From Pseudomonas sp. RC10 (lineage in GTDB: Bacteria > Pseudomonadota > Gammaproteobacteria > Pseudomonadales > Pseudomonadaceae), in the NCBI RefSeq assembly GCF_038397775.1, contig NZ_CP151650.1, forward strand, positions 372,001-436,000: DNA of 64,000 nt, in the 5' to 3' direction. Made by a program: the position numbers and the translations under genes. The notes below the pieces were generated by a model. That model was not told the origin of the DNA and did not search any database. It was given only the letters and a program-made list of their open reading frames with translations. Below are positions 1-64,000 of the stretch, one piece after another; the stretch's first letter is position 1, and each line of letters opens with the position of its first letter.

Positions 1-892
1 GCTGTACGTTCAGGTCAGCGCGATGGTCGGTGCCAGTGGCGATGCGTTGCTGGGCGAAGCGAAAAACTCCGCCAGCGCTGCGGCGACGCGAGTGAATCTG
101 AACGCCGACCGGGAACCACCGGTGGTGCAGAGTCTGGTGAAGTCAGTCGTCAGTTCGACCACCAACACGATGATGGGCGGCGTGCGCAATCAGCTGAATG
201 CGGCGTGGGTCAGCGATGTAGTGAACGTTTATCGCCAGTCCCTTAGTGGTCGTTACCCGCTGGCACCGGGCAGCGCACGTGACGCCACGCTGGACGACTT
301 CGGTCAGTTCTTCGGCGTGGGCGGAGTGATGGACAATTACTTCCGCAAATACCTGCAACCCTATGTCGATACCTCAGCTTCCAGCTGGCGCTGGCAACCG
401 GGCGCCGCGCAGAAGCTGGGCATCAACGCCTCGGTCTTGCAGACCTTCCAGCGCGCAGCGGCGATTCGCGATGCCTTCTTCCGTTCCGGTGGCGTGCAGC
501 CGACCGTGCGTTTCGAACTGAAGCCCGTCGCGATGGACGCTTCAGTCACCCAATTCCTGCTGGACCTCGACGGGCAGCAGATCAGCTACGACCACGGCCC
601 CAGCCGCCCCGTCGCCATGCAATGGCCGAACCCCGGCAGCATCGGCGTAGTGCGCCTGTCGATCTCGCCGCCTGCGGCCAGTGGTCGTTCCGGCATCACA
701 CTCGAGGGTCCTTGGGCGTGGTTCCGTTTGCTGGACCAATCGGACCTCGTCGCCGGTGGATCGCCCGACCGCTTCAACCTGCGATTGCGGGTCGACAACG
801 CCAGCATTTCCTACGAGTTGCGCGCCAACAGCGCGTTCAACCCTTTCAAAAGCCGTGTGTTGAGCGGTTTCAGCCTGCCGGAGCGGTTATGA
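1..892 (+). CDS. tssM: T6SS inner-membrane protein TssM/IcmF, C-terminal part (5' end outside window)
   Basis: The reading frame is open from base 2, so this is the last ~297 residues of a longer protein. It carries the IcmF C-terminal region, including a 'YPLAPGS..DATLDDFGQFFG' type segment followed by 'NYF..YL.PYVD', which is typical of TssM periplasmic C-termini. TssM joins TssJ and TssL in the T6SS membrane complex. The family is about 1,100-1,300 residues, so most of the gene lies upstream. The stop overlaps the tagF start by 4 bp (ATGA), so the two are translationally coupled. The downstream tagF-pppA-ppkA-tagTSRQ order matches the H1-type locus of P. aeruginosa, which supports the call. 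Confidence 0.88.
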   Translation, partial: LYVQVSAMVGASGDALLGEAKNSASAAATRVNLNADREPPVVQSLVKSVVSSTTNTMMGGVRNQLNAAWVSDVVNVYRQSLSGRYPLAPGSARDATLDDFGQFFGVGGVMDNYFRKYLQPYVDTSASSWRWQPGAAQKLGINASVLQTFQRAAAIRDAFFRSGGVQPTVRFELKPVAMDASVTQFLLDLDGQQISYDHGPSRPVAMQWPNPGSIGVVRLSISPPAASGRSGITLEGPWAWFRLLDQSDLVAGGSPDRFNLRLRVDNASISYELRANSAFNPFKSRVLSGFSLPERL

Positions 893-1542
893 CGACGCTT
901 GGTTTTTACGGCAAGTTGGCCAGTCGTGGCGATTTTGTCAGCCGCGGATTGCCGCAGAGCTTCATCAAACCTTGGGACGCGTGGCTGGCGGCGGGGTTGC
1001 AGGTCAGTCAGCAGCAGCTCGGCGAAGACTGGCTCAACGCTTATCTGGTCAGCCCGTTGTGGCGTTTTGCGCTGGCGGCGGGGGTATGTGGGCCAGATGC
1101 GGTCGTCGGCGTGTTGATGCCGAGCATTGATCGGGTCGGACGGTATTTCCCGCTGACGATGGCGCAGACGCTTGAACCCGACCAATCGTTGGCGGCGCTT
1201 ACGGCTGCGCCAGAGGCGTGGTTTGAGCAGGTCGAAACGCTGCTGCTGGGGACGCTGGAAGAGGGCGCGGATTTTTCCGTTTTCGACGACCGCGCGTCCA
1301 CGCTCGGCTTCCTGCCCACCACACACCGCGAGCCCATCAGCCGCTTTGCCGGTTTGCAGCGCACCACCGCGAACGACCCGGACAGCCGTCATCGAATGCT
1401 GGCGGAGCTGGCCTGTGAGGGTGCGAGCCTGTGGTGGGGCAAAGGGTCCGAGCGTATTGCGCCGGGGTTGATGCGTTGTCAGGGTTTGCCCGATCCGGCC
1501 GAATTCGGCAGCTACCTGCTCGGACAAGGAGCGTCGATCTAG
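889..1542 (+). CDS. tagF: T6SS accessory protein TagF
   Basis: Encodes 217 residues, close to the usual TagF length of about 220. The start at 889 is chosen because it gives the family N-terminus (M-T-T-L-G-F-Y-G-K-L..RGDF) and overlaps the tssM stop by 4 bp; a longer open frame upstream only runs through tssM. 'GFYGKLPxRGDF'-type starts and a 'P..WDxWL..GL' segment are hallmarks of TagF (DUF2094). In P. aeruginosa TagF acts as a post-translational repressor of the H1-T6SS, independently of the PpkA/PppA phosphorylation loop. pppA starts directly after its stop codon. Its role here is inferred from family and context. Confidence 0.88.
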   Translation: MTTLGFYGKLASRGDFVSRGLPQSFIKPWDAWLAAGLQVSQQQLGEDWLNAYLVSPLWRFALAAGVCGPDAVVGVLMPSIDRVGRYFPLTMAQTLEPDQSLAALTAAPEAWFEQVETLLLGTLEEGADFSVFDDRASTLGFLPTTHREPISRFAGLQRTTANDPDSRHRMLAELACEGASLWWGKGSERIAPGLMRCQGLPDPAEFGSYLLGQGASI

Positions 1543-2274
1543 ATGCCTGCATTACCCCCAAACCCTCTTTTGCGCTCTGCCAGCAAGACCCATGTCGGCA
1601 TGGTGCGGCAGATCAACGAAGACGCCTTTCTCGAATTACCGGAAAACGGTCTTTGGGCCATCGCCGATGGCATGGGCGGTCACGCGGCTGGGGATTACGT
1701 CGCCAGCCTGATCGTCGACAGCTTGCGCCGTTCCCTACTCTTCACGCCGCTGTCGCTCTACTCCGACGGTATTCGCACGACCCTGGCTGAAGTGAACGCC
1801 GCCGTACGTGAAGAAACTCGCCGTCGGGGCTTGAGCATGATGGGCAGCACCGTCGTGGCGCTTTTGGTACAGGGCGATCAAGGCGTGTGCCTGTGGGCCG
1901 GTGACAGTCGGCTTTATCGCCTGCGCGACGGCGAATTGCAGGGCCTTTCCCGCGACCACAGCTACGTGCAGGACTTGCAGGACAGCGGCTTACTCAGCGA
2001 AGCGGAAGCGCGGGTCCATCCGCGCGGCAACATCATTACCCGCGCCATTGGCGTCGAGGACACGCTGGACCTGGCCATGATCCACCTCGACATCCTGCCC
2101 GGCGACACCTACCTGCTGTGCAGCGATGGCCTGAACAAAATCGTTGAAGACCATGAGATCCGCGACGTACTCGCCCACCCCGACCCTTGGCAAGTGGTTC
2201 GCAGCCTCGTGCACCTGGGACTGACCCGGGGCGCCCCCGACAACATCACGGCCATCGTCGTCAAGGCTGCCTGA
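1543..2274 (+). CDS. pppA: T6SS-associated PP2C-family Ser/Thr phosphatase PppA
   Basis: A 243-residue PP2C-type phosphatase. Visible motifs are 'NEDAF', 'DGMGGH' at residues 42-47, 'GDSRLYR..DG', 'LCSDGLNK' and the C-terminal 'PDNITAIV', which supply the acidic residues that hold the two metal ions. In the H1-type system PppA dephosphorylates Fha (and PpkA itself), reversing PpkA-dependent T6SS activation. The ATG immediately follows the tagF stop, and ppkA starts 8 bp after this stop, so the three are co-transcribed. No transmembrane segment is seen, so it is cytoplasmic. Confidence 0.92.
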   Translation: MPALPPNPLLRSASKTHVGMVRQINEDAFLELPENGLWAIADGMGGHAAGDYVASLIVDSLRRSLLFTPLSLYSDGIRTTLAEVNAAVREETRRRGLSMMGSTVVALLVQGDQGVCLWAGDSRLYRLRDGELQGLSRDHSYVQDLQDSGLLSEAEARVHPRGNIITRAIGVEDTLDLAMIHLDILPGDTYLLCSDGLNKIVEDHEIRDVLAHPDPWQVVRSLVHLGLTRGAPDNITAIVVKAA

Positions 2275-2282
2275 AGACAGAT

Positions 2283-5200
2283 ATGGACATACAGATTCCC
2301 GGATTCGACATAGAAGGTGAGATTGGCGAAGGCGCCATGGCCACCGTCTATCTCGCCACCCAACGCTCGCTGGAGCGCAAGGTCGCTTTGAAAATCATGG
2401 CGGCAGCGCTGGCGGCCGACGCCACGTTCTGCGAGCGTTTTTTGCGCGAAGGCAAAACCCTGGCGCGCCTGTCGCACCCGCACACGGTCACCATCCACGA
2501 CATCGGCAATGTCGGCGCGCTGTATTACATGGCCATGGAATACCTGCCCAACGGCACGCTGAAAGAACGCGTTGCGGCGGGCATGAGTGCCGAACAGGGC
2601 CTGACCTACATTCGCCAGATCGCCTCGGCGCTGGGCTATGCCCACGCGCAGGGGTTGGTGCACCGCGATGTGAAGCCTGCCAACATCCTGTTCCGCGCCA
2701 ATGGCTCGGCGGTGTTGTCGGACTTCGGCATCGCCAAATCGCTGGACGACCGCACACAGTTCACCCAAGCCGGTTTCGCCGTCGGCACCCCGAGTTACAT
2801 GAGTCCCGAACAGGCGCGCGGGCTGGAGATCGACGGTCGCGCTGACCTCTATGCGCTGGGTGTCGTGCTTTACGAAATGCTGGTCGGAAAGCTGCCTTAC
2901 AACGGCACCGATGCGCTCTCGACAGCGCTCGCGCACCTGACCGAGCCGCTGCCGGAGCTGCCGATTCATCACGGGCGTTATCAGCACATCCTCACCAAGC
3001 TGCTGGCCAAGGATCGCGATGACCGGTTCTCCGACGCCGCCGAGCTGATCGCCGCGCTGGATAACCTGCCGCCTGACAACATCGACGCGACGCAGATTCG
3101 TGTCTTGCCGCTGCCGCCAGCAGACTTGCACGTCGAGCCTGCGCCGAAAACCGATTTGGCTGGCCTGACGCCTGTCTCCATCGAAATACCCGATTTGCCG
3201 CCGCAACAGCCTGTAACACCGGTGAGACCCACGCCTGTGGGCGAGGCGTCGAGTCAGTCCGGACAGCGCAAAGGCCCCGTGCTGGCTTTGCTTGGCGTGG
3301 CGATTGCGGCAGCACTGGGATTGGGTCTTGGCGGGTATTGGTGGTTGAGTGACGGCAAGCCTGTGGTGGCTTCAACCGCAACCGCTTCAACGACGTCTGC
3401 CAATAAGCCACCTGGCGCCAGCCCGTCAAAGACGCCACCTGCATCGCCTGAAAAAACGCCCGTCACGCCCCCTGCGCAAGCCTCAGTGGTGGAGGCTGAT
3501 GGTGGGGATCGCCCATTGTTGATGGCGAACAAAAAGACACTGTTCCAGCGTGTGTTGAGCAAGCCGGGTGCGAAGTTTTCCGCAGACGCCGGGGCAATGG
3601 GCGATCAAGCGCTCCCAGCGTTTTCGGTGCTGTACGCCTATCAGCGCAAAACCGTGAATGGTAGCGAGTGGCTGCGCGTCGGCGCGAGCAGTGACGGTCA
3701 TAGCGAAGGCTGGCTGCCAGCGGATCAAGTCAGCGACTGGAAGCAAAGTCTGGTGCTGAAATTCAGCGAACGTTCAGGGCGCGCTCCGGCGATGTTCATG
3801 CGTGAGCCAAAGCAACTGGAGAAGCTGCTGAATGACCCTGCGGCAGCGAAAAAACTGCTGCTGGAGGCGCAGAAAAACGCCGACGCCAGCCACCAAGTGC
3901 TGGCCCTTGAACCCGCAGCGAGTGCGGTACCGCAGAACCAGTTCTACCTGCTGCCGATCTTCGACGCTAAAGAGACCTTTGATCAGAACGGCCAGCCGGT
4001 CCAGTTGCTCAACGTCGCCTCCATTGATCCCGGCAACACCCCGCAACGCACGGCCTCGGGTGAACAGATCAAGACGGCTGCCAGCAAAGACGCCTTCCGC
4101 ACCGGGGTGGTGCTGGTGGTGGACACGTCGGTGTCGATGCAGCCCTACATTGATCAGGTGCGTGACGTGGTCGCCGAGCTGCAAAACCAGATCGGCAAGC
4201 GCGGCGAGCTGGATAACGTCAGCTTCGGCCTGGTGGGCTTTCGCAATAACGTGAGCAAGACGCCGGGTCTGGAATACCTCAGCAAGACGTTGGTCACGCT
4301 GGAGCAAGGCCGCGATCCGCAGCGCTTTCTGGAGCTGGCCCGGCAGGTCAAGGCCACCAACGTTTCAAGCCACTCCTTCAATGAAGATGCCTTCGCCGGG
4401 GTGATGCAGGCGGTCAATGGCATGGACTGGTCGGGGTATGGCGGACGCCTGATTCTGCTGGTCAGCGACGCTGGTTCCCTGCGCAAGAACGATCCCTACA
4501 GCAGCACGCAGATGAACGAGGCTGAAGTACGGCAGGCCGCGCTGGGCAAGCAGATCAAGATTTACGCGCTGCACCTGAAAACCGACGCTGGCAAGAAAAA
4601 CCACGCTTTCGCCGAACAGCAATACCGCACGCTGACCGCCGACGCCAACCCGCAGATTGGTGATTTGTACGTGCCGGTGCCGGGCGGCGATGTGCAGAAA
4701 TTCGGTGACCGCGTGGCCGAGATCGGCTCAGTCTTCGCCGATCTGGTGCATCAAGTGCGTAGCAATCAACCCCAGCTCGCGCCAACGCTTCCGGCGGCCC
4801 CAACCGTCGCCGACAAATCGGCCGCCATCGGCTACGCGATGCGCATGGACTTCCTCGGTCAGCAAACCGGCGTGCGCGCGCCGCAACTGGTCAGCGCCTG
4901 GACGGCGGATCGCGACCTCACCAACCCGACGCTCCCCGCGTTTCAGGTCTGCGTGATGCTCAGCAAATTGCAGCTGAACGACCTTCAGCAATCGCTGAAA
5001 CTGATCGTCGATGCCGCGCGTAAAACCCAAAGCTCACCCAAGGATTTTTTTCAGGAAATTGCCAGCGCCAGTGCCTATATGAGTCGCGACCCTTCTGCCT
5101 TGCGCAAGGGCGGCAACCTCGCGCAGAGCGGGGTGTTGGGCGAGTATCTGGACGGCCTGCCGTATCGCAGCAAATCCCTGAGCATGACTCAGGATCTGTG

Positions 5201-5363
5201 GTTGTCGCTGAGCGTGGCCGAACAGGAAGATTTTATCGACGAGCTGGATTCGAAAATTCGCCTCTACGAAACCTTCCACAACGATCTGGCGAATTGGGTC
5301 CGTTTCGGCGACGCCGAGCCGGGTGATGCGCTGTACCGCGTTCCGTTGTCGACGCTGCCGTGA
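2283..5363 (+). CDS. ppkA: T6SS Ser/Thr protein kinase PpkA with C-terminal von Willebrand A domain
   Basis: 1,026 residues, near the ~1,030 of P. aeruginosa PpkA. The start at 2283 is chosen because the kinase begins there (glycine loop GEGAMATV at residues 15-22, Lys37); the frame upstream only overlaps pppA. The catalytic loop HRDVKPAN begins at residue 127 and DFG at 147. A Pro/Ala/Thr-rich linker flanks one membrane helix at about 330-355, followed by a periplasmic part. A vWA domain with a MIDAS-like DTSVS sits at about 614-618. In the threonine phosphorylation pathway PpkA dimerises on a TagQRST signal and phosphorylates Fha to start secretion. The stop overlaps the tagT start. Confidence 0.93.
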   Translation: MDIQIPGFDIEGEIGEGAMATVYLATQRSLERKVALKIMAAALAADATFCERFLREGKTLARLSHPHTVTIHDIGNVGALYYMAMEYLPNGTLKERVAAGMSAEQGLTYIRQIASALGYAHAQGLVHRDVKPANILFRANGSAVLSDFGIAKSLDDRTQFTQAGFAVGTPSYMSPEQARGLEIDGRADLYALGVVLYEMLVGKLPYNGTDALSTALAHLTEPLPELPIHHGRYQHILTKLLAKDRDDRFSDAAELIAALDNLPPDNIDATQIRVLPLPPADLHVEPAPKTDLAGLTPVSIEIPDLPPQQPVTPVRPTPVGEASSQSGQRKGPVLALLGVAIAAALGLGLGGYWWLSDGKPVVASTATASTTSANKPPGASPSKTPPASPEKTPVTPPAQASVVEADGGDRPLLMANKKTLFQRVLSKPGAKFSADAGAMGDQALPAFSVLYAYQRKTVNGSEWLRVGASSDGHSEGWLPADQVSDWKQSLVLKFSERSGRAPAMFMREPKQLEKLLNDPAAAKKLLLEAQKNADASHQVLALEPAASAVPQNQFYLLPIFDAKETFDQNGQPVQLLNVASIDPGNTPQRTASGEQIKTAASKDAFRTGVVLVVDTSVSMQPYIDQVRDVVAELQNQIGKRGELDNVSFGLVGFRNNVSKTPGLEYLSKTLVTLEQGRDPQRFLELARQVKATNVSSHSFNEDAFAGVMQAVNGMDWSGYGGRLILLVSDAGSLRKNDPYSSTQMNEAEVRQAALGKQIKIYALHLKTDAGKKNHAFAEQQYRTLTADANPQIGDLYVPVPGGDVQKFGDRVAEIGSVFADLVHQVRSNQPQLAPTLPAAPTVADKSAAIGYAMRMDFLGQQTGVRAPQLVSAWTADRDLTNPTLPAFQVCVMLSKLQLNDLQQSLKLIVDAARKTQSSPKDFFQEIASASAYMSRDPSALRKGGNLAQSGVLGEYLDGLPYRSKSLSMTQDLWLSLSVAEQEDFIDELDSKIRLYETFHNDLANWVRFGDAEPGDALYRVPLSTLP

Positions 5364-6079
5364 TGATGAGTCTGCGAGACGTGCGCAAGACGCGAGGCGA
5401 AGGCAGCCAGCGTTACAGCCTGGTGATTCCGCGACTGGAATTGGCAGCGGGCAGGCAGTTTGCGTTGGTCGGCCCCAGCGGGTCCGGCAAAAGCACCGTC
5501 CTCGACCTGCTGGCGCTGGTTCTCTCGCCCGATGGGGCGCAGCGGTTTGACTTCATCAGCGACCAGGGGCACGTCGATGTTTTCGGGCTGTGGCGTGCCG
5601 CGCGGCAGAATCAGCTGGCGCAATTACGCAGTCGGCAGATCGGCTATGTGCTGCAAACCGGTGGGCTGTTGAGCTATCTCGATGTGCGCAGCAACATCAA
5701 TCTGCCGCGCCAATTGCTAGACCTGCCCGATGACGGCTCGGTCGAGCGATTGGCTGCGCAGTTGGAAGTCGGCGAACACTTGCACAAGAAGCCCCAGGCG
5801 CTCTCGGTCGGGCAACGGCAACGGGTCAGTTGCGCACGGGCGTTGGCTCATCATCCGCACTTGCTGCTCGCCGATGAACCCACGGCTTCGCTCGACCCGC
5901 TGAACGCCTTGCGTGTCATGCAATTGTTGTTGGGCCGCGTACGAGAGCAGGGCGCCTGCTGCGTGATCGCGACCCACGACGAAGGGCTGGCGCGTAATGC
6001 GGGTCTGCATCCGCTGCGGATTGCGTGTTCACGTGATGATGATGGTGGCGTGACCGCAACGCTGGAGGACGCGCGCTGA
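5363..6079 (+). CDS. tagT: ABC transporter ATP-binding protein TagT (T6SS signalling)
   Basis: About 238 residues. Walker A is GPSGSGKST, the ABC signature is 'LSVGQRQRVS', and Walker B is 'LLADEPTASLD'; together they give a LolD/MacB-type ATPase. Two ATGs (5363, 5366) and a GTG (5360) cluster at the start; all overlap the ppkA stop, so the exact codon is uncertain. TagT pairs with TagS to form an inner-membrane ABC complex that acts upstream of PpkA in T6SS activation, with TagQ and TagR on the periplasmic side. It shares its last base with the first base of tagS, again pointing to tight coupling. Confidence 0.9.
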   Translation: MMSLRDVRKTRGEGSQRYSLVIPRLELAAGRQFALVGPSGSGKSTVLDLLALVLSPDGAQRFDFISDQGHVDVFGLWRAARQNQLAQLRSRQIGYVLQTGGLLSYLDVRSNINLPRQLLDLPDDGSVERLAAQLEVGEHLHKKPQALSVGQRQRVSCARALAHHPHLLLADEPTASLDPLNALRVMQLLLGRVREQGACCVIATHDEGLARNAGLHPLRIACSRDDDGGVTATLEDAR

Positions 6080-7281
6080 TGCGTATGGCTCTGGTGATGT
6101 CGCTGGCCTGGCAGAATTTTCGCGCCGATGCGCGACTGTCGGCCTGTGCGGTGTTGGCACTGGTCGCGGTGATTGCGCCGTTGCTGGTGCTGTTCGGGCT
6201 GAAGTTCGGACTGGTGGGCAGCCTCACCGAGCGGCTTGAACGTGACCCCACCGTGCGTGAAGTGATCCCCATGGGCGGCGGTCGTTTCAATGCCAAATTC
6301 ATCGATGCGTTGGTGAAACGTCCAGACGTGGCATTCGCGTTACCCCGCACCCGACAGATTGCGGCGACGGCGGACCTGTCGATGCCCGCGCAAGATTCAG
6401 TGCTCAATGTCGAAATGATCCCCACCGCAGTGGGCGATCCGCTGCTGGGTGCTGCCTTGGCCCCGACCGAACTGGACCGTGTACTGCTGACCCAGACCGC
6501 TGCGGAAAAGCTCGGCGCCAAAGCCGGGGATTGGTTGGACGCCACCTTCACCCGTCAGGTCGGGGGGCAACCACAGGCCCAGCGCACCCGATTGCAGGTC
6601 ACTGGGATTTTGCCGCTTGAGGCGTTTGGCCGTGATGGAATCTTCACCTCCCTCGCACTGTTGGAGGCAGTGGAAGATTACCGCGACGGGCGCGCCGTGG
6701 AGGCCATGGGCTGGGCGGGCGAGAGGTCCGAAACCGTTCAAACACGCGTATTTCCAGCGTTTCGGCTTTACGCCCGCAACCTTACTGACGTCGAACCGCT
6801 GCGTGTGTATTTCGCTGAGCAGCACCTGTTGGTGTCGACTCAGGCACAGACCATCGCTCAGGTTCAGTCCCTCAGCCGCAACCTCACGCTGGTCTTCTGG
6901 ATCATTGCTGCGCTCGCGGTCGCCGGTGCCATCGCCGCGGTGTTCGCCGGGTCCTTGGCGTCGGTCGAGCGCAAGCGTCGCGAGCTGTCGGTGCTGCGTT
7001 TGATTGGCTTCAGCACCGGGGCGCTGCTGTTGTTCGTCGTCCTGCAAGCGATCTACAGCGGGGTGCTGGCCGCGATCATCAGTTTTGCGCTCTACGGCTT
7101 GGCCGAGCGCGGCCTCAACCATCTGTTCGTGCAGGTGCCGGGCGAATACGCCAGCCATCTGCTGATACGTCATTACGGCGTGGCCCTGCTGGCGGTGCTC
7201 GGTGCCAGTGCGACGGCGGCGGCATTGGGTGGCTGGCGTGTGGCGCGCATCGAAGCTTCGGAAGGAATACGCGATGTTTAA
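6079..7281 (+). CDS. tagS: FtsX-like ABC permease TagS (T6SS signalling)
   Basis: 400 residues with one membrane helix near the N-terminus, a large periplasmic domain, and three helices in the last third. This is the FtsX/MacB/LolC permease layout. The C-terminal part holds 'VERKRRELSVLRLIGFS', the cytoplasmic coupling segment common to FtsX-fold permeases. It overlaps tagT at the start, and tagR begins 8 bp inside its 3' end. In the H1-T6SS, TagS with TagT is needed for PpkA-dependent activation; the transported or sensed molecule is not established. Confidence 0.88.
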   Translation: MRMALVMSLAWQNFRADARLSACAVLALVAVIAPLLVLFGLKFGLVGSLTERLERDPTVREVIPMGGGRFNAKFIDALVKRPDVAFALPRTRQIAATADLSMPAQDSVLNVEMIPTAVGDPLLGAALAPTELDRVLLTQTAAEKLGAKAGDWLDATFTRQVGGQPQAQRTRLQVTGILPLEAFGRDGIFTSLALLEAVEDYRDGRAVEAMGWAGERSETVQTRVFPAFRLYARNLTDVEPLRVYFAEQHLLVSTQAQTIAQVQSLSRNLTLVFWIIAALAVAGAIAAVFAGSLASVERKRRELSVLRLIGFSTGALLLFVVLQAIYSGVLAAIISFALYGLAERGLNHLFVQVPGEYASHLLIRHYGVALLAVLGASATAAALGGWRVARIEASEGIRDV

Positions 7282-9007
7282 GTGGTGCAGGGCGTTCAAC
7301 ATACGGGCTGCCGCAATGATATGCGCGTGCCTCGGCCTGTCTTCGGGACTGCTGGCTGCCGACGAAAACACGCTGGATAACCCCAAACCCTTGGCCGACG
7401 ATGTGGTGCTGCCGTTGCCGTGCGATGGCGAGATGGTATTCCGCTACGTCTATGTGTTGGCTCAAGGTACGCTGGACGATCGCGAAGTCAGCCTCGGCTA
7501 CCCGTTCAGCGAGGGCGAGGCGGGGTACAAGCAGTCGTTCATCTCCGGTTACCGGCGTGACTTCATCAACGGCCAGTTCACCCTCAACGACCTGCCCGGC
7601 GACTGGCGCAAGACCATCAGCCCGCAGTTGCCGAAGACCGACGCTGCCACGCCGCTTAAGCCGATGCTGTATTTCATCGGTAAGTACGAAGTCACGGCTC
7701 GGCAATATGCCCAGGTAATGTCACAGGCTCAGTCTTTGGCCAGTGGCGAGCCGGCCCCCGCCTGCGAGGCGCCGGAAGGCATTGCGGGCCGCTTGCCCAA
7801 GGTCAAGCTGTCGCGCTTCGAAGCCGAACGCTTTTCGGCGGTTTACAGCGCCTGGCTGATGAAACATCACCGCGATCTGCTGCCCGTCAGCGGACGGGGA
7901 AAAACCGAAGACGACGGCGGCGTAGGTTTCGTGCGCCTGCCGACGGAGGTCGAGTGGGAATACGCCGCCCGTGGCGGTCAGGCGGTCAGCCGTCAGGAGC
8001 TTGAAGGTCGGTTATTTCCGCGCCGTGTCGAAGGCAGCGAAACGGACGGCCCGCTGGGCGACTGGGCAGTCTTCAACCAGGTCGCGGGCGGCACCGGACA
8101 GGCCGCACGTCTGATGCCCATCGGGACCAAGTTGCCCAACCCCATTGGCTTGTTCGACGTGATCGGCAACGCCGCTGAAATGGTTCAAGAGTCATTCCAG
8201 CTCGTACACGCAGGACGGCGCCAAGGGGCGTACGGCGGCTTCGTGGCCAAGGGCGGCAATTACCTGGAAGGCGAGGGCACGCTGTTCACGGGCATGCGCC
8301 GCGAGTACCCGCTGTTCGCCGCCGACGGCACCGAGCAAAGCAACGAAACCACCGGGTTCCGAGTTGCCATCGGGGCGCTGTCTGCCCCGCGCTCCCGCTA
8401 TAAAGAGCTGTTCGAGCAATGGCAGAAAGAAGGGCGACTGGCCTCGTTGACCGACGCCATCGACGACGCTCAAGACCCGACCAAGCGCCTCGACACCATC
8501 ATCGCCGCCAGCACCGACCCTCGCCTGCAAGCCGAACTGGGGCTGGTCAACGAAGAGCTCAAGCGCAACGTCTCACTCATCGCCCAACAACGCGAAGAAG
8601 CAGCGGGCAACCTGATCCAGTCCTCGGCCCTCGTCGCTGAAACCATCAACAACTACAACATTCGCCTCACCAACCTGCGCAAGAGCCAAAAACAGGCCGC
8701 CGACGCCAAGGATGAAGCCAGCGCCAAGCTGTTCGCCGTGGCCATCGAAAACGGCAGCAGTGCGCTGGACGGGGCCGTCGCCATCTATATCGACAACCTT
8801 GCCACCGGCACGCGCTACACCGACGCGGTGATTCAGGCGCAGTTCCAGCGGGTCAAGGAAGAACTCAATCGCAAACCGGTGCTGGGCAAGAGCCTGGTCG
8901 CCCGCGCCACGTTATTCGTTCGCCATGTGAGCAACTACCGCCAGCAAAATCGCGCGGACCCACAGGCGATTCTGAAGGAATTGCTCGCTTCGACCGCTCA
9001 ACCATGA
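7274..9007 (+). CDS. tagR: T6SS activator TagR, formylglycine-generating-enzyme-like periplasmic protein
   Basis: The ATG at 7274 has a GAAGGA ribosome site just upstream and gives a signal peptide ('MICACLGLSSGLLAADE'), so it is preferred over in-frame starts inside tagS. The 577-residue protein holds an FGE-sulfatase (SUMF1-like) domain at about residues 135-370, with 'VRLPTEVEWEYAARGG', 'GNAAEMV', 'KGGNY' and 'TGFRVA'. The remaining C-terminal ~180 residues are rich in charged and Ala residues and predicted helical. In P. aeruginosa TagR acts in the periplasm on PpkA and is not thought to be a working FGE. It overlaps tagS by 8 bp. Confidence 0.88.
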   Translation: MFKWCRAFNIRAAAMICACLGLSSGLLAADENTLDNPKPLADDVVLPLPCDGEMVFRYVYVLAQGTLDDREVSLGYPFSEGEAGYKQSFISGYRRDFINGQFTLNDLPGDWRKTISPQLPKTDAATPLKPMLYFIGKYEVTARQYAQVMSQAQSLASGEPAPACEAPEGIAGRLPKVKLSRFEAERFSAVYSAWLMKHHRDLLPVSGRGKTEDDGGVGFVRLPTEVEWEYAARGGQAVSRQELEGRLFPRRVEGSETDGPLGDWAVFNQVAGGTGQAARLMPIGTKLPNPIGLFDVIGNAAEMVQESFQLVHAGRRQGAYGGFVAKGGNYLEGEGTLFTGMRREYPLFAADGTEQSNETTGFRVAIGALSAPRSRYKELFEQWQKEGRLASLTDAIDDAQDPTKRLDTIIAASTDPRLQAELGLVNEELKRNVSLIAQQREEAAGNLIQSSALVAETINNYNIRLTNLRKSQKQAADAKDEASAKLFAVAIENGSSALDGAVAIYIDNLATGTRYTDAVIQAQFQRVKEELNRKPVLGKSLVARATLFVRHVSNYRQQNRADPQAILKELLASTAQP

Positions 9008-9090
9008 CGGTCGTTGTCCAGCGAGCTTAAAGGGAGTCCGGACGGTCATTCGCCTCCGGCGTTGTAAAACCAAAAAAAGAGAGCATCACC

Positions 9091-10032
9091 ATGCAGTTAT
9101 CCCGTAACCCTGCTGTTAACACTGTGGTTTCGAACTCCAAATGCCGTGGGCTGTTGTTGGTCGCCGCAGGATTTGGCTTCGTACTGATGGCGGGATGCGC
9201 CAACTCGCCTGTGTCCAAGGTCGGCGCCAGCACCAAGGTCGAGTACTACCCGACGTGCTACGAGCCGGTGCAGCACTTGCGTCAGACTGACTCTGATGTG
9301 AGCAAATCCGTGATCGGCGGGGCTGCTGTGGGGGCGCTGGGCGGCGCATTGGCCGGGGCCTTGGTCGGCAACTCCCAAGACCGCGCGCGCAACGTCGCCA
9401 TTGGCGTCGCCGGTGGTGCTTTGGTAGGTGGCGCGGCAGGCTATTACACCGAGAAACAAAAACAGATCACCGACGACAACCAGCGCATCGGCTCCTACGC
9501 CACCGATATCGACAAGAGCGCCGCCGACATCGACCGCAGCGTCGGTTACGCCAAAGCGTCGCAGTCGTGCTATCAGGGTGAGTTCACCAAACTCCTCTCC
9601 GCGCGCAAAGCCAAGACCATGAACGACACCGAAGGCCGTAAGCGTCTGGCTGAAATCGTTGCAGGCCTCAAAGAATCCAACGACCTGATCACCGCCGTAA
9701 ACGGCCGCACTGGTGAAAACCTCGACAACTACACCCAAGCGTACGAAAAAGACCTGCAAACCGTAGGCGTTCAACGCGCCGACGTGGCCACCGTCGCGGC
9801 TGCAGACATCACTCCTGTCACCCCTACAACCAGCAAAAAGAAAGCACCGGCGAAGAAAAAACTGCCAACCGTACCTCAAGAAGCAGTCGCCACCGAGAAG
9901 ACCATCCAGGACGCGAAAACCAAACAGGCCGCAGGCCAGCAGGTCGCCGCGACCGGCCAGTCTCAAGTCAACGCCATGTGCAAAAACCCGGACCTCGGCG
10001 ACTGGGCACCGGTGCCTTGCCCGAATGTTTGA
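9091..10032 (+). CDS. tagQ: Outer-membrane lipoprotein TagQ (T6SS signalling)
   Basis: 313 residues. A hydrophobic N-terminal segment ends in 'LMAGC', a lipobox with the lipid-bearing Cys near residue 35. Then comes a glycine-zipper region ('GGAAVGALGGALAGALVG', repeated) at about 75-115, a helical segment, and a Lys/Pro-rich stretch near 245-260. TagQ is the lipoprotein that anchors TagR at the outer membrane in the H1-type T6SS. It has its own ribosome site (AGAGAG) and lies 83 bp after tagR, a wider gap than elsewhere in the operon. A decayed gene on the opposite strand begins right after its stop. Confidence 0.82.
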   Translation: MQLSRNPAVNTVVSNSKCRGLLLVAAGFGFVLMAGCANSPVSKVGASTKVEYYPTCYEPVQHLRQTDSDVSKSVIGGAAVGALGGALAGALVGNSQDRARNVAIGVAGGALVGGAAGYYTEKQKQITDDNQRIGSYATDIDKSAADIDRSVGYAKASQSCYQGEFTKLLSARKAKTMNDTEGRKRLAEIVAGLKESNDLITAVNGRTGENLDNYTQAYEKDLQTVGVQRADVATVAAADITPVTPTTSKKKAPAKKKLPTVPQEAVATEKTIQDAKTKQAAGQQVAATGQSQVNAMCKNPDLGDWAPVPCPNV

Positions 10033-10284
10033 TTAGGGCATAAAGGCGGGTCAGATAGTCTTTTCTATCTGAAGCAGTTGTAAACTTCTGGTTTACAACT
10101 GCCCCTTCAGCCAGCTCTCCATCAGTAATCACCGCTTGAATGTGCTTACCGATATTCTGCTTGCTGGTCTGATAAAGCTCAGCCATTTCCAGTTGCGTCA
10201 ACCAGACTTGACCGTCCATTTGGCGCAGCGAGAATTACGCAGGCCATCTTCCGTGCTGTAGAGGATCAGGTCGCTACCTGTCAT
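10033..10284 (-). pseudogene. Remnant of a RhuM-family gene
   Basis: On the minus strand a start at 10284 with a GGAGG site reads MTGSDLILYSTEDGL, the start typical of RhuM-family proteins. The frame is then broken, and 'GQVWLTQLEMAELYQTSKQNIGKHI' continues in another frame from about 10219. The match fades after 'TTASDRKDYLTRLYALI' near 10034, just short of the tagQ stop; intact RhuM proteins are over 300 residues. So it carries both a frame disruption near 10220-10240 and a 3' truncation. RhuM-like genes are common on Salmonella SPI-3 and other islands. Two palindromes at 10051-10070 and 10077-10099 fall inside its coding sequence. Confidence 0.72.
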
Positions 10285-10388
10285 TGGGCATTGCCTCCGC
10301 GTCTTGCCTCAAGTGCCGACTCTGGCTAATCAAGCCATCGTGAAGAGAAGGCGCAAGCTTAAACTTTCGCCCTGAACAGGACGCCCAC

Positions 10389-10414
10389 AAAAAAGCCCGC
10401 GCATCGGCGGGCTT
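10389..10414 (-). terminator. Intrinsic terminator downstream of tRNA-Arg
   Basis: An 8-bp stem AAGCCCGC/GCGGGCTT with a 6-nt loop (10393-10414) is followed on the minus strand by a run of Ts (10389-10394 read in reverse). It lies about 50 bp past the tRNA 3' end and would end the tRNA transcript. Confidence 0.75.
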
Positions 10415-10462
10415 CTTTATAAAGCGGATCCCGGTCTGCTGTGCATGACTCAGGATCGAAGA

Positions 10463-10539
10463 TGGCGCACCTGGCGGGATTCGAACCCACGACCCCTGCC
10501 TTCGGAGGGCAGTACTCTATCCAGCTGAGCTACAGGTGC
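10463..10539 (-). tRNA. tRNA-Arg (anticodon CCG)
   Basis: The minus strand folds into a full 77-nt cloverleaf. The acceptor stem is GCACCTG/CAGGTGC with G as discriminator and an encoded CCA (10463-10465). The D arm has AGCTCAGCTGGATAGAG. The anticodon stem CTGCC/GGCAG encloses the loop CTCCGAA, giving anticodon CCG, which reads the Arg codon CGG. The T arm holds GGTTCGAATCC. It sits between the rhuM remnant and the toxin-like gene at 10757. tRNA genes like this are common integration sites for islands, although no attachment repeat is obvious here. Confidence 0.96.
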
Positions 10540-10756
10540 AACGCGGGCGCCATGATACCCATCTCGGTCCAAAGCGTCCATTGCATTGACTTGCCGTTTG
10601 TTTCGCCCTGACAAATGAACCTCGGGCTTACGTCGTTCTGGTCATGCGCGGTCAGATTACCCCATTGCCCTTCCTCTTCTGCGATAGCTATGTACCGCAT
10701 CGCTTCACGCGCCAGCTGCTTCCCTGACGGTCTTTCAATCAGCAAGGACTTTCAGG

Positions 10757-13264
10757 ATGGCGATCGACCTCGAACACTTTGAGCGCAGTCTGCATTCGAT
10801 GGCGGATGCGCGGGCGGTGATGGCGAAGGCACGTGGCTATTTAGAGGCGTGGCCTGATATTTATCAGCTGGCGCGCAAGACGGCGGGTGAGTACCTGCTC
10901 AAGCACACCGGCAAGCCGCTGGATCCGGATCGCGTGTGGTGGAACGTGTTCGACGGTGCGGCCAGCGCGCCGACGTTTACCGGTTGGCGTCACAGCGGGC
11001 CGCCTAAACAGTCGATGACGTTCACGCAGTTGCTTATTCACCGTTTCAACGACGGTTTTCAGGTCGCGCCCGATGTGTTGCCGGTTTATGGCGGTTTCTA
11101 TAACCGAAGCAGCGGGGCCCGTGAATACGGTCAGCACAACGAGGTGCAGCTCGAACCGGGCAAGGTGATGGGCGATTTGTGGGCGATGGATTTTGCGTCG
11201 CTTCTGGCGCAGCGCACTGAACGCTTCTGGCGTGAACATGGCGATGATTTTGCGCTGCTGGCGAAAGTGCGGCTCCTCGCGAGTCTTGATGAGGCGGTAA
11301 ATCAAGGCGCGCTCATGCCTTCTGATCGTCAGCGCCTGCGCGCGTGGCTGGGGCTGGCGCAAGACAGGGTCACGCTGACCACGCTGCAAGCCGCGACGAC
11401 GGGCAACGCCTTTCATATCCGGCATTACGTCGTGACGGGCGGGGGCCATCTGATCACATTGCGCGCTGACGATGGCCGCACCGTGTTGTATTGCCCTGGT
11501 ACCGAGTGGCTGCCGCGCGCGTTTGCCAACCACGGCGATCTGGTGCATTGGCTGAGTCGTCAGCTTCGCTCGCGTGAAGCCTTTGATGCGCTGTTTCGCG
11601 TACATCAGCAGTCAGGCGCTGAGGCGCATCAGCAGGCGATGAGCAACCTGATGAAGCGGTTTGGGCCCGCGGAAGCGCCGGCCTGGCCATTCGGGGTAGG
11701 TCGGCGGGTGACGGGCGATCTGTTTGCCGAAATGCGGGATTGGGCCAAGACGGATCTTGCCGTCAGCCACACGATGGCCGTCAGTAACGCCGATTTGCGC
11801 AAGTCGCTCTGGCGTGGGTATCTCGGAGCATTTCTTGGGGTGTTCGGAGGTTTTCCCGTATTGGCGTGGCCGCTGGGACTGGTGGTGCTGGGGGCGGGCG
11901 TGGCGCGCCTGTCGCTGGACATTGACGCAGCGGTGCGCGCTCGGTCTGTGGTCGAGCGCACGCAGGCGGTCATCTCGGCGGTGGCGGACACGGTCGCTGC
12001 GGTGTTCTCGATCATTGATGTCGGGCTGGGCGTCAAGGCGCTGCATTTCAAGGCCCCGCCCCATGAGCGGCTAATCGCCACTCGGGTGTTAGAGCCAACT
12101 GACCGGTTGAATGACGAGCTGGAGAGCCTGGACGGCAATCGCATCGTGCCTGAGCCGATGACCACGCCGGGAATGCTTGATGGCGTGAGCGTCGATGATG
12201 ACGGTTCGACCTGGATCGAGATGAATGACCTGACCCTTAGGGTTCGGCACAGCCCAGAGGCCGAGGGATGGTTGGCGGTGGATGATGACGATCCGTACGC
12301 CTTCCTGCCGAACACCCGGATGCAAGTGGTGACCGATTTCATGTGGACGCCGCTCGAAGTCGCCCAGCCCGAACTGGCAGTGTCCGGCCAATTGGAAACG
12401 GTTGCTTCGGGATTCTGGGACACCTACATGCAGGCTAACTACGAGTCGCACTGGGAGATGTCGCAGGCGTTGCTCGAACGCCAGCGCGAAACGTTATCCA
12501 CAATCGCGCTGCCCAGCCCTTCGATGAGCAATCCGTTGTTGGAGAACCCACGGCAGTTTCGTTATCTGCTCAAGGACGGAAAGCCGTTTTACACCTGGGT
12601 CGACGAGGAATACTTCAACAATGATCTGGTCGCTGCGTACACCGATGAGTTGACGCAGGCCAACGGCGTGTTCCGCCATGGCGTGGAGATCGACAGTGAG
12701 ATGGTCGCTTACCTGAATGACCTGTTCGATTCGCTGGAGCAGTTGCCCCGCAGCGAAGCCGTGCGTTTATGGCGCGGGGGCAGTGGTGCGCGAGCGACCG
12801 GCGGCGGGCAGTTCCGTAATGGAGAGCTAAACGTGGGCGACGTGTTGGTCACCACGGACATTACGTCGTTTACGGAAAACCCCTACGCGTTACGCGATTT
12901 TGTAGCACCGAAGCAGGTAAAAGGGTTGAAGCGGGTCAACGTCTTCGACGACACCTCGGTGGTCTATGAACTGATTGGCAAGGGCATGAACAGTGGCGTT
13001 CCCATCGGGCCAATGTCGCTGAGCACCGCAGAGGCGGAGGTCGTGTTCACCCCCGGTCGCTATCTGCGCATCGAATCTGTGCGAGAAGTGCGAGGTGAGC
13101 ACTATCACTTCGTCAGGGTAAGGCTGCGTGAAGTGGACAAACCGGATGTAGGCAGTGTCTATGACTTGCGTACGGGGGAACCCTTCGACCGTGTGGCGTA
13201 TGTCAACCGCGTGCGGCATGCATCGTTGGTCGAGCGGTTCTTTCCCGCTGCCCAGTGGCCTTGA
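10757..13264 (+). CDS. Putative toxin: dermonecrotic-toxin-like N-terminal region with C-terminal ADP-ribosyltransferase domain
   Basis: 835 residues. The first ~300 resemble the 'dermonecrotic toxin' (DUF6543) region of large Pseudomonas proteins, with 'TFTQLLIHRF', 'LQAATTGNAFHIRHYVV' and 'LYCPG.EWLPRAF'. Residues ~355-440 hold two or three hydrophobic stretches. The last ~190 residues carry an R-S-ExE ADP-ribosyltransferase signature: Arg673 in LWRGG, Ser704 in TDITSFTEN, and Glu759-x-Glu761 in AEAEVVF. This layout suggests a delivered toxin that modifies host or rival proteins. No signal peptide and no obvious immunity gene are seen. AGGAC lies just before the ATG. Delivery by the adjacent T6SS or by a type III system is possible but unproven. 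Domain naming is from memory of motifs, not a search. Confidence 0.7.
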   Translation: MAIDLEHFERSLHSMADARAVMAKARGYLEAWPDIYQLARKTAGEYLLKHTGKPLDPDRVWWNVFDGAASAPTFTGWRHSGPPKQSMTFTQLLIHRFNDGFQVAPDVLPVYGGFYNRSSGAREYGQHNEVQLEPGKVMGDLWAMDFASLLAQRTERFWREHGDDFALLAKVRLLASLDEAVNQGALMPSDRQRLRAWLGLAQDRVTLTTLQAATTGNAFHIRHYVVTGGGHLITLRADDGRTVLYCPGTEWLPRAFANHGDLVHWLSRQLRSREAFDALFRVHQQSGAEAHQQAMSNLMKRFGPAEAPAWPFGVGRRVTGDLFAEMRDWAKTDLAVSHTMAVSNADLRKSLWRGYLGAFLGVFGGFPVLAWPLGLVVLGAGVARLSLDIDAAVRARSVVERTQAVISAVADTVAAVFSIIDVGLGVKALHFKAPPHERLIATRVLEPTDRLNDELESLDGNRIVPEPMTTPGMLDGVSVDDDGSTWIEMNDLTLRVRHSPEAEGWLAVDDDDPYAFLPNTRMQVVTDFMWTPLEVAQPELAVSGQLETVASGFWDTYMQANYESHWEMSQALLERQRETLSTIALPSPSMSNPLLENPRQFRYLLKDGKPFYTWVDEEYFNNDLVAAYTDELTQANGVFRHGVEIDSEMVAYLNDLFDSLEQLPRSEAVRLWRGGSGARATGGGQFRNGELNVGDVLVTTDITSFTENPYALRDFVAPKQVKGLKRVNVFDDTSVVYELIGKGMNSGVPIGPMSLSTAEAEVVFTPGRYLRIESVREVRGEHYHFVRVRLREVDKPDVGSVYDLRTGEPFDRVAYVNRVRHASLVERFFPAAQWP

Positions 13265-13519
13265 TGAGGACCCGCTGATCCGGAACGTTTCGTAAATCGG
13301 GCGCGTTTGTTCTTTTTTTCGAACACCCTATTGTCCTTTGTTGTTCTTGAACCTAGGATTCGTTTGAGATTTCAAACGCTCCCGTACGGTCACCCGCGCT
13401 TTTCGCGATCCGTGCGTGCGGGGCCCGGCGAATGTTTTCCTGACGGCAGCCTCGGCAGAGGCGCCTTTGAACAATCAATAATTCGCTCCGCCTTGCGCGG
13501 TGCTGTTTAGGAGGCCGAC

Positions 13520-14962
13520 ATGCAGCTCAAAGATTCGAAGTTGTTCCGCCAGCAGGCGTACATCAATGGCGCCTGGGCCGATGCCGACAGCGGCCAGACC
13601 ATCAAGGTTAACAATCCGTCGAACAACGAGATTCTCGGCACCGTGCCGAAAATGGGCGCTGCTGAAACCCGCCGTGCCATCGAAGCTGCCGACAAGGCGC
13701 TGCCCGCCTGGCGTGCACTGACCGCCAAAGAGCGTGGCGCCAAGCTGCGTCGCTGGTTCGAGCTGATGATCGAAAACCAGGACGACCTCGGTCGCCTGAT
13801 GACCCTGGAACAAGGCAAGCCGCTGGCCGAAGCCAAGGGCGAAATCGCCTACGCCGCTTCCTTCATCGAATGGTTCTCTGAAGAAGCCAAGCGCATCTAC
13901 GGCGACGTGATTCCAGGCCACCAGCCGGACAAGCGCCTGATCGTGCTGAAACAGCCCATCGGCGTGACTGCTGCGATCACCCCGTGGAACTTCCCGGCAG
14001 CGATGATCACCCGTAAAGCCGGTCCTGCGCTGGCCGCCGGTTGCACCATGGTCTTGAAGCCTGCATCGCAAACCCCTTACTCCGCACTGGCGCTGGCTGA
14101 GCTGGCCGAGCGAGCGGGCATTCCTGCTGGCGTGTTCAGCGTCGTGACCGGCAGCGCGGGCGACATCGGCAGCGAGCTGACCAGCAATCCGATCGTGCGC
14201 AAACTGTCGTTCACCGGCTCGACCGAAATTGGTCGTCAGTTGATGGCCGAATGTGCCCACGACATCAAAAAAGTCTCGCTGGAGCTGGGCGGCAACGCGC
14301 CGTTCATCGTGTTCGACGACGCGGACCTGGATAAGGCCGTTGAAGGCGCGATCATCTCCAAATACCGCAACAACGGTCAGACCTGTGTCTGCGCCAACCG
14401 CATCTATGTGCAGGATTCGGTCTACGACGCGTTCGCCGAGAAACTGCAGGCGGCAGTCGCCAAGCTGAAAGTCGGCGACGGCCTGGCTGAGGGCACCACC
14501 ACTGGCCCGTTGATCGACGAAAAAGCGGTTGCCAAGGTCAAGGAGCACATCGCTGATGCGCTGGGCAAAGGCGCGAAAGTGCTGAGCGGTGGCAACAGCC
14601 TGGAAGGCAATTTCTTTGAGCCGACCATTTTGGTGAACGTGTCCAAAGACGCCGCTGTGGCCAAGGAAGAAACCTTCGGCCCATTGGCGCCACTGTTCCG
14701 CTTCAAAGATGAGGCGGAAGTGATCGCCATGGCCAACGACACCGAGTTCGGTCTGGCGTCGTACTTCTACGCCCAGAACATGAGCCGCGTGTTCCGTGTG
14801 GCCGAAGCGCTGGAGTACGGCATGGTGGGTATCAACACCGGCCTGATCTCCAACGAAGTCGCGCCGTTCGGCGGTGTGAAGGCCTCGGGCCTGGGGCGTG
14901 AAGGCTCGAAATACGGCATCGAAGACTATCTGGAAATAAAATACCTCTGCCTCTCTGTTTAA
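13520..14962 (+). CDS. gabD: NADP-dependent succinate-semialdehyde dehydrogenase
   Basis: 480 residues, the standard GabD length. Aldehyde dehydrogenase motifs are present: 'TPWNFPAAMITRKAGPALAAGC', 'FTGSTEIGR', the general-base Glu in 'LELGGNAPFIVFDDAD', and catalytic Cys289 in 'GQTCVCANR' with Cys291 two residues on, the pair that makes GabD redox-sensitive. It oxidises succinate semialdehyde to succinate, the second step of GABA use. A GGAGG site lies 6 bp before the ATG. gabT follows 175 bp later on the same strand, so the pair forms the GABA shunt. The 255-bp leader upstream shows no recognisable regulator site. Confidence 0.96.
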   Translation: MQLKDSKLFRQQAYINGAWADADSGQTIKVNNPSNNEILGTVPKMGAAETRRAIEAADKALPAWRALTAKERGAKLRRWFELMIENQDDLGRLMTLEQGKPLAEAKGEIAYAASFIEWFSEEAKRIYGDVIPGHQPDKRLIVLKQPIGVTAAITPWNFPAAMITRKAGPALAAGCTMVLKPASQTPYSALALAELAERAGIPAGVFSVVTGSAGDIGSELTSNPIVRKLSFTGSTEIGRQLMAECAHDIKKVSLELGGNAPFIVFDDADLDKAVEGAIISKYRNNGQTCVCANRIYVQDSVYDAFAEKLQAAVAKLKVGDGLAEGTTTGPLIDEKAVAKVKEHIADALGKGAKVLSGGNSLEGNFFEPTILVNVSKDAAVAKEETFGPLAPLFRFKDEAEVIAMANDTEFGLASYFYAQNMSRVFRVAEALEYGMVGINTGLISNEVAPFGGVKASGLGREGSKYGIEDYLEIKYLCLSV

Positions 14963-15137
14963 GGCAGCGATATCCGACCCGCGCAGCGCGAGAGCGACGT
15001 TGCGCGGGTGTTTGTAGCAGCAAAACCCATTCGCTGGCCGGGAGGCCGCGGCAGTCGATCATCGTATGCTGCCGCTGTTGACCCCCGCCGCCTGATCCTT
15101 GAACCACGCCGCCCGATGAGCGGTGAATGAGGAAACC

Positions 15138-16418
15138 ATGAGCAAAACAAACGCATCCCTGATGAAACGCCGTGAAGCCGCTGTACCCCGTGGCGTTGGT
15201 CAAATTCACCCGATCTTCGCCGAATCCGCGAAGAACGCTACCGTAACTGACGTTGAAGGTCGTGAGTTCATCGACTTCGCGGGCGGTATTGCTGTACTGA
15301 ACACCGGTCACCTGCACCCGAAAATCGTCGCTGCCGTTCAAGAGCAACTGACCAAGCTGACTCACACCTGCTTCCAGGTATTGGCGTACGAGCCCTACGT
15401 TGAGCTGTGCGAAAAAATCAACGCCAAGGTCCCAGGCAATTTCGACAAGAAAACCCTGCTGGTCACCACCGGCTCCGAAGCCGTAGAGAACGCCGTCAAG
15501 ATTGCCCGCGCTGCCACTGGTCGTGCTGGCGTGATCGCATTCACCGGCGCGTACCATGGCCGCACCATGATGACCTTGGGTCTGACCGGTAAAGTCGTGC
15601 CGTACTCGGCTGGCATGGGCCTGATGCCAGGTGGCATCTTCCGCGCCATCTACCCGAACGAACTGCACGGCGTGAGCGTTGACGACTCCATCGCCAGCAT
15701 CGAGCGCATCTTCAAGAACGACGCCGAGCCAAAAGACATCGCCGCGATCATTATCGAGCCGGTGCAGGGCGAAGGCGGTTTCTACGTCGCGCCTAAAGCA
15801 TTCATGGCTCGCCTGCGCGAACTGTGCGACAAGCACGGCATCCTGCTGATCGCTGACGAAGTGCAGACCGGCGCTGGCCGTACGGGCACCTTCTTTGCCA
15901 TGGAACAGATGGGCGTCACTGCCGACCTGACCACCTTCGCCAAATCCATCGCTGGCGGCTTCCCGCTCGCAGGCGTTTGCGGCAAGGCCGAATACATGGA
16001 CGCCATCGCACCAGGCGGTCTGGGCGGCACCTACGCCGGTAGCCCGATTGCCTGCGCCGCTGCGCTGGCGGTGATGGAGGTGTTCGAAGAAGAGCATCTG
16101 CTGGATCGCTGCAAAGCGGTCGGCGAGCGTCTGGTCACCGGTCTGAAAGCCATCCAGGCCAAGCACCCGGTCATCGGTGAGGTGCGTGCTCTGGGCGCAA
16201 TGATTGCGGTCGAGTGCTTCGAAAACGGTGACACTCACAAGCCGAACGCGGCTGCTGTGGCGTCCGTCGTGGCCAAGGCTCGCGAGAAAGGTCTGATCCT
16301 GCTGTCGTGCGGCACCTACGGCAACGTTCTGCGCGTGCTGGTCCCGCTGACCTCGCCTGACGAGCAGTTGGACAAAGGCCTGAAGATCATCGAAGAGTGC
16401 TTCGCTGAGATCGCCTGA
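15138..16418 (+). CDS. gabT: 4-aminobutyrate aminotransferase
   Basis: 426 residues of a class III PLP-dependent aminotransferase. The start at 15138 (MSKTNASLMKRR) has GAGGAAA 5-6 bp upstream and matches the family N-terminus; a start 15 bp earlier is less likely. 'GSEAVENAVKIAR', 'TGAYHGRT', 'IIEPVQGEGGF', 'LIADEVQTGAGRTG' and the PLP Schiff-base Lys269 in 'FAKSIAGGFP' are all visible. The enzyme moves the amino group of GABA to 2-oxoglutarate, making succinate semialdehyde for GabD. A strong terminator follows within 60 bp. Confidence 0.96.
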   Translation: MSKTNASLMKRREAAVPRGVGQIHPIFAESAKNATVTDVEGREFIDFAGGIAVLNTGHLHPKIVAAVQEQLTKLTHTCFQVLAYEPYVELCEKINAKVPGNFDKKTLLVTTGSEAVENAVKIARAATGRAGVIAFTGAYHGRTMMTLGLTGKVVPYSAGMGLMPGGIFRAIYPNELHGVSVDDSIASIERIFKNDAEPKDIAAIIIEPVQGEGGFYVAPKAFMARLRELCDKHGILLIADEVQTGAGRTGTFFAMEQMGVTADLTTFAKSIAGGFPLAGVCGKAEYMDAIAPGGLGGTYAGSPIACAAALAVMEVFEEEHLLDRCKAVGERLVTGLKAIQAKHPVIGEVRALGAMIAVECFENGDTHKPNAAAVASVVAKAREKGLILLSCGTYGNVLRVLVPLTSPDEQLDKGLKIIEECFAEIA

Positions 16419-16468
16419 TGCGTCATTGAAGAAGGGTCGCATTGATCAAAATGTGACCACTTCGTCAG

Positions 16469-16494
16469 AAAAAACCTGCTTCGGCAGGTTTTTT
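16469..16494 (+). terminator. Intrinsic terminator of gabT
   Basis: The sequence AAAAAACCTGC-TTCG-GCAGGTTTTTT forms an 11-bp stem with a very stable TTCG tetraloop, ending in six Ts. It is bidirectional in form but is placed to end the gabDT transcript. Confidence 0.9.
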
Positions 16495-16579
16495 CGTTTA
16501 TTGACGTCAGAAAATTCGCTTAAAGCCTGTCTCGCACGCCGCTCTTTGACTAAGGTACGAAGACTGATGCCGGAGAGTC

Positions 16580-17803
16580 ATGATGACCGTTGTAGAGGCA
16601 CCTGCTGTTCCTCGTATTTTGATTGCCGAAGGCGATCCTTGGGCACGTGAGATGCTCAATGAGCTGGTTCTGGACGTGCGCTGCGACGCGCAACTGGATG
16701 TGTGCTCGGACGGCAAGCAGGCGGTGGAGCTGATGCGTGGCTACATCCCGGATCTGGTGATCGCTTCCCGAGAGCTTCCGGGCGTTGATGGCCTGACCCT
16801 GCTGCGTGGGTTGCGCCTGCTAAAACGCCAGCCACCGGTGCGTTTTATCCTGCTCAGCAACCGTAACGACAGTGCCAGCGTGCGCGAAGCCGTGCAGTTG
16901 GCGCCGACGGCCTATCTGACCAAGCCGCTGAACATCGAAAGCCTGCGTCAGCGGCTGGAAAATCTGTTGCTCAAGGACGGCGCACAGGTCGCCTGCGAGG
17001 TGCCTGCGCTGGCGCCTGGCGTCGGGCTGGATGCCTTCCTGGAAAAACGTCGAGAACTGGCGGACGGCGGCCCGTTGTACGTCGATGTGCGCGAAGCGCT
17101 GACTCGCTGTCGCACGCCTGCGGGCATCGACCTCAAACGTCTTGAACAAGAATTGACCGACGACCCTCACGTTACGGCGGTGTTGATTGCCGCGGCGAAC
17201 AGCGCTTCGCAGCATCAAGGCAAGCCCCAGCAGACCCTCGGACAGGCACTGGCAGTGCTGGGCGCGACTCAGAGCGCCAATTTGATTCAAGGGCTGGCGC
17301 TCAAGCGGGGCGCGATCCTGACGGACCCGTCGCTGATCATTCAGGCGAGTCAGGTGTGGGACGTTTCACGGCGAACAGCGGGCTATGCGCGGATTCTGGC
17401 GCGCACATTGGATCTGGACCACGAGCGCTGCTATTGCGCGGGCTTGCTCAGGGGGTTGGGTGATCTGTCGGTGATTCGCTGCCTTCAGGAATGGCTACAG
17501 GCCGGAGGCGTGCTAGACGATGCGACCATCGCCCACGCACTGGACCAATATGCGGCCGCATTCGGCTCGGCCCTGCGTACGCGCTGGCGTATTCCGTTGG
17601 AGCTGCGCGAACTGATTGCAGCGGTGTATCAGTACACCACCGGGGTCTACACCCGCGAAGTGCTGGCCATGAACCTGGCGGGGCAGATGGGCCGTCTCGG
17701 TCAGGAAGACCCGCTGGAGGCGCTGGCCAAGAGCAAATCGGCGCGGTTGTTGAAGGTCAACGCGTCCGATCTGGAGCGGGTGCGAAACAAGCTCGTCGCC
17801 TGA
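16580..17803 (+). CDS. Receiver-like plus HDOD domain signalling protein
   Basis: 407 residues. The N-terminal ~125 residues have a CheY-like layout ('ILIAEGDPWARE' acidic pocket, conserved Lys in 'YLTKPLN'). However, the segment that normally reads 'LVISDxxMPxxDG' is 'LVIASRELPGVDG', so the phosphoacceptor Asp is replaced by Ser. The rest, from about 150, is an HDOD domain ('RLEQELTDDPHVTAVLIAAANSAS', 'QALAVLGATQSANLIQGLAL'). HDOD proteins act in bacterial signalling, often in motility or stress, with no settled catalysis. A GGAG site precedes ATG-ATG at 16580/16583. The gene appears monocistronic, between gabT and a convergent diguanylate cyclase. Confidence 0.82.
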   Translation: MMTVVEAPAVPRILIAEGDPWAREMLNELVLDVRCDAQLDVCSDGKQAVELMRGYIPDLVIASRELPGVDGLTLLRGLRLLKRQPPVRFILLSNRNDSASVREAVQLAPTAYLTKPLNIESLRQRLENLLLKDGAQVACEVPALAPGVGLDAFLEKRRELADGGPLYVDVREALTRCRTPAGIDLKRLEQELTDDPHVTAVLIAAANSASQHQGKPQQTLGQALAVLGATQSANLIQGLALKRGAILTDPSLIIQASQVWDVSRRTAGYARILARTLDLDHERCYCAGLLRGLGDLSVIRCLQEWLQAGGVLDDATIAHALDQYAAAFGSALRTRWRIPLELRELIAAVYQYTTGVYTREVLAMNLAGQMGRLGQEDPLEALAKSKSARLLKVNASDLERVRNKLVA

Positions 17804-17830
17804 CTACGTCTGCAAGACTGGACGCAAACC

Positions 17831-17858
17831 TGTGGGAGCCAGCAAGCCGGCTCCCACA
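17831..17858. repeat. REP palindrome, 'GGGAGCCAGCAAGCCGGCTCCC' type
   Basis: A compact 28-bp palindrome (TGTGGGAGCC..GGCTCCCACA) between two convergent genes. The same unit flanks cysA at 27033, where an insertion sequence has split it, and a diverged form is at 58130-58216. It may also act as a weak transcription stop or mRNA stabiliser. Confidence 0.85.
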
Positions 17859-17908
17859 GGGATAAGGCGCGTCGGATGAATGTGCAGTTACACGCCACTC
17901 AACGATGC

Positions 17909-18886
17909 CTACACCAACACAATCTGATTCTTGCCCTGACGCTTGGCCTGATACATCGCCGCATCCGCGCGGGCGAAGAGGGCTTCGAGGCTCTGGTCGT
18001 TGCTACCCAGGTTGGTCAGGCCCTGGCTGGCCGTGATGCCGAACGTCTTGTCATCCCGCTGAAAGCTCAGCCGCTGGATTTCCCGCTGCAGCCGCTCCGC
18101 GATCTGCTTGGCCATGTCCGGCGCGCAGCCGATGAACACCGCCGCGAACTCTTCCCCGCCAATACGCCCGAACAGGTCGCCCCGACGCAGCGTCGTGCGG
18201 CCGCATTCGGCAATGCGCTGGAGCACGATGTCGCCCTCCTGGTGACCGTAGGTGTCGTTGACCAGCTTGAAGTCATCCACGTCCAGCAGCAGAAACGCCA
18301 TGGGCGTGCCTTGCAAACGGGCCTGTTCGAACTCGCGCTGGGCGCATTCGAAGAAATGGCGACGGTTGCTGCTTTGAGTGAGGACGTCGGTGGTGGCCAA
18401 GCGTTGCAGCTCGTCTTCCAGCTGCTTCTTCTCGGTGATGTCTTCCGCGATGCCCACCACGACCAGACGCTGCCCGTGCTCGGCCTGATGGCTGACGAAG
18501 CATTTGTCGCTCAGCCAACGAACCTGGCCGTCGGCCCGGATGATCCGGTATTCGCGGTCTTCAATGGAGCCCTTTTCCAGCACTTCACTCAGGCTGCGCT
18601 CGGCGTAGTCGAGGTCATCCGGATAAATGCTGTCGCGCCATTCGTTGTAATCGGCCAGCAGCAGGCCAGCCGAACGACCGAAGATGCGCTCGTAGGCGGG
18701 GCTGACGTAGATCATGCGCTGGGTTTGCCAGTCGAATGCCCAAAGCACGGCGTTGACACTCACCAGCAGCGAGCTGAACAGCTGTTCACGTTCGCTCAGT
18801 CGGGCAACTTCCGCTTGGGCGTGCATCAGAGCCAGAAGGGTTTCTGCTGTGGCGGGTGTGTCGATAGAAGGCGTCTGGTTGTCCAT
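17909..18886 (-). CDS. PAS-GGDEF diguanylate cyclase
   Basis: About 325 residues. A PAS/PAC region at ~45-155 ('VLWAFDWQTQRMIYVSPAYERIFG', 'DITEKKQLE') is followed by a GGDEF domain with an intact GGEEF active site ('FGRIGGEEFAAVF'). An RxxD inhibition site (RRGD) sits five residues before it, so cyclic-di-GMP synthesis with product feedback is expected. There is no transmembrane helix or signal peptide, so it is cytosolic. The ATG at 18886 is preferred; a GTG six bases upstream is an alternative. The PAS input is unknown. It converges on the HDOD gene. Confidence 0.88.
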   Translation of the reverse strand: MDNQTPSIDTPATAETLLALMHAQAEVARLSEREQLFSSLLVSVNAVLWAFDWQTQRMIYVSPAYERIFGRSAGLLLADYNEWRDSIYPDDLDYAERSLSEVLEKGSIEDREYRIIRADGQVRWLSDKCFVSHQAEHGQRLVVVGIAEDITEKKQLEDELQRLATTDVLTQSSNRRHFFECAQREFEQARLQGTPMAFLLLDVDDFKLVNDTYGHQEGDIVLQRIAECGRTTLRRGDLFGRIGGEEFAAVFIGCAPDMAKQIAERLQREIQRLSFQRDDKTFGITASQGLTNLGSNDQSLEALFARADAAMYQAKRQGKNQIVLV

Positions 18887-18990
18887 GAGCACTGCATCTC
18901 AATATAAGGTGCGGCGCACAGCCACAACATGTCACACAGCATAGTGCGAAGGTGATAATGAGATCGGCGTAGTGGCACGAAGTTCCGACG

Positions 18991-19016
18991 GGCGCCCATC
19001 CGGATGGATGGGCGCC
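18991..19016 (-). terminator. Perfect hairpin downstream of desB, possible terminator
   Basis: GGCGCCCATCC-ggat-GGATGGGCGCC forms an 11-bp GC-rich stem 11 bp past the desB stop. No T-run follows on the minus strand, so termination would be weak or factor-dependent; mRNA 3' end protection is equally possible. Confidence 0.5.
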
Positions 19017-19026
19017 GATAAGCGGC

Positions 19027-20211
19027 CTAAACGTGAGAGGGGCGTAGCGAGTAGGTTTTCAGCTGGTCAGCGAAGTCGCGCAGGGACTGAATGCCGCTGG
19101 CTTCCGCTTCGTGGACCCAGTCTTTGATGGCGGCGAGCATGTCGTGGCCATTGCTGCTGGTGCGCGCCCAGATCTGTTGCAGCGCGAGGCGTTTTTCGTA
19201 GATCACTTTCAGCGCCTGGCTGTGTTCCAGCATGGTCTGGATGCGCGCCTGATGCTTGTCTTCCAGCAGGCTGGTTTCGCGAGACAGCAGCCGTTTGGCC
19301 CGACGGAACTGATGACGGACCGACTCGTCGGCCTTGGCGAGTTCCTGTTTGACCAACGGCGCGATCACCAGCTTGCGGTATTGGGCCATGATCTGGAACC
19401 GGTTGTTGAGGATGGCCATGGCGGTGTCCATGTCCACATGGCCCTTGCCTGCGACCCGGTGGGCAATCGGCGCCACGCGCTGAACCCTGGCCAGACGCAG
19501 CCAGCAGAACACCTTGATCCACGCCCAGCCCATGTCGAACTCCCAGCGTTTGACCGACAGCTTGGCCGAGTTCGGGTAGGTGTGGTGATTGTTGTGCAGC
19601 TCTTCGCCGCCGATCAGGATGCCCCACGGCACCAGGTTGGTCGCGGCGTCCCGGCATTCGAAGTTGCGATAGCCGACCGCATGACCCAGGCCGTTGACCA
19701 CGCCAGCGGCCCACACCGGAATCCACATCATCTGGATCGCCCAGACGGTGATGCCGATGACGCCGAACAGCGCAAGGTCGATGGCGCCCATGATCATCAC
19801 CCCCAAAAGCGGGTAGCGCGAGTAAAGGTTGCGCTCGATCCAGTCTTCCGGGCAGTTCTTGCCGTAAATGCGCAGTGTCTCGGGATTTTCTGCCTCGGCG
19901 CGGTACAGTTCGGCGCCTTTGCGCAGAACCGTGGACAGGCCTTTGATGACAGGGCTATGCGGGTCATCCGCCGTTTCGCATTTGGCGTGGTGCTTGCGGT
20001 GGATGGCCGTCCACTCGCGGGTGTTCTGCGCCGTGGTCAACCACAGCCAGAAACGGAAAAAGTGCTTGAGCCCGGCGTTGAGTTCCAACGAGCGGTGCGC
20101 GGAGTAGCGATGGAGATAAACCGTGACGCTGACGATGGTGACGTGAGTCATCGCCAGAATGACTGCGACCAATTGCCAGACGGACAGGTCGAGCAGACCG
20201 TTGTTCCACAT
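19027..20211 (-). CDS. desB: Membrane fatty acyl-CoA delta-9 desaturase (DesB-type)
   Basis: 394 residues from the ATG at 20211 (MWNNGLLDLSVWQL), the same length as P. aeruginosa DesB; an upstream in-frame start would add an unlikely 27-residue tail. The three di-iron histidine boxes are clear: HRYSAH at 34-39, HRKHH at 71-75 and 'EELHNNHHTYPNS' near 220. Four hydrophobic segments span the membrane. The enzyme puts a cis-9 double bond into long-chain acyl-CoA and so tunes membrane fluidity. In P. aeruginosa desB is controlled by the TetR-type DesT, whose gene is not in this window. A long charged C-terminal tail is normal for this group. Confidence 0.87.
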   Translation of the reverse strand: MWNNGLLDLSVWQLVAVILAMTHVTIVSVTVYLHRYSAHRSLELNAGLKHFFRFWLWLTTAQNTREWTAIHRKHHAKCETADDPHSPVIKGLSTVLRKGAELYRAEAENPETLRIYGKNCPEDWIERNLYSRYPLLGVMIMGAIDLALFGVIGITVWAIQMMWIPVWAAGVVNGLGHAVGYRNFECRDAATNLVPWGILIGGEELHNNHHTYPNSAKLSVKRWEFDMGWAWIKVFCWLRLARVQRVAPIAHRVAGKGHVDMDTAMAILNNRFQIMAQYRKLVIAPLVKQELAKADESVRHQFRRAKRLLSRETSLLEDKHQARIQTMLEHSQALKVIYEKRLALQQIWARTSSNGHDMLAAIKDWVHEAEASGIQSLRDFADQLKTYSLRPSHV

Positions 20212-20352
20212 AGGCTGAGTTGCCCTCGGTTGTAACGCATGCGGGGTGCAGGGGGTGAGTACCGACCCTGAGACGACAGCGCGCATTATCACTTAGCCAC
20301 CAGATAAAACCAGTCGGTGTTTTAGATAAGCGTCGCAGGATGTTTCTTACTC

Positions 20353-20358
20353 TATAAT
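20353..20358 (+). promoter_or_regulatory. Candidate sigma70 -10 box for the GGDEF-EAL gene
   Basis: A perfect TATAAT lies 30 bp before the ATG at 20389, in the 177-bp divergent spacer with desB. No good -35 is seen at 17 bp, so the promoter may need an activator. Confidence 0.45.
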
Positions 20359-20388
20359 CCCGTCCTTTCGTAAGGTTTCTGGTTTTCC

Positions 20389-22311
20389 ATGTCAGCGATT
20401 ACCCGAGATGCGCTCAAAACCGCACTGTTGTATGGGCTGCTGTCGATTTTCTGGCTGGCGTTCACCGACTATGTGCTCCCGCTTTTGATCGAGGATTCGA
20501 TTCAGTTGGCCCGTGCTCAACTGATGAGCGGTTATGCCTGGCTGTCGCTCAGCGCGCTGTGCGTCTACTTCGCACGATTCCGGCTGTTGAACTTCATGGG
20601 GGTAAAGGCCCGCCAACGCCGAAAAGAGGACATTCAACGCCTGCGTCTCGCCGCTGCGGTCTTCGACAGCACGTTGGAAGGGGTGCTGGTGACCGATGCA
20701 AGCGGCGTGATCGTTCATGTGAACCGGGCGTTCATGGAAATCACCGGCTATCAGCAGGACGAAGTGCTCGGCCTGACGCCGCAGAAGTTCAAGTCCGGAC
20801 GGCACGGTCCCGAGTTCTACGAGCGCATGTACAAGACCATTTCCAGCGCGGGCCAGTGGAGCGGCGAGATCTGGAATCGGCGTAAAAGCGGCGAGATTTA
20901 TCCGCAATGGCAGAGCATTCGCTCGATCAAAGATGATCAGGGGGCGATCACGCATTACGTCGCGGTGTTTTCTGACATCACCTCTATCAAGCATTCCGAA
21001 CGTGAATTGGTCCATTTGGCCCATTACGACGCCTTGACGGATCTGCCCAACCGGCTGTTGTTCAGCGACCGAGCCGAGCAGGCGCTCACCCATGCCCGGC
21101 GAAAGAAAGAGACGCTGGCGCTGTTGTTGATCGATCTCGACCACTTCCAGCACATCAACGACAGCCTCGGGCACAACTTGGGCGACGAAGTGCTAAAGGC
21201 GGTCGGGGAGCGGTTGGCGAGCTTTTTGGAGAAAGGCCTGACACTCGCGCGATTGGGCGGTGATGAATTCGCCGTGTTGATCGAAAACCCGAATCAGGCC
21301 GTGCAGGCAGCAGAACTGGCGCAAGGCATCCTCGACGGAATGCGCGAACCCTTCGTTATTGAAGGCCAGCCGCTGTTCCTTTCAGCGAGCATCGGCGTCA
21401 GCATTTTTCCCCACGACGCGATGAGCGCCGAGCAATTGTTGCGCAACGCCGATGCCGCGCTGTTTCTTGCCAAAAGCCAAGGGCGAGAACGCTACGCCCT
21501 GTACACCGAAGAACTCACGGCGCGCGCCCAGCGTCGAGTCGAGCTGGCGGTTGAATTGCGGCAGGCGATCGTGCAGAACGAACTGCGCGTGTTCTATCAG
21601 CCGATCCACAATCTGCGCACCCGCCGCATTGAGGGCGTCGAGGCGCTGGTGCGTTGGCAGCATCCGCAGCGCGGGATGGTCTCGCCCGGCGACTTCATTC
21701 CCGTTGCCGAACAAAGCGGACTGATCGCGGAGATCGACAACTGGGTGCTGACCGAAGCCTGTCGGCAAATGCGCCAGTGGCTCAAGGACGGGGTGGCCCT
21801 GTCGTTTGTGGCGGTCAACGTGTCCAGCCGCCTGTTCGGCCGTGGCGATCTGGATCGGAGGGTCGCTCAGGTGCTGCATGAAACCGGGCTGGCGCCGGGT
21901 TATCTGGAGCTTGAAGTGACTGAGAGCGCGATCATGGACGATCCCGAGCAAGCGATTGAGCAGATGCATCGCTTGCGGGAGTTGGGCCTCAAGCTTTCCA
22001 TCGATGATTTTGGTACGGGTTATTCGTCGCTGCTGCGGCTCAAGCGGATGCCGGTGCAGAAGCTGAAAATCGATCAGGGGTTTGTCGCGGGCCTTCCGGA
22101 AGATGAAGACGACATCGCCATCGTTCACGCGGTCATCGCGCTGGCCCAAGCCATGGGCATGCGGGTGTTGGCTGAAGGTATCGAGCAGGCCGATCAGGCA
22201 AATTTTCTGCTGAACAGCGAATGCGAGTTGGGCCAGGGCTACTGGTTTGCCCGGCCTATGCCCGCGGCTCAGATCGATTGGCAGCATGCGCCGGTGTTTG
22301 CGTTGAGCTGA
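20389..22311 (+). CDS. Membrane-bound PAS-GGDEF-EAL cyclic-di-GMP protein
   Basis: 640 residues. Two N-terminal membrane helices (about 12-33 and 48-65) are followed by a PAS domain (~80-200, 'DSTLEGVLVTDASGVIVHVNRAFMEITGY'). Then comes a GGDEF domain with an intact GGDEF motif ('LARLGGDEFAVLI') but no RxxD inhibition site, and an EAL domain with 'VEALVRWQHP', 'EVTESAIMDD', 'IDDFGTGYSSL' and 'KIDQGFV'. Both catalytic halves look complete, so it could make and break cyclic-di-GMP. Which activity dominates cannot be told from sequence. It is divergent from desB and monocistronic. Confidence 0.9.
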   Translation: MSAITRDALKTALLYGLLSIFWLAFTDYVLPLLIEDSIQLARAQLMSGYAWLSLSALCVYFARFRLLNFMGVKARQRRKEDIQRLRLAAAVFDSTLEGVLVTDASGVIVHVNRAFMEITGYQQDEVLGLTPQKFKSGRHGPEFYERMYKTISSAGQWSGEIWNRRKSGEIYPQWQSIRSIKDDQGAITHYVAVFSDITSIKHSERELVHLAHYDALTDLPNRLLFSDRAEQALTHARRKKETLALLLIDLDHFQHINDSLGHNLGDEVLKAVGERLASFLEKGLTLARLGGDEFAVLIENPNQAVQAAELAQGILDGMREPFVIEGQPLFLSASIGVSIFPHDAMSAEQLLRNADAALFLAKSQGRERYALYTEELTARAQRRVELAVELRQAIVQNELRVFYQPIHNLRTRRIEGVEALVRWQHPQRGMVSPGDFIPVAEQSGLIAEIDNWVLTEACRQMRQWLKDGVALSFVAVNVSSRLFGRGDLDRRVAQVLHETGLAPGYLELEVTESAIMDDPEQAIEQMHRLRELGLKLSIDDFGTGYSSLLRLKRMPVQKLKIDQGFVAGLPEDEDDIAIVHAVIALAQAMGMRVLAEGIEQADQANFLLNSECELGQGYWFARPMPAAQIDWQHAPVFALS

Positions 22312-22335
22312 CATTCCGGTAGTCAGGCATCGACC

Positions 22336-22423
22336 TGTAGAAGCGAATTTATTCGCGAAATGGCAGAGGCGATGGAGTTGTATTGTCTGTAGCGACCCTT
22401 CGCGAATGAATTCGCCCCTACAG
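22336..22423. repeat. REPIN-like inverted pair, 'GAAGCGAATTTATTCGCGAA' type
   Basis: Two arms, TGTAGAAGCGAATTTATTCG and its near-complement CGAATGAATTCGCCCCTACA, face each other across ~45 bp. It belongs to the same class as 46314-46401, 49927-50011 and 62724-62812, but is slightly diverged. Confidence 0.8.
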
Positions 22424-22441
22424 CGAAAATCGCGGTGATCT

Positions 22442-22529
22442 TGTAGGAGTGAGCTTGCTCGCGATGGCGTTGGGTCAGTCTGTCGTTTGCTGACGGAAAA
22501 ACGCTATCGCGAGCAAGCTCACTCCTACA
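22442..22529. repeat. REPIN, 'GTAGGAGTGAGCTTGCTCG' type
   Basis: Inverted arms TGTAGGAGTGAGCTTGCTCG.. and ..CGAGCAAGCTCACTCCTACA are separated by ~40 bp of unconserved spacer. It lies directly next to the preceding REPIN of another class. Together they fill most of the 375-bp gap between the GGDEF-EAL gene and oscA. This is one of seven copies of this class in the window. Confidence 0.9.
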
Positions 22530-22576
22530 AGGTTTCGGGCCACTCAAAGCACCAAATTCACTTTGGTTATATCTGC

Positions 22577-22603
22577 ATTCTTAAATAGTATTTTTAAGAA
22601 TAA
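22577..22603 (+). promoter_or_regulatory. AT-rich inverted repeat, probable sulfur-control site of oscA
   Basis: ATTCTTAAA-tagta(tt)-TTTAAGAAT forms a 9-bp inverted repeat about 85 bp before the oscA ATG, in a sharply AT-rich patch. The order ATTC..TTAAA(A/T)AGTATT...GAATAA recurs at 31623-31652 upstream of the MetQ-like gene. CysB is the expected activator for such promoters; the link is inferred. Confidence 0.45.
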
Positions 22604-22687
22604 CCCTCCCTCTCTAATATCGCGCTTACGCCACGAGCAGCCGCCTTCCCACCGCCGCTGCGGGCAACTCTTTCAAGGAGCACGATA

Positions 22688-22870
22688 ATGAGCGCATCTC
22701 TACGTAGCGTCGACGGCCAGGACGAAGCAAGCATTCTGCGAGAAATTCAGAGCGCTCTGCGTGACCTGCGTTTCGGCGCGGTTGAAATCACCGTGCACAA
22801 CGCGCAGGTGGTCCAGATCGAACGCAAGGAAAAATTCCGTTTGCAGAACCCTGGCAAGCAGCAGGGTTGA
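22688..22870 (+). CDS. oscA: Small sulfur-starvation protein OscA (DUF2292/YezD family)
   Basis: 60 residues with the DUF2292 pattern 'LREIQSALRDLRFGAVEITVHNAQVVQIERKEKFRL'. OscA was described in Pseudomonas as a small protein needed for use of organosulfur compounds under sulfur limitation (seen under chromate stress), and its gene lies just upstream of sbp as it does here. The biochemical role is unknown. A strong AAGGAG site sits 6-7 bp before the ATG. A REP-like pair separates it from sbp, so read-through with partial attenuation is plausible. Confidence 0.85.
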   Translation: MSASLRSVDGQDEASILREIQSALRDLRFGAVEITVHNAQVVQIERKEKFRLQNPGKQQG

Positions 22871-22901
22871 ATACTGCTGGGCTGGGATCCGCAGGCATAC
22901 C

Positions 22902-23036
22902 TGTAGGAGCGTGGCTTGTCCCGCGATCGGCGACGAAGTCGTCGTAGATTCGGTAAAAGCAGCATGGCCGCCATGCCGTATTCGCAGGACCTACGGCTGC
23001 TGCGCAGCCGATCGCGGGACAAGCCACGCTCCTACA
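22902..23036. repeat. REPIN, 'GTAGGAGCGTGGCTTGTCCC' type
   Basis: Outer arms TGTAGGAGCGTGGCTTGTCC and GGACAAGCCACGCTCCTACA enclose a long ~85-bp middle. That middle itself contains inverted GATCGGC/GCCGATC-type segments. It is the only copy of this class here and fills the oscA-sbp gap. Confidence 0.82.
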
Positions 23037-23097
23037 GTAAAAGCTTCACCAAAATTAGAAAAACGCCAACAACACACAATTTCCAGGAGCTTGATTC

Positions 23098-24108
23098 ATG
23101 TCCATTCGTCGTTACGCGCTGGCTGCACTTGCCAGTGCCGTGTTTGCCGGTTCCGCCGTTGCCAAGGACTACACGCTGTTGAACGTGTCGTATGACCCGA
23201 CGCGTGAGCTGTATCAGGACTACAACGCTGAATTCGTCAAATACTGGACCAAGGCCCACCCAGGCGACACGGTCAAGATCAACCAATCCCACGGTGGTTC
23301 GGGCAAGCAAGGTCGCTCCGTCATCGACGGCTCGCCTGCCGATGTGGTGACCCTGGCTCTGGCCGGTGACATCGACGAAATCTCGAAACTGGGCAAATCC
23401 ATTCCGGAAAACTGGCAGACCAAACTGCCGGACGCCAGCACCCCGTACACCTCGACCATCGTGTTCCTGGTGCGCAAGGGCAACCCGAAAGGCATTCACG
23501 ATTGGGCTGACCTGATCAAGAAAGACGTCGCGGTCATCACCCCGAACCCGAAAACCTCCGGTGGCGCACGCTGGAACTTCCTGGCTGCGTACGCCTATGG
23601 CCTGAAAGCCAACGGCGGCGACGAGACCAAGGCCAAGGCCTACATCAAGACCCTGTTCGAACACGTGCCTGTGCTGGACACCGGTGCTCGCGGCGCAACC
23701 ATCAGCTTCACCAACAACGGCCTGGGCGATGTCCTGCTGGCGTGGGAAAACGAAGCCTTCCTGTCGCTGAAAGAAGACGGCGGCGCCGACAAGTTCGACA
23801 TCGTTGTGCCTTCCCTGTCGATCCTCGCCGAGCCTCCAGTTGCGGTCGTCGAGAAGAACGCCGAGAAACACGGCACCACCGAAATCTCGACTGAATACCT
23901 CAAACACCTGTACAGCAAGGAAGGTCAGGAAATCGCCGCGAAGAACTTCTATCGTCCTCGCGACAAGGAAATCGCGGCCAAGTACGAGAAGCAGTTCCCG
24001 AAACTGGAGCTGGTGACCATCGACAAGGATTTCGGTGGCTGGAAAGAAGCTCAGCCCAAGTTCTTCAATGATGGCGGCATCTTTGACCAGATCTATATTC
24101 CGAAGTAA
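23098..24108 (+). CDS. sbp: Periplasmic sulfate-binding protein
   Basis: 336 residues with a clear Sec signal peptide ('[19 protein letters not shown]'). The mature start '[19 protein letters not shown]' and '[28 protein letters not shown]' are characteristic of Sbp/CysP. The Ser/Gly backbone positions that hold sulfate lie in 'SHGGSGKQ'. It delivers sulfate to CysTWA, encoded directly downstream. An AGGAG site lies 8 bp upstream. Sbp rather than CysP is preferred because of the oscA neighbour and the length. Confidence 0.93.
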
Positions 24109-24122
24109 CACGCCCCATAACC

Positions 24123-24211
24123 TGTAGGAGTGAGCTTGCTCGCGATTCATGCCGCCAGACACCGCCATTGGGCCTGGTAGATCGCAGATCGCGAGCAAGC
24201 TCACTCCTACA
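24123..24211. repeat. REPIN, 'GTAGGAGTGAGCTTGCTCG' type
   Basis: Inverted arms with a ~40-bp spacer, placed 14 bp after the sbp stop and before cysT. In this position it could raise binding-protein mRNA over permease mRNA, as REP elements do in other binding-protein operons (inference). Confidence 0.9.
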
Positions 24212-24306
24212 CGGGGTGTCGCGGAATTTGATAAATTTCGCAGCTTTCCCATGGCAAAAACCGACCCGGACCCGCTCCGGGTTCTGTGTATCAACCAAGG
24301 ACCTTT

Positions 24307-25128
24307 ATGTCTCGACGCATATCCCCCGTCATACCCGGCTTCGGGCTGACGCTGGGCTACACCTTGGTGTACCTCAGCTTGATTGTGCTGATACCGCTCG
24401 CGTTCATGTTCATCCACGCGTCGCAACTGACTGCCGAGCAGTTCTGGAACATCGTCACCGCGCCTCGGGTGCTGGCGGCGCTGAAATTGAGCTTCGGCAC
24501 GGCGTTCTACGCCGCCATCATCAACGGCATCATCGGTACGCTGTTGGCGTGGGTGCTGGTGCGTTACACCTTTCCGGGCCGCAAAATCATCGACGCGATG
24601 ATCGACCTGCCATTCGCGCTGCCCACGGCCGTTGCGGGTATTGCACTGACTGCGCTGTACACCCCGGCCGGTCTGGTAGGCCAGTTCGCTACCGACCTGG
24701 GCATCAAGATCGCGTATACCCCGTTCGGCATTACCCTGGCGCTGACCTTCGTCACCCTGCCGTTCGTGGTGCGGACCGTGCAGCCGGTGTTGGCCGACAT
24801 TCCCCGTGAAGTCGAAGAAGCCGCTGCCTGCCTGGGCGCTCGCCCTCTGCAAGTGTTCCGCTACATCCTCGTCCCTGCGTTGCTCCCCGCCTGGCTGACC
24901 GGCTTCGCGCTGGCGTTCGCCCGTGGTGTGGGTGAGTACGGTTCGGTGATTTTCATCGCGGGCAACATGCCGATGAAAACCGAAATCCTGCCGCTGCTGA
25001 TCATGGTCAAGCTCGACCAGTACGACTACGCAGGCGCGACCTCCATCGGCGTGCTGATGCTGGTGGTGTCATTCATCCTGTTGCTGCTGATCAACCTGCT
25101 GCAACGTCGCATCGAAACCCCGAACTGA
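24307..25128 (+). CDS. cysT: Sulfate/thiosulfate ABC transporter permease CysT
   Basis: 273 residues from the ATG at 24307, which has AAGGA 5 bp upstream; an earlier GTG in frame is less likely. Six hydrophobic segments and the permease EAA loop ('[27 protein letters not shown]') are visible. '[18 protein letters not shown]' is typical of CysT. With CysW it forms the membrane channel for sulfate and thiosulfate. cysW starts 11 bp downstream. Confidence 0.93.
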
Positions 25129-25139
25129 GGAGGCGCACT

Positions 25140-26012
25140 ATGTCTGGTCCATCGCTCATTGCCGCTTCCTCCGCCAACGCTGCCCGTCGTGGCAGTGCGG
25201 TGTCGCGGCGTATTCTGATCGGCCTTGCCTGGCTGGTTTTTGCAATCTTTCTGCTTTTGCCGCTGTTCGTTGTGGTCAGTCAGGGCCTGAAAAACGGTCT
25301 GGGTGGCTTCTTCACGGCGATTCTTGAGCCTGACGCGTTGTCGGCGTTGAAACTCACGGTGTATGCCGTGCTGATTTCCGTGCCGTTGAACGTGGTGTTC
25401 GGCGTCTCGGCTGCCTGGTGCGTGAGCAAATATTCGTTCCGGGGCAAGGCGATTCTGGTGACCCTGATCGACCTGCCATTCTCGGTTTCGCCCGTGATCG
25501 CAGGTCTGGTTTACATCCTGATGTTCGGCGCCCGTGGCGTGTTTGGGCCGTGGCTTCAGGATCACGACATCCAGATCGTCTTCGCGCTGCCGGGGATCGT
25601 GCTGGCGACCATCTTCGTGACCGTGCCTTTCGTGGCCCGCGAGCTGATCCCGCTGATGCAGGAGCAGGGCACGCAGGAAGAAGAGGCGGCGCGCCTGCTG
25701 GGCGCCAACGGCTGGCAGATGTTCTGGCATGTGACTGTGCCGAACATCAAATGGGGTCTCATCTACGGCGTGGTGCTGTGTACCGCCCGTGCGATGGGTG
25801 AGTTCGGCGCGGTGTCGGTGGTGTCCGGCCACATTCGCGGCGTGACCAACACCCTGCCGCTGCATGTCGAGATTCTCTACAACGAGTACAACCACGTGGC
25901 TGCATTTGCCGTGGCGAGCCTGTTATTGATCCTTGCGCTGTTCATCCTGCTGCTCAAGCAGTGGAGCGAAGCGCGCATTAGCCGTCTGCGCCAAAGCGCG
26001 GCGGAGGAATAA
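25140..26012 (+). CDS. cysW: Sulfate/thiosulfate ABC transporter permease CysW
   Basis: 290 residues with six hydrophobic segments. The family segment '[23 protein letters not shown]' and the coupling loop '[25 protein letters not shown]' mark it as CysW. GAGG precedes the ATG, and cysA begins 3 bp after its stop. It is the second half of the sulfate channel. Confidence 0.93.
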
Positions 26013-26015
26013 TTC

Positions 26016-27005
26016 ATGTCGATCGAAGTCCGTAACGTCAGCAAGAATTTCAACGCTTTCAAGGCCCTCAACAGCATCAACCTGGACATCCAGAGTGGCG
26101 AGCTGGTGGCTTTGCTGGGTCCGTCCGGCTGTGGCAAAACCACGCTGCTGCGTATCATTGCGGGGCTGGAAACGCCGGATCAGGGCAGTATCGTGTTCCA
26201 CGGCGAAGACGTCTCCGGTCACGATGTGCGTGATCGCAACGTCGGGTTCGTGTTCCAGCACTACGCGCTGTTCCGTCACATGACCGTCTTCGACAACGTT
26301 GCCTTCGGCCTGCGCATGAAGCCGAAAAATCAGCGCCCGAACGAAAGCCAGATCGCCGCCAAGGTCCATGAACTATTGAACATGGTGCAACTGGACTGGC
26401 TGTCGGACCGCTACCCTGAGCAATTGTCCGGTGGTCAGCGTCAGCGTATCGCCCTGGCGCGTGCCTTGGCGGTCGAGCCAAAAGTGCTGCTGCTGGACGA
26501 GCCGTTCGGTGCTCTCGATGCCAAAGTGCGCAAAGAATTGCGCCGCTGGCTGGCGCGCCTGCACGAAGACATCAACCTGACATCGGTGTTCGTGACCCAC
26601 GACCAGGAAGAGGCCATGGAAGTCGCCGACCGCATCGTGGTGATGAACAAGGGCGTGATCGAGCAGATCGGTTCACCGGGGGAGGTGTACGAAAACCCGG
26701 CGAGCGACTTCGTCTATCACTTCCTTGGCGACTCCAACCGTCTGCATCTGGGCGAAGACAACCACGTGCTGTTCCGTCCGCACGAAGTGTCGTTGTCGCG
26801 TCATGAAGTGGAAGGGCACCACGCAGCGGAAGTTCGCGACATTCGGCCACTGGGCGCGACGACACGTGTAACGCTGAAAGTCGAAGGCCAGCCGGACCTG
26901 ATCGAAGCGGAAGTGGTGAAGGATCACGACAGCCTGATAGGCCTGGCGCGCGGCGAGACGTTGTTCTTCAAGCCGAAGGTTTGGCAGAAGGTTGCCGACA
27001 TCTAA
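26016..27005 (+). CDS. cysA: Sulfate/thiosulfate ABC transporter ATP-binding protein CysA
   Basis: 329 residues. Walker [11 protein letters not shown]-loop '[13 protein letters not shown]', signature '[15 protein letters not shown]', Walker B '[12 protein letters not shown]' and H-loop 'VTHDQEEA' are all present. A C-terminal TOBE-like regulatory region follows ('[11 protein letters not shown]'). It powers CysTW. GGAGG in the cysW 3' end serves as its ribosome site. A REP palindrome starts about 27 bp after the stop and is interrupted by an insertion sequence. Confidence 0.95.
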
Positions 27006-27031
27006 TCGGCGGTCCGCTCACTCGCGAAACC

Positions 27032-27054
27032 CTGTGGGAGCCAGCAAGCCGGCT
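27032..27054. repeat. Left part of a REP palindrome split by the IS110 element
   Basis: CTGTGGGAGCCAGCAAGCCGGCT matches the first 23 bp of the intact palindrome at 17830-17859. The missing right arm (CCCACAG) is found at 28227-28233, beyond the insertion sequence. Joining the two outer parts with a single CT restores the palindrome exactly. Confidence 0.9.
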
Positions 27055-27072
27055 TGTATGTTTAGACTTGAT

Positions 27073-27210
27073 GGGGTGGGAGGGACGGAAAGCCGAATCT
27101 GACTCTAGCCAGTACAGACCGTTGGGAGACTTCCAGCCCCACCCTGTCACCTACAAGCGCCGATATGGAATGCATCGGCCTGGACCGACGATAGAAGCAA
27201 GCCAGCGCTT
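27073..27210 (+). ncRNA. Candidate bridge RNA (seekRNA) in the left end of the IS110 element
   Basis: Two stem-bounded modules lie upstream of the transposase. The first is closed by GGGGTGGG (27073-27080) and CCCCACCC (27137-27144). Its interior holds AAGCCG (27090-27095), identical to the left target flank (27046-27051), and TGGGAG (27123-27128), complementary to CTCCCA of the right flank (28225-28230). This is the left-guide/right-guide order known for IS621. The second module is closed by AAGCGC (27155-27160) and GCGCTT (27205-27210). It contains ATAGAA (27191-27196), also found at the right end of the element (28218-28223), as expected of a donor-binding loop. Expression and folding are inferred. 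Confidence 0.62.
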
Positions 27211-27258
27211 ACGGTGAACCCCCAGCAAGCTCTTCAACCCTAACTCGGAGGGTGTGAC

Positions 27259-28221
27259 ATGGCAATCCTTGATGCAGCGGCGATTGTGGGTGTCGATGTG
27301 GCGATGGCGGAACTTGTCACCGCTCAGCGTGGTGTGGATAAAACTCATTGTTTGGTCAATGAGCGAACTTCGATTCACCACTGGCTCAAGACATTGCCTC
27401 AAGGCAGTGCCATCGCCCTCGAGGCGACCAATACCTACCATCTGGACCTAGTGGAAATGGCCCATGACATGGGGCACCTGGTGTTTGTCGTCGATGCGGC
27501 ACGCGTAAGCAAATATCGAGAAAGTCTGGGCAAGCGCGCCAAAACAGATGCGTGCGATGCACATCTGCTGGCTCGCTATCTGGAAAAGGAAGGTGACGAG
27601 CTGCGTCAGTGGAGCCCGCCACCCCAGTTGCACACCCAGCTCAAGCATCTGCTGCATCGCAGGGCCTCGCTGGTCAATAGCCAGACGTCACTGCGCCAAG
27701 GCTGGAAGGATGAAAAAGACCTCAGGAAGGGGTTCGAGAAGTTGATGCGTCGCTTCAGCCATCTGATCAAAGATATCGAGAAACAGCTCAAGCAAGTGCT
27801 GATCAAGTCCGGTGAAATGGATCAGGTCAAACGTTGCCAGGGCATCGAAGGCGTCGGGTTCCTGACCGCCACAGCGCTGTTTGCGGCATTCCTTCGAGGC
27901 GAATTCAAAAACGTAGATGCGTACATCGCCTATCTGGGGCTGGATTTGCGGGTGTCGGATTCCGGGAACAAATCCGGTCGCCGCCGGCTAAGCAAGAAAG
28001 GCGACCCCGAGGTACGCCGGCTAGGCTACAACGCTTCAATGGCCGCCTGCCGATCGGCGACATGGAAACCGTATTACGAGAAGAAAATAGGCGAGGGGAA
28101 AGCCAGAACTGAAGCGTTGACGATATTGAGCAGGAAGCTCGCAGGGGTGGCCTTCTCGCTGATGAAGAAACGGGAAGAGTACGACTCTACGAAACGTTTG
28201 GGGGTTGCCCCCCAAACATAG
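27259..28221 (+). CDS. IS110-family transposase (DEDD recombinase)
   Basis: 320 residues. The N-terminal RuvC-like DEDD domain is recognisable: Asp in 'VGVDVA', Glu in 'ALEATNTYH', and the Asp pair in 'KRAKTDACDAHLLARYL'. The C-terminal transposase_20 region ('CQGIEGVGFLTATALFAA', 'YLGLDLRVSDSGNKSGRRRLSKKGD') carries the conserved Ser that is thought to act in strand exchange. GGAGG lies 7-8 bp before the ATG. No frameshift is seen, so the enzyme is probably functional. It would work with the guide RNA encoded just upstream. Confidence 0.95.
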   Translation: MAILDAAAIVGVDVAMAELVTAQRGVDKTHCLVNERTSIHHWLKTLPQGSAIALEATNTYHLDLVEMAHDMGHLVFVVDAARVSKYRESLGKRAKTDACDAHLLARYLEKEGDELRQWSPPPQLHTQLKHLLHRRASLVNSQTSLRQGWKDEKDLRKGFEKLMRRFSHLIKDIEKQLKQVLIKSGEMDQVKRCQGIEGVGFLTATALFAAFLRGEFKNVDAYIAYLGLDLRVSDSGNKSGRRRLSKKGDPEVRRLGYNASMAACRSATWKPYYEKKIGEGKARTEALTILSRKLAGVAFSLMKKREEYDSTKRLGVAPQT

Positions 28222-28224
28222 AAT

Positions 28225-28233
28225 CTCCCACAG
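28225..28233. repeat. Right remnant of the split REP palindrome
   Basis: CTCCCACAG completes the palindrome begun at 27032. The CT is shared with the left part and marks the recombination core. Confidence 0.85.
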
Positions 28234-28237
28234 ATGC

Positions 28238-28774
28238 TTATGCAGCAGCCTTCTTCAAATTCCGCTTGTGCGTGCGCCCCACTTTCCCCTCGATGCTGTT
28301 CTGCAATTTCTTGCGCATCCCCATCAGAAACGCCGCTTCGGCGGTGACGAACAGCGGGCCGATGATCAGGCCTGTGACGTCGTCGACGAACGCGGGTTTA
28401 CGACCTTCGTAATAATGACCAACGAACTGGATCGCCCAGCCGATCACGAACAGCCCGACGCCCGAGCCTAGCCAGACCAGCGTGCTTTGCTGCGCAAGGT
28501 GCGCGCCGATCCACAGAAACAGCGTCAGCACGACACCGAGGGCGATGCCCAACGGCTTGTCGAGGCGCAGGTAAAACAGCGTGGCGGCGACCGTCGCCAG
28601 CAAGGCGGGCGACAACCACAGTTCGCCCAGCGCCCAACTGCTCCAGCCAGGCCGCGACAGCAGCACCGACACGGCAAGGACGATCAGCGGAACACCGACG
28701 AAATGGGTAGCAATGTTGCGGGTATCGCGGTGGTAAGCCGCATACTGGCTGAGATGATCGATGAGGTTTTTCAT
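28238..28774 (-). CDS. Mpo1-like (DUF962) membrane protein
   Basis: 178 residues with four or five hydrophobic segments. DUF962 hallmarks are 'YAAYHRDTRNIATHFVGVPLIV' near the N-terminus and 'WAIQFVGHYYEGRKPAFVDD' near 115-135, with conserved His residues (HRDTRN..H and GH). Yeast Mpo1 of this family is an Fe(II)-dependent dioxygenase acting on 2-hydroxy fatty acids; bacterial members are largely untested. An ideal AGGAGG lies 7 bp before the ATG. A Lys-rich C-terminal tail follows. It is divergent from the Crp/Fnr-type regulator. The IS110 element sits just 13 bp beyond its stop codon. Confidence 0.82.
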   Translation of the reverse strand: MKNLIDHLSQYAAYHRDTRNIATHFVGVPLIVLAVSVLLSRPGWSSWALGELWLSPALLATVAATLFYLRLDKPLGIALGVVLTLFLWIGAHLAQQSTLVWLGSGVGLFVIGWAIQFVGHYYEGRKPAFVDDVTGLIIGPLFVTAEAAFLMGMRKKLQNSIEGKVGRTHKRNLKKAAA

Positions 28775-28878
28775 TGTTATTCCTCCTGCGTGCGTTGATC
28801 ATGCCGCTGCTTTTTGGGCCGGGGCCTGCCCGTTGGCTCAGCCTGCAATAAAACGCCTACGAGAAAAAGGAGATTCAC

Positions 28879-29592
28879 GTGACGAATGGAACGCAATGGC
28901 GCTCATGGTTGGACAACGACCACTGGTTCAATGATTTGCCCGCTGCCTTGCAGGATAGCCTGCTGACCGGCATGCGGCAGCGGCGGGTCACCCCCGGCAA
29001 ACTCATCATCAAGCGCGGCGAGCCTGCGTGTGGGCTGTATGCGCTGCTCGCGGGCTCTGTGCGCTTCAACGACGTCAAACAGCAACGTCACTGGCTATCG
29101 CCTCAAACGGCATCCAAGCGGCCGTACTGGTTTGGTGAAATCTCCCTCTTTGATGAGCGGCCCCGCCGGCACGATGTCTACGCGCAAGACCAGGTCATCC
29201 TCCTGCACATGCCGCAAGCCCCCCTTGATCACATACTCGACCACAACCCTCGCTACTGGCGCATGTTCCGGCAACTGCTGGGAAGCAAGCTCGGCCTGGG
29301 CGTTCCTGCGCGGGATGAAATGACCCTGCTGCCCACTGCCGAGCGCGTCGCGTTCCGGCTGCTCATGCTCAGCGAAGGCTACGGCGAACTTGACCGCTCC
29401 GTGCGCATCGTCTCCGTTCACGACATCCCCTCCAGCCGCTGCCTGGGCCTGACCCCGGACGTCATCGAACGCGTGCTGACCGATTTCGCATCACGAGGAA
29501 TCATCCGTCGGGATCATGATTTCATCAGCGTGCTGGATTCGGAAAAGCTGCGCAGGACAGCGCGGCATCGGTTGACGCAGTTGCTCGCCTGA
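28879..29592 (+). CDS. Crp/Fnr-family transcriptional regulator
   Basis: 237 residues. The start is GTG with AAAGGAGA 6 bp upstream. An N-terminal cyclic-nucleotide-binding-like beta barrel is visible ('GKLIIKRGEPACGLYALLAGSVRF', 'FGEISLFDERPRRHDVYAQDQVILL'), then a dimer helix and a C-terminal winged helix ('LGLTPDVIERVLTDFASRGIIRR'). No Cys cluster for an Fe-S centre is present, so it is not Fnr-like in sensing. The effector is unknown. Its target may be the divergent DUF962 gene across the 104-bp spacer (inference). Confidence 0.85.
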   Translation: MTNGTQWRSWLDNDHWFNDLPAALQDSLLTGMRQRRVTPGKLIIKRGEPACGLYALLAGSVRFNDVKQQRHWLSPQTASKRPYWFGEISLFDERPRRHDVYAQDQVILLHMPQAPLDHILDHNPRYWRMFRQLLGSKLGLGVPARDEMTLLPTAERVAFRLLMLSEGYGELDRSVRIVSVHDIPSSRCLGLTPDVIERVLTDFASRGIIRRDHDFISVLDSEKLRRTARHRLTQLLA

Positions 29593-29629
29593 ATTTTTCC
29601 GCAGATAAAAAATTCTGTAACAACCCGCC

Positions 29630-29718
29630 CGTATTCTTTCCCTATCCCCGGCGAGCTGGGGGCAGACAGCGTGATTATCAGGGCTACTCCTTAAGGCAGG
29701 GGGTGGCCCTCTTTTTTG
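29630..29718 (+). ncRNA. Candidate small RNA with strong terminator
   Basis: In the 257-bp gap after the Crp-type gene, a GC-rich patch breaks an AT-rich background. It holds a CCCC/GGGG hairpin (29646-29662), a short linker, and a long terminator stem. There is no coding frame with a ribosome site. TATTCT at about 29633 is a possible -10 box. I do not recognise the family. It could also be the end of the upstream mRNA, but the distance of ~90 bp and the extra hairpin favour a separate transcript. Confidence 0.4.
29680..29717 (+). terminator. Intrinsic terminator
   Basis: AGGGCTACTCC (29680-29690) pairs with GGGGTGGCCCT (29700-29710) with two G-U pairs. A 9-nt loop separates the arms, and C-TTTTTT follows. 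It ends either the candidate small RNA or the Crp-type gene transcript. Confidence 0.8.
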
Positions 29719-29849
29719 GTCGCGTGATTGACTGTGTTTGCGGCATATGAATTTTGGGTATTAATAAATATCTTCTTATTCTTTTTCGAATATATGTCCC
29801 TTCCCTATACTCGCCGCCATGAACGCAAAAAGTGCAGGAGGCGAAGGCC

Positions 29850-30431
29850 GTGCATAACGAATCGATCCGTTACTTGATCGTGCCAGGCTGGCAAGGATCT
29901 GCCGAAGACCATTGGCAAACTCATTGGCAGAACAGCCTGCCCAACAGCGTGCGCGTGGAGCAGGCTGACTGGCTGAAACCTCGCCGCGAAGATTGGGTCG
30001 GTGAGTTGCAGCGAGCGATTGCCGTCGACAGTTCACCCGTGATTCTGATCGCCCACAGCCTTGGCTGTGTGACGGTGGCTCACTGGGCGCAACTGGCGCC
30101 ATTGGAAACCTTGCGACAAGTGCGCGGCGCTTTGCTGGTGGCGCCTGCGGACGTCGAGCGACCGAACTGCCCGCCGGCGATTCGTAACTTTGCGCCTATC
30201 CCTGAGCACATGCTGCCGTTCCCGGCACAGGTGGTCAGTTCCGACAACGACTCCGCCGTCAGCGCCTTGCGTGCGATGGAAATGGCCCGCAACTGGGGTG
30301 CCGAGATCGGCATTCTGAGCGGCGCGGGTCATATCAACGTGAAATCCGGCCATCAACGCTGGGAACAGGGCTTCGCTTACCTGTATCGCCTGCAAGGCCG
30401 TATCGAACAACTCACACGACGCCGCGCATGA
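29850..30431 (+). CDS. RBBP9/YdeN-family serine hydrolase
   Basis: 193 residues from a GTG at 29850, chosen because AGGAGG lies 7 bp upstream; the earlier GTG at 29832 would place that site inside the gene. The fold is alpha/beta hydrolase, with nucleophile Ser in 'ILIAHSLGCVTVAHW', Asp in 'VVSSDNDSAVS' and His in 'GAGHINVKSGH'. The RBBP9/YdeN family has an unclear natural substrate. The upstream region (29755-29815) is strongly AT-rich and resembles the other sulfur-gene promoters nearby. A terminator follows, and the AAA+ gene comes next. Confidence 0.85.
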   Translation: MHNESIRYLIVPGWQGSAEDHWQTHWQNSLPNSVRVEQADWLKPRREDWVGELQRAIAVDSSPVILIAHSLGCVTVAHWAQLAPLETLRQVRGALLVAPADVERPNCPPAIRNFAPIPEHMLPFPAQVVSSDNDSAVSALRAMEMARNWGAEIGILSGAGHINVKSGHQRWEQGFAYLYRLQGRIEQLTRRRA

Positions 30432-30487
30432 AGCCATGTTGCGTGGCGATGATCGCGTCAGAACGCACGCTGATCACGACCTTTTTC

Positions 30488-30524
30488 GCCGCAGTGAACC
30501 GACAGGCGCTGCGGCCTTTTTTTT
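30488..30524 (+). terminator. Intrinsic terminator of the RBBP9-like gene
   Basis: GCCGCAG (30488-30494) pairs with CTGCGGC (30509-30515) and is followed by a run of eight Ts (30517-30524). Confidence 0.85.
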
Positions 30525-30561
30525 AACGCTCAGGCTTTGATGGCTTGGGCGGGAGCCTGCC

Positions 30562-31386
30562 ATGAGCCCATCAGACGTACCTCAACAACCCCTCCTGACT
30601 TTTCCCGACGCTGAAAAAAGCCCCCTGAGCATCCGTGCCAAGGCGCTGGTGTTTTTCGACCCGCGCTCTCGTCGCTTGCGCGAAGAAATGGAGCAGCTTG
30701 CCCCCCTGGATTTGCCGGTCTTGATCCGCGGCGAACCTGGCACCGGTAAAGAACTGTTGGCGCGGCATATCCACCGTGGCAGTGATCGTTCGGGGTTGTT
30801 CGTCTCGGTGAATTGCGGGGCGATCAGCCCGACCTACGCCGACGCCGAGCTTTTCGGCTACGCGGCTGGTGCGCACAGCGGGTCAGCGAGTAGCAGGGCG
30901 GGATGGTTCGGTTCGGCGACAGGCGGGACGCTGTACCTCGACGAGATCGCGGACCTGCCGTTGCCGATTCAGATCAAATTGTTGTCGGCGCTGGAAAATC
31001 ACGAAGTCACCCGGGTCGGCGCCTCGCAGCCGAGTCCTGTGGACGTACGTCTTGTGGCGGCGACGAGCATTGATCTGAAACTGGCCGTTGCCGCAGGGAA
31101 GTTTCACGAGCGGCTTTATAGCTACCTGAGCGAAGGACGATTGGACCTGCCATCCCTGCGCGAGCAGCCGGGCAACATTCTGCCGTTGGCCGAGTATTTT
31201 CTGGGGATCTATAGCCAGCGCCTCGACTTCGACATGCCCCTGATCAGCGATGCCGCGCAGAAAGTGCTGGAAGCGCACTACTGGCCGGGGAATACACGGG
31301 AGCTGGAGAACGTCATTCATTTTGCGTTGCTGGTCAGCAGCGGGGCGGAGATTTTGCCGGAACATCTCAACCTTCCTTCCCGCTGA
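30562..31386 (+). CDS. Sigma54-type AAA+ protein lacking a DNA-binding domain
   Basis: 274 residues, almost only an enhancer-binding-protein AAA+ domain. Walker A is GEPGTGKE, Walker B is 'GGTLYLDEIADLP', and an arginine-finger region and sensor II ('YWPGNTRELENVIHFAL') are present. Two features are unusual. The sigma54-contact loop that normally reads GAFTGA reads GAHSGS. The protein also stops after the AAA+ domain with no C-terminal Fis-type helix-turn-helix, and has no receiver or GAF domain in front. The sequence resembles the SfnR/MsuR group linked to sulfur use, which fits the neighbours. It could act as a partner or inhibitor of a full-length regulator, or activate from solution. Confidence 0.8.
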   Translation: MSPSDVPQQPLLTFPDAEKSPLSIRAKALVFFDPRSRRLREEMEQLAPLDLPVLIRGEPGTGKELLARHIHRGSDRSGLFVSVNCGAISPTYADAELFGYAAGAHSGSASSRAGWFGSATGGTLYLDEIADLPLPIQIKLLSALENHEVTRVGASQPSPVDVRLVAATSIDLKLAVAAGKFHERLYSYLSEGRLDLPSLREQPGNILPLAEYFLGIYSQRLDFDMPLISDAAQKVLEAHYWPGNTRELENVIHFALLVSSGAEILPEHLNLPSR

Positions 31387-31403
31387 CCGTTGAGCTAATC
31401 ACC

Positions 31404-31496
31404 CGTGGGAGCTGCCGGAGCTGTGCGACGGCCGCGAAATCGGTGTGTCAGACAGACCGCATTCGCCAGCGTCGTAACCTCCGCAAGCTCCCACAG
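31404..31496. repeat. REPIN-like inverted pair, 'GTGGGAGCTGCCGGAG' type
   Basis: GTGGGAGCT and AAGCTCCCACAG face each other across ~70 bp, with GACGGCCGCGAAATCGG between. Only short outer arms match the other REPs. It starts 18 bp after the AAA+ gene. The rest of the 371-bp gap to the MetQ-like gene is AT-rich promoter DNA. Confidence 0.6.
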
Positions 31497-31622
31497 GACC
31501 GTGTTCGGGGCAGAATGTTGAGTTATCTGGAAAACGCCGACGGCCGCGAGAGCGCTGACGTAGAGCCATTTGGAGATCATGAGAGATGGCCAAAAGCCTT
31601 CTGAGAACCAAAAAGCATAACG

Positions 31623-31652
31623 ATTCGCTTAAAAAGTATTGTCTCGGAATAA
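31623..31652 (+). promoter_or_regulatory. AT-rich motif shared with the oscA promoter
   Basis: ATTCGCTTAAAAAGTATT followed by GAATAA aligns with ATTCTTAAATAGTATT...GAATAA at 22577-22603. It lies about 105 bp before the MetQ-like start. A common sulfur-starvation activator, probably CysB, is inferred. Confidence 0.4.
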
Positions 31653-31757
31653 AAAATCTCGGTAATGTCCGCATCAGCCGCCACCCCCATGGGGTCGTAC
31701 CCGCGGCACTATCTCGACAGAGTTGCCCACAAGGCGACCGGATTTTAAGGACATCGC

Positions 31758-32546
31758 ATGAAAAAGACGTTGTTGTTTACCGCACTGGCGGCTGCCCTCT
31801 CCTTTGGCGTCAACGCAGCCCAGGCTGCCGAGAAACTGGTCGTCGGCGCGACGGCCGTTCCCCACGCCGAGATCCTGAACCTGATCAAGCCTGAACTGGC
31901 CAAAGAAGGCGTGGACCTGGAGATCAAGGTGTTCACTGACTACGTGCAGCCAAACGTGCAGTTGAACGAGAAACGTCTGGACGCCAACTACTTCCAGACC
32001 AAGCCGTACCTGGATGGCTTCAACAAAGGTAAAGGCGCCACTCTGGTGACCGGCGTGGGCGTGCACGTTGAACCGTTCGGCGGCTACTCCAAGAAGTGGA
32101 AGTCCATCGACCAACTGCCTGAAGGCGCCACCGTTGCCATTCCGAACGAAGGCAGCAACGCCGGTCGTGCGCTCCTTCTGCTGCAGAAAAACGGTCTGAT
32201 CACCCTGAAAGACCCGACCAACGCGCTGGCGACCCCGAAAGACATCGCCACCAACCCGAAAAAACTGAAATTCCGCGAGCTGGAATCCGCTCTGCTGCCA
32301 CGCGCTCTGGACCAGGTTGACCTGGACCTGATCAACACCAACTACGCGCTGGAAGCCAAACTGAATCCGAAGAAAGACGCGCTGATCATCGAAGGTGCCG
32401 ATTCGCCTTACGTGAACTTCCTCGTCACCCGTACTGACAACGCCCACACCGACGCGATCAACAAGCTGTCGAAGGCGCTGACCAGCCAGGAAGTCAAAGA
32501 CTTCATCAACAAGAAGTACGACGGTGCGGTATTGCCAGCGTTCTGA
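31758..32546 (+). CDS. MetQ/NlpA-family substrate-binding protein
   Basis: 262 residues with a Sec signal peptide ending in 'NAAQAAEK'. There is no lipobox Cys, so it is periplasmic rather than a lipoprotein. The NlpA fold shows in 'VVGATAVPHAEILNLIKPELAKEGVDLEIKVFTDYVQPN' and 'LDANYFQTKPYL'. Relatives bind methionine or other small S compounds. No ATPase or permease gene is adjacent, so it must share a transporter, perhaps the MetNI-like pair at 47305-49066. AAGGA lies 8 bp before the ATG. The neighbouring sulfur genes suggest an organosulfur ligand. Confidence 0.88.
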   Translation: MKKTLLFTALAAALSFGVNAAQAAEKLVVGATAVPHAEILNLIKPELAKEGVDLEIKVFTDYVQPNVQLNEKRLDANYFQTKPYLDGFNKGKGATLVTGVGVHVEPFGGYSKKWKSIDQLPEGATVAIPNEGSNAGRALLLLQKNGLITLKDPTNALATPKDIATNPKKLKFRELESALLPRALDQVDLDLINTNYALEAKLNPKKDALIIEGADSPYVNFLVTRTDNAHTDAINKLSKALTSQEVKDFINKKYDGAVLPAF

Positions 32547-32570
32547 TGTTGTAGCAGCAGCTGATATCTC

Positions 32571-32658
32571 TGTAGGAGTGAGCTTGCTCGCGATGGCGGC
32601 TGAAGAGTCATCATTGCAGTGCCTGACCTAACGGTTCGCGAGCAAGCTCACTCCTACA
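32571..32658. repeat. REPIN, 'GTAGGAGTGAGCTTGCTCG' type
   Basis: Inverted arms with a ~40-bp spacer, 25 bp after the MetQ-like gene. Confidence 0.9.
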
Positions 32659-32689
32659 AAGTCCGCCGTATGCCGGAAAAGAGTCGAGC

Positions 32690-32842
32690 TCACTGACCCA
32701 CGTTTTTCACGCCGACGGCTCGTACATGCGTCGGCGTTTTTGCATCCGCGTTCAAGGCTCGGCGCAGGGCGATGAGCAATTTCACATTGTCGTCCAGCCC
32801 TTTGTCGGACGAGTGATCGTTGAAGCCTACGCGTTCCGGCAT
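32690..32842 (-). CDS. Small protein of unknown function (50 aa)
   Basis: The ATG at 32842 has a strong GAGGA site 6 bp upstream and opens a 50-residue frame (MPERVGFNDHSSDKGLDDN.., ending VKNVGQ). It is mostly polar, with one amphipathic helix around 'DDNVKLLIALRRALN'. There are no Cys or membrane segments. It is divergent from the TauD-like gene across a 263-bp AT-rich spacer. Near its 3' end an ACGCCGACG/CGTCGGCGT hairpin (32709-32737) is followed by Ts on the opposite strand, so it doubles as a terminator for + strand transcripts from the MetQ-like gene. I do not recognise the family. The good ribosome site is the main support. Confidence 0.5.
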   Translation of the reverse strand: MPERVGFNDHSSDKGLDDNVKLLIALRRALNADAKTPTHVRAVGVKNVGQ

Positions 32843-33105
32843 GATCGTTCCTCTTTTTCTTATCTCTGGAGAGCGCCTCGGGTCGCAGCGAGCAAGGCTG
32901 CGAGGCAGGAGATAGACACGCATTTTGCCTTTCGGGTTCGTGGCTAAAGATAAGAATTTGGTATCCGGACCGTTACCGATACTGGCATTGCGCCGTCGCT
33001 AGTTCTTTCAGCGCTATCCATATGCCGTAACGATATTTAAATTTCCCTTCTTATATCTATAAAGTCCCGACTTCTCAGTCACACCATTCTGGAGTCGGAG
33101 TTCTC

Positions 33106-34002
33106 ATGCCAGCAGCCTCCCAAGCTTCCACGTCCGCTCAAGCGCCGAGTCAGCAGTTCGATGTGCGTCCATTCGCCGAAAAGGTGGGCGCAGAAATCGT
33201 CGGACTGGACCTGTCCCGCCCGCTGAATGACGCAGACTTCGCCCGCGTACACCGCGCGCACCTGGATCACCACGTTGTCGTGTTCCGCGATCAGCAGATC
33301 ACGCCGCAGCAACAGATCGATTTCAGCCGCCGTTTTGGCGTGCTGCAGATTCACGTGCTCAAGCAGTTCCTGCTCGCCAACCACCCTGAAATCCTGATCG
33401 TTTCCAACATCGTTGAAAACGGTCAGCCGGTGGGTCTGGGCGACGCCGGTAAATACTGGCACTCGGACCTGTCCTACAAAGAGCTGCCGAGCCTCGGCTC
33501 GATGCTTTACGCCCAGGAACTGCCGAGCGAAGGCGGCGACACATTGTTCGCCGACATGCATCAGGCATGGGAAACCTTGCCTGAGCACCTGCGCAAGGCC
33601 GTTGAAGGCCGCAAAGCCGTTCACAGCTACACCTCGCGCTACAGCCACGGCAAAAACGCCGAGAACTGGCGCCCGACGCTCAGCGCCGAGCAATTGGCCC
33701 AGGTCGCAGTCGTCAGCCACCCGATCGTGCGCACGCACCCGGAAAACGGCCGCAAGGCACTGTTCGTCAGTGAGGGGTTCACCACGCACATCGTGGACAT
33801 CCCGGAAGACGAAAGCCGCGCGATTCTCGAAGAGATCTACGCCCACAGCGTGCGTCCGGAAAACGTCCTGCGCCACAAATGGCAGGAGAACGACATGGTG
33901 TTCTGGGACAACCGTTCCCTGATCCACCTGGCGGGCGGCACGCCTGACCATCTGCGTCGTCGTCTGCACCGCACCACCATTCAGGGCGATGCTCCGTTCT
34001 GA
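33106..34002 (+). CDS. TauD/TfdA-family 2-oxoglutarate-dependent dioxygenase
   Basis: 298 residues. Iron ligands are His119-x-Asp121 in 'YWHSDLSY' and a distal His288 in 'RRLHRTTIQG', with nearby Arg residues for 2-oxoglutarate. 'PFAEKVGAEIVGLDLSRPL' is the usual TauD-type start. Such enzymes hydroxylate sulfonates or sulfate esters next to S, releasing sulfite or sulfate. The sequence differs clearly from both TauD of E. coli and AtsK, so the substrate is open. It leads an operon with an ABC transporter for a sulfonate-like compound. The AT-rich upstream region (33025-33065) fits a sulfur-starvation promoter. Confidence 0.88.
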   Translation: MPAASQASTSAQAPSQQFDVRPFAEKVGAEIVGLDLSRPLNDADFARVHRAHLDHHVVVFRDQQITPQQQIDFSRRFGVLQIHVLKQFLLANHPEILIVSNIVENGQPVGLGDAGKYWHSDLSYKELPSLGSMLYAQELPSEGGDTLFADMHQAWETLPEHLRKAVEGRKAVHSYTSRYSHGKNAENWRPTLSAEQLAQVAVVSHPIVRTHPENGRKALFVSEGFTTHIVDIPEDESRAILEEIYAHSVRPENVLRHKWQENDMVFWDNRSLIHLAGGTPDHLRRRLHRTTIQGDAPF

Positions 34003-34029
34003 TTCACACCGATTGAGGGAGCCCGCTCC

Positions 34030-34911
34030 ATGAACGCTGTTCTGCAAAGCCACACGGCTAGCAATCGCTCGAACGCGCAAGAGGCCAATCAGCCTACCGC
34101 TGAAGCGCTATTGCAAGTCCAGGGCGTCAGCCTTGAATACCGCACCCCGGAGCGCGTGGTGCGGGCCACTCATCAAGTCAGTTTCGAAGTCGACCCGGCT
34201 GACCGCTTCGTCCTCCTCGGCCCATCGGGTTGCGGAAAATCGACGTTGCTCAAGGCCGTTGCCGGTTTCATCACGCCCAGCGAAGGGCAGATTCGTCTGG
34301 CCGGTCAGCAGGTCACAGAGCCGGGGCCGGACCGAATTGTCGTGTTTCAGGAGTTCGATCAGCTTCCGCCGTGGAAGACCGTGATTGAGAACGTCATGTT
34401 CCCGCTGCTGGCCTCGCGCACCCTCAAGCGTCGCGAAGCCGAAGAGCGGGCGCGGCATTATCTGGAAAAGGTCGGCCTGAGCGCATTTGCCGACGCCTAC
34501 CCGCACACCCTGTCGGGGGGCATGAAGGCACGGGTTGCGATCGCCCGTGCGCTGGCAATGCAGCCGAAAATTCTGCTGATGGACGAGCCGTTCGCCGCGC
34601 TCGATGCCTTGACCCGTCGCAAGATGCAGGAAGAACTGCTGGAGCTGTGGGAAGAGGTGCGCTTCACGCTGTTGTTCGTGACCCACTCCATTGAAGAAGC
34701 GCTGGTCGTGGGTAACCGGATTCTGCTGCTGTCGCCGCATCCAGGCCGCGTGCGTGCCGAGATCAACAGCCATCAGTACGACCTGAAAAGCCTAGGCGGC
34801 GTGGATTTCCAGGCGTCCGCGCAGCGCATTCACCGGCTGCTGTTCGACGAAGGCGAAGCGCCTGCAGTCGAGCAGGATTTGCGGTTTCAGGATATTCGGA
34901 TCGCTTACTGA
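34030..34911 (+). CDS. ABC transporter ATP-binding protein (TauB/SsuB-like)
   Basis: 293 residues. Walker A GPSGCGKST, Q-loop 'VVFQEFDQLPPWKTV', signature 'LSGGMKARVAIARALAMQP', Walker B 'ILLMDEPFAALD' and H-loop 'VTHSIEEA' are visible. The signature with Met-Lys in place of Gln-Arg is seen in nitrate/sulfonate/taurine ATPases. It follows the dioxygenase by 27 bp with GGGAG upstream. The permease gene is 176 bp downstream, separated by a REPIN. Confidence 0.92.
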   Translation: MNAVLQSHTASNRSNAQEANQPTAEALLQVQGVSLEYRTPERVVRATHQVSFEVDPADRFVLLGPSGCGKSTLLKAVAGFITPSEGQIRLAGQQVTEPGPDRIVVFQEFDQLPPWKTVIENVMFPLLASRTLKRREAEERARHYLEKVGLSAFADAYPHTLSGGMKARVAIARALAMQPKILLMDEPFAALDALTRRKMQEELLELWEEVRFTLLFVTHSIEEALVVGNRILLLSPHPGRVRAEINSHQYDLKSLGGVDFQASAQRIHRLLFDEGEAPAVEQDLRFQDIRIAY

Positions 34912-34966
34912 CAGCGCAGCGGATACGCGAATTGAACATCACCGAACGCCCGGATTGAACGCGCCT

Positions 34967-35054
34967 TGTAGGAGTGAGCTTGCTCGCGATAGCGGTGTGT
35001 CATTCACCACACCACTGTGTGATCTGACGCATCGCGAGCAAGCTCACTCCTACA
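34967..35054. repeat. REPIN, 'GTAGGAGTGAGCTTGCTCG' type
   Basis: Inverted arms with a ~40-bp spacer lie inside the sulfonate-type operon, between the ATPase and permease genes. Placement within an operon may set relative expression. Confidence 0.9.
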
Positions 35055-35087
35055 GGGGTTGGGTCGAATTCAAAAGAGATTTCCACC

Positions 35088-35954
35088 ATGAGCCTTTCAC
35101 CCCCCATTCGCGAGGAATACGAAGTCGCGCTGGAGCCTTTCACTCAGGAAGACCTGGCCCGCGACATTCCTCTCGTGCAACGCATCTGGCAGCAAAGCTG
35201 GGTGCGCAAGACCGTGATCCTGATCGCCCTGGCGGTGATCTGGGAAATTGCCGCGCGCATTCAGGGCAATGACCTGTTGCTGCCGAGTTTCATCGACACC
35301 GCCAAGGCCTTCATCGACGGCATCGTCACTGGCGAGCTGCTGGCCAAGGTGTGGATTTCCCTGACCGTGCTGGTCAAGGGCTACCTGATCGGCATCGTGC
35401 TGGCGTTCTTCATGACCACACTGGCCGTGTCTACGCAATTGGGGCGCGACCTGCTCGGCACGCTGACCTCAATGCTCAACCCGCTGCCCGCCATCGCGCT
35501 GCTGCCGCTGTCGCTGCTCTGGTTTGGGTTGGGCGAAAACAGCCTGATCTTTGTGCTGGTTCACTCGGTGCTGTGGGCTTTGGCGCTGAACACCTACGCG
35601 GGCTTTCTTGGCGTGTCCGAAACCCAACGCATGGCCGGCCGCAACTATGGCCTGAAGGGTATTCGCTTCGTCTGGCACATCCTGATTCCTGCGGCGCTCC
35701 CGTCGATTCTGGCGGGCCTGAAAATCGGCTGGGCGTTCGCCTGGCGCACCCTGATCGCCGCCGAGCTGGTGTTTGGCGCATCGTCAGGGAAAGGCGGTCT
35801 GGGTTGGTACATCTTCCAGAACCGCAACGAGCTGTACACCGACAAGGTGTTTGCGGGCCTCGCGGCCGTGATCATCATCGGGCTGCTGGTGGAAAACCTG
35901 CTGTTCAGCAATGTGGAGCGCCTGACCGTGAAGCGATGGGGCATGCAGCGCTGA
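35088..35954 (+). CDS. ABC transporter permease (TauC/SsuC-like)
   Basis: 288 residues with about six hydrophobic segments. The N-terminal cytoplasmic tail is unusually long (~45 residues). The coupling loop 'GRNYGLKGIRFVWHILIPAALPSILAGLKIGWAFAWR' is diagnostic of the nitrate/sulfonate/taurine permease group. It forms the membrane channel with the ATPase at 34030 and the binding protein at 36007. Confidence 0.92.
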   Translation: MSLSPPIREEYEVALEPFTQEDLARDIPLVQRIWQQSWVRKTVILIALAVIWEIAARIQGNDLLLPSFIDTAKAFIDGIVTGELLAKVWISLTVLVKGYLIGIVLAFFMTTLAVSTQLGRDLLGTLTSMLNPLPAIALLPLSLLWFGLGENSLIFVLVHSVLWALALNTYAGFLGVSETQRMAGRNYGLKGIRFVWHILIPAALPSILAGLKIGWAFAWRTLIAAELVFGASSGKGGLGWYIFQNRNELYTDKVFAGLAAVIIIGLLVENLLFSNVERLTVKRWGMQR

Positions 35955-36006
35955 GGCCGGGACATAAGACTCATCCAACACTTTTCGCTTCTTTTGTGAG
36001 GAATTT

Positions 36007-37026
36007 ATGGGGACTTCTTTCAAACGCCCGACGCTGACCGCGCTGGCCGTCACACTTGGTCTGACCGGCGCGCTGCTGAGCAGCGGCGCACACGCCGAAG
36101 GCAAGATCAGCATCGCCCAGCAGTTCGGCATCGGTTACCTGATTCTCGACGTCGTGCAGCAGCAGAAGCTGATCGAGAAGCACGGCAAGGAAGAGGGCAT
36201 TGACATCAAGGTCGACTGGAACAGCATTTCCGGCGCCACCGCGATGAACGAAGCGCTGCTGGCGGGTGCGCTGGACGTGGTGTCGGCAGGCGTTCCGCCG
36301 ATGTTGACCATCTGGGACCGCACCAAGGGCAAGCAGAACGTCAAGGCCATCGCCTCGCTGGGTTCGATGCCGAACTACCTGCTGAGCAACAAGCCGGACG
36401 TGAAGACCGTGAAGGATTTCACCGACAAAGACCGCATTGCCGTCCCGGCAGCGGGCGTGGGCTTCCAGTCGCGCACCTTGCAGATCGAGACCGCCAAGCT
36501 GTTCGGTAACGCCAACTACAAGAAATTCGACGACATCTCCGTCAGCCTGCCGCACCCGGACGCTACGTCGGCGCTGATTGCAGGTGGTTCGGAAATCAGC
36601 GCGCACTTCTCCAGCCCGCCGTTCCAGTACCAGGAACTGGAAAACCCGAACGTGCATAAAGTGCTGAGTTCGTACGATGTGCTGGGCGGTCAGGCCACGT
36701 TCAACGTGCTCTACACCACCCAGAAATTCCACGACGAAAACCCGAAGACCTACAAAGCCTTCTACGACGCGCTGGCGGAAGCCGAGAAGATCATCAAGGC
36801 CGACAAGAACGCCGCAGCGAAGACCTACATCGAGGTCGAGAAGTCCAAGCTGCCGTTGCCGCTGGTAGAGAAGATCGTCAACGACCCTGAAATCGACTTC
36901 ACCATCGTGCCGCAACGCACTTACATCTATGCCGAGAAACTGAATGAGATCGGCGTGCTGAAGAACAAGGCCGACAGCTGGAAGGATTTCTTCTTTGAAG
37001 AAGCCCATGGTGGGGCGGGTAGCTGA
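36007..37026 (+). CDS. Periplasmic substrate-binding protein of a sulfonate/nitrate-type transporter (TauA/SsuA-like)
   Basis: 339 residues with a signal peptide ending in 'GAHAEGK'. The mature start 'ISIAQQFGIGYLILDVVQQQKLIEKH' and 'NEALLAGALDVVSAGVPPMLTIWDR' match NMT1/SsuA-type binding proteins. The ligand is inferred to be a sulfonate or sulfate ester from the adjacent TauD-like dioxygenase, not from pocket residues. GAGGAA lies 5 bp before the ATG. It ends the operon, followed by a REPIN. Confidence 0.9.
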   Translation: MGTSFKRPTLTALAVTLGLTGALLSSGAHAEGKISIAQQFGIGYLILDVVQQQKLIEKHGKEEGIDIKVDWNSISGATAMNEALLAGALDVVSAGVPPMLTIWDRTKGKQNVKAIASLGSMPNYLLSNKPDVKTVKDFTDKDRIAVPAAGVGFQSRTLQIETAKLFGNANYKKFDDISVSLPHPDATSALIAGGSEISAHFSSPPFQYQELENPNVHKVLSSYDVLGGQATFNVLYTTQKFHDENPKTYKAFYDALAEAEKIIKADKNAAAKTYIEVEKSKLPLPLVEKIVNDPEIDFTIVPQRTYIYAEKLNEIGVLKNKADSWKDFFFEEAHGGAGS

Positions 37027-37126
37027 TCCGCGCTCGCAGGGTTTTTAGCCGACATCTCCTGACCGGTCACTGCGCGCTCCTACGTTTTTTTGATGTTTTC
37101 CATGATCTGCGCCAACCCGCGATCCC

Positions 37127-37215
37127 TGTAGGAGTGAGCTTGCTCGCGATTGCGTCGTGTCAGACGCTATTAATGGTTCTGATACTCCGCCATCGCGAGC
37201 AAGCTCACTCCTACA
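37127..37215. repeat. REPIN, 'GTAGGAGTGAGCTTGCTCG' type
   Basis: Inverted arms with a ~40-bp spacer between the binding-protein gene and a convergent ATPase gene. Confidence 0.9.
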
Positions 37216-37262
37216 AAACGGTGATCGTCTCCATCCTCTGCGTGGGATTGATCAAGCGTTCT

Positions 37263-38429
37263 TCAATCCGGCCAATGCCAGGCCGGTTGATCCAGCATCC
37301 CCTGACCGACAATCCCGGTCTGTCCCAATTCTTTCTCCAACACGATGCTGTTGCATTCCGGGTCCTGCTCCAGAGCGGCGATCAAACGGCTGGCATGTGA
37401 CACGACCCACACCTGACAACGCTGTGACGCGCGAATGATCAATCTCGCCAAGGCAGGCAGCAGGTCAGGATGAAGGCTGGTTTCCGGCTCGTTGAGTACC
37501 ATCATCGTCGGCGGACGCGGTGTCAGCAGGGCGGCGATCAGCAGCAGATACCGCAAGGTGCCGTCCGACAGTTCGGACGCAGACAGCGGCCTCAATAACC
37601 CCTCTTGATAGAACTCCAATGAGAACAGCCCGCCGCCCTGCGCATCGATGGCGACCCGCGCCCCCGGAAAGGCATCGCTGATCGCGGCGTCCAGCGCCTC
37701 CGGTTCGCCAATCTCACGAATGGTCTGCAAGGCCGCTGCCAGGTCTCGCCCGTCGTGATGCAACACCGGCGTGCGCGTGCCCAGTTGCGGTTTGCGCGCA
37801 GGCGCGTCGGAATCGCTGCGGAAGTGATCATAAAATCGCCAACCACGAATGCTCTCACGCAGTTGCAGCACTTCCGGCGATGAGCGCAGGTTGCCCACCT
37901 GATCGAACACGCTGTCGAAGGTCGGTGTGTGTTGCGCCAGAACCTCCCAACTGCGCCCTTCGCGAGTCCGAACCATCGGCCCGGCGCGGTCCACCAGCAG
38001 ACTGGCAGGGCGATACAGCGGCCCGGCCCAGATGCATTCGCGCTTGATCTCCGGGTCCAGGGCGAACGCCGTGGGCGCGTTCGACGGCGGAGGCAGCCCC
38101 AGCGAAATCGCGTAGCTGAAATCCTCGGCCGCAAACCCCAGGCGCAATCGAACGACCTCTTTGCGCGGCCCGCCCTGCACTTCGACTTCGCCGTTGCGCA
38201 TGCGTCGGCTGATGCTCTCCGGCCCGGCCCAGAACGTGGACTTCAACCCGCCCTCTCGGGCCAGCGCATTGATAACCCCGCCTTGAGCCGTTTCGGCCAG
38301 CAAACGCAGGGCGCGGTAGAGGTTGGACTTGCCGCTGCCGTTGGGTCCGGTGATCAGGTTCAGGCGTGCCAGCGGCATCACCAGCGTGTTGATCGAGCGG
38401 TAATTGGCGACGGCGAGGGTGGTCAGCAT
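37263..38429 (-). CDS. Solitary RecF/SMC-like AAA ATPase
   Basis: 388 residues. Walker A 'LITGPNGSGKSNLYRALRLL' is at the N-terminus. The C-terminal half has an ABC-type signature ('LSASELSDGTLRYLLLIAALL'), Walker B 'MMVLNEPETSLHP' and 'WVVSHASRLI'. This is the AAA_21/'predicted ATPase' class, related to RecF and to OLD-type ATPases but without a Toprim nuclease. No partner gene lies next to it, so a two-gene defence system is not supported. The gene starts 125 bp from the divergent RND operon. Cytoplasmic; function unknown. Confidence 0.82.
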   Translation of the reverse strand: MLTTLAVANYRSINTLVMPLARLNLITGPNGSGKSNLYRALRLLAETAQGGVINALAREGGLKSTFWAGPESISRRMRNGEVEVQGGPRKEVVRLRLGFAAEDFSYAISLGLPPPSNAPTAFALDPEIKRECIWAGPLYRPASLLVDRAGPMVRTREGRSWEVLAQHTPTFDSVFDQVGNLRSSPEVLQLRESIRGWRFYDHFRSDSDAPARKPQLGTRTPVLHHDGRDLAAALQTIREIGEPEALDAAISDAFPGARVAIDAQGGGLFSLEFYQEGLLRPLSASELSDGTLRYLLLIAALLTPRPPTMMVLNEPETSLHPDLLPALARLIIRASQRCQVWVVSHASRLIAALEQDPECNSIVLEKELGQTGIVGQGMLDQPAWHWPD

Positions 38430-38586
38430 CGGGCCTTCCTTGCGATGAACGTGTGCGACCGACGGGTCAGATTTCGCCGAGTTTAGCGGCCAAAGGAACC
38501 CTGATCTACGCTCACAGTCGCATGATCACACCACGACGACGCTCGGCGGCGCGGTGTACGCAACGGCAGTGGCACAAGGAGCTTGC

Positions 38587-39714
38587 ATGCCCGCTCAACC
38601 CTCGGTTCTTCACACTGGCCTAACGGCCCTCGCGCTCGGCATGTGCCTGGCGCTGCTGTCTGGCTGCGGCAAGGAAAAGCCCAAAGACCCCGTGCTGCCG
38701 CGCGTGCAGGTTCAACAGGTCAAAACCGCCGAGTTCGCGGCGGCCGTCGCGCTGACGGGCGATATCCAGGCGCGGGTGCAAACCCAACTGTCATTTCGCG
38801 TCGGCGGCAAGATCATCCAGCGCATGGTGGATGTGGGCGACCGTATTACGGCCAAGCAGGTACTCGCCAAGCTCGACCCCAAGGATTTGCAGACCAATGT
38901 CGATTCGGCCAACGCCGCTGTCGCCGCCGAACAGGCTCGCGTGAAACAGACCGCCGCGGCGTTCGTGCGTCAGGAAAAGCTGCTGCCGAAAGGCTACACC
39001 AGCAAAAGCGAATACGACGCTGCGCAAGCTCAACTGCGCGGCAGCCAGAGCGCGCTGAAAGCCGCTCAGGCGCAGTTGGCCAACGCGCGCGAACAACTGG
39101 GCTACACGTCGCTGATCGCCGATGCGCCGGGCATCATCACGGCGCGTCAGGCCGAAGTGGGTCAGGTGGTTCAAGCGACCATGCCGATTTTCAGTCAGGC
39201 CCGGGATGGCGAACGCGACGCTGTGTTCAACGTCTACGAGTCGTTGTTCGTCAACCCGCCAACGGATCAGCCGGTCGAAGTCACGCTGCTGGATAACCCG
39301 CAAATCAAGGCCACCGGCAAGGTGCGCGAAGTCACCCCAGCGGTGTCTGCGCAGACCGGCACGCTACAGGTGAAGATTGCACTGGAGACTCTGCCTCAAG
39401 GCATGCAGCTCGGCTCCGTCGTCAGTGCCGCGCTGTCGGTGCCTGCGAAACAGAGCGTCGAACTGCCATGGTCGGCCCTTACGAAAGGGCTGGGCGATCA
39501 ACTCGGCCAACCTGCGGTTTGGGTGGTCGATGACCAGAACAAGGTCAGCCTGCGTGGCGTGACGGTCGGGCGTTACCTGACGGGCAAAGTCATCATCATC
39601 GACGGTTTGAAGAACGACGAAAAAGTCGTGGTCGCTGGCAATCAACTGCTGCACCCGGACATGAAGGTCGAACTGGCTGACGTCTACAAGAACCCGACAG
39701 GAGCACCGCAATGA
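38587..39714 (+). CDS. triA: RND efflux periplasmic adaptor (first of two)
   Basis: 375 residues from the ATG at 38587, which has AAGGA upstream and gives a lipoprotein signal with lipobox 'LLSGC'; the longer frame from 38554 lacks this logic. HlyD/MFP features follow: a barrel-sandwich segment ('LSFRVGGKIIQRMVDVGDRITAKQVLAKLDPKDL'), a helical hairpin of Ala/Gln-rich repeats, and a beta-barrel. The stop overlaps the next adaptor gene by 4 bp. Two adaptors before one RND pump is the layout of TriABC in P. aeruginosa, an efflux pump for triclosan. The tri symbol is by arrangement and similarity. Confidence 0.75.
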   Translation: MPAQPSVLHTGLTALALGMCLALLSGCGKEKPKDPVLPRVQVQQVKTAEFAAAVALTGDIQARVQTQLSFRVGGKIIQRMVDVGDRITAKQVLAKLDPKDLQTNVDSANAAVAAEQARVKQTAAAFVRQEKLLPKGYTSKSEYDAAQAQLRGSQSALKAAQAQLANAREQLGYTSLIADAPGIITARQAEVGQVVQATMPIFSQARDGERDAVFNVYESLFVNPPTDQPVEVTLLDNPQIKATGKVREVTPAVSAQTGTLQVKIALETLPQGMQLGSVVSAALSVPAKQSVELPWSALTKGLGDQLGQPAVWVVDDQNKVSLRGVTVGRYLTGKVIIIDGLKNDEKVVVAGNQLLHPDMKVELADVYKNPTGAPQ

Positions 39715-40781
39715 AGCGCCTGACGGGAGTGACGTTGATGGCATTGCTCATCAGCGCGTGCAGCAAGGAAGAGCCACCACCGGAGCCGGTGCGCCCGGTG
39801 TTGTTCGTCGAGGTCAAACCCCAGGCTGAGGAAAGCCTCGGACGTTTCGCCGGGAACATCGCCGCGCGTTATGAAAGCACCTTGGGTTTCCGCGTCTCGG
39901 GCCGCATCGCCCAGCGCAGTGTCGATGTGGGCGCTGAAGTGAAGAAGGGCGACATGCTCGCCGTACTCGACCCGACCGACCAGCAGAATCAGGTGCGTTC
40001 GACCCAGGGCGATCTGGCCCGCGTCGAGGCGCAGTTGATCAATGCCCAAGCCAATGCGCGGCGTCAGCAGGAGCTGTTCGACCGAGGCGTCGGCGCGCAG
40101 GCGGCGCTGGATGTCGCAGTGACCGACCTCAAAACCTCACAGTCTTCCTTCGATCAGTCCAAGGCCGCGTTGCAACAGGCCAAGGACCAGTTGAGCTACA
40201 GCGAGTTGCGCACCGATCACGACGCCGTCGTGACCCAATGGAAAGTCGAAGCGGGGCAAGTGGTCAGCGCGGGTGAACAAGTGGTGACGCTGGCGCGCCC
40301 GGACATCAAGGAAGCGGTGATCGACCTGCCGGGACCACTGGCGGAACAGCTGCCCAACGACGTGGTGTTCAAGGTCGCCAGCCAACTGGAACCAGACATC
40401 AACACCACGGCCACTTTGCGTGAACTCGAACCGCAAGCTGAAAGCACGACGCGCACCCGCCGCGCACGCCTGACGCTGGCCGACACGCCACCTTCATTCC
40501 GGTTGGGCACGGCGATCAGCGTAACCCTCAGTTCGGCCATCGAGCCGCGCATCGAATTGCCGCTCACGGCGTTGCAGGAGGTCGACGGCAAGCAGCAGAT
40601 CTGGATCGTCGATACGCAGAACCAGACCGTGTCGCCGCGGCTGGTGCAGGTCGTCAGCCGTAACACCGACAGCGTGGTGCTGGCCGGTGGTGTGAAGGGT
40701 GGCGAGCGCGTGGTGACGGCCGGTGTGAACAGCCTCAAACCGGGGCAGAAAGTCAAAGTCGATAAGGACAGCCCACGATGA
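39711..40781 (+). CDS. triB: RND efflux periplasmic adaptor (second of two)
   Basis: 356 residues with lipobox 'LISAC' at the N-terminus. 'YESTLGFRVSGRIAQRSVDVGAEVKKGDMLAVLDPTDQ' is the lipoyl-like barrel-sandwich segment, followed by a helical hairpin and 'SELRTDHDAVVTQWKVEAGQVVSAGEQVV'. It overlaps both neighbours by 4 bp, so all three genes are translationally coupled. In TriABC both adaptors are required. Identity to the first adaptor is limited, so this is not a recent duplication. Confidence 0.75.
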   Translation: MKRLTGVTLMALLISACSKEEPPPEPVRPVLFVEVKPQAEESLGRFAGNIAARYESTLGFRVSGRIAQRSVDVGAEVKKGDMLAVLDPTDQQNQVRSTQGDLARVEAQLINAQANARRQQELFDRGVGAQAALDVAVTDLKTSQSSFDQSKAALQQAKDQLSYSELRTDHDAVVTQWKVEAGQVVSAGEQVVTLARPDIKEAVIDLPGPLAEQLPNDVVFKVASQLEPDINTTATLRELEPQAESTTRTRRARLTLADTPPSFRLGTAISVTLSSAIEPRIELPLTALQEVDGKQQIWIVDTQNQTVSPRLVQVVSRNTDSVVLAGGVKGGERVVTAGVNSLKPGQKVKVDKDSPR

Positions 40782-43700
40782 AAGGGAAGTTCAACCTCTC
40801 CGATTGGGCGCTCAAGCATCAGTCTTTTGTCTGGTACCTGATGTTCGTCGGCTTGCTGATGGGCGTGTTTTCGTACATGAACCTGGGCCGCGAGGAAGAC
40901 CCCTCGTTCACCATCAAAACCATGGTCATCCAGACCCGCTGGCCGGGCGCGACCGTTGACGAAACCCTGGAGCAGGTCACCGACCGCATCGAGAAAAAGC
41001 TCGAAGAGCTCGACTCCCTCGACTACGTGAAAAGCTACACCCGACCGGGCGAGTCCACAGTCTTCGTTTACCTGCGGGACACCACCAGCGCGGCCGCGAT
41101 TCCGGAGATCTGGTACCAGGTCCGCAAGAAAATTGATGACATTCGCGGGACCTTTCCTCAAGGGTTACAAGGCCCGGCGTTCAACGACGAGTTCGGTGAC
41201 GTCTACGGCTCGATCTACGCCTTTACTGCTGACGGGCTGACGATGCGCCAGCTGCGGGACTATGTCGAGCAGGTCCGCGTGCAAATCCGCGATGTGCCGG
41301 GGCTGGGCAAGGTCGAGATGATCGGCCAGCAGGACGAAGTGCTGTACCTGAATTTCTCCACCCGCAAACTGGCGGCGCTGGGGCTGGATCAGCGTCAGGT
41401 TGTGCAAAGCCTGCAATCGCAGAACACCGTGACGCCTGCGGGGGTGATCGAGGCCGGGCCTGAGCGCATTTCGGTGCGCACGTCCGGCCAGTTCGCCTCC
41501 GAGAAGGATTTGGAAACGGTCAACCTGCGCCTCAACGACCGTTTCTATCGCCTGACCGATATCGCCGACATCAGCCGTGGCTACGTCGATCCGCCCAAGC
41601 CGCTGTTTCGCTACAACGGCAAGCCGGCTATCGGCCTCGCAATTGCGATGAAAAAAGGCGGCAACGTTCAAGAGTTCGGCAAAGACCTGCACGCGCGGAT
41701 GGAGGCGGCGACTGCCGACCTGCCCATCGGCGTGGGCGTGAACAACGTGTCAGATCAGGCGCAGGTGGTTGAAAAAGCCGTCGGTGGCTTCACCAGCGCA
41801 CTGTTCGAGGCGGTGGTGATCGTGCTGATCGTCAGCTTCATCAGCCTTGGTATGCGCGCGGGGTTGGTGGTGGCGTGCTCGATCCCGTTGGTGCTGGCGA
41901 TGGTCTTCGTGTTCATGGAATACAGCGGCATCACCATGCAACGGATTTCGCTGGGCGCGCTGATCATCGCCCTCGGCTTGCTGGTGGACGACGCCATGAT
42001 CACGGTCGAGATGATGGTCTCGCGGCTGGAAATGGGTGACTCCAAAGAGCAGGCGGCCACATTCGCCTACACCTCGACGGCGTTCCCGATGCTCACCGGT
42101 ACGCTGGTGACGGTGGCCGGTTTCGTGCCCATCGGCCTCAACGCCAGTTCGGCGGGGGAATACACCTTCACGCTGTTCGCGGTGATTGCCGTGGCGATGC
42201 TGGTGTCGTGGGTCGTGGCGGTGCTGTTCGCGCCGGTCATCGGTGTGCACATTCTCAGCGAGAAGGTGAAAAAGAAAGACGAACACCACAAGCCGGGCCG
42301 CATCGCCCGAGCCTTCAACAGCTCGATGTTCTGGGCCATGCGGCATCGCTGGCTGACGATCATCGTCACGGTGCTGCTGTTTGCGACCTCGGTGTTTTGC
42401 ATGCGCTTTGTGCAGAACCAGTTTTTCCCGTCCTCTGACCGACCGGAAATCCTCGTCGACCTCAATTTGCCGCAAAACGCCTCGATCAACGAGACGCGCA
42501 AGGCTGTGGACAAACTGGAAGCGAGCCTCAAGGACGACCCGGACATCGTGCGCTGGAGCACCTACATCGGGCAGGGCGCGGTGCGTTTCTACCTGCCGTT
42601 GGACCAGCAACTGGAAAACCCGTATTACGCGCAACTGGTGATCGTCAGCAAAGGCCTGGAAGAGCGTGCCGGGCTGATGGACCGCCTGAAAAAGCGCCTG
42701 CGTGATGAGTTCGTCGGCATTGGCACCTACGTGCAGCCGCTGGAAATGGGCCCGCCAGTGGGGCGTCCGATTCAGTACCGGGTGAGTGGCGATAACATCG
42801 ACAAAGTGCGTCAACACGCTATCGACCTCGCGACGCTGCTCGACAAGAACCAGCACATCGGGGAAATGATTTACGACTGGAACGAGCCGGGCAAGGTCCT
42901 GCGCATCGACATCAATCAGGACAAGGCACGGCAACTCGGGCTGTCGTCGGAAGACGTCGCCCAGCTGATGAACAGCATCGTTACCGGTTCGGCCGTGACC
43001 CAGGTGCGCGACGACATTTACCTGATCAACGTGGTCGGACGCGCCGTGGACGTCGAGCGCGGCTCGCCGGAGACCCTGCAAAACCTGCAAATCGTCACGC
43101 CGCAAGGCACGTCGATTCCGTTGCTGGCGTTCGCCAACGTTCGGTATGAGCTGGAGCAGCCGCTGGTCTGGCGCCGCGACCGCAAGCCGACAATCACCCT
43201 CAAGGCAGCTGTGCGTGATGAGATGCAGCCGACCGATCTGGTGAAAGAGCTGAAGCCCGAAATCGACAAGTTCGCCTCGGCGCTGCCACCGGGCTACAAG
43301 ATCGCCACCGGCGGTACGGTGGAAGAGAGCGGCAAGGCCCAAGGGCCGATTGCCAAGGTCGTGCCGCTGATGATCTTCCTCATGGCGACCTTTTTGATGA
43401 TTCAGCTGCACAGCGTGCAGAAGATGTTCTTGGTGGCGAGTGTCGCGCCGCTCGGGTTGATCGGCGTGGTGCTGGCGCTGGTCCCGACCGGCACGCCCAT
43501 GGGCTTTGTGGCGATCCTCGGGATTCTCGCGTTGATCGGCATCATCATCCGCAACTCGGTGATTCTGGTGACGCAAATCCACGAGTACGAAGTGGCGGGT
43601 TACCTGCCGTGGGATGCCGTGGCCGAAGCCACCGAGCATCGACGACGCCCGATTCTGTTGACGGCCGCGGCGGCGAGTCTGGGCATGATTCCGATTGCCC

Positions 43701-43942
43701 GCGAAGTGTTTTGGGGGCCGATGGCCTATGCGATGATCGGCGGGATCATCATCGCCACCCTGCTGACGCTGTTGTTCCTGCCTGCGCTGTACGTGGCCTG
43801 GTACAAGATCAAAGAGCCGACGCAGGAACAGCGGGATAAATCCGAACAGGAGAAAAAGCGCAGAGCCGAGGGCCACGGCGCGGACGATGAAGACGAGGAC
43901 GAAGACGAAGACGAAGAGGGTGAGCCCACACCTACACGCTAA
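40778..43942 (+). CDS. triC: RND multidrug efflux transporter (TriC-like)
   Basis: 1,054 residues with the usual 12 helices and two periplasmic loops. The proton-relay Asp pair is in TM4 ('ALGLLVDDAMITVEMMV'), and 'GREEDPSFTIKTMVIQTRWPGAT' is typical of this HAE1 subgroup. It exports hydrophobic compounds with the two adaptors; no outer-membrane factor is encoded here, so it likely uses a shared OprM/TolC type channel. The C-terminus is unusual: a Lys/Arg-rich segment and then an Asp/Glu run (about residues 1030-1048) from GAC/GAA repeats. Family length is near 1,020, so the tail is extra. Confidence 0.82.
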   Translation: MKGKFNLSDWALKHQSFVWYLMFVGLLMGVFSYMNLGREEDPSFTIKTMVIQTRWPGATVDETLEQVTDRIEKKLEELDSLDYVKSYTRPGESTVFVYLRDTTSAAAIPEIWYQVRKKIDDIRGTFPQGLQGPAFNDEFGDVYGSIYAFTADGLTMRQLRDYVEQVRVQIRDVPGLGKVEMIGQQDEVLYLNFSTRKLAALGLDQRQVVQSLQSQNTVTPAGVIEAGPERISVRTSGQFASEKDLETVNLRLNDRFYRLTDIADISRGYVDPPKPLFRYNGKPAIGLAIAMKKGGNVQEFGKDLHARMEAATADLPIGVGVNNVSDQAQVVEKAVGGFTSALFEAVVIVLIVSFISLGMRAGLVVACSIPLVLAMVFVFMEYSGITMQRISLGALIIALGLLVDDAMITVEMMVSRLEMGDSKEQAATFAYTSTAFPMLTGTLVTVAGFVPIGLNASSAGEYTFTLFAVIAVAMLVSWVVAVLFAPVIGVHILSEKVKKKDEHHKPGRIARAFNSSMFWAMRHRWLTIIVTVLLFATSVFCMRFVQNQFFPSSDRPEILVDLNLPQNASINETRKAVDKLEASLKDDPDIVRWSTYIGQGAVRFYLPLDQQLENPYYAQLVIVSKGLEERAGLMDRLKKRLRDEFVGIGTYVQPLEMGPPVGRPIQYRVSGDNIDKVRQHAIDLATLLDKNQHIGEMIYDWNEPGKVLRIDINQDKARQLGLSSEDVAQLMNSIVTGSAVTQVRDDIYLINVVGRAVDVERGSPETLQNLQIVTPQGTSIPLLAFANVRYELEQPLVWRRDRKPTITLKAAVRDEMQPTDLVKELKPEIDKFASALPPGYKIATGGTVEESGKAQGPIAKVVPLMIFLMATFLMIQLHSVQKMFLVASVAPLGLIGVVLALVPTGTPMGFVAILGILALIGIIIRNSVILVTQIHEYEVAGYLPWDAVAEATEHRRRPILLTAAAASLGMIPIAREVFWGPMAYAMIGGIIIATLLTLLFLPALYVAWYKIKEPTQEQRDKSEQEKKRRAEGHGADDEDEDEDEDEEGEPTPTR

Positions 43943-44039
43943 GTCTCATCGGCCTACGTTGCCGTGGGAAACGTCTGAACGACGTTTGTAGGCTCCCTGA
44001 GTACGGTCGACAGCCTTGATCACTCAGTGGGTTGTCGTC

Positions 44040-46283
44040 ATGTGTGGTTTCATTTTGCGTGCCGTGGGAGTGCTGTGTGCGTTCGTTTGCGGCTCTGTTG
44101 TCGCCAGTGAAACCTTGGAAAATGAATTCTGGCGGGTCGAGCTTGAGCCGAAGACGCTGGCGATCAGGGTGCATCCCATTGGCCAATCGGCGGTTCACGT
44201 GTCGTCGGGCGTTGCGTTGCATGCCGTCGGTCACATCGAACGGACTTCGGATCGCCTGAATTGGCAATGGGATGACGGTGCCTGGACGCTTGAGGCTCGT
44301 CTCGAACGGCGCGAATTGCTGCTGACTGTCACCGCCCGTGAGGCAGGCACGCTGGCGTTCCTCAACCAATCTGCAAACGCGATGGGCCGCGCCTTGATCT
44401 GGCCACTTGCCGAGGGGCATTACGTGCCTCGCGGTCACGCGGTGTGGCAGCGGTTTCTGGCCGAGCAAGGGCCGCTCAATACCACGCAGGACCTGAGCCT
44501 GCCGCTGTGGGGCATGGACCACGGCGTATTCAGCCTCACGTGGTTGATGACGCAACCGTTCAATAATCGGCTGACATTCAAGGCTCAGGGCGATGGGCTG
44601 GCGTTGACTGCGGCTCACGAATTCACGTCCCTTGATCCCCATGCGCCTCTGACTTTTCGCCTTTACCTTGGGGATTCAGATCCGCTGGCGGGGGCGCGTC
44701 GCTACCGGCAATGGCTGATCGACAGCGGCGCCTATCAGACACTCGACGAGAAACTCGCCAAAACCCTCGAAGCCCGCAAATTGATCGGGGCGGCCCATGC
44801 GTACCTGTGGGGCAACGATTTGCTGGGGTTGAAAGATGTTCGATCCTGGTCGCGGCTGATCGACGCGCTGAACTCTTCTGCACCGCTCGCCGTACGGTTC
44901 AAGGGGCTCATGAATGCGGAGGCGCGCGCGATGCTTGACCCTTCGCGTCCGCCGTTGCAGCGCTGGGAGCAAGTCGTGGTGCTGCGCGATTTGAACGGGG
45001 CGTTCAACACAGCGGCTCGCGCACGTTGGCGCACAGGTGCTCAACCAGACATGGACGTTCTGGCGTCGAGTTACGGTGAGGTGCGAACTGCAATCGCCCG
45101 GTTTTTTGGGGATGCACTGACGGGTGACCCCTCGCGCTGGGGCGGCATGCTCACAGCGAAAAACATCGAGTTGTTCCGAGCAGCGGGTCTCACGCGACTG
45201 TGGCTTGGTCTTGGTGACGGCTGGGAAGGCGGGCTGTGGCATCCCGAAGCGGTGCGTGCAGCCGTGAAGGCCGGCTACCTGATTTCCCCCTACGACTCGT
45301 ACGAAACGGCGCTGTCCGACAGCGAAAACCCGGACTGGACCACCGCACACCTGGGCAGCGACGCGCACCGCGACTGCGGCATCGTGTTGAAGAACGGCAC
45401 AGCGAAGAGTGGCTTTCAGCAGTCCGGGCACTACACCGATCCTCGTTGCGTCAGGCCATTGCTCGAAGCCCGCGTTCAGGCCGTGCGCGGGGTTGCCGGT
45501 TTCAACAGCTGGTTTCTCGATGCCTACGCCACGGGCATGGTCTTCGACAGCTACCGCTCTGGCGCGACTCTCACTCAGTCGCAAAATGCTGCTGCAAACG
45601 AAGACGCAGCGCGTTGGGTGGGCGAGTCTCAGGGGCTGGTCGTGGGCTCAGAAGACGGCAATGCCAGCACCTCGCAGGGCATCTTCTTCGCCCACGGCAT
45701 GCAGACTCCGGTGATCGGTTGGGGCGATGCGGACATGAGCACGCTCGCTCAATCCCCCTGGTTCGTGGGCAATTGGTATCCTCCGGAAAAACCTGCCGTG
45801 TTCTTCAAATCCGTGCCCATCAAAGAGCGCCATCGCGCCGTGCATTTCGACCCGACGACACGCCTTCCGCTGTACCAGGCAGTGTTCCACGGCTCGGTCA
45901 TCACTACCCATCATTGGCTGTTCGACAGCTTGAAACTGAGCAACGTCAGGGCGGAGAACGAGCTGACTCAACTGCTCTACAACGTGCCGCCGTTGTACCA
46001 CCTGAGCCAGGACACGCTTCAGGCCCGGTTGAAGATCATTCAAAAGCAGGACGCTTTCTTTCGCCCACTGCATGAGCGATTGGCGACACAGGCCTTGATC
46101 GGATTCGAGTGGCTGACGGCTGACCGGTTGGTGCAACAGACTACGTTCAACGACGGCACGCGGCTGGTGGCGAATTTTGATGAAAGGGTGCGAGAGGTGG
46201 ATGGGCGTTTGTTTGCTGCTCATAGCGTGACGGCGATCAAAGGAGATAGCGGCGTGACCGCTTATCAAGCGACTCTGGACTAA
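44040..46283 (+). CDS. Putative secreted glycoside hydrolase
   Basis: 747 residues from the ATG at 44040, which gives a signal peptide ('VGVLCAFVCGSVVASETLE'); a TTG at 44016 is possible. An N-terminal beta-rich domain (~25-230) is followed by a probable TIM barrel. In the barrel 'SWFLDAYATGM' and 'VVGSEDGNAS' give an Asp and a Glu spaced as nucleophile and acid/base in GH101/DUF5696-like glycosidases. 'GLGDGWEGG' and 'VIGWGDADM' also suit a sugar hydrolase. The family call is tentative. It lies 97 bp after the RND gene but shows no shared function with it. No clear ribosome site is seen. Confidence 0.58.
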   Translation: MCGFILRAVGVLCAFVCGSVVASETLENEFWRVELEPKTLAIRVHPIGQSAVHVSSGVALHAVGHIERTSDRLNWQWDDGAWTLEARLERRELLLTVTAREAGTLAFLNQSANAMGRALIWPLAEGHYVPRGHAVWQRFLAEQGPLNTTQDLSLPLWGMDHGVFSLTWLMTQPFNNRLTFKAQGDGLALTAAHEFTSLDPHAPLTFRLYLGDSDPLAGARRYRQWLIDSGAYQTLDEKLAKTLEARKLIGAAHAYLWGNDLLGLKDVRSWSRLIDALNSSAPLAVRFKGLMNAEARAMLDPSRPPLQRWEQVVVLRDLNGAFNTAARARWRTGAQPDMDVLASSYGEVRTAIARFFGDALTGDPSRWGGMLTAKNIELFRAAGLTRLWLGLGDGWEGGLWHPEAVRAAVKAGYLISPYDSYETALSDSENPDWTTAHLGSDAHRDCGIVLKNGTAKSGFQQSGHYTDPRCVRPLLEARVQAVRGVAGFNSWFLDAYATGMVFDSYRSGATLTQSQNAAANEDAARWVGESQGLVVGSEDGNASTSQGIFFAHGMQTPVIGWGDADMSTLAQSPWFVGNWYPPEKPAVFFKSVPIKERHRAVHFDPTTRLPLYQAVFHGSVITTHHWLFDSLKLSNVRAENELTQLLYNVPPLYHLSQDTLQARLKIIQKQDAFFRPLHERLATQALIGFEWLTADRLVQQTTFNDGTRLVANFDERVREVDGRLFAAHSVTAIKGDSGVTAYQATLD

Positions 46284-46313
46284 TCGCGGAATGCTCGGTC
46301 GATGCGTGAACCC

Positions 46314-46401
46314 TGTGGGAGCGAATTCATTCGCGAATAGCGTTCAGGCGATAGAGATGCATCGACTGTACTGCCTATTCGCGAATGAATTCGCTCCCAC
46401 A
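46314..46401. repeat. REPIN, 'GGGAGCGAATTCATTCGCG' type
   Basis: Inverted arms TGTGGGAGCGAATTCATTCG and CGAATGAATTCGCTCCCACA with a ~40-bp spacer, between convergent genes. Confidence 0.88.
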
Positions 46402-46433
46402 GGTCTATCATTTGCCGTGAGATCGGTGGTGCC

Positions 46434-47060
46434 TCAAACCCTACGCCACACACTCGCCAACCACGGCTGCTGCTCCCTCGGCAGCCCTTCCGGCCGGTAA
46501 TAATGCTCGACCTCTACGAACCCCGCTTCGGTCAGCAGTGCGCTCCAGGATTCCAGGTCATGGAACGAGCCATACCGCTCGCCCTTCCAGCCTTCCTGAT
46601 TGTTGCCCCGAGGGTTGGAGCTGAACAGCACGCCACCCGGCTTCAACGCATTGCGCAGCTCGCCCAAGACACGCGGCAATTCCTGACGGGGAACATGAAA
46701 GAGTGACGCGTTGGCGAAAATGCCGTCGAAGCGCTCGGCAGGCAGGTCCAATGCGAGAAAGTTCTGGTGGAAGACTTCACAGCTACTGTCGGCACGGGCC
46801 ATGTCGGCAAAACGCTCCGAGCCGTCCAGCCCGGTCGCTACGTGACCCAAGGCGGTAAACGTGCGCAAATCCCGCCCCGGCCCGCAGCCAAAATCGAGAA
46901 TCTGAAACGGCGCAACGCCCCGGATATTGCGCAACAACGCGTCGATGTTCTGGCTGACATCATGATCCCGCGTGCCCTCACGAAACCCCTCGGCCACATC
47001 GTTGTAATTGCCCAGCGTGGTGGCGGTGATCTGAGCGAGGTCCTGCGGATCGAGTTTCAT
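46434..47060 (-). CDS. Class I SAM-dependent methyltransferase
   Basis: 208 residues from the ATG at 47060 (MKLDPQDLAQITATTLGNYND); the longer open frame upstream runs through a REPIN and is rejected. The SAM motif I is 'ILDFGCGPGRDLRTF', with 'ATGLDGSERFADMAR' as the acidic loop and 'FDGIFANASLFHVP' as motif IV. Methyltransf_11/25-type folds of this length act on small molecules; the substrate is unknown. No Shine-Dalgarno is evident. Confidence 0.85.
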   Translation of the reverse strand: MKLDPQDLAQITATTLGNYNDVAEGFREGTRDHDVSQNIDALLRNIRGVAPFQILDFGCGPGRDLRTFTALGHVATGLDGSERFADMARADSSCEVFHQNFLALDLPAERFDGIFANASLFHVPRQELPRVLGELRNALKPGGVLFSSNPRGNNQEGWKGERYGSFHDLESWSALLTEAGFVEVEHYYRPEGLPREQQPWLASVWRRV

Positions 47061-47124
47061 GGGGGCGGATTCTGAGCGGAGGAAGCGGCCAATATACCCT
47101 TGCTCGCCGTAAACGACGCAAATC

Positions 47125-47213
47125 TGTAGGAGTGAGCTTGCTCGCGATGAGGGTGTATCAATCGCAAACGACGTATCTGAACCTCCGCGATCGCGAGCAA
47201 GCTCACTCCTACA
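47125..47213. repeat. REPIN, 'GTAGGAGTGAGCTTGCTCG' type
   Basis: Inverted arms with a ~40-bp spacer, upstream of the methyltransferase gene and downstream of the metI-like gene. Confidence 0.9.
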
Positions 47214-47304
47214 GAAGGGGGCGTGCCAGGACGATGATTTCATCGATACCGCAACCCCCGACAAGCCGTCCTGCGTTAGTTGAGGACAAGCAACCCGGAT
47301 CAAA

Positions 47305-47949
47305 TCACCGTTTATTCAACCGCAACGCCAACCGATCCCCGCCCAGTTGAATCACCGCCACCAACACCACCAGAAGCACGATCACGGTCAGCATCACTTG
47401 CGTGTCGAAGCGCTGATACCCGTAGCGGTAGGCGATGTCGCCGAGGCCGCCTGCGCCAATCGCGCCGGCCATGGCCGAGGAGTTGATCATGGTGACGAGG
47501 GTAATGGTGAAGCCGCCGACGATCCCCGGCAGGGATTCAGGCAGCAGAACATGCCAGACGATGTGCCAGCGGCGGCAGCCCATGGCCTGGGCCGCTTCGA
47601 TCAGGCCGTGGTCGACTTCGCGCAGGCTGACTTCCGCGATGCGGGCGAAGAACGGTGTGGCGGCGATGGTCAGCGGCACCACGGCGGCCCACACGCCATA
47701 GGTCGTGCCGACGATCAGGCGCGTGAAAGGGATCAGCGCGACCATCAGAATCAGGAACGGTACCGAGCGAAAGATGTTCACGAACGCGCCCAGCACGCGA
47801 TTCACGTTCGGCGCTTCGAAGATCCCGCCTTTGCCGCTGGTGACCAGAATCACCGCCAGCGGAACACCCAGCAGCAGCGCAATCAGTGATGAGACGCCGA
47901 CCATGAGAAACGTGTCGAGCGTGCCTTGCCACAAGCGTTCAAACCACAT
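47305..47949 (-). CDS. metI: MetI-type ABC transporter permease
   Basis: 214 residues from the ATG at 47949 ([17 protein letters not shown]); the open frame continues upstream only through metN. Five hydrophobic segments and the EAA loop '[29 protein letters not shown]' are clear, and '[28 protein letters not shown]' is diagnostic of MetI. It overlaps the metN 3' end by 11 bp. The pump is usually for methionine; the SfnB/monooxygenase genes upstream suggest a related organosulfur compound here. Confidence 0.9.
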
Positions 47950-49066
47950 AACCCAGCACCTTTGCGTGTTGCGCCTGTTTGCGGGCGCGGATGAGCAGTT
48001 CTTCGACAGACAACGACGAGTGGCTGATGGCGAGCAGCAGATGCCCCAGCGCACGTCCCTGAATGCGCTCGACGCCGCCGTGCAACAGGCTGACGCTACC
48101 GCCAAACGCACTGAACAGTGCCGACAAGTCCGGTTCGCTACCGTGGCTGCCGGTGAACTGCAAGTCCAGCACGACGCTCGCGTTTTTGTCTGTCGGCTGA
48201 GGCTGCAGACGGGCCTGGAGATCGTCGGGCAGCGCATGTTGCAGCGGCGCCAGCAGGGTTTTGCTCACCTTGTGTTGTGGATCGCCGAACACCTGCCACA
48301 CCGGGCCTTGCTCGACGATCTCGCCTTTTTCCAGGACCACGACGCGGTCGCAGATTTCCCGGATCACGGCCATTTCGTGGGTAATGAGAATGATCGTCAG
48401 CCCTAGCCGCTGATTGATCTCGCGCAACAGGCCGAGGATCGATTGCGTTGTTTCCGGATCGAGCGCCGAGGTGGCTTCGTCGCACAGCAGAATTTCCGGG
48501 TCATGAACCAGCGCACGGGCGATCCCGACGCGCTGTTTCTGGCCGCCGGACAACTGCGCCGGGTAGGCGTTGTGCTTGTCTTGCAGGCCTACCAGTTCCA
48601 GCAATTCGGCGACCTTGCGCTGACGCTGTTCCTTGGGAACGCCCGCGACCTTGAGCGGCAGTTCGACGTTCTTCCAGACGGTCTTGGCCGACATCAGGTT
48701 GAAGTGCTGAAAGATCATGCCGATCCGTCGGCGCAGTTCCACTAGCTTGTCTTCGTTGAAGGCCGCAATGTCGATCTGATCGATCAGCACCCGGCCACTG
48801 CTCGGCTGTTCCAGCCGGTTGATGGTGCGAATCAGCGACGACTTGCCGGCGCCGCTGCGCCCGATGATGCCGAAGACCTCGCCGCGCTGGATATCCAGGT
48901 CGATGCCTTGCAGAGCCGCGACCGGCCCCTGCTGCCCTTCATACACCTTGCCCAACTGGCTGAAGCGCACGTGGGCGTTGGCTTTTTCCGGGTGCAGACG
49001 CGCCTGTGCGGCGGAATGCGGCGTGAGCTCTTCCAGTGGCAGGGAGCGTTGCACAGTGGCGCTCAT
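47939..49066 (-). CDS. metN: MetN-type ABC transporter ATP-binding protein
   Basis: 375 residues. An extra ~30-residue N-terminal tail precedes '[27 protein letters not shown]'. Walker A is GRSGAGKSS, the signature '[15 protein letters not shown]' and Walker B '[13 protein letters not shown]'; the Ser-Ala-Leu form is typical of MetN. The C-terminal ~85 residues form a NIL (ligand-sensing) domain, known to give methionine feedback inhibition in E. coli MetNI. It starts 2 bp after the metQ stop. Confidence 0.92.
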
Positions 49067-49068
49067 GG

Positions 49069-49863
49069 TCAGTTCTTCCAGCCAGGTTGATAGAGCGTGC
49101 CGTTGGCTTTATCCAGCGCCGCGCGGACGACAGGGGAGTGTTGATAAATGTCGATGAACTTGGCCAGACGCGGGTCGTCCTTGTGGTCCGGCTTGATCAC
49201 AAACTGAATCACGTATTCCGGGTGATCGAGGCCGTCGAACAGAATCGCCGAGGTGGCATCGAAGCTCTTTGCCGAGCGAATGTAGGCCGGGTAGCCCTGC
49301 ACCAGATCGGCGTCGTCATAGGCGCGCACCAGTTGCACGGCTTCGACCTGGATCAGCTTGATCTTCTTCGGGTTGGTGAGGATGTCGTCTTCAGTGGCTT
49401 TGTAGCCCACGCCTGGCTTGAGGGTCAGCAGACCGGCCTTGGCCAGCAGTTGCAGGCCGCGTCCGCCGTTGATCGGGTCGTTGGCGATCGCCACGGTGGC
49501 GCCAGTCGGCAGTTCATCGAAGCTTTTGTATTTCTTCGAGTACAGGCCGACGTTGTTGATGATCCCCGGCGCATACGGCACCAGATCGAAGCCCGAAGCG
49601 GCTTTGGCATTTTCCAGGAACGGAATGTGCTGGAAGTAATTCACGTCGATGTCGCCCGCATTGAGGCTGACGTTCGGCGCGATCCAGTCGGTGAACTCCA
49701 CCAGTTCGACTTTCAGCCCTTGTTTTTCGGCTTCGGCGACAGCCGTTTCCAGAGGAATGGCGAACGCGGCGGTGGTGCCGACTTTAAGCGGCTTGTCGGC
49801 CGCTTGAGTGAAGCCGGTGAACAGCCCGAGGGAAAGGGCCAGGGTGAGCAGGGTTTTTGTCAT
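49069..49863 (-). CDS. metQ: MetQ/NlpA-family substrate-binding protein
   Basis: 264 residues with a signal peptide ending 'GFTQAADK' and no lipobox Cys. '[58 protein letters not shown]' is the NlpA pattern, though '[10 protein letters not shown]' departs from the common 'TPGPHAEILE'. That change suggests a ligand other than methionine. It leads the metQ-metN-metI operon. The gene cluster lies just downstream of the SfnB and monooxygenase genes on the same strand. Confidence 0.88.
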
Positions 49864-49926
49864 GGTGTTGTGTCCGGTTCGGTGTCAGTGGTCTGGTGTG
49901 AATTATTTGGATTGACGCAGGCCTCC

Positions 49927-50011
49927 TGTAGGAGCGAATTCATTCGCGATGCGGGTGTTCAAGCGACGAATCTCCATCGGCTGTACCGCCCAGAATGAAT
50001 TCGCTCCCACA
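49927..50011. repeat. REPIN, 'GGGAGCGAATTCATTCGCG' type
   Basis: Inverted arms TGTAGGAGCGAATTCATTCG and GAATGAATTCGCTCCCACA, with a ~40-bp spacer, between the monooxygenase and metQ-like genes. Confidence 0.86.
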
Positions 50012-50030
50012 GTTGGGGCATCGTTCGTCG

Positions 50031-51416
50031 TTAAGTCGGTGTCGCGTTATCGAGCGTGTTTGCTGCTCTGTATCCCGCCCCCGCATGCCTCTCAGGCAAC
50101 CGCGCATCCCCGTCGGCAAACAGCTTTTCGCGCAGGGTCCCGTGCTCGTAGGCGGTCTTGTACGAACCGCGCCGTTGCAGCTCGGGAATCACCAGATCAA
50201 TGAAGTCCTCATAGCTCTCCGGGGTGACGATGCGCGTCAGGTTGAAGCCGTCGAGGCCGGTCTCGGCGATCCAGGATTCCAGCTCGTCCGCCACCTGCTC
50301 GGGCGAACCGATAACGTTGATGTAACGCCCGCCCAGCGCGTGCTGATCCAGCAGTTTTTGCCGGGTCCAATCGTTGTTCTTGAGAATTTTGGTCGCCGAT
50401 TGAATCGCGTTGCTCTTCACATGCTGGATGGGTTCATCCAGTTCGTAATCAGCGAAATCAATGCCCGTCGACGCCGAGAAATGCGCGAGCCCCGCTTCCG
50501 GGCTGGCGTACTTGAGGTACTCGGCATGCTTGGCGCGAGCGGCCTCTTCCGTCGCGCCGACGATGACGTTCAGGCCCATGAAAATCTTGATGTCGTCCGG
50601 GTTGCGACCGGCCGCCACAGCGCTGGCGCGCACTTTATCCACCTGTTCGCGAGTCGCCGGCTTGTTCTGGCCGCTGATGAACACGCACTCGGCGTTGCTG
50701 CCCGCGAACTGCAGGCCGCGATCCGAGCTGCCTGCCTGAAACAGTACCGGCGTGCGCTGTGGTGACGGCTCGCAAAGGTGGTAACCCTCGACCTGATAAA
50801 ACTCGCCGTGATGCCGTACGTAGTGGACTTTTTCCGGCTGCGCGTAGACCCGCGCTTCACGGTCTTCGATGACCGCGTCGTCCTCCCAACTGCCTTCCCA
50901 GAGCTTGTACAACACCTCCAGGTATTCGTCCGCCTGGTCATAACGGCGATCGTGTTCGATCTGCTCGCTCAGGCCCATGGCCTTGGCCGCGCTGTCCAGA
51001 TAACCGGTGACGATGTTCCAGCCGACGCGGCCTCGGGTCAGGTGGTCGAGCGTGGACATGCGACGCGCGAAGAGATACGGCGCTTCGTACGTCAGGTTGG
51101 CGGTCAGGCCGAAACCGAGGTTTTTCGTCACCGCTGCCATGGCCGACACCAGCAGCAGCGGGTCGTTGACCGGCAGTTGAATCGATTCTTTCAGCGGAAC
51201 ATCAATGGACTTTTGGTACACGTCGTACACGCCGACGATGTCGGCGATGAACAGCCCGTCGAACAGCCCGCGTTCCAGCAACTGTGCAAGATTCGTCCAG
51301 TATTCGATCGTCTTGTATTGGGTGGACGTGTCCCGAGGGTGCGTCCAGAAACCATGATTGATATGCCCGATGCAGTTCATGTTGAACGCGTTAAGCAGGA
51401 TCTTTTTCTTGCTCAT
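50031..51416 (-). CDS. LLM-class flavin-dependent monooxygenase (NtaA/DszA-like)
   Basis: 461 residues of the bacterial-luciferase-like group. Family marks are 'NAFNMNCIGHINHGFWTHPRD', 'LFDGLFIADIVGVYD', 'LTRGRVGWNIVTGYLDSAAKAMG' and 'PVLFQAGSSDRGLQFA'. NtaA/SnaA/DszA relatives use FMNH2 from a separate reductase and O2 to cleave C-N or C-S bonds. Placed directly after two SfnB-like genes (1-bp overlap) and before a MetQNI-like transporter, it probably attacks an organosulfur compound such as a sulfone. No flavin reductase gene is in the window. Confidence 0.88.
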   Translation of the reverse strand: MSKKKILLNAFNMNCIGHINHGFWTHPRDTSTQYKTIEYWTNLAQLLERGLFDGLFIADIVGVYDVYQKSIDVPLKESIQLPVNDPLLLVSAMAAVTKNLGFGLTANLTYEAPYLFARRMSTLDHLTRGRVGWNIVTGYLDSAAKAMGLSEQIEHDRRYDQADEYLEVLYKLWEGSWEDDAVIEDREARVYAQPEKVHYVRHHGEFYQVEGYHLCEPSPQRTPVLFQAGSSDRGLQFAGSNAECVFISGQNKPATREQVDKVRASAVAAGRNPDDIKIFMGLNVIVGATEEAARAKHAEYLKYASPEAGLAHFSASTGIDFADYELDEPIQHVKSNAIQSATKILKNNDWTRQKLLDQHALGGRYINVIGSPEQVADELESWIAETGLDGFNLTRIVTPESYEDFIDLVIPELQRRGSYKTAYEHGTLREKLFADGDARLPERHAGAGYRAANTLDNATPT

Positions 51417-52630
51417 CAGATCGTCCCCCGGCGCGGCGGATTGACGTCGTTCAGGTAAAAGTTGCCGATGGCGTGGTACTTCCAGCGCACCGGGTCATGC
51501 AGCGTATGAACCCGTGCGTTGCGCCAGTGACGATCGAGGCCATGCTCGGCCAGCGTCGACTGAGAACCGGCCAGTTCGAACAACGTGCTGCCAGCAGCGA
51601 GCGAAATCTCGGTGCTGATGGCGCGGGCTTCGGCCACGGCAATCGAAGCTTGCGCGACGTTCTGCGCGCTGCTGTCGGCCCGGGCGCGATCCAGAAATTC
51701 ACCGGAGCGTTCGAGCAAGGCTTCAGTGGCGTGCAGGCGAATGCCGAGCTTGCCGAAGCTGTGCAGCGTCAATGGGTCATCTACGGCTTTTTCAATGCCG
51801 GAATCGATCCACGGACGGGTGCGGGTCCGCACGAAATGCAAGGCATCTTCATAGGCTGCGCGAGCGATCCCCGTGTCGATGGCGGCATGAAGAATCTGCG
51901 CCAGCGGGCCGACAGTGGTCGGGCGTTCGAAGGCGGTCTGGAACGGCACCACGTCTTCATCGCTGACGTAAACGTTGTCGAACACCACCGAGCCGCTGCC
52001 CGTGGTGCGCTGACCAAAGCCGCTCCAGTCGTCGATGACGGTCAGCCCCTCCGTGTCGGCAGGAACGAACGCCAGCTGTTGAATGCCGTCGTCATCGATC
52101 ACCGACGTCGGAATGCGCTGGGCGTAGATCGCGCCGGTGGAGTAGAACTTCCGGCCGTTGATGCGCCAACCTTTTCCGTCGCGGCTCAGACGCGTGGTCC
52201 GGTCATGGGCAATACGGGTGCCGAGTTCCGCCAGCGCATTGCCAAAGCGCTGACCAGCGAGCACTTCGGCATACAGCCGCTTTTGCTGCTCGGGGCTGCC
52301 GTTCACGCGCAGCACTTCGAGGGCGTAAAAATGGTTTTGCGGAATCTGGCCCAGCGAGCCGTCGGCCGCCGAGATGATGCGAATGACTTCAGCCAGCGTG
52401 ACGTACGAAACGCCCGCGCCACCGAAGGCTTTGGGTACGCTGATGCCCCACAGGCCCGAGCGGGAGAATTGTTCAAGTTCGACGTGGGGCAGGCGGCGTT
52501 CGCGGTCGCGTACAGCACTCTCTTGTTTAAAACGTTCAGCCAGCGAATGGGCGACAGCCAGCGCCTGGGCGTCATTTTCGATGATCGCGGTCACCGCCTG
52601 CGTGTCACGCGGCAAGGATTGAAGACTCAT
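51416..52630 (-). CDS. SfnB-family acyl-CoA-dehydrogenase-like sulfur acquisition oxidoreductase
   Basis: 404 residues with an acyl-CoA dehydrogenase fold. 'LEQFSRSGLWGISVPKAFGGAGVSYVTLAEVIRIISAADGSLGQIPQNHFYALE' and 'RKFYSTGAIYAQRIPTSVIDDDG' match the SfnB/DszC-like flavin group rather than beta-oxidation enzymes. The His-rich 'RHWRNARVHTLHDPVRWKYHAIGNFYL' end is conserved with the next gene. Such proteins are monooxygenase-like enzymes using reduced flavin in sulfone or sulfonate use. It is 23 bp downstream of its paralogue and shares one base with the monooxygenase gene. Confidence 0.87.
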   Translation of the reverse strand: MSLQSLPRDTQAVTAIIENDAQALAVAHSLAERFKQESAVRDRERRLPHVELEQFSRSGLWGISVPKAFGGAGVSYVTLAEVIRIISAADGSLGQIPQNHFYALEVLRVNGSPEQQKRLYAEVLAGQRFGNALAELGTRIAHDRTTRLSRDGKGWRINGRKFYSTGAIYAQRIPTSVIDDDGIQQLAFVPADTEGLTVIDDWSGFGQRTTGSGSVVFDNVYVSDEDVVPFQTAFERPTTVGPLAQILHAAIDTGIARAAYEDALHFVRTRTRPWIDSGIEKAVDDPLTLHSFGKLGIRLHATEALLERSGEFLDRARADSSAQNVAQASIAVAEARAISTEISLAAGSTLFELAGSQSTLAEHGLDRHWRNARVHTLHDPVRWKYHAIGNFYLNDVNPPRRGTI

Positions 52631-52653
52631 ATGTGTGCTTCCAGTTGTCTGGT

Positions 52654-53895
52654 TCAGATCCAGGAATGGCGGGCAGGCAGGGTGCCGTTGAGGTTCCAGG
52701 CGCCGACGGCGTGGACTTTCCAGCGCACGGGATCGTGCAAGGTGTGCACGCGGGCGTTACGCCAGTGCCGGTCGAGGTTGAATTCGGCCAGGGTGGCGCG
52801 GCTGCCGGAGAGCTCGAACAGCTTTTCGCTGGCCTGAAGGGCGATTTCGGTGGTCAGCACCTTGGCTTCGGCGACCACGATGGATGCGCGGGCCGCGGAT
52901 TGCGCGTCAATGGGCGCCGCCGCAATTTCATCGAGCACACGACCGGCCTTGTGCAGCAGCGCTTCGGCGGCGTGAAGTTCCAGCTTCAGTTTGCCGATGT
53001 CGGCGATGACATACGGATCATCGCTGGCGCGTTCGACGTTCGCTTCGATCCACGGACGCGAACGTTCCCGCACGAAACGGATGCTCTCGTCGATGGCTTC
53101 TCGGGCGATGCCAGCGTCGATGGCGGCTTGAATCAGTTGAGACACCGCGCCCTGAATGCTCGGCGCGAGCGCCAGCTTCCAGTTTTCGATGACCAGATCG
53201 CCGCTGATTCGCACGTTGTCCAGCAGCACGCTGCCGCTGGCCGTAGTGCGCTGTCCGAAGCCGGACCAGTCGTCGATGATGTGCAGGCCCGGCGTGCCAC
53301 GGGGCACGAACACCAGCACCTGCTTGCCGTCGTCGTTGATCGCTTTGACCGCCACCCAATGGGCGAACAGCGCGCCGGTCGAATAGAACTTGCGACCATT
53401 GAGCAAAAATTGATCACCGTCGGCGGTCAGGCGCGTTTTCACGTCGAGGGTGTTTTTAGTGCCGCGCTCCGGCCCTCCGTTACCGATGCGTGCGCCGTTC
53501 AAAATGCTGTCGAACAGCACTTTCTTCTGTGCGTCCGTGGCGCTGCCGACCAGAGAATTGAGAATGCCGAAATGGTTCTGCGGAATCTGTCCCACAGCGG
53601 GATCGGCGGCGGACAGGATGGCGAACACCTGCGCCACCGTCGCGAATGACACTTGCGGGCCACCATACGCACGGGGCACGGCAATGCTGCCGAGGCCACT
53701 GCGGGTGAACTGCTCGATTTCAGCCCACGGCAACTGGCGCTCGCGATCACGCGTAGCGGCAGTGGGGCGCACGAACGCTGCGAGTTCATGGGCTGCGGCG
53801 ATCGCTTCGGCGTCGTTGCGCAGCACCTTGGCAGGCAGCAGAGGAGGAGCGATGTCCAGGGGATGCTGGACAGAAAGTGCGTTCAGATCAGTCAT
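52654..53895 (-). CDS. sfnB: SfnB-family sulfur acquisition oxidoreductase
   Basis: 413 residues, paralogous to the gene that follows it. 'IEQFTRSGLGSIAVPRAYGGPQVSFATVAQVFAILSAADPAVGQIPQNHFGIL' and 'RKFYSTGALFAHWVAVKAINDDG' are SfnB-type, and the end 'RHWRNARVHTLHDPVRWKVHAVGAWNLNG' matches its neighbour. In P. putida SfnB belongs to the dimethyl-sulfone/sulfonate pathway. It leads the five- or six-gene operon toward metI. Upstream DNA (54015-54090) is strongly AT-rich, consistent with a sulfur-starvation promoter. Confidence 0.85.
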   Translation of the reverse strand: MTDLNALSVQHPLDIAPPLLPAKVLRNDAEAIAAAHELAAFVRPTAATRDRERQLPWAEIEQFTRSGLGSIAVPRAYGGPQVSFATVAQVFAILSAADPAVGQIPQNHFGILNSLVGSATDAQKKVLFDSILNGARIGNGGPERGTKNTLDVKTRLTADGDQFLLNGRKFYSTGALFAHWVAVKAINDDGKQVLVFVPRGTPGLHIIDDWSGFGQRTTASGSVLLDNVRISGDLVIENWKLALAPSIQGAVSQLIQAAIDAGIAREAIDESIRFVRERSRPWIEANVERASDDPYVIADIGKLKLELHAAEALLHKAGRVLDEIAAAPIDAQSAARASIVVAEAKVLTTEIALQASEKLFELSGSRATLAEFNLDRHWRNARVHTLHDPVRWKVHAVGAWNLNGTLPARHSWI

Positions 53896-54401
53896 GGTGG
53901 CGACCCATCCTTCCGCGCAATGCCCTGGCGTTATGCACTGGGGTAATTGTGTACGTGACCATTGGAACCTCGATTCAAGACCGCAAGGGCGGCAGGGAAA
54001 CTAGCGATGGTCCGGTGGTCCGGTGCATATACCCTAAGCGTGTATAAAAATTAAATAAACTTGCATTTAGGAATAAGCATAGAAGGCGAAGAGGGCCTGC
54101 GGACTGCTCGTCAGCGGGTCGGTCCAGACGAGGCAGGAATTGAAGACCAGAAGCAGCGTGAAATACTTGACGATATGTTTGCAGTGCATGGCGAACGTCT
54201 CGTAAAGGGTTTCCACGAGGCTAGCAGCGAGCCGCGGGGCGTCCCGGGCGGGGTTTGTAGGAAGGGTTATTTCGAGCTGTCGGACTTTTCGCAAGAGGTC
54301 TGAAGTTGCAGACCGGCTCACATTTCAGTCGGGCCGCCATTCTGGAGGGCCGTCGCGGCAGAGGCCGAAACCGCGACGGAGCATTGAGTGACAAACGTGT
54401 C
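53896..54401. other. 506-bp spacer with AT-rich promoter of the sfnB operon
   Basis: Bases 54020-54085 are AT-rich (TATAAAAATTAAATAAA and TTAGGAATAAGC are visible) and probably hold the sfnB promoter, read on the minus strand. A minus-strand frame ending at 54067 encodes about 40-50 residues with one hydrophobic helix ('YFTLLLVFNSCLVW'), starting at either GTG near 54210 or ATG near 54189. It has no ribosome site, so I do not call it a gene. The rest is unremarkable. Confidence 0.45.
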
Positions 54402-55136
54402 TTACCCCTTCGACATTGGAGCCTCGCCGGTGCTGACCCGGATGGATCGTACAGGCGCCCACCGTGAGTTGTTGCCGACACGGTCAATGACGCAGTAAGT
54501 GACTTCCTGATGTGAGTCATCCCCGGCTTCCTGAATCAGTGTGGCAGGCACATGAACGTCGATGTCCTGCCCGACTTGTTCTTCGGTCAGCGCTGGCAGG
54601 TCCATCCGGATATCACCCCAACGCAGGGTGATTTCGTCGTAGACCTCCATGTGTGGGTAGCACTCGATTGAAATGTGCACGCCGTTCACCCATTGTTCGG
54701 CGCTCAGTCCGTGACGCATGACCGTTTCGTCAAACATGACGGGTGCCAGGCCTTGATTTTCTTCACCGTCGGTACTGACCAAATGACCGCCGGGAATCTC
54801 CAGTTTGACCCACACCTTGCAACTTGGTGATCGCACCGATTCGCTGCCTATCTTCGTGACGCGATAGTAGGTTTTAACCTTCCCGCTTTGTAGGAAACTC
54901 TCAGGAATATGTAGGACTGTTGTGTATCCGATGTCGGACTCAGATAAAAGTGTTGACGCAACATAACAGTCTCCCCAGAACAGTTCGATCAAGTCACCGC
55001 TCTCCATTTCTGGATAAGGATCGATATTCACCCGCAAATCGCTTGCGGCCAAGGCACCTATTCCTTGTTTGTTCAACTGCGGTAAATAAGGGGCGAAGAG
55101 CTTGAGAGGCATACAGCTGATGGGGGTGTAAATCAT
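54402..55136 (-). CDS. Protein of unknown function with two tandem repeats
   Basis: 244 residues, no signal peptide, no membrane segment. Two copies of a ~90-residue unit can be aligned. 'IDPYPEMESGDLIELFWGD' matches 'IECYPHMEVYDEITLRWGD', 'VLHIPESFLQ' matches 'DVHVPATLIQ', and 'YYRVTKIGSESVRSP' matches 'YCVIDRVGNNSRWAP'. The pattern suggests an Ig-like beta sandwich of the sort found in chains in large Pseudomonas surface or toxin-like proteins. It stands alone, in DNA more AT-rich than its neighbours, which hints at transfer. I do not recognise a named family. No good ribosome site is visible. Confidence 0.6.
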   Translation of the reverse strand: MIYTPISCMPLKLFAPYLPQLNKQGIGALAASDLRVNIDPYPEMESGDLIELFWGDCYVASTLLSESDIGYTTVLHIPESFLQSGKVKTYYRVTKIGSESVRSPSCKVWVKLEIPGGHLVSTDGEENQGLAPVMFDETVMRHGLSAEQWVNGVHISIECYPHMEVYDEITLRWGDIRMDLPALTEEQVGQDIDVHVPATLIQEAGDDSHQEVTYCVIDRVGNNSRWAPVRSIRVSTGEAPMSKG

Positions 55137-55650
55137 TTTGGGTTCTCACTGAATGATGGACTTGAACAAAGCATGCACCGGTTTTTCTCGATGCAAGCCC
55201 TCTCTGGAAACGATGTCGTTAGTACACGCTCGATGCGCAGTGTTGGCAAACCATACAAATAGTGCCAAATACCAGCTTGCTAATTTTTCAAGGCGATAGT
55301 TAGTTTTCGATTCGAGCTAATTGTGTTACTGCATATCTGTCAATGGCTCAGGAGGCTTAACGGCGTTTGTGTCAATTAAACAGACCCTTCCTACAAAGTA
55401 TCAAAGGGTAGGGGCGGGGAACCGGCATGATGCCTTACATGAATTGGGTAGCGTGTTTATCGCGATAAAGACGAGTGAGGCCACAGAGAGAGCTGGCTTT
55501 ATTTGTAGGATGTCAGGAAGTCAATCGACGTTATAAGAAGTGAAGCGAATTGTTGAACGAAACATTGGATAAGCTGATGGAAAGCGCGCGAAAGTACGGA
55601 AAAATATTGGGGATGTTCGCTTGGTCCAAACTTTTCCAAATGTTGGACCC
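55137..55650. other. AT-rich spacer without a supported gene
   Basis: About 510 bp with base composition clearly lower in GC than the rest of the window. Short frames exist on both strands but lack ribosome sites and a coding look. A GGTCCAA/TTGGACC inverted repeat lies at 55623-55649. The region may be the remains of a larger transferred segment that includes the repeat protein at 54402. Confidence 0.4.
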
Positions 55651-55678
55651 AAAGAAAACGGCGCCCAAGGGCGCCGTT
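55651..55678 (-). terminator. Intrinsic terminator of the tcyJLN operon
   Basis: A 10-bp stem AACGGCGCCC/GGGCGCCGTT (55657-55678) with a 2-base AA loop is followed on the minus strand by TTTTCTTT, about 25 bp after the tcyN stop. Confidence 0.88.
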
Positions 55679-55700
55679 CGATACTGCAAGTTTTGTAGGA

Positions 55701-56444
55701 CTAATTCCTGCTGCGCTCCAGAAATTGCCGAGTGCGTTCTTCTTTAGGGTTGGCGAACAGTTCCTTTGCGTCGCCCTGTTCGACAATTACGCCCTTGTCG
55801 ATGAACACCACGCGATTGGCCACGTCACGGGCGAATTTCATTTCGTGGGTGACGATGACCATCGTGCGTTTTTCTTCGGCCAGGGCACGGATGGCGCTCA
55901 ACACCTCGCCCACCAGCTCCGGGTCCAGCGCAGAGGTCGGTTCGTCGAAGAGAATGACTTCCGGCTCCATCGCCAAGGCTCGGGCGATAGCTACGCGCTG
56001 CTGCTGTCCGCCGGAGAGGCGACGCGGATAAGCGTCTTCCTTGCCCGCCAAGCCCACCTTGGCCAACAGCGAGCGCCCCAATTCGATGGCTTGGGCACGT
56101 GGCACCTTCTTGACCACGGTCGGGCCTTCGATGACGTTTTCCAGCGCCGTGCGATGAGGGAACAGGTTGAAGTTCTGGAACACGAAACCAACATGCTGGC
56201 GCAGTTGCCGGATCAAAGCCGCCTGTTGGGTCAACGGTCGGCTGCCATCGATCTTGATGTCGCCCACGACGATCGTGCCGCTGGTGGGTTCTTCGAGGAA
56301 ATTCAGGCAGCGCAGAAACGTCGTCTTGCCGGAGCCGCTGGGGCCGATGATGGCCACCACTTCGCCCGGCTCGACTTTGAGGTCGATGCCCTTGAGGACC
56401 TGATTGCCCTTGAATTCCTTGGTCAGTTTTTCAACGGTGATCAT
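55701..56444 (-). CDS. tcyN: Cystine ABC transporter ATP-binding protein
   Basis: 247 residues. Walker A GPSGSGKTT, 'FVFQNFNLFPHRTALENVIEGP', signature 'LSGGQQQRVAIARALAME', Walker B 'VILFDEPTSALDPELVGEV' and 'VTHEMKFARDVANRVVF' are the standard polar-amino-acid ATPase set. The cystine assignment comes from its operon with a FliY-like binding protein and the neighbouring D-cysteine desulfhydrase, matching E. coli fliY-dcyD-yecS-yecC. It starts 3 bp after the permease stop. Confidence 0.88.
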   Translation of the reverse strand: MITVEKLTKEFKGNQVLKGIDLKVEPGEVVAIIGPSGSGKTTFLRCLNFLEEPTSGTIVVGDIKIDGSRPLTQQAALIRQLRQHVGFVFQNFNLFPHRTALENVIEGPTVVKKVPRAQAIELGRSLLAKVGLAGKEDAYPRRLSGGQQQRVAIARALAMEPEVILFDEPTSALDPELVGEVLSAIRALAEEKRTMVIVTHEMKFARDVANRVVFIDKGVIVEQGDAKELFANPKEERTRQFLERSRN

Positions 56445-56447
56445 GGC

Positions 56448-57116
56448 TCAGGACTCCACGTCGTGGCGGTTGGCCCGGGCTTCCAGACGGTTCTGAAAGT
56501 GCGCGAGCACGGTGCACAGGACCCAGTAAATCACCGCGACGGTGAAATACATGGTGAAGACTTCCAGTGTCCTCGACGAAATCAGCTGCGCCTGACGGAA
56601 CACTTCCGGCACCTGAATGGTGGCGGCCATGGCCGTGTCCTTTACCAGCGAGATAAAACTGTTGCCCAGGGGGGGTAATGCGGTTCGCGCAGCTTGCGGC
56701 AGAATCGCCCGACGCATGGCCTGAGCGCGGGTCATGCCGATACTGGCGGCGGCTTCCCACTGACCCCGATCCACCGCGCCGATGGCGGCACGCAGGATTT
56801 CACAGGCGTAAGCCGCCATGTTCAGTGACAAACCGATGAGCGCTGCCGTGATCGCATCGAGTTCGATGCCCAGATCCGGCAGGCCGTAATAAATCATGAA
56901 GAGCTGAACCAGCAGGGGCGTGCCGCGAAAGAACGACACGTACACCCTGGCGATGGCGCTGATGAGCCAGACTTTCGACAAACGCATCAGTGCCAGGCCG
57001 AAGCCCAGCACCAATCCGAAAAACATCGATCCGAGACTCAGACCCACCGTGTAATACGCGCCCTTGAGCAGAAAGGGCGCGGAGTCCAGCGCGAGCTGTA
57101 GGCTCTCTGGAATCAT
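56448..57116 (-). CDS. tcyL: Cystine ABC transporter permease
   Basis: 222 residues of the HisMQ/YecS type with about five hydrophobic segments. 'FFRGTPLLVQLFMIYYGLPDLGI' and the coupling loop 'QWEAAASIGMTRAQAMRRAILPQAARTALPPLGNSFISLVKDTAM' are typical. It overlaps the binding-protein gene by 4 bp. Only one permease gene is present, so it likely forms a homodimer, as in TcyJLN. Confidence 0.88.
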   Translation of the reverse strand: MIPESLQLALDSAPFLLKGAYYTVGLSLGSMFFGLVLGFGLALMRLSKVWLISAIARVYVSFFRGTPLLVQLFMIYYGLPDLGIELDAITAALIGLSLNMAAYACEILRAAIGAVDRGQWEAAASIGMTRAQAMRRAILPQAARTALPPLGNSFISLVKDTAMAATIQVPEVFRQAQLISSRTLEVFTMYFTVAVIYWVLCTVLAHFQNRLEARANRHDVES

Positions 57117-57910
57117 TTGGTCACGTCAGCCTTGAAGTATTTCTGCGACAGCTTGGCGAGGGTGCCGTCAGCGCGCAGCTTGTCGATGGCCTTGTTGATC
57201 GCGGCCAGCAATTCAGGCTCGCCTTTGCGCAGCGCGATACCCGCTTCCTGACGGGAAAACGCTTCGCCGGAAACGGCCAGTTTGTCCTTGGTTTTCGCGA
57301 CCAGCTCCAGTGCCGCGAGGCGGTCGACCAGAATGGCGTCGATACGGCCTACGCGCAGGTCCTGATATTTGGTTGGATCATCGTCGTAGGTTTTGACGAT
57401 GGCATCAGGCACGTTGGTTTTCAGCCATTCTTCGTAGTTGGTGCCCAGGCCAACACCGACTTTTTTGCCTTTCAGGTCGGCGGCGGTCTTGATCACGCCA
57501 GCGTCCTTGGTTTGCACCAGGGCCTGGATACCGGAGACGGTGTACGGCTCAGAGAAGTCGTATTTCTTCTTGCGCTCGTCGGAGATGGTCACCTGGTTGA
57601 TCACCACGTCCAGACGCTTGGACTCCAGTGCCGCCAGGATGCCCGCCCATGGGGTGGCGGTCAGCTTGACCTTGACGCCCAGCTCCTTGGCCAGCGCTTC
57701 AGAGAACTCGACCTCGAAACCGGTCAGCTTGCCGTCTTCGCCCACGAAGCTGAACGGCGGGTAAGTGCCTTCAAGGCCGACGTTGAGGGTGCCGTTCTTT
57801 TTGATGGCGTCCAGCTGTTCACCTGCGACGGCGTGAGTCACCAGGCCAGTGCCCAGCACCAGGCTGAAGGCCGACAGCAAGAAGGTGCGGCGAATTGCAG
57901 ACATGTTCAT
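57113..57910 (-). CDS. tcyJ: Periplasmic cystine-binding protein
   Basis: 265 residues with a signal peptide ending 'THAVAGEQ'. 'LNVGLEGTYPPFSFVGEDGKLTGFEVEFSEALAKELGVKVKLTATPWAGILAALESKRLDVVINQVTISDERKKKYDFSEPY' is the FliY/TcyJ pattern of polar amino acid receptors. FliY of E. coli binds L-cystine. The AT-rich region upstream (58030-58090) probably holds its promoter, apart from dcyD. GGGGA lies before the ATG. Confidence 0.88.
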   Translation of the reverse strand: MNMSAIRRTFLLSAFSLVLGTGLVTHAVAGEQLDAIKKNGTLNVGLEGTYPPFSFVGEDGKLTGFEVEFSEALAKELGVKVKLTATPWAGILAALESKRLDVVINQVTISDERKKKYDFSEPYTVSGIQALVQTKDAGVIKTAADLKGKKVGVGLGTNYEEWLKTNVPDAIVKTYDDDPTKYQDLRVGRIDAILVDRLAALELVAKTKDKLAVSGEAFSRQEAGIALRKGEPELLAAINKAIDKLRADGTLAKLSQKYFKADVTK

Positions 57911-58249
57911 GTGAGTCCCCTGTTTTAATTGGAATGTCAGGTGCGATTCAGACCTGACGAAACTACTGTGACATCGCCGCTTTATCCAGCTTTTTCAGAG
58001 GTCTGCCGGATTTTGTAGGAGCGGCTCGCGGCGATGATATAAGCAGTCTTTTAGTTTTAAAAATAATTAAAAATCGATTGCTTAGTTGATGTTGTTCTAT
58101 GTGCTTCGGGTTGCCTGCACTGCTCTACCTGTGGGGGCCGGCTTGCTGGCGAATGCGTAGGGCCAGCACATGGAGGGTGACAGACCTGACGCTTTCGCCA
58201 GCAAGCCGGCTCCTACGCCTTCGGCAGAAGCCAGCGCCGAGCGTAACGT
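57911..58249. other. 339-bp spacer: AT-rich promoter region plus diverged REP
   Basis: The stretch 58040-58090 is very AT-rich (TTTTAAAAATAATTAAAAATCG) and suits a sulfur-regulated promoter for tcyJLN. A lone REP-like half (TGTAGGAGCGGCTCGCGG) lies near 58014. A REPIN occupies 58130-58216. No gene is supported. Confidence 0.5.
58130..58216. repeat. Diverged REPIN, 'GGGCCGGCTTGCTGGCGAA' type
   Basis: TGTGGGGGCCGGCTTGCTGGCG faces CGCCAGCAAGCCGGCTCCTAC across ~45 bp. It combines the arms of the 17831 palindrome with a REPIN-style spacer. Confidence 0.8.
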
Positions 58250-59251
58250 TCACTGCCCCGAAAAAATACCCGGATACGCAAACAAGGCAGGACCGCCGCC
58301 GGTGTGCAGGAAGATGACCGGGCCGTCGTCCAGACGCTGCCGACCGATGCCGTCCAGCAAGCCGGCCATTGCCTTGCCGGTGTACACCGGATCCAGCAGC
58401 AGCCCTTCCTGACTGGCAACCAATCGGATTGCTGCGAGGGTGCCAGCGTTCGGTTCGCCGTAACGCGGGCCGTAATATTCGTCCCACAGGTTGACCTTGA
58501 ACGCGGAGGGCAGTGACTCGCCCAGCAGCTCGACGGTGCGTTCGGCCAGTCCTTGTACCTTCGGCGCCTGGGTTTCCTCAGGGCGGGAAACCGTCACGCC
58601 GATCACCGGCAAATCCGGCAAGGCCTCTGCCAACGCCAGACCAAGGCCGCTGTGGGTGCCTGCACTCCCGGAAGCCAGCACGACGGCGGCGAATTCCAGT
58701 CCCGTCTGATGGATCTGTTCCGCCAATTCAAAGCCCGCCCGCACATAACCCAGCGCACCCACCGGACTGGAACCGCCAACCGGCACGAGATACGGCTTTT
58801 TGCCGCTGTTGCTGAGGCGAGCGGCCAAGGCCTGAAGAAGCTCGTCCGCGTTGTCCAGGTTTTCCACCAACTCGACCTTGGCGTCGAACAGGTCCAGCAG
58901 CAGACGGTTGCCGTTGCCGAGGTAATTGCTGTCTTCGGTGCCAATCGGATTTTCCAACAGCGCGATGCAACCCAGCCCCAGCTTGGCGGCCAGCGCGGCG
59001 GTCTGGCGCACGTGGTTCGACTGGATGGCACCCGCCGTGATCAGGGTGTCAGCGCCTTGGGCCAACGCGTCGGCGGCGAGGTATTCGAGCTTGCGCAGCT
59101 TGTTACCGCCCATGGCGAGCGGCGTGATGTCGTCGCGCTTCACGTAAATGTCGCGACCGGCCCAGGCCGACAGACGTTCCAGCTTCTCCAGCGGCGTTGG
59201 AGCACCCAGCAGGTCCAGGCGATTAAAACGGTCGAGCTGTTGTTTGATCAT
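58250..59251 (-). CDS. dcyD: D-cysteine desulfhydrase
   Basis: 333 residues from the ATG at 59251; the open frame extends far upstream but only as antisense of the acetyltransferase gene. It is a fold-type II PLP enzyme. '[51 protein letters not shown]' includes the PLP Lys51 and the SNH loop of the ACC deaminase/D-cysteine desulfhydrase group. It splits D-cysteine to pyruvate, H2S and ammonia. ACC deaminase is the main alternative, but the cystine transporter neighbours favour DcyD, as in E. coli. Confidence 0.86.
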
Positions 59252-59449
59252 GGTCGTGTCGAGGTATCCGCGAGTGAGTCGCTGGACTATAGGCAGACGT
59301 TTCCCACAGGGCAACCTGATGCTTTCCTGCGCTCGGCGGATGAAAACCTCACGAAAATTGTTATTTTTTTGCGGCAACGCTCGCCGTAGAGTGGTTTCAC
59401 TTTCGGCCATGTCCAGCCTGACGAGCCGTTGAACTGAGGAGAAATCTGC

Positions 59450-60412
59450 GTGAGCACTATTCCCGAACTGTCTCCGAAAGACTGCGCGGAGGGGTTGACC
59501 GGCCACTGGCAGTTGCAGCGGATCGTGGGTGAGCTGCGCGCCGCGCGTGACGACTGGCGCACCCGCAACGGTCGTGTCAGCGGTGAGAAGGGTGGCCGAG
59601 AGCTGCCTTCCCGAGAAGCCATGCGCGACATTCTTGAGGCCCTGAGCGGTGCGCTGTTCCCCATGCGTCTTGGGCCGGTGGACCTGCGCGAAGAGAGCGA
59701 AGATTTTTACGTCGGCCACACGCTGGACGTGGCGCTGAATTCGCTGCTGGGCCAGGCGCGACTCGAGTTGCGCTATGTCGCCCGCCAACGGGGCGAAGAT
59801 GCCAGCTGTGCCGATGTGCATGCCGAGCGATTGATTCAGGACTTCGCCAGCGCATTGCCCAACATTCGGCGCGTGCTCGACACCGATGTGTTGGCGGCCT
59901 ATCAGGGCGACCCGGCGGCGCGCAGCGTCGATGAAGTGCTGCTGTGCTATCCGGGCATTCTGGCGGTGATCCATCATCGTCTGGCGCACCACCTCTATAA
60001 CAATGGTTTGCCGTTACTGGCGCGGATCAGTTCCGAGCTGGCGCATTCGGCTACGGGCATCGATATTCACCCTGGCGCACAGATCGGCCTGAGTTTTTTC
60101 ATCGATCACGGCACGGGCGTGGTCATCGGTGAGACGGCCATCATCGGCGAGCGCGTGCGCATCTATCAGGCCGTCACATTGGGCGCCAAGCGCTTCCCGG
60201 CGGACGAAGATGGCCATCTGCAGAAAGGCCACGCGCGGCACCCGATTGTCGAAGACGACGTGGTGATTTACGCGGGTGCGACCATTCTGGGCCGTATCAC
60301 CATCGGCAAAGGTTCGACCATCGGCGGCAACGTCTGGCTGACCCGCAGCGTGGCGCCTGACAGCAACGTGAATCAGGCGAGCCTGCAACACGACGACGGG
60401 ACGCAGAAGTAA
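59450..60412 (+). CDS. epsC: Serine O-acetyltransferase (EpsC/CysE type)
   Basis: 320 residues, starting at a GTG with GAGGAGA 7 bp upstream. An N-terminal helical part precedes a left-handed beta-helix of hexapeptide repeats ('[46 protein letters not shown]', then '[26 protein letters not shown]'). Catalytic His residues are in 'DIHPGA' and 'IDHGTG'. It makes O-acetylserine, the carbon precursor of cysteine and inducer of CysB. It is longer than CysE (~270), with an extended N-terminus, like the EpsC group. It is divergent from dcyD across 198 bp, so synthesis and breakdown genes share a control region. Confidence 0.86.
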
Positions 60413-60426
60413 TCATCCCCGGCCCC

Positions 60427-60515
60427 TGTAGGAGTGAGCTTGCTCGCGATGGCGTCAGAATGGTCACCTTAATGGGGTCTGACCCACCGCGATCGCGAGC
60501 AAGCTCACTCCTGCA
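60427..60515. repeat. REPIN, 'GTAGGAGTGAGCTTGCTCG' type
   Basis: Inverted arms with a ~40-bp spacer, 15 bp after the acetyltransferase stop. The right arm ends CTCCTGCA instead of CTCCTACA, a single change. Confidence 0.88.
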
Positions 60516-60590
60516 GGTCAGCATTTAAGCGGGGTTGATGTGTGCCTGTCGGTCCCTGCAATTGGTCCTTTCACCCCTATCCATGTTTTA

Positions 60591-60604
60591 ATTGAACGTT
60601 CAAT
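60591..60604. promoter_or_regulatory. BetI-like operator upstream of betT
   Basis: ATTGAACGTTCAAT is a perfect 14-bp palindrome about 95 bp before the betT start. It matches the TTGAACGTTCAA core of BetI sites in Pseudomonas choline genes. BetI is a choline-responsive TetR-type repressor, so betT is probably induced by choline. Confidence 0.7.
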
Positions 60605-60699
60605 CAAGTTAAACCGGTGGTTCGCTGCCCGCTTGCAACAGGAGGCCTACCCTTGCCGTATCCGCTTCAGACGAACGTTTTCACCCCGCTCACGGCGGT

Positions 60700-62700
60700 A
60701 TGCGCATGAGTGTCCCGAGCGCGCAAAGCAACGCGCCGGCGCGCATGAACGCCCCCGTTTTCTACTTCGCCGCCAGTTTCATTCTGATCTTTGGACTGGT
60801 TGTCATCAGCTTCCCCGAGGCGTCCGGCCAGTGGCTCCTGGCCGCGCAGAACTGGGCCGCCAATACCGTTGGCTGGTATTACATGCTGGCCATGACCCTG
60901 TATTTGCTGTTCGTGGTGATCACGGCGCTGTCCGGCTACGGCAAGATCAAACTCGGCGCCGATCACGACGAACCCGAGTTCAGCTACCTGTCCTGGGCAG
61001 GCATGTTGTTCGCAGCGGGGATCAGCATCACGCTCTTCTTTTTCTGCGTCTCCGAACCCTTGACCCACATGCTCCAACCGCCACAAGGCGAGGGCGGGAC
61101 TACAGAATCGGCCCGTCAGGCCATGCAGCTGCTGTTTCTGCATTGGGGGCTGCATGGCTGGGGCGTTTTCGCCTTTGTCGGCATGGCGCTGGCCTACTTC
61201 GCTTATCGCCACAACCTGCCGCTGGCGTTGCGCTCGGCGCTGTACCCGTTGATCGGCAAACGCATTAACGGCCCTATCGGCTACGCGGTGGACGGTTTCG
61301 GCATCATCGCCACGGTCTTCGGCCTCGGCGCCGACATGGGCTTCGGCGTGCTGCACCTGAATTCGGGGCTGGACTATCTGTTTGGCGTGGCCCATACCCA
61401 CTGGATTCAGGTCGGGTTGATCACGCTGATGATGGGCGCGGCGATTCTCGTGGCTGTGGCGGGTGTCGACAAAGGCGTGCGGGTCATGTCCGACATCAAC
61501 ATGTTGCTCGCCTGCGCGTTGTTGCTGTTCGTGCTGTTTGCGGGGCCGACTCAGCATTTGCTGAATACGCTTGTGCAGAACATCGGCGATTACCTCGGCG
61601 CGTTGCCCACCAAAAGCTTCGACGTGTACGCCTACGACGCGCCCAACAACTGGCTCGGCGGCTGGACCGTGTTCTATTGGGCCTGGTGGATCGCGTGGTC
61701 GCCGTTCGTCGGCCTGTTCATCGCCCGCATTTCAAGGGGGCGCACGATCCGCGAATTCGTCTTTGGCGTGTTGTTGATTCCGCTAGGATTTACCCTCGCG
61801 TGGATGTCGATCTTTGGCAACAGCGCCATCGACCAGGTGCTCAACCATGGCATGACCGCGCTGGGACAGTCGGCCATCGACGACCCGTCCATGACCCTCT
61901 ACCTGATGCTGCACAACTACCCGTGGAGCAAAACCGTCATCGCCGTCACGGTGTTCATCAGCTTTGTGTTCTTCGTCACCTCGGCCGATTCGGGCACCGT
62001 GGTGTTGTCCACGTTGTCGGCCAAAGGCGGCAGTCCCGACGAAGACGGCCCGAAATGGCTGCGGGTGTTCTGGGGCGTGATGACAGCCCTGATCACCAGC
62101 GGGCTGTTGTTTTCCGGGAGCATCGACGCGCTCAAATCGGCGGTGGTGCTGACTTCGCTGCCGTTTTCGTTGATTTTGCTAACGATGATGTGGGGGCTGC
62201 ACAAGGCGTTCCATCTGGAATCGCAGCGGCAGATCGCCCAGCTATATTCGCTGGCGCCTGTGTCGGGTGCGAGGCGTGGAGGCTGGCGCCAGCGTTTGAG
62301 TCAGGCCGTGCACTTTCCGTCTCGTGACGAGGTGTACCGGTTCCTCGACCAGACCGTGCGCCCGGCGATTCAGGACGTGACGGAGGTATTCGCCGAGAAG
62401 GGGCTGAGCGTGATCACTCAGCCCGATCCAGCGAATCACACTGTCGGCCTGGAAATCGGCCATGGTGAGGAACGGCCTTTTATTTATCAGGTGACGATGC
62501 GTGGCTATTTCACGCCATCGTTCGCCCGGGCGGGGATGGGATCGAAACAGCTCAACAACCGCCGCTACTACCGCGCCGAAGTGCATTTGAGCGAGGGCAG
62601 TCAGGATTACGACCTGGTGGGCTACACCAAGGAGCAGGTGATCAACGACATCCTCGACCAATACGAACGGCACATGCAGTTTTTGCATTTGGTTCGGTAG
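60700..62700 (+). CDS. betT: High-affinity choline transporter BetT (BCCT family)
   Basis: 666 residues with 12 hydrophobic segments and a long (~150-residue) cytoplasmic C-terminal tail that BetT proteins use for osmosensing. The BCCT signature appears as 'WTVFYWAWWIAWSPFVGLFIARISRGRTIREF', with 'TVFGLGADMGFGVLHLNSGLDYLFG' for the aromatic substrate box region. It imports choline by proton or sodium symport for glycine betaine synthesis and osmoprotection. The start at 60700 or 60706 cannot be told apart, as neither has a good ribosome site. Confidence 0.92.
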   Translation: MRMSVPSAQSNAPARMNAPVFYFAASFILIFGLVVISFPEASGQWLLAAQNWAANTVGWYYMLAMTLYLLFVVITALSGYGKIKLGADHDEPEFSYLSWAGMLFAAGISITLFFFCVSEPLTHMLQPPQGEGGTTESARQAMQLLFLHWGLHGWGVFAFVGMALAYFAYRHNLPLALRSALYPLIGKRINGPIGYAVDGFGIIATVFGLGADMGFGVLHLNSGLDYLFGVAHTHWIQVGLITLMMGAAILVAVAGVDKGVRVMSDINMLLACALLLFVLFAGPTQHLLNTLVQNIGDYLGALPTKSFDVYAYDAPNNWLGGWTVFYWAWWIAWSPFVGLFIARISRGRTIREFVFGVLLIPLGFTLAWMSIFGNSAIDQVLNHGMTALGQSAIDDPSMTLYLMLHNYPWSKTVIAVTVFISFVFFVTSADSGTVVLSTLSAKGGSPDEDGPKWLRVFWGVMTALITSGLLFSGSIDALKSAVVLTSLPFSLILLTMMWGLHKAFHLESQRQIAQLYSLAPVSGARRGGWRQRLSQAVHFPSRDEVYRFLDQTVRPAIQDVTEVFAEKGLSVITQPDPANHTVGLEIGHGEERPFIYQVTMRGYFTPSFARAGMGSKQLNNRRYYRAEVHLSEGSQDYDLVGYTKEQVINDILDQYERHMQFLHLVR

Positions 62701-62723
62701 CCCGAAGTCCGCCTGATGACTTC

Positions 62724-62812
62724 TGTAGGAGCGAATTCATTCGCGATGCAATCGTATAGCCGATACACATGTGTCGCCTGACGCATCTTTCGCGAATGAA
62801 TTCGCTCCCACA
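62724..62812. repeat. REPIN, 'GGGAGCGAATTCATTCGCG' type
   Basis: Inverted arms TGTAGGAGCGAATTCATTCG and CGAATGAATTCGCTCCCACA between the convergent betT and LysR genes. Confidence 0.87.
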
Positions 62813-62827
62813 GATTTCAGTTAACGC

Positions 62828-63676
62828 CTACAGGGTGTGTACCGATTCGAGATCAGGGGCACCCTGCAAATGCCCGTGCAACAACCGCAGCGCCGGCACA
62901 TCCAGTGCCTGCGCCGCGTAGCACAAGCCCACCCGACGAATCAGGTTGGGCGTGCGCGCCGGACGGGAAATCACGCCCGCGTGATGGCTCGCCATCGACT
63001 CCGGCAACATCGCCAGCCCTGCGCCCGCCGCGACCAATCGCAATGCCAGCGTCATCGAACCTGCGGTCGCCACCACTGAACCCGAGCTGCGGTTATACAG
63101 CTCCATCAAGCGCTGATGAGAGGGATGGGAAGGGCAGGTGATCCATTGCACGTTGGCGAGGTCGGCTTCATCCAGATGAGGCCGATCTGCCAATGGGTGG
63201 CTCGCTGAAAGGGCCAGCACGAAAGGCTCTTCCCACAGCGGCAAGAACAGTTCGTCCTCGCAACAATCCTCTTCCACCGACAATCGTGCATCGCCGCTGC
63301 ACCCATCGTGCAAGGTAAGGAGCAGGTTGGGCACGACGCGATAGGCCATCGCCAAAAACGTCTCAAGATGGCTGGCAGCGATCTCGCTTTCGACGCCCAT
63401 TTCCAGCGTCAGCCGATCATTGCGCTGGCGAAACTGATTGCTCAGTGCCTGAGCTTCCGCCAGCAACCGACGGGCCTGCGGATAAAGCGTGCGCGCATCG
63501 TCGGTAACCTCGACGCCCCGTGGCAGACGTTGAAACAGCGTCGTCCCCAGCGCGTCTTCGAGCTGGCGAATGGTGACCGACAGCGTAGGCTGGCTGGTGA
63601 ACAGACGCTGCGCCGCCGAGGTGATGTTGCGCTCTTCGAACACCGCGATGAACGCATTGAGTTGACGCATATCCAT
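62828..63676 (-). CDS. LysR-family transcriptional regulator
   Basis: 282 residues starting at MDMRQLNAF. An N-terminal winged helix-turn-helix is clear ('LNAFIAVFEERNITSAAQRLFTSQPTLSVTIRQLEDALGTTLFQRLPRGVEVTDDARTLYPQARRLL'). The C-terminal effector domain begins near residue 90. Starts at 63676 or 63670 are both possible; the longer TTG form has no ribosome site. It is divergent from the aldo/keto reductase across ~140 bp and may control it. The effector is unknown. Confidence 0.9.
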   Translation of the reverse strand: MDMRQLNAFIAVFEERNITSAAQRLFTSQPTLSVTIRQLEDALGTTLFQRLPRGVEVTDDARTLYPQARRLLAEAQALSNQFRQRNDRLTLEMGVESEIAASHLETFLAMAYRVVPNLLLTLHDGCSGDARLSVEEDCCEDELFLPLWEEPFVLALSASHPLADRPHLDEADLANVQWITCPSHPSHQRLMELYNRSSGSVVATAGSMTLALRLVAAGAGLAMLPESMASHHAGVISRPARTPNLIRRVGLCYAAQALDVPALRLLHGHLQGAPDLESVHTL

Positions 63677-63819
63677 ATCAGAAACCGATGTCAGCAAGAG
63701 GAATAAAGCATTTTTCGAGCGTCACGAGGGCTGAATATACTCGCTTTATCGCTTCTGCTACGACGTATCCATCGACACTTCTTATCGCTCCCTGCCATTC
63801 AAAAAGAAGAGAGGACTGC

Positions 63820-64000
63820 ATGACTTACATTGCTGCCGAAAATCGCTACGAGCGCGTTCCGTATCGCCGCGTGGGCCGCAGCGGCCTGGTGCTCCCAGCG
63901 CTGTCCATGGGCCTCTGGCACAACTTTGGCGACAGCACGCCGATGGAAACCCAGCGTGCCATGCTGCGCACCGCGTTCGACCTGGGCATCAACCACTTTG
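63820..64000 (+). CDS. Aldo/keto reductase, N-terminal part (runs off the window)
   Basis: The first 60 residues are visible: 'YERVPYRRVGRSGLVLPALSMGLWHNFGD..PMETQRAMLRTAFDLGINHF'. This is the start of AKR14-type (YghZ/GPR, L-glyceraldehyde-3-phosphate reductase-like) or Kv-beta-like enzymes. The catalytic Tyr and Lys lie beyond the end. AGAGAGGA stands just before the ATG. It is divergent from the LysR gene. Confidence 0.85.
   Translation, partial: MTYIAAENRYERVPYRRVGRSGLVLPALSMGLWHNFGDSTPMETQRAMLRTAFDLGINHF

Follow-up and report, generated by a model that had tools for sequence, protein, structure and literature searches.

We are highly confident that positions 27055-28226 of the window (the whole stretch of 64,000 nucleotides that was analysed) are occupied by a complete, probably recently active insertion sequence of the IS110 group, IS621-like and related to ISPpu10, whose left end encodes a predicted bridge RNA with target- and donor-binding loops. 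Among relatives of the element, the target guides within this RNA change together with the target. The boundaries of the element, its six copies, this co-change of guide and target, a preference of the copies exceeding the REP background of each genome and changes on both sides of the stems are all found directly. By analogy with IS621 biochemistry, RNA would be expressed from the left end and would form a complex with the recombinase, the element would form a circle and strand exchange would occur at donor and target.

The element carries an intact transposase gene in which the DEDD_Tnp_IS110 and Transposase_20 domains both exceed the curated cut-off, and a PDB sequence search (E up to 0.001) returned two matches, ISCro4 and IS621. 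Residues E55, D97, D100 and SG (235-236) align with IS621/ISCro4 and are presumably the catalytic positions; D13, the first D, lies outside the aligned range. The left end of 204 bp and the right end of 3 bp give a long-left, short-right arrangement, the reverse of that in IS1111, and by its sequence the element belongs to the IS110 family, IS110 group. A distant blastn search of the plasmid collection gave no match to the element. The features referred to below are as follows.

17830-17859, + strand: intact REP identical to the rejoined site, an unoccupied target (sequence)
27032-27052, + strand: left half of the interrupted REP, with left target AAGCCGG at 27046-27052 (sequence)
27053-27054, + strand: CT core, left copy (six copies compared)
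27053-27060, + strand: right donor CTTGTATG, core plus tip of the left end (present in 139/139 rows)
27055-27258, + strand: non-coding left end (LE), 204 bp, inferred bridge RNA source (sequence)
27070-27080, + strand: target-binding-loop stem, 5' strand (two-sided changes at pairs 7-10, 16 distinct stems)
27090-27095, + strand: left target guide AAGCCG, 6/7, next base A against G in the target (relatives compared)
27098-27118, + strand: apical hairpin of the target-binding loop, 27098-27101/27115-27118 and 27102-27104/27111-27113 (folding)
27123-27128, + strand: right target guide TGGGAG, complementary to CTCCCA (relatives compared)
27138-27148, + strand: target-binding-loop stem, 3' strand (stem comparison)
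27148-27216, + strand: donor-binding stem-loop, C27148 standing also at the foot of the target-loop stem (left-end comparison)
27165-27171, + strand: probable left donor guide ATGGAAT against donor ATAGAAT, 6/7, the seventh a G-T wobble
27197-27201, + strand: probable right donor guide GCAAG against CTTGT, 4/5 plus a G-T wobble
27226-27229, + strand: CAAG, possible closing pair with CTTG at 27067-27070 (left-end comparison)
27259-28221, + strand: transposase/recombinase gene, 320 aa, intact, PF01548 and PF02371 (Pfam, sequence)
28196-28217, + strand: inverted repeat GTTTGGGGG/CCCCCAAAC at the right end, which overlaps the gene's 3' end (sequence)
28218-28224, + strand: left donor ATAGAAT, including stop codon TAG at 28219-28221 (sequence)
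28225-28226, + strand: CT core, right copy (copies compared)
28225-28233, + strand: right half of the REP, right target CTCCCAC(AG) (sequence)
Predicted target sequence for recombination by the element: AAGCCGGCTCCCAC

Comparison of the flanks of six copies placed a CT core at each end, and the flanks rejoin across the element to the REP CTGTGGGAGCC-AGCAAGCC-GGCTCCCACAG, in agreement with the original prediction, which had also correctly placed an intact copy of this REP nearby. The insertion lies between genes, 48 bp past the gene for an ABC-transporter ATPase and 12 bp from where a convergent Mpo1-like gene ends, and thus neither gene is broken. A DNA search of the element's own genome found six copies, all full-length matches of 1,193-1,202 bases at 100% (rounded) identity, and no separate left end that would point to an orphan bridge RNA. 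The site common to 6/6 copies is AGCAAGCCGG, the CT core and CC[C/T]ACA, with 5/6 copies at CTCCCACA and 1/6 at CTCCTACA. The perfect palindrome that had been predicted holds for the window copy, in which the REP forms the longer palindrome GTGGGAGCC...GGCTCCCAC, but not for the other five copies, which lack its left arm and are inserted at ...TTCGCCAGCAAGCCGGCT followed by CTCC[C/T]ACA[A/G]. Since the palindrome is particular to the window copy, the shared target is the stretch read by the guides, not the palindrome, whose role the prediction had overstated together with the novelty of the system, IS621 and ISPpu10 being earlier.

The left end is non-coding over its 204 bp, and both guide segments were found where they had been predicted, AAGCCG being identical to the left target and TGGGAG complementary to CTCCCA in the right target. 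The left target guide (LTG) precedes the right target guide (RTG), the order described for IS110/IS621 elements in the relevant passages of PMC11208160 and PMC11187229. The window guides are imperfect, as the left guide matches 6/7, the core-facing bases are not CT and the right guide has an additional T in front compared with the GTGGGAG of relatives. When 27081-27137 was dinucleotide-shuffled 100,000 times, an ordered pair of 6-mers, the first from the 12-base left target plus core and the second from the complement of the 10 bases made up of core and right target, occurred in 221/100,000 shuffles; judged from the sequence, the guide matches in the window appear unlikely by chance alone, and the relatives settle the question.

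A stem enclosing the two guides had been predicted and is present, although its register was off by one: the paired segments are 27074-27080 with 27138-27144, not segments beginning at 27073 and 27137, and the stem is extendable to 27070/27148. Among 50 left ends it takes 16 distinct forms, in which pairs 1-10 are kept in 152/160 cells and pairs 7-10 show two-sided changes, G-C to A-T and T-A to G-C, in two or three lineages. The basal pair of the donor loop is C-G in 41/50 left ends and T-A in 9/50, never mixed, and the nine T-A pairs may represent one event. An absence of covariation had been named as grounds for abandoning the prediction; both predicted stem-loops are supported by two-sided changes, in the stem of the target loop and in the basal pair of the donor loop, though in few lineages. 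The target-loop stem was compared by landmarks instead of with RNAalifold, which, run on a MAFFT alignment, preferred the CTTG/CAAG closing pairing and returned a covariation term of only -1.07 because the target-loop stem was misaligned between groups. Folded as a single sequence, the window left end has an ordinary energy (z -1.46) and a best structure in which the guide loops are not open, both guides lying within short hairpins. An Rfam scan of 26900-28400 at E up to 1 gave no match.

The positions of the donor-side guides mirror those of the target side. Read against ATAGAAT, the left donor guide is AAAGAAT in 29 of the 50 left ends, AAGGAAT in 18, ATGGAAT in 2 and AGAGAAT in 1; read against CTTGT, 32 left ends have ACAAG as the right donor guide and 18 have GCAAG. 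Conserved position and pairing make these donor guides probable, the donors themselves being nearly invariant across the clade. The four pairs between CTTG 27067-27070 and CAAG 27226-27229 are kept in 50/50 left ends with one joint change (CCTG/CAGG, in G356), and each of the next two pairs is kept in only 10/16 distinct forms. This pairing would compete with the opening pair of the target-loop stem for G27070, and may switch the transcript between RNA and leader of the mRNA. At the predicted circle junction, where a promoter might be rebuilt, TTGCCC-18-TATGTT was recognised by eye and resembles that of many relatives; a promoter scan of the linear region gave 0 sites.

At the right end, the end of the coding region and the recombination site overlap, the transposase TAG lying within the left donor, and directly before this donor a perfect inverted repeat covers the last codons. 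A hairpin of at least 7 pairs ending at most 4 bases from the donor CAT occurs in 26/47 distinct right ends, with arms that differ in sequence among relatives (GTTTGGGG, GTTGCAGG, GTTGAGGG); other lineages are without the hairpin. The mean hairpin score of the right ends is 13.1 vs 7.7 in mononucleotide shuffles. The inverted repeat may be a terminator or a shield against outside transcription.

Relatives at E <= 1e-30 were detected in 57/398 genomes of the genus by a search that scores at most 5 candidates per genome, and the copies are therefore a sample. Stretches were obtained from 46/57 genomes, the other 11 all having best E-values weaker than 1.3e-84, and Pseudomonas sp. NFACC02 contributed four contig ends that carry left ends, giving 47 genomes in total. 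The table holds 139/143 loci (L007-L009 are without a left end and L014 repeats L006) in 48 genome/guide combinations; as L066 is the same copy as L026, its 139 rows represent 138 distinct copies. The L066 locus (G066:C45:124416-126691), of which the flanks of the first copy were read, contains two such transposase genes head to tail with starts 1,352 bp apart. Genome G290 (L124, L126) holds two element variants with guides AGGCTCG and AAGCTCG and proteins 98.7% identical. The elements of G080 (L111-L113) are unlike the others in both guides, AAGCCGCC on the left and GTGAGAG on the right; their left target matches 7/7, and their right end was not found at the expected place.

The left guide in relatives comprises the 7 bases ending 2 bases before TCTGAC, and this one register fits nearly all elements apart from the window element, shifted by +1, and the loops of G301 and of the G383 type, shifted by -1; the permuted sets were given the same freedom of -1 to +1. 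The panel contains 18 distinct 7-base left guides, and with few single-base exceptions the copies carrying a guide sit at its own sequence, as observed for AAGCCCG (G261, G183, G233, G252), AGGCTCG (G274, G349, G062, G010), AAGCTCG (G039, G160, G341), AATTCG (G018) and AGTTCG (G094). Over 29 distinct guide/target combinations the mean match was 5.79/7, compared with 4.76 (sd 0.15) after shuffling of targets, and 6.03 compared with 5.25 when wobble was allowed, values reached by 0/5,000 permutations in each case. In 137 rows (all but L027 and L135, and so including L066), with registers set per element, the left match was 7/7 in 55, had one mismatch in 61 (12 of them wobble-type) and had two or more in 21. 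The right guide was compared with its target in the 130 rows with a readable right flank (those of NFACC02 and G080 are not readable). Guide GTGGGAG stands at CTCCCAC in 116/120 rows, the other four (three CTCCTAC, one CTCTCAC) all being G-T compatible; GTAGGAG stands at CTCCTAC in 4/4 (G094 and G356, two elements), and the window-type TTGGGAG at CTCCCAC in 5/6 and CTCCTAC in 1/6. The prediction that RNA sets the REP preference of this group was open to failure if related copies kept the same segments at other targets; in 138 copies from 47 genomes the guides differ from one relative to another and for the most part track the targets of their own copies, and the idea survived.

Some elements do not fit. 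Those of G383/G128/G005 have guide AAGCTCG, yet 8/10 copies are at AGGCTCG; in G139/G004, with guide AAGCCCG, 4/5 are at AAGCCCC; and G364 has 0/3 in its best class. Without wobble, 0/5 copies of G205, G290 (AGG type) and G267 are in the best class, and wobble explains all five. Low matches to the guide are seen in G091, which has a truncated left end (3/7), and in G186 (2/7), where the left flank repeats the right. In this last case (L135, G186:C10) CTCCCACATTTGGTAG is present on both sides, a pattern unseen in the other rows viewed, which suggests a rearranged or off-target insertion.

If it was mainly REP abundance that brought the copies and the guides drifted to the host's majority REP without steering, guides matching the majority class would be seen, as is the case in many genomes. 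We therefore counted four classes of unoccupied REP in 42 genomes and compared the copies with random draws from their own genome. Usable rows numbered 106/139, the 33 others being dropped for a target outside the four classes (22), an uncounted genome (10) or duplication (1). The class best matching the guide held 80/106 copies, against 57.4 expected (sd 3.6), a value reached in none of 200,000 simulations, and the mean match exceeded the background, 6.33 vs 6.00 (0/20,000 reached), and with wobble 6.51 vs 6.37 (2/20,000). Even where the best-matching class was a minority, 19/44 copies were in it against 6.7 expected. Examples are 3/4 copies of G125 in a class of 106/1,075 sites, 2/2 of G254 in one of 45/1,345 and 2/4 of G367 in one of at most 13/423. 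Drift under REP abundance is consequently a highly improbable account, and we consider equally improbable that target choice resides in the protein, guide and target merely sharing descent with it. The latter is in keeping with the closest proteins bearing different guides (98.7-99% identical), whose guides differ by one wobble-tolerant G/A and have the same target; the elements sampled contained no natural case of nearly identical proteins with exchanged guides. Against it, 22 disjoint related pairs with different targets, formed greedily by protein identity rather than from a tree among 45 elements (NFACC02, G186 and G005 left out), gave 15 wins, 2 losses and 5 ties for the own pairing of guide and target (p 0.0012), or 14:1 with 7 ties when wobble was allowed. 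The same guide and REP class also recur on different left-end backbones (AAGCCCG in G052/G261, AAGCTCG in G341/G039).

Slightly less improbable, though still very unlikely, is that the recombinase reads the REP hairpin as a DNA structure and that the guide match is secondary or incidental. By eye, in most rows viewed the REP hairpin has the left target as its 3' arm, and REP palindromy was raised as a possible transposase cue in 2006 (passage in PMC1525189). The four classes compared are variants of one REP hairpin, yet the copies prefer the class that fits the guide, and L101 (6/7) and L110 (7/7) match their guides in flanks that by eye are without a REP hairpin arm.

RNA-guided selection of REP targets is known from IS621: Durrant et al. 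2024 (PMC11208160) report that 144/173 of its insertion sites fall in REPs and that guides covary with targets over 5,511 pairs, a covariation data set that may already contain some of the present elements. The E. coli IS621 resembles the window element in its IS110 group, DEDD plus serine domains, left-end RNA, LTG before RTG and a REP target with CT inside, and its guide ATCGGGC against the usual target ATCAGGC is a wobble of the G/A type seen in relatives here (PMC11208160, sections cited). It differs in its REP and gives only a 92-bit phmmer match, and unlike IS621 the window element has relatives whose left guides make up a series directed at a single insertion point. ISPpu10 of P. putida shares with the window element the IS110 family, REP insertion and a two-base repeat (PMC1525189, in part), and its bridge RNA was predicted in 2024, being listed in the legend of Extended Data Fig. 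10 (PMC11208160). The comparison with ISPpu10 was made through P0025, the homologue of that name among the 120 listed of 435 homologues, rather than through the KT2440 element; P0025 is 55% identical and thus a different IS. ISPpu9 and ISPpu10 were each found in REPs in 7/7 cases (Tobes and Pareja 2006, PMC1525189, in part). ISPpu9 of P. putida, of the IS110/IS492 family, likewise has seven copies in REPs and a structured leader before tnp, and is described with two regulatory sRNAs (PMC8450116). ISEc21, in the part of PMC11187229 concerned, has a seekRNA from the upstream non-coding region with the IS110-type strand-match order, and a transposase of 358 aa compared with 320 aa. Among the papers listed in searches of the open literature, no title or start of an abstract described a guide series across Pseudomonas REP classes. 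RNA-set REP targeting (IS621) and the ISPpu10 bridge RNA prediction are known; the window element adds a member to this known kind and, with its relatives, offers a clean series of natural guides.

The preferred reading, RNA-guided choice of the REP, extends to a broader picture that we hold with even confidence for and against. A Pseudomonas IS110 clade would be specialised on one REP position, with point changes re-programming its left guide time and again to follow differences in REP arms among hosts, and with its right guide and donor side almost fixed. The host REPs, tens to >1,000 sites per genome, would form a renewable supply of intergenic landing sites and steer how the guides evolve, and G-T wobble would serve as a stepping stone from one REP class to another. 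For one clade and one insertion point, the results give independent support that RNA, not only protein, chooses the target. They also provide a natural panel of 18 guides with known targets, and many alternative sites in most of the 42 genomes counted, with which the mismatch and wobble tolerance of bridge recombinases could be measured without synthetic libraries.
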